Part shown: in pieces, positions 1-5,525 of the stretch
Numbering within the stretch: position 1 is the stretch's first letter
How the letters are laid out: each line of letters starts with the position of its first letter
Assembly: GCA_946407175.1 (NCBI GenBank)
Contig: CAMJNB010000120.1
Location: 1 to 5,525, forward strand
Direction: 5' to 3'
Origin: an uncultured Selenomonadales bacterium
GTDB taxonomy: Bacteria > Bacillota_C > Negativicutes > Selenomonadales > Selenomonadaceae
DNA length: 5,525 nucleotides
Program-made: the position numbers and the translations under genes
The notes under the pieces: generated by a model
What the model was told of the DNA's origin: nothing
Database searches by the model: none
What the model saw: only the letters and a program-made list of their open reading frames with translations

Positions 1-105
1 GAGGACGCCGCTTTTATCACCAACATTGCCGCAGGCGTCGTAATTTCAAAATCCGGTACCTACGCCGTGACGCGCGAAGACATTTTGAATGAATTAAAAG
101 CTTAG
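1..105 (+). CDS. C-terminal end of a PfkB-family sugar kinase, probably heptose-7-phosphate kinase (RfaE1/HldA type)
   Basis: Only the last 34 residues are inside the window; the 5' part lies upstream. The readable tail contains NIAAGVVISKSGTYAVTRED. This matches the closing segment of the PfkB fold in heptose kinases of the RfaE/HldE group, where an N-(I/L)-A-A-G-(I/V)-V-V-x-K-x-G-T pattern is usual. That family phosphorylates D-glycero-D-manno-heptose 7-phosphate in the cytoplasm to make the ADP-heptose precursor of the LPS core. The protein stops shortly after this segment. It therefore lacks the C-terminal nucleotidyltransferase domain of bifunctional HldE and would be the single-domain kinase. 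Its last codons, GCT TAG, already belong to the first AGCTTAG heptad of the following repeat. The gene lies 50 bases before def in the same direction, so co-transcription is plausible. Another PfkB-family sugar kinase cannot be excluded from so short a fragment. Confidence 0.6.
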   Translation, partial: EDAAFITNIAAGVVISKSGTYAVTREDILNELKA

Positions 106-119
106 AGCTTAGAGCTTAC
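99..119. repeat. Three tandem heptads, AGCTTAG type
   Basis: Two exact AGCTTAG units (99-105 and 106-112) are followed by AGCTTAC (113-119). The first unit supplies the last codon and stop (GCT TAG) of the kinase gene. The array fills the first part of the 50-base gap before def. It has the same period (7) and AGCT core as the arrays at 661-674 and 3703-3800. Confidence 0.8.
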
Positions 120-134
120 AGGAAACTGAAAGCT
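113..134. repeat. Small hairpin unit (AGCTTnCAG / CTGnAAGCT), copy 1
   Basis: The left arm AGCTTACAG (113-121) and right arm CTGAAAGCT (126-134) pair over 8 of 9 positions around a GAAA loop (122-125). The mismatch sits at the sixth base of the left arm. The same arm design, with the mismatch at the same place, recurs twice at 3724-3786. Here it ends about 10 bases before the def Shine-Dalgarno sequence, so it could form in the leader of def mRNA. No function is shown by the sequence. Confidence 0.6.
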
Positions 135-155
135 AACAAACGAAAGGAAATTTTA

Positions 156-626
156 ATGGCAATACTTGAAATAAAAATTGCAGGAGACCCCGTATTAAAA
201 CAACGTTGCACTGAAGTTGAAAAAATTGATAAGAGAATTAAAAGACTGCTTGACGATATGGCGGAGACTATGTACGCAAGTGAAGGCGTTGGCATTGCCG
301 CGCCGCAAGTCGGCATACCCCTTCGCGTTGTAGTTGTTGACGTCGACAAAAAGCGCTACGATTTAATTAATCCCGTCATTACCTACCGCGAAGGTTCGGT
401 TGTTGACTCGGAAGGCTGTCTGTCCTGTCCGAATCTCTACGGCGATGTTGAACGCGCAGAAAAAATCCGCGTCAAGTACACTACGCGATTTCACAAAGAA
501 AAAGAGATTGAGGCGGAAGGTCTTTTGGCGCGTTGCATTCAGCACGAACTTGACCACCTTGAAGGTCGCCTTTTTATTGAAATTGCACAGAATCTTACGC
601 GCGGAAAATTGAATAGAGATCGCTAG
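156..626 (+). CDS. def: Peptide deformylase
   Basis: The enzyme removes the formyl group from the N-terminal formyl-methionine of new proteins in the cytoplasm, the first step of N-terminal maturation. The 156-residue product is a normal length for a short type 1 deformylase. All three family motifs are present in order: GVGIAAPQVG (residues 44-53, with Gln51), EGCLSCP (86-92, with metal ligand Cys88) and QHELDHLEG (129-137, with metal ligands His130 and His134 and catalytic Glu131). The Cys at position 91 is unusual, since motif 2 normally has Val, Ile or another aliphatic residue there. The ATG is preceded by AAGGA at 144-148 with 7 bases of spacing, and the protein begins at the usual point for the family, so the start is secure. 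The last two codons and stop (GAT CGC TAG) form the first copy of a 9-base repeat. The gene follows the kinase gene after 50 bases and converges on the efflux pump gene, with 3 bases between stops. Confidence 0.97.
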   Translation: MAILEIKIAGDPVLKQRCTEVEKIDKRIKRLLDDMAETMYASEGVGIAAPQVGIPLRVVVVDVDKKRYDLINPVITYREGSVVDSEGCLSCPNLYGDVERAEKIRVKYTTRFHKEKEIEAEGLLARCIQHELDHLEGRLFIEIAQNLTRGKLNRDR

Positions 627-649
627 TTGTTAGATCGCTAGATCGCTAG
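618..649. repeat. GATCGCTAG repeat across the convergent gene ends
   Basis: GATCGCTAG occurs at 618-626, 633-641 and 641-649; the last two form an 8-base tandem. The first copy encodes the last residues and stop of def. The other two, read on the - strand, encode the last residues of the RND pump (Ser-Asp-Leu-Ala-Ile). Both convergent genes therefore end inside the same repeat. I see no stable hairpin followed by a T run on either strand, so this is not a usual intrinsic terminator. Confidence 0.8.
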
Positions 650-3600
650 TATTTGGCTCTAAGCTACAAGCTACCATTACCGGCAATACCAAAAGTGTCA
701 GCACCGTTGCCACAAGCAATCCGCTTGCTATAGCAACAGCCATCGGTTTCCAAAAACTGCTTGCCATAAGCGGGAGCATTCCGAGTATCGCCGCCGCAGC
801 AGTCAGCATTATCGGTCTGAATCTCAATACCGCCGAATCTATTATCGCGTCCCGCACCGTTTCACCGTCCGCAATATGTTTTTGTACTTGGTCAATCAAA
901 ATTACCGAATTTCTTATTATCATTCCCGACAGCGCCAAAATTCCTAAATCCGCGACAAAACCTAAGGCGGAGTTCGTCAAAAGCATTCCACATACCACGC
1001 CGATTAATCCCATTGGCGCCGTTAATAGCGTCAGCACCATTTGCGTGCCGTTGCGAAGTTGAAATATTAACAGCGTCATTATGATAAAAATCAGTGCCGG
1101 TACCGGTACGATTAAATGTTGCAGTGACTCTTGACTTTTTTCAAGTGCGCCGCCTATTTCAATACTACAGCCTATCGGCAAATCTGCGCGAATGTCCGCC
1201 GTTGCGTCGAAGGCTTTTTTTGTTGCGTCGTCCGCCGTGCCTTCAAGTACGTTTGCTTGCACCGTTATGGTCGGGAGTAAATTTCGCCGCTTGATTAAGC
1301 CGTCCTCTGCCGCGTATGAAATTTTTGCAACTTGTGACAGCGGTACGTAACCTGCCGCGCCTAAGTAAATAGGCAGGTCTTTTAACTGTGAAAGTTCAAG
1401 GCGATTACTTGAGGTCAAGCGTAAATCTATATCAATCGTCCTGTCGCCGGTATAAAACTGCGCGGCGGTCGCGCCGGTAATTTCCGTGTAAATCGTCTGC
1501 GCTACGGTTTGACTTGCAAGTCCCATAGCACGAATTTTGTCTTGGTCAAGTTCAAGCCGCATTACCTTGCTGTCCTCGTGCCAGTCTAAATTTATATTCG
1601 TAACATTGGGGTCTTCCGCAATTTTCGCCGCAACTTTTTCGGCAACCGCTTTTGTAGTCGCGATATCAAAGGCGGACACTCTAAGCATGACGGGATAATC
1701 TGAAGGCGGTCCCGTCTGAATGTAGCGCAAATTACTTTGGACGTTGGGAAAATTATCAGCCATTTCATTTTTAATTTCCGCCGCCAAAACTTCCCGCGTC
1801 GCCGTATCCTTAGCAACAATTACAAACTGCGCGTAGCTGTCACGATCTGAAATTGGATTAAGCGTCAGCACGAAACGCGGCGCACACCTGCCGACGTAGT
1901 AAGAGTAGTTGGCAATTTTATCTGCGCGTTGTGATAAAAATTTTGAAAATCTTTCGGCGTCACTTTCCGTAGCCTTGAGTGATGAACCGTTCGGCAGGTA
2001 CATATCAACAATAATTTCCGGTCGCAGTGACGGCGGGAAAAATTCTGTCATGACAAACTGCATTGCCCAAATTGACGCCGCGAAAATTAAAGCCGTCGCG
2101 ATTAACACGGTTTTTTTGTACGTCAAAAATTTTTCCAAAACTGCGCGGAAGATTTTATAAAATTTATTTTGGTACGGATCTGCCGTTTCACCTTCACCGA
2201 CTTTGACGCGGATAATGTAGTAGCCGTAAAGCGGCGCAACCATTACAGAGACAATCCAAGATAATATCAGCGCCGTTGCAATGACGGGGAAAAGTGCGCT
2301 GCAAAATTCGCTGGCAAGCCCCTTCGCAAAGGCAACCGGTATGAATCCCGCGCAGGTTATCAGCGTGCCGGTAAGCATAGGTTTAGCCGTCGCGTTGAAT
2401 GCATAACAAGCAGCATCGAATCTGTTCAGCCCGCGTTCAAGTTGCACGCTCATCATTTCCACCGCAATAATCGCGTCGTCTACCAAAAGTCCCAGTGAAA
2501 TTATCAGTGTGCCGAGTGAAACTTTGTGCAGGTCAATGCCGAAAAGGTACATAACCACAAAGACGCCTGCCAATACCAGCGGAATGCAACCGGCAACTAC
2601 CAAGCCGGTACGCAAGCCCAAACTTAAAAAGCTTACCGCCAAGACGATTACAATCGCCTCAGTCAAGGTTTTTACAAATTCGCCGATTGATTCTTCAACA
2701 ACTTGCGGTTGGTCGGAGACTTTATGAATTTCCAATCCCAGCGGTAAATTTGCCTGTTCGCGTGAAATAATTTCTGACAAGTCGTCGCCGAGCTGTAAAA
2801 TATTTCCGCCGGGCGTCATTGATACGGCAAGTCCAACGGCAGGTTCACCGTTAAAAAACATTTTCGGCGTCGCGGGGTCCACACTGCGCCTTTCAACCGT
2901 CGCAATGTCTCCGAGTCTGAAAATTTTTCCGCCGGCATTTATCGGCGCATTTTTTATTGATTCAACCGCGTCAAACTGTCCCGTAACGCGAATGAAAACT
3001 TTGTCGGAATCTGTTTCAATAAACGGCGTCGCAGTCATTTCATTTTGTTGTTGCAAAGTCACGGCGATAACCTGCGGGCTGATTCCAAGTTCGGCAAGCT
3101 TTGAACTTTCAACCTCGACATAAATTTTTTCAGCTTGTACTCCGATTAACTCAACTTTCTGCACGTCGGGCAACATTAAAATATGTTGGCGCAATTTTTC
3201 AGCGTGTTGCCTAAGTTCTTCGTAAGAATAGCCGTCACCGGTCACGGCGTAGATTGAGCCGAAAACATCGTCGAATCTGTCATTGTAAAAAGGACCGTAA
3301 ACGCCGGTAGGAAAATCTCGTTTAATGTCGTCGCAAAAATTTCTAACGTCGCGCCACGTCGGTCGAATATCTTCCTTTGCAATGTCGTCGTCAAGTTCCA
3401 CGTAAATTACGGTACGTCCCGCCCAAGTTTCGCTGGTAACTCTCTTAAGGTGCGGCACGTCTTGAATTTTTTTCTCAAGCTTATCGGTAACTTGATTCTG
3501 CATTTCTTCAGCCGTCGAGCCTAACCATACGGCGCTGACAACCATTTGGCGAATGGTGAAGGCTGGGTCTTCCATACGTCCGAGTTTAGTGTAGGCAAAG

Positions 3601-3680
3601 ACGCCGCCGATAGCCGTAACGATTATGAAGTACCAAACCAAGACGCGGTTGTTAAGTGAAAGTTCAGTTAAATTTTTAAT
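630..3680 (-). CDS. RND-family efflux pump, inner-membrane permease (AcrB-like)
   Basis: This is the proton-driven inner-membrane part of a tripartite exporter, moving drugs or other amphiphiles from periplasm or membrane toward an outer-membrane channel. The 1016-residue product matches the usual length of about 1000-1050. It has the family plan: TM1 (about 15-31), a large periplasmic domain with GRMEDPAFTIR (34-44), TM2-TM6 (about 340-489), TM7 (523-544), a second periplasmic domain beginning near FFPPSLRPE, and TM8-TM12 (about 856-1004). TM4 carries the paired Asp401-Asp402 that match AcrB Asp407/Asp408. TM10 reads GMIIRNSVILID, with Arg923 about where AcrB has Lys940. The start is taken as ATT (3680-3678), 7 bases after a GAGGA Shine-Dalgarno; this gives the expected N-terminus KNLTELSLNNRVLVWYF. 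A TTG at 3641 would drop 13 family-typical residues and has no ribosome site. The last 12 residues come from repeat DNA. The gene follows the adaptor gene after 121 bases of repeat. The substrate cannot be told. Confidence 0.95.
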   Translation of the reverse strand: MKNLTELSLNNRVLVWYFIIVTAIGGVFAYTKLGRMEDPAFTIRQMVVSAVWLGSTAEEMQNQVTDKLEKKIQDVPHLKRVTSETWAGRTVIYVELDDDIAKEDIRPTWRDVRNFCDDIKRDFPTGVYGPFYNDRFDDVFGSIYAVTGDGYSYEELRQHAEKLRQHILMLPDVQKVELIGVQAEKIYVEVESSKLAELGISPQVIAVTLQQQNEMTATPFIETDSDKVFIRVTGQFDAVESIKNAPINAGGKIFRLGDIATVERRSVDPATPKMFFNGEPAVGLAVSMTPGGNILQLGDDLSEIISREQANLPLGLEIHKVSDQPQVVEESIGEFVKTLTEAIVIVLAVSFLSLGLRTGLVVAGCIPLVLAGVFVVMYLFGIDLHKVSLGTLIISLGLLVDDAIIAVEMMSVQLERGLNRFDAACYAFNATAKPMLTGTLITCAGFIPVAFAKGLASEFCSALFPVIATALILSWIVSVMVAPLYGYYIIRVKVGEGETADPYQNKFYKIFRAVLEKFLTYKKTVLIATALIFAASIWAMQFVMTEFFPPSLRPEIIVDMYLPNGSSLKATESDAERFSKFLSQRADKIANYSYYVGRCAPRFVLTLNPISDRDSYAQFVIVAKDTATREVLAAEIKNEMADNFPNVQSNLRYIQTGPPSDYPVMLRVSAFDIATTKAVAEKVAAKIAEDPNVTNINLDWHEDSKVMRLELDQDKIRAMGLASQTVAQTIYTEITGATAAQFYTGDRTIDIDLRLTSSNRLELSQLKDLPIYLGAAGYVPLSQVAKISYAAEDGLIKRRNLLPTITVQANVLEGTADDATKKAFDATADIRADLPIGCSIEIGGALEKSQESLQHLIVPVPALIFIIMTLLIFQLRNGTQMVLTLLTAPMGLIGVVCGMLLTNSALGFVADLGILALSGMIIRNSVILIDQVQKHIADGETVRDAIIDSAVLRFRPIMLTAAAAILGMLPLMASSFWKPMAVAIASGLLVATVLTLLVLPVMVACSLEPNTSDLAI
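661..674. repeat. Tandem AAGCTAC heptads inside the 3' end of the RND gene
   Basis: Two exact AAGCTAC units sit side by side. On the coding (-) strand they read GTAGCTT twice and encode part of Val-Ala-Cys-Ser-Leu, just after the last membrane segment. The same period-7, AGCT-centred words fill the intergenic gaps, so repeat DNA has entered or been captured by this coding region. Confidence 0.7.
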
Positions 3681-3687
3681 ACTACAT

Positions 3688-3692
3688 TCCTC
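3688..3692 (-). promoter_or_regulatory. Shine-Dalgarno site GAGGA that supports an ATT start
   Basis: On the - strand GAGGA (3692-3688) is followed by a 7-base spacer ATGTAGT and then ATT AAA AAT in the pump frame. No in-frame ATG, GTG or TTG lies at a suitable distance. The only ATG near the site directly abuts GAGGA and is followed at once by TAG. This leaves ATT at 3680 as the best-placed start. Confidence 0.6.
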
Positions 3693-3702
3693 ATTTTTAA
3701 TT

Positions 3703-3815
3703 AGCTTTCAGCTTTTAGCTTTTAGCTTTCAGGACTTCTGCAAGCTAGTAGCTTTTAGCTGTCAGCTTTCAGGACTTCTGCAAGCTGCAAGCTGTAAGCT
3801 TTTAATTCTTAATTC
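3703..3815. repeat. Heptad repeat array filling the adaptor-pump gap
   Basis: Almost the whole 121-base gap is built of 7-base words. There are four tandem AGCTTTC/AGCTTTT units (3703-3730) and three more of the type AGCTTTT, AGCTGTC, AGCTTTC (3750-3770). GCAAGCT then occurs twice, followed by GTAAGCT (3780-3800), and TTAATTC occurs twice (3802-3815). The last pair overlaps the adaptor's final codons and its TAA stop. Because AGCT is its own reverse complement, any two units could pair in RNA. The - strand operon transcript must cross this array between its two genes. Confidence 0.85.
3724..3786. repeat. 23-base direct repeat; each copy is a small hairpin (copies 2 and 3)
   Basis: The segments 3724-3746 and 3764-3786 are identical over 23 bases and start 40 bases apart. 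Each folds into arms AGCTTTCAG and CTGCAAGCT around a GACTT loop, pairing 8 of 9 positions with one mismatch at the sixth base. This is the design seen at 113-134. The 17 bases between the copies are themselves mostly heptads. Confidence 0.75.
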
Positions 3816-4860
3816 TAACTTCTTCTCCTTCGCGCAGTTTATGAACTCCCGCAGTTACAACTTTGTCATGAGGCGAAATGCCACGTACCAAAACTTCATT
3901 GCCACTGAAATTTTCAACCGTGACATTTTTCAGCGCAACTTTATTTTCATTCGTGACAATCCAAACCTTCGCGGTATCGTCGGTTTGATAAATTGCTGAC
4001 AGCGGCAAAATTACGGCGCCGGTATTTTCAGCGGCGGCATTTAAAATTACTTCCGCAGTCATACCGAGTTGAATATTAGGCGGCGGATTTGTAAGCGAAA
4101 GTCTTACGCGGTACGTCCGCGCGGCACTGTCAGCCATAGGCGCAATTTCACGAACTACGCCTTGTGTCCTGCTGTTCACCGCCCAAAATGTCACGTCCGC
4201 AATTTTGCCGATTGAAATATTTTTTAAATGATTTTCCGGCACGTCGATTTCAACTTCCAATTCATTTGTCTGCACCAAAGTTAAAACCGTTTGTCCTGCC
4301 GATACGACTTGCCCAATCTCCGCGTTTACGGCAGAAATTACACCGTCGGCATTGGCGGTAAGTTTAGTGTAGTTTAAAACATTTCGCGCCTGTTCAGCCT
4401 GTGCGACTGCGGCATTGTAAGCGGCAACGGCATTGTCATAAGCGGCTTGATATTGGTCAAGCGTGGCGGCGGCAACGGCATTTTCTTTGTACAACGCGGC
4501 GTAACGCTCTAAGTTGGATTTCGCCAAATTTAATTGCGAGCGGCAGAGTTCAACCTGCGATTCACCGGCGTTAAGCTGTTGCACGGCGTCTCTTGCGTCG
4601 ATAATCATAAGCACCTGCCCCGCGCTTACGAAACTGCCTTTTTCCACGTCACGTGAAATTATTCTGCCGCCGGTTTGAAAAGCCAAATTTGATTCGTACC
4701 TGCCCTTCACAATGGCGGGGTAAACGTCCGAAACAATTTTATCGGCTTGACTTGCCGTCACGGTTTTTACCATTGGCAAAGGTGGCGGTTCAACTTTTTT
4801 TTCGCTACAGCCCGCAATTAAAAGCGTCGACAAAATCAGCAGGCTACAAAGTTTTTTCAA
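3802..4860 (-). CDS. RND efflux periplasmic adaptor (membrane fusion protein), lipoprotein
   Basis: This protein would bridge the RND pump to an outer-membrane channel from the periplasmic side. With a TTG start at 4860 it has 352 residues, normal for the HlyD/AcrA-type adaptor family. A basic n-region (KK) and hydrophobic stretch lead to the lipobox LIAGC with Cys18, so the mature protein is probably lipid-anchored. Domain order is first lipoyl half (about 61-88, GGRIISRDVEKGSFVSAGQ), an Ala/Gln-rich coiled-coil hairpin (about 91-160), second lipoyl half (about 166-196, GVISAVNAEIGQVVSAGQ), a beta-barrel (about 199-275) and a membrane-proximal domain to the end. The TTG is preferred because GGAG lies 9 bases before it and it gives a textbook lipoprotein signal. 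An ATG at 4887 would add 9 residues but has no ribosome site at a usable distance. It is the first gene of the - strand operon, followed by the pump gene after 121 bases. The stop lies inside TTAATTC heptads. Confidence 0.92.
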   Translation of the reverse strand: MKKLCSLLILSTLLIAGCSEKKVEPPPLPMVKTVTASQADKIVSDVYPAIVKGRYESNLAFQTGGRIISRDVEKGSFVSAGQVLMIIDARDAVQQLNAGESQVELCRSQLNLAKSNLERYAALYKENAVAAATLDQYQAAYDNAVAAYNAAVAQAEQARNVLNYTKLTANADGVISAVNAEIGQVVSAGQTVLTLVQTNELEVEIDVPENHLKNISIGKIADVTFWAVNSRTQGVVREIAPMADSAARTYRVRLSLTNPPPNIQLGMTAEVILNAAAENTGAVILPLSAIYQTDDTAKVWIVTNENKVALKNVTVENFSGNEVLVRGISPHDKVVTAGVHKLREGEEVRIKN

Positions 4861-4869
4861 AAATTTCAA

Positions 4870-4873
4870 CTCC
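4870..4873 (-). promoter_or_regulatory. Shine-Dalgarno site GGAG that favours the TTG start of the adaptor
   Basis: GGAG on the - strand (4873-4870) is followed by a 9-base spacer and then TTG AAA AAA. It lies downstream of the alternative ATG at 4887, so it cannot serve that codon. This decides for TTG at 4860. Confidence 0.6.
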
Positions 4874-4950
4874 AATATGGTAAGCATTGAGTGGCGGTAT
4901 GGACTAACTCCAAAGACGTTGCAATTTACGTAAAAGCCGCAGTTAGCTGA

Positions 4951-5045
4951 GGCGCGCAAGGACGCGCGCCCGTCCGCACCATGAGCGTGACGCGAATGTT
5001 GCGGACATGTTTTCTTTGTTACTTTCTTTTGCGCCAAAAGAAAGT
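4951..5045. repeat. GC-rich element of three consecutive perfect stem-loops
   Basis: There are three exact inverted repeats in a row. GGCGCGC (4951-4957) pairs with 4964-4970 around a 6-base loop. GTCCGCA (4972-4978) pairs with TGCGGAC (5000-5006) around a 21-base loop that itself contains GCGT-G-ACGC. The 11-base arm at 5021-5031 (ACTTTCTTTTG) pairs with 5035-5045 around a CGC loop. The left half is much richer in GC than the flanks. No run of T follows any stem on either strand, so it is not a standard terminator. It would be part of the adaptor's leader RNA if transcription starts near 5140. It resembles a dispersed extragenic repeat, but only one copy is in the window. Confidence 0.6.
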
Positions 5046-5101
5046 TAATCCTAAAAAACTCAGCACTTTATGAAAATTGGAATTAGTCAACACGTCCGGT
5101 A

Positions 5102-5125
5102 AGTAGTGAATAGTATATCACTACT
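5102..5125. promoter_or_regulatory. 8-base inverted repeat, possible operator
   Basis: AGTAGTGA (5102-5109) and TCACTACT (5118-5125) are exact inverted arms around an 8-base centre. The site lies about 15-40 bases downstream of the transcription start expected from the promoter at 5148-5156, where a dimeric repressor could block it. Its centre contains a second - strand extended -10 look-alike (TGATATACT, 5120-5112). Against an operator, the same bases can be read as tandem heptads of TAGTGAG type, so this may simply be another repeat array. Confidence 0.4.
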
Positions 5126-5147
5126 CACTAAAAATTTTTCCCGCCAA

Positions 5148-5156
5148 ATTATAACA
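5148..5156 (-). promoter_or_regulatory. Extended -10 promoter for the adaptor-pump operon
   Basis: On the - strand the bases read TGTTATAAT, a perfect TATAAT with an upstream TGn extension. The hexamer 17 bases upstream (GGAATT) does not resemble TTGACA, which is tolerable for an extended -10 promoter. Transcription would begin near 5140 and give a leader of about 280 bases before the adaptor's TTG, containing the inverted repeat and the three stem-loops. Confidence 0.45.
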
Positions 5157-5168
5157 TAGAATTAAAAA

Positions 5169-5203
5169 TTAATTCCTAATCCTTAATCTCTAATCCCTAT
5201 TCC
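5169..5203. repeat. Five tandem degenerate heptads, consensus YTAATYC
   Basis: Five units in register start at 5169, 5176, 5183, 5190 and 5197. Units 2 and 4 are both CTAATCC, and the first is TTAATTC, the same word that overlaps the adaptor's stop at 3802-3815. The array lies between the likely - strand promoter and the + strand gene. Confidence 0.75.
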
Positions 5204-5267
5204 CTAAAATAAAAAAACGTTGTAAAATACCATATCATTTTTTGCAAAAAATTTTTCGGAGGCAGTG

Positions 5268-5525
5268 ATGAAAAAATATTATACAATCGGCTTAGTCTTA
5301 GTGCTGGTCTGTGCAGTGGCATTGATAGCCTACGGAATGTATCTAAACCGCGCAGGTGAAAATAAAATCGCCGAACGAATGGAACAACGCGCGATACCGT
5401 TACAAGGCGAAAGAGCGGCATTTAGAAATATCAATCCAACTTTTGTTTTGGATACGATAAATTTTTATTCAGACGAAATGGCGGACGCCGTAGCGCTGAT
5501 TGACGGCAGAGTCACTGAAATTTTT
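5268..5525 (+). CDS. Membrane-anchored protein, 5' part only; possible HlyD-like adaptor
   Basis: The frame is open for 86 codons and runs off the window. The ATG is preceded by GGAGG (5258-5262) with 5 bases of spacing, a strong ribosome site; a GTG directly before it is in frame but too close. The protein starts MKKYY, has one hydrophobic segment (about 6-25) and then a soluble, presumably periplasmic, part. There is no lipobox cysteine after the hydrophobic segment, so it is likely an uncleaved membrane anchor. The last visible residues, VALIDGRVTEIF, resemble the entry to the lipoyl (biotinyl-like) domain of HlyD-type membrane fusion proteins, where a G-R-V-x-x-I/V pattern is common. By that reading it would be a second exporter adaptor, divergent from the first. 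The resemblance is short and the assignment is tentative; the downstream sequence would settle it. Confidence 0.5.
   Translation, partial: MKKYYTIGLVLVLVCAVALIAYGMYLNRAGENKIAERMEQRAIPLQGERAAFRNINPTFVLDTINFYSDEMADAVALIDGRVTEIF

Follow-up and report, generated by a model that had tools for sequence, protein, structure and literature searches.

Heptad arrays at the locus

The window (the whole 5,525-nt stretch of DNA that was analyzed) carries genes for a peptide deformylase, an RND efflux pump and a membrane-fusion adaptor, as well as the 3' end of an upstream gene, together with tandem arrays of short, mostly 7-nt words (Table 1). The original prediction had listed tandem heptads at a series of positions, and re-checking all of them at lag 7 confirmed the observation, with 13/14 matches at 99-119, 19/21 at 3703-3730, 11/14 at 3750-3770, 13/14 at 3780-3800, 7/7 at 3802-3815 and 21/28 at 5169-5203. 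The heptad pair at 661-674 (7/7 at lag 7) and the TAGTGAG-like pair at 5117-5130 (6/7) do match, but fall below the array finder threshold of 9 and would not stand alone. The stretch at 633-649, described as an 8-base relative, is indeed one (9/9 matches at lag 8, 0/10 at lag 7).

Table 1. Arrays, inverted pairs and neighboring genes in the window (positions in nt)
Feature	Position	Strand	Evidence and remarks
AGCTTAG x3 array	99..121	+	lag-7 score 13.5; TRF; overlaps 3' end of upstream gene
Stop codon TAG of upstream gene	103-105	+	inside 99..121 array; frame read
Inverted pair AGCTTACAG / CTGAAAGCT	113..134	.	DNA fold of 90-150
Peptide deformylase gene (context)	156..626	+	PF01327, E 6.5e-52
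Period-8 array AGATCGCT	631..649	+	TRF, lag 8; adjoins deformylase stop codon
RND efflux pump gene (context)	633..3641	-	PF00873, E 2.7e-153
AAGCTAC x2	661..674	+	lag 7
AGCTTTY array, left arm of inverted heptad structure	3703..3732	+	score 18.0
Second AGCTTTY array	3743..3772	+	score 10.5; within 40-nt duplication (40-nt repeat 3710-3804)
GCAAGCT array, right arm	3778..3800	+	score 13.5; pairs with AGCTTTY words, mismatches present
TTAATTC array	3802..3823	+	score 10.0; covers adaptor gene 3' end
Membrane-fusion (HlyD-type) adaptor gene (context)	3805..4869, start codon approximate	-	PF16576, E 3.3e-24
Inverted pair TAGTGAATAGT / ACTACTCACTA	5104..5130	.	DNA fold of 5098-5136
CTAATCC-type array	5170..5206	+	score 15.0; C-rich in sense of next gene

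With the four gaps of the window set by hand, six arrays were found at lag 7 (mean 0.03, maximum 1 in 1,000 dinucleotide shuffles), one at lag 8 and two at lag 14 (harmonics), and the finder returned none in these gaps at lags 4-6 and 9-13. TRF reported period-7 rows at 99-118, 3703-3732, 3778-3800, 3802-3824 and 5170-5207, a period-8 row at 617-649 and the 40-nt repeat at 3710-3804. Two features of these arrays go beyond the original prediction. Inverted pairs are present among them (113-134, 3703-3800 and 5104-5130), and some arrays overlap gene ends and furnish the stop codon, as the TTAATTC array does for the adaptor gene (ORF end at 3802). Predicted DNA folds of the inverted regions amount to -8.8 kcal/mol for 90-150 (z -3.66; 0/200 shuffles as good), -21.7 kcal/mol for 3695-3805 (z -2.54; 2/200) and -5.8 kcal/mol for 5098-5136 (z -4.47; 0/200), while folds of 612-680 (z +0.58) and 5155-5215 (z -1.82) were not clearly better than shuffles.

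Array distribution among relatives and outgroups

The arrays are genome-wide yet clade-limited, extending over most of one genus. Array counts and a pattern search in close relatives of the window's genome bore out the proposed genome-wide 7-base process, and these relatives, rumen Selenomonadaceae, agree with the expectation of a non-cyanobacterial host. Arrays occur in 7/8 sampled genomes, at rates from 8/75 to 37/98 gaps (the latter in G174) in six of them and 7/14 (a small sample) in the seventh; 400 kb of G008 yielded arrays in 53/171 gaps. The rates for G008, G142 and G155 may run high, because their stretches are long contigs taken mostly from those with pattern matches; for G001 (unselected), G005, G007, G129 and G174 the first ten contigs by number were used, and ten extra G001 contigs, picked for AGCTT matches, were excluded from gap rates. 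Genes were taken as uncurated ORFs of at least 80 aa (at least 90 aa for the G008 coding/non-coding and L001-L019 run counts), so that gap edges are approximate. The units lie in non-coding DNA, as proposed: in G008, perfect lag-7 runs number 33 across 28.6 kb of non-coding sequence, compared with 6 across 371 kb of coding sequence. All kinds of gaps are used, with arrays in 119/347 tandem, 26/86 convergent and 20/95 divergent ones.

Outside the clade, no array was found in 157 gaps of outgroup loci, mostly from Selenomonadaceae, and a second outgroup count gave 2/181 (the sets were L024-L048 with L052, and L050-L080 without L052; neither took L020-L023 or L049). Among loci L001-L019, perfect lag-7 runs were present in 6 and absent from 13. 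The pattern TAGNNNN x4 reached at least 10 matches in 43/66 genomes of the genus vs. 0/123 others in the family (counts tallied by hand, any match in 70/189 genomes); a reversed control pattern also reached at least 10 in G001 (32), G155 (18), G160 (15), G165 (65) and G174 (47), as other period-7 words would match it. Members of the genus that are nearly free of arrays include G005, G004, G158 and G171. In the relatives, period-7 enrichment was neither missing nor confined to the level of shuffled sequence, the two outcomes named beforehand as speaking against a genome-wide process. The claim of a period fixed at 7 holds for most arrays, but a period of 8 is also seen in one sampled genome (19/86 gaps of G007).

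Polarity, vocabularies and turnover of the arrays

A single array is held by 86/165 array-bearing gaps, and the rest hold two or more. Neighboring arrays are mostly inverted pairs of fixed polarity, with the G-rich/TAG arm 5' and the C-rich/CTA arm 3', on either strand. By words, using lists chosen by the analyst (as were those for unit comparison), neighbors were scored as +- 68, -+ 3, ++ 12 and -- 7; a count by base content alone repeats this polarity (62, 2, 8 and 4, respectively, and three with one neutral arm). Among 91 neighboring pairs, 52 are clearly inverted, 8 direct and 31 ambiguous, and in arms of the 52 inverted pairs G exceeds C in 100, with 2 against. Such a bias (5' arm G>C in 100/102 arms with a difference) would fit the G-quadruplexes that have been suggested for G-rich heptamers in Xanthomonas and Nostoc, but a four-G3 motif is present in only 21/266 arrays and any GGG in 100/266, and pairs made of AGCT words share the polarity (22:0), making quadruplexes scarcely credible as the explanation.

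The test of single arrays for a G-rich strand after ORF ends gave 40:15 near gene 3' ends and 17:15 near starts, and a stop codon lies inside the array at 61/141 gene ends having an array within 60 nt. Stop codons were nevertheless rejected as the sole cause of polarity: stops favor the outward-5' sense by 62:17 but are even (7:7) in AGCT-type pairs, whereas an excess of G over C is seen in both. Templating of the arms by each other gave no significant signal in single genomes (p 0.1-0.67); in the pooled data the signal is significant, each arm complementing its own partner slightly better than other arms (n 77, mean rank 0.59, p 0.0045).

Each of the five genomes tested has its own vocabulary: the nearest array belongs to the same genome with a frequency of 0.75 vs. 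0.25 when permuted (maximum 0.39 of 2,000). Across the 146 gaps with arrays in five genomes, 179 distinct canonical heptads were recorded, several unrelated words coexisting within one genome. Unit duplication is apparent in four genomes, where adjacent units differ at 0.75-1.27 positions, as opposed to 1.35-2.19 for units taken from different arrays within a family. At orthologous junctions the words are replaced, with period and layout kept, as seen at the def junction, the adaptor-pump junction and three junctions compared in up to 21 genomes. Since words vary by genome while the spacing is mostly 7, something keeps making, changing and losing arrays.

Genome-specific vocabularies, fixed polarity and the slight preference of arms for their own partner in the pooled data would fit binding sites, where a putative DNA- or RNA-binding factor of each genome reads tandem heptads and vocabularies drift with its specificity. 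Unrelated words coexist in one genome, however, all gap kinds are used, and some species carry no arrays at junctions of the same operon, so that we consider such a factor rather unlikely. An improbable alternative, in our estimate, is that the hairpins are transcribed and serve in RNA as terminators, attenuators or stabilizers of mRNA, kept for their structure while the words change. This interpretation draws on single sites, notably junction A, where a heptad hairpin, which folds well as DNA in G008 (z -6.36), is kept in 17/17 genomes with aligned flanks and in several is followed by T-runs (occupancy was judged by eye; missing flanks removed 4/20 genomes at junction A and two at junction C). 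A strand comparison across all tandem gaps went against RNA-level selection: in transcript sense, hairpins of gaps with arrays show 256 G.U vs. 316 A.C, and those of gaps without arrays 328 vs. 205 (p 1e-7). By genome, G142 (41:21) favors RNA, the only one to do so significantly, G174 (60:113) and G007 (45:68) are against it and G008 (80:82) is neutral. In the T-run count, array hairpins as a class show no asymmetry, which says little because hairpins outside arrays show little either.

Whole hairpins are present or absent between genomes with approximately 96% identical flanks. At site 1, a 64-nt hairpin of G142 corresponds in G188 (flanks approximately 97%) to a plain site, found at equal length in G170, G095, G155, G152 and G144 as well; a hairpin was thus gained at least once, in G142, giving the clean presence/absence expected of a mobile hairpin element. 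Two further hairpins are found in G142 only, with altered flanks (the G142/G188 comparison covers 14 gaps with 6 arrays). All three presence/absence cases run the same way, and outgroups show a gain at site 1 only. The length differences between arrays common to both genomes are 0, 9 and 12 nt rather than steps of 7. Sizeable indels are not confined to arrays, since 2/8 compared gaps without them show length differences of 28 and 63 nt.

These comparisons bear on an explanation by local slippage only, in which the polymerase would favor 7-nt slippage, any seed at a junction would grow, and words would reflect sequence preference and common descent. Adjacent units are indeed the most alike, junction B differs by 7 nt between G095 and G170 (95 vs. 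88), and a polymerase-footprint idea for heptamers is cited in PMC4692102. Slippage alone is at odds with the gain of a whole 64-nt hairpin at a plain site, the 9- and 12-nt differences between shared arrays, the period of 8 in G007 gaps, the genome vocabularies and polarity, as well as with the near absence of arrays from outgroup loci, and we regard it as unlikely, if worth keeping in view.

For the gained hairpin, the best full-length relative is 86% identical and no near-identical donor was seen among the 40/162 G142 candidates scored; no consistent target duplication was seen at the G142 hairpin sites, the sole candidate being a TTA repeat at site 1. General copy-paste between sites was rejected on mixed evidence: shared 32-mers number 17 in G008 (Markov null mean 2.2, max 10) and 2 in G174 (null mean 7.9), and copying is therefore not general. 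Mobile hairpins of the REPIN type, which would depend on a REP-associated tyrosine transposase for their movement, appear very improbable. In PMC3116915, REP doublets and REPINs are described as dispersed extragenic inverted doublets with predicted hairpins, which the arrays resemble, and a Y1 transposase domain scores over the cut-off in the array-bearing G007, G164, G121, G180 and G079. As described there, however, REP arms are not heptad arrays, and REPs are conserved in sequence and tied to a transposase missing from most of the present genomes: a Y1 domain was found in 7/66 genomes of the genus (6 over the cut-off), and not in the array-rich G001, G008, G142, G155, G162 and G174 (all counts from draft genomes). 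Loss of repair was rejected for the genus, with MutS1 over the cut-off in 57/66 and SbcD in 63/66 genomes, both including G008, G142, G155, G129 and G174; it is arguable for G001 and G164, array-rich drafts where both matches fall below the cut-off.

Preferred explanation and comparison with known heptamers

With a confidence somewhat short of even, we favor DNA-level heptad hairpins that appear and disappear as entire units, forming a population of short intergenic elements composed of imperfect tandem 7-nt words. Such elements would originate at junctions between genes through an event acting on the DNA itself, either templated insertion or hairpin-primed synthesis, would then change length and words through slippage and short-tract exchange, and would persist at gene 3' ends, where they would do the least harm; their polarity may partly be a filter at these ends. 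The polarity in divergent gaps (+- 5 or 7, -+ 0 in two counts) is not explained by this filter and counts against the preferred explanation, as do the small size and one-way outcome of the G142/G188 comparison, the large indels in array-free gaps, the length differences of shared arrays, the uneven sharing of 32-mers, and the lack of a consistent target duplication and, among the candidates scored, of a near-identical donor. A putative generator that writes inverted heptad hairpins afresh at junctions between genes, rather than duplicating a single existing element, is a doubtful extension; if it were true, a genome-specific vocabulary would spread over many sites.

Overall, the polarity of inverted pairs, the vocabularies, the replacement of words at orthologous sites and the whole-hairpin presence/absence extend the original prediction. 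Words are free to vary, but the period, the inverted layout and the polarity are retained, and turnover is fast enough to compare neighboring species. Explanations therefore become separable: quadruplexes and RNA structure lose support, most genomes lack a known transposase, and comparing strains offers a test of the mechanism.

The STRR heptanucleotides of filamentous cyanobacteria share the period of 7, the use of several words and the intergenic location, but belong to a different phylum from the rumen Selenomonadaceae considered here. The TAACTGA repeats of Beggiatoaceae, as reported in PMC4679880, are likewise heptamers and mostly intergenic (some 170 sets of 2-6 copies), but consist of one word in direct repeats, most of them sharing a single orientation ahead of a start codon, with one inverted case among the 170 sets. 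The closest known arrays are those of Xanthomonas (GGGAATC) and Nostoc PCC 7120 (GGGGA(C/T)T), whose units are heterogeneous, intergenic and dispersed, and vary in length and sequence between related genomes (PMC4692102). That study reports G-rich words as over-represented, with no role assigned to them, and two convergent sites in 70 and 75 cases in Xanthomonas vs. only a few inverted pairs in Nostoc. The arrays studied here likewise consist of over-represented, intergenic tandem 7-nt units and share with Xanthomonas the convergent inverted pairs and the G-rich strand after ORF ends. One G-rich, quadruplex-forming word type per genome was studied there, whereas here many words occur per genome, mostly without a quadruplex motif, and a different vocabulary per genome and whole-hairpin presence/absence further set our observations apart from that study. 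Should the generator exist, the G-rich heptamers in Xanthomonas and Nostoc would be what is left by this process, or by a convergent one, after settling on a single word.

Period-7 arrays in the window and across its clade

Scoring of tandem 7-nt words by self-match at offset 7 (lag-7 arrays) recovered in the window every heptad array listed in the original prediction; six arrays lie in four intergenic gaps, against a shuffle mean of 0.03 (maximum 1, 1,000 shuffles), and none were found in these gaps at lags 4–6 and 9–13. The nearest relatives of the window deformylase belong to rumen Selenomonadaceae metagenome-assembled genomes; its amino acid identity is 95% to locus L001 (goat rumen RGIG3739, genome G001) and 75% to L007 (Quinella sp. 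1Q5, G005). Genomes G002, G006, G007 and G008 are those of loci L002, L012, L016 and L017.

Features of the window and of compared loci
Feature	Sequence	Position	Remarks
3' end of first gene	window		34 aa; no Pfam match
Stop codon (TAG) of first gene	window	103-105	inside array
Peptide deformylase	window		PF01327
RND pump	window		PF00873
Pump gene start	window	3641-3690, minus strand	apparent non-canonical start codon, upstream of listed ORF
RND pump adaptor	window		PF16576
5' part of gene at window end	window		no Pfam match
Period-8 array	window	631-649	
Period-8 arrays	L249-L258, L163 (G007)		
Period-8 array	L152 (G163)		
MITE-like element	window	about 4893-5097	diverged relative
MITE-like element	L001	4-96	starts TAGGGCGTGTTGA
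MITE-like element	L136	8066-8273	
MITE-like elements	L240, L247, L248 (G142)		core of CTTTTCTTTTG...CAAAAGAAAAG type
CRISPR-like array	L280 (G174)	about 526-1900	repeat ATTTCAATCCACGCACCCCGTGAAGGGTGCGAC; found among self-matching gaps

Of the first 81 sequences, the window and six of the loci L001–L019 (L001, L005, L012, L016, L017 and L019) contain non-coding perfect lag-7 runs of at least 10; none of the 61 loci L020–L080 does. The anticipated enrichment of period 7 over shuffled sequence in the gaps of relatives was borne out. Across 400 kb from G008, lag-7 arrays are present in 53/171 gaps measuring 30 nt or more (shuffle mean 0.3, maximum 1, 20 shuffles), and lags 4–6 and 8–13 yield arrays in just 0–3 gaps. 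Corresponding fractions are 37/98 in G174, 24/96 in G155, 24/89 in G142, 8/75 in G129, 7/14 in ten unselected contigs of G001 and 0/31 in G005; outgroup loci, mostly Selenomonadaceae, gave 0/157 and other loci 2/181. Threefold AGCTTNN was present in four of nine genomes (G001, 31 matches; G002, 16; G006, 5; G008, 72; control, 0), and 20 of 151 genomes from the family contained threefold CTARTYC. By hand tally, at least 10 matches to fourfold TAGNNNN were reached by 43 of the genus's 66 genomes vs. 0 of the 123 others in the family (maximum 7). Since L001, L002 and L016, judging by their records, come from three separate metagenome projects, a single-assembler artefact is unlikely. The phenomenon itself is firm: the arrays are genome-wide in relatives and clade-limited.

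In G007, lag-7 arrays occupy 12/86 gaps (shuffles 1.4), lag-8 arrays 19/86, lag 12 five and lag 11 three; because of these period-8 arrays, and of those following def in G163 (CGATCYAT words), the period itself evidently can change. The def junction of G007 holds an inverted period-8 pair.

The start codon of the pump gene is canonical in five of six relatives read, the sixth, G002, resembling the window. The MITE-like element is dispersed and palindromic, its end pattern matching 149 times in G007, 41 in G001, 10 in G142, 8 in G174, 3 in G155, once in G008 and never in G005 and G129.

Layout and polarity

A single array was detected in 86 of 165 array-bearing gaps (six genomes). The 91 adjoining pairs comprise 52 clearly inverted, 8 direct and 31 ambiguous cases, and in close arrays a G-rich 5' arm precedes a C-rich 3' arm in 68 cases vs. 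3 when scored by words (62 vs. 2 by base content alone), an order that holds in tandem, convergent and divergent gaps. Within the 52 inverted pairs, G exceeds C on the outer 5' side in 100 of the 102 arms showing a difference, and likewise in 22/22 arms of 12 pairs of AGCT words, which are not purine-rich. Because these words share the polarity and only 21/266 arrays contain a quadruplex motif, polarity is independent of quadruplexes. Single arrays are polarized near gene 3' ends (40:15) and show no polarity near gene starts (17:15); a stop codon falls inside the array at 61 of 141 gene ends having one within 60 nt.

Word replacement and whole-element turnover

The 146 array-bearing gaps of five genomes contain 179 different canonical heptads. 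When each array is matched to its closest counterpart in word content, that counterpart belongs to its own genome 75% of the time (permuted 25%, maximum 39%, 2,000 permutations), and the units most alike are adjacent ones. Words also differ at orthologous junctions. In the gap preceding the deformylase, AGCTTAG of the window corresponds to GGATTAA then CACTCYT in L001/G001, with flanks 93% identical; G174 has TTAGCTT, G002 and G164 AGAATTA-type units, G129 inverted AATTAGG and CTAGTCC, and of the 31 loci inspected at this junction many lack an array. At junction A of G008, a heptad hairpin is present by eye in 17/17 genomes with aligned flanks, built from AGTGRTT, GGGACAA, GGGACTA, GGAACTA or GGGAAAA; junction C is occupied in 10/19 (by eye). 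Words are sometimes kept, AGTGRTT (junction A) and AATTAGG (junction B) being common to several species. The adaptor-pump junction, where the main arrays of the window lie, has GAGTGAR words in G001 (where the contig stops), AATTGTT/AATTAAG in G174 and AATTAGG plus ACTACTC in G164. In G163 (L304) and G166 (L303) it lacks an array and the adaptor stop overlaps the pump start, so the separation of these coupled genes elsewhere may have come about through acquisition of an array.

For the close pair G142 and G188, whose flanks have a median identity of 96%, 14 orthologous gaps were comparable, six with arrays in G142 and three of these also in G188. The 64-nt hairpin at site 1 of G142 is a gain, since G188, G170, G095, G155, G152 and G144 all have the same plain site, equal in length; in certain further genomes the sequence at this position is longer or unrelated, and G157 and L203 bear arrays of their own. 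TTA on either side of the hairpin is possibly due to chance. Two further hairpins, present in G142 only, involve length differences of 47 and 61 nt and altered flanks. Length differences are 0, 9 and 12 nt for the shared arrays; among eight array-free gaps, two also show a difference, of 28 and 63 nt. The gained hairpin has at least 56 matches in G142; among the 40 of 162 candidates scored, the best other full-length relative is 86% identical, partial relatives reach 95–97% over 37–41 nt, and no donor was seen.

Proposed mechanism and comparison with known repeats

Tested for RNA-level selection, array hairpins of tandem gaps, in transcript sense, showed no excess of G.U over A.C (256 vs. 316, nominally reversed, p 0.014); hairpins of array-free gaps from these genomes did have the excess (328 vs. 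205, p 1e-7); the balance differs by genome, with G142 alone significantly toward G.U. Long tracts copied between sites are in excess in G008 and in deficit in G174, and arm co-evolution gave a weak signal. A Y1 transposase domain occurs in 7/66 genomes of the genus; the repair proteins MutS1 and SbcD exceed the cut-off in 57/66 and 63/66, and in neither of the drafts of G001 and G164. The reading we favour, and infer from these patterns, is that the arrays would be DNA-level hairpin elements with heptad arms, arising and disappearing whole and being remodelled after they appear, with polarity probably filtered in part at gene 3' ends.

The open-access papers searched included none on Selenomonas heptanucleotide or Selenomonadaceae intergenic tandem repeats, and by term search the words intergenic, tandem and heptanucleotide are absent from the Quinella genome paper (PMC9585023). 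According to PMC4692102, the G-rich heptamers of Xanthomonas and Nostoc have the same polarity as the rumen arrays, and in Xanthomonas they likewise form convergent pairs.
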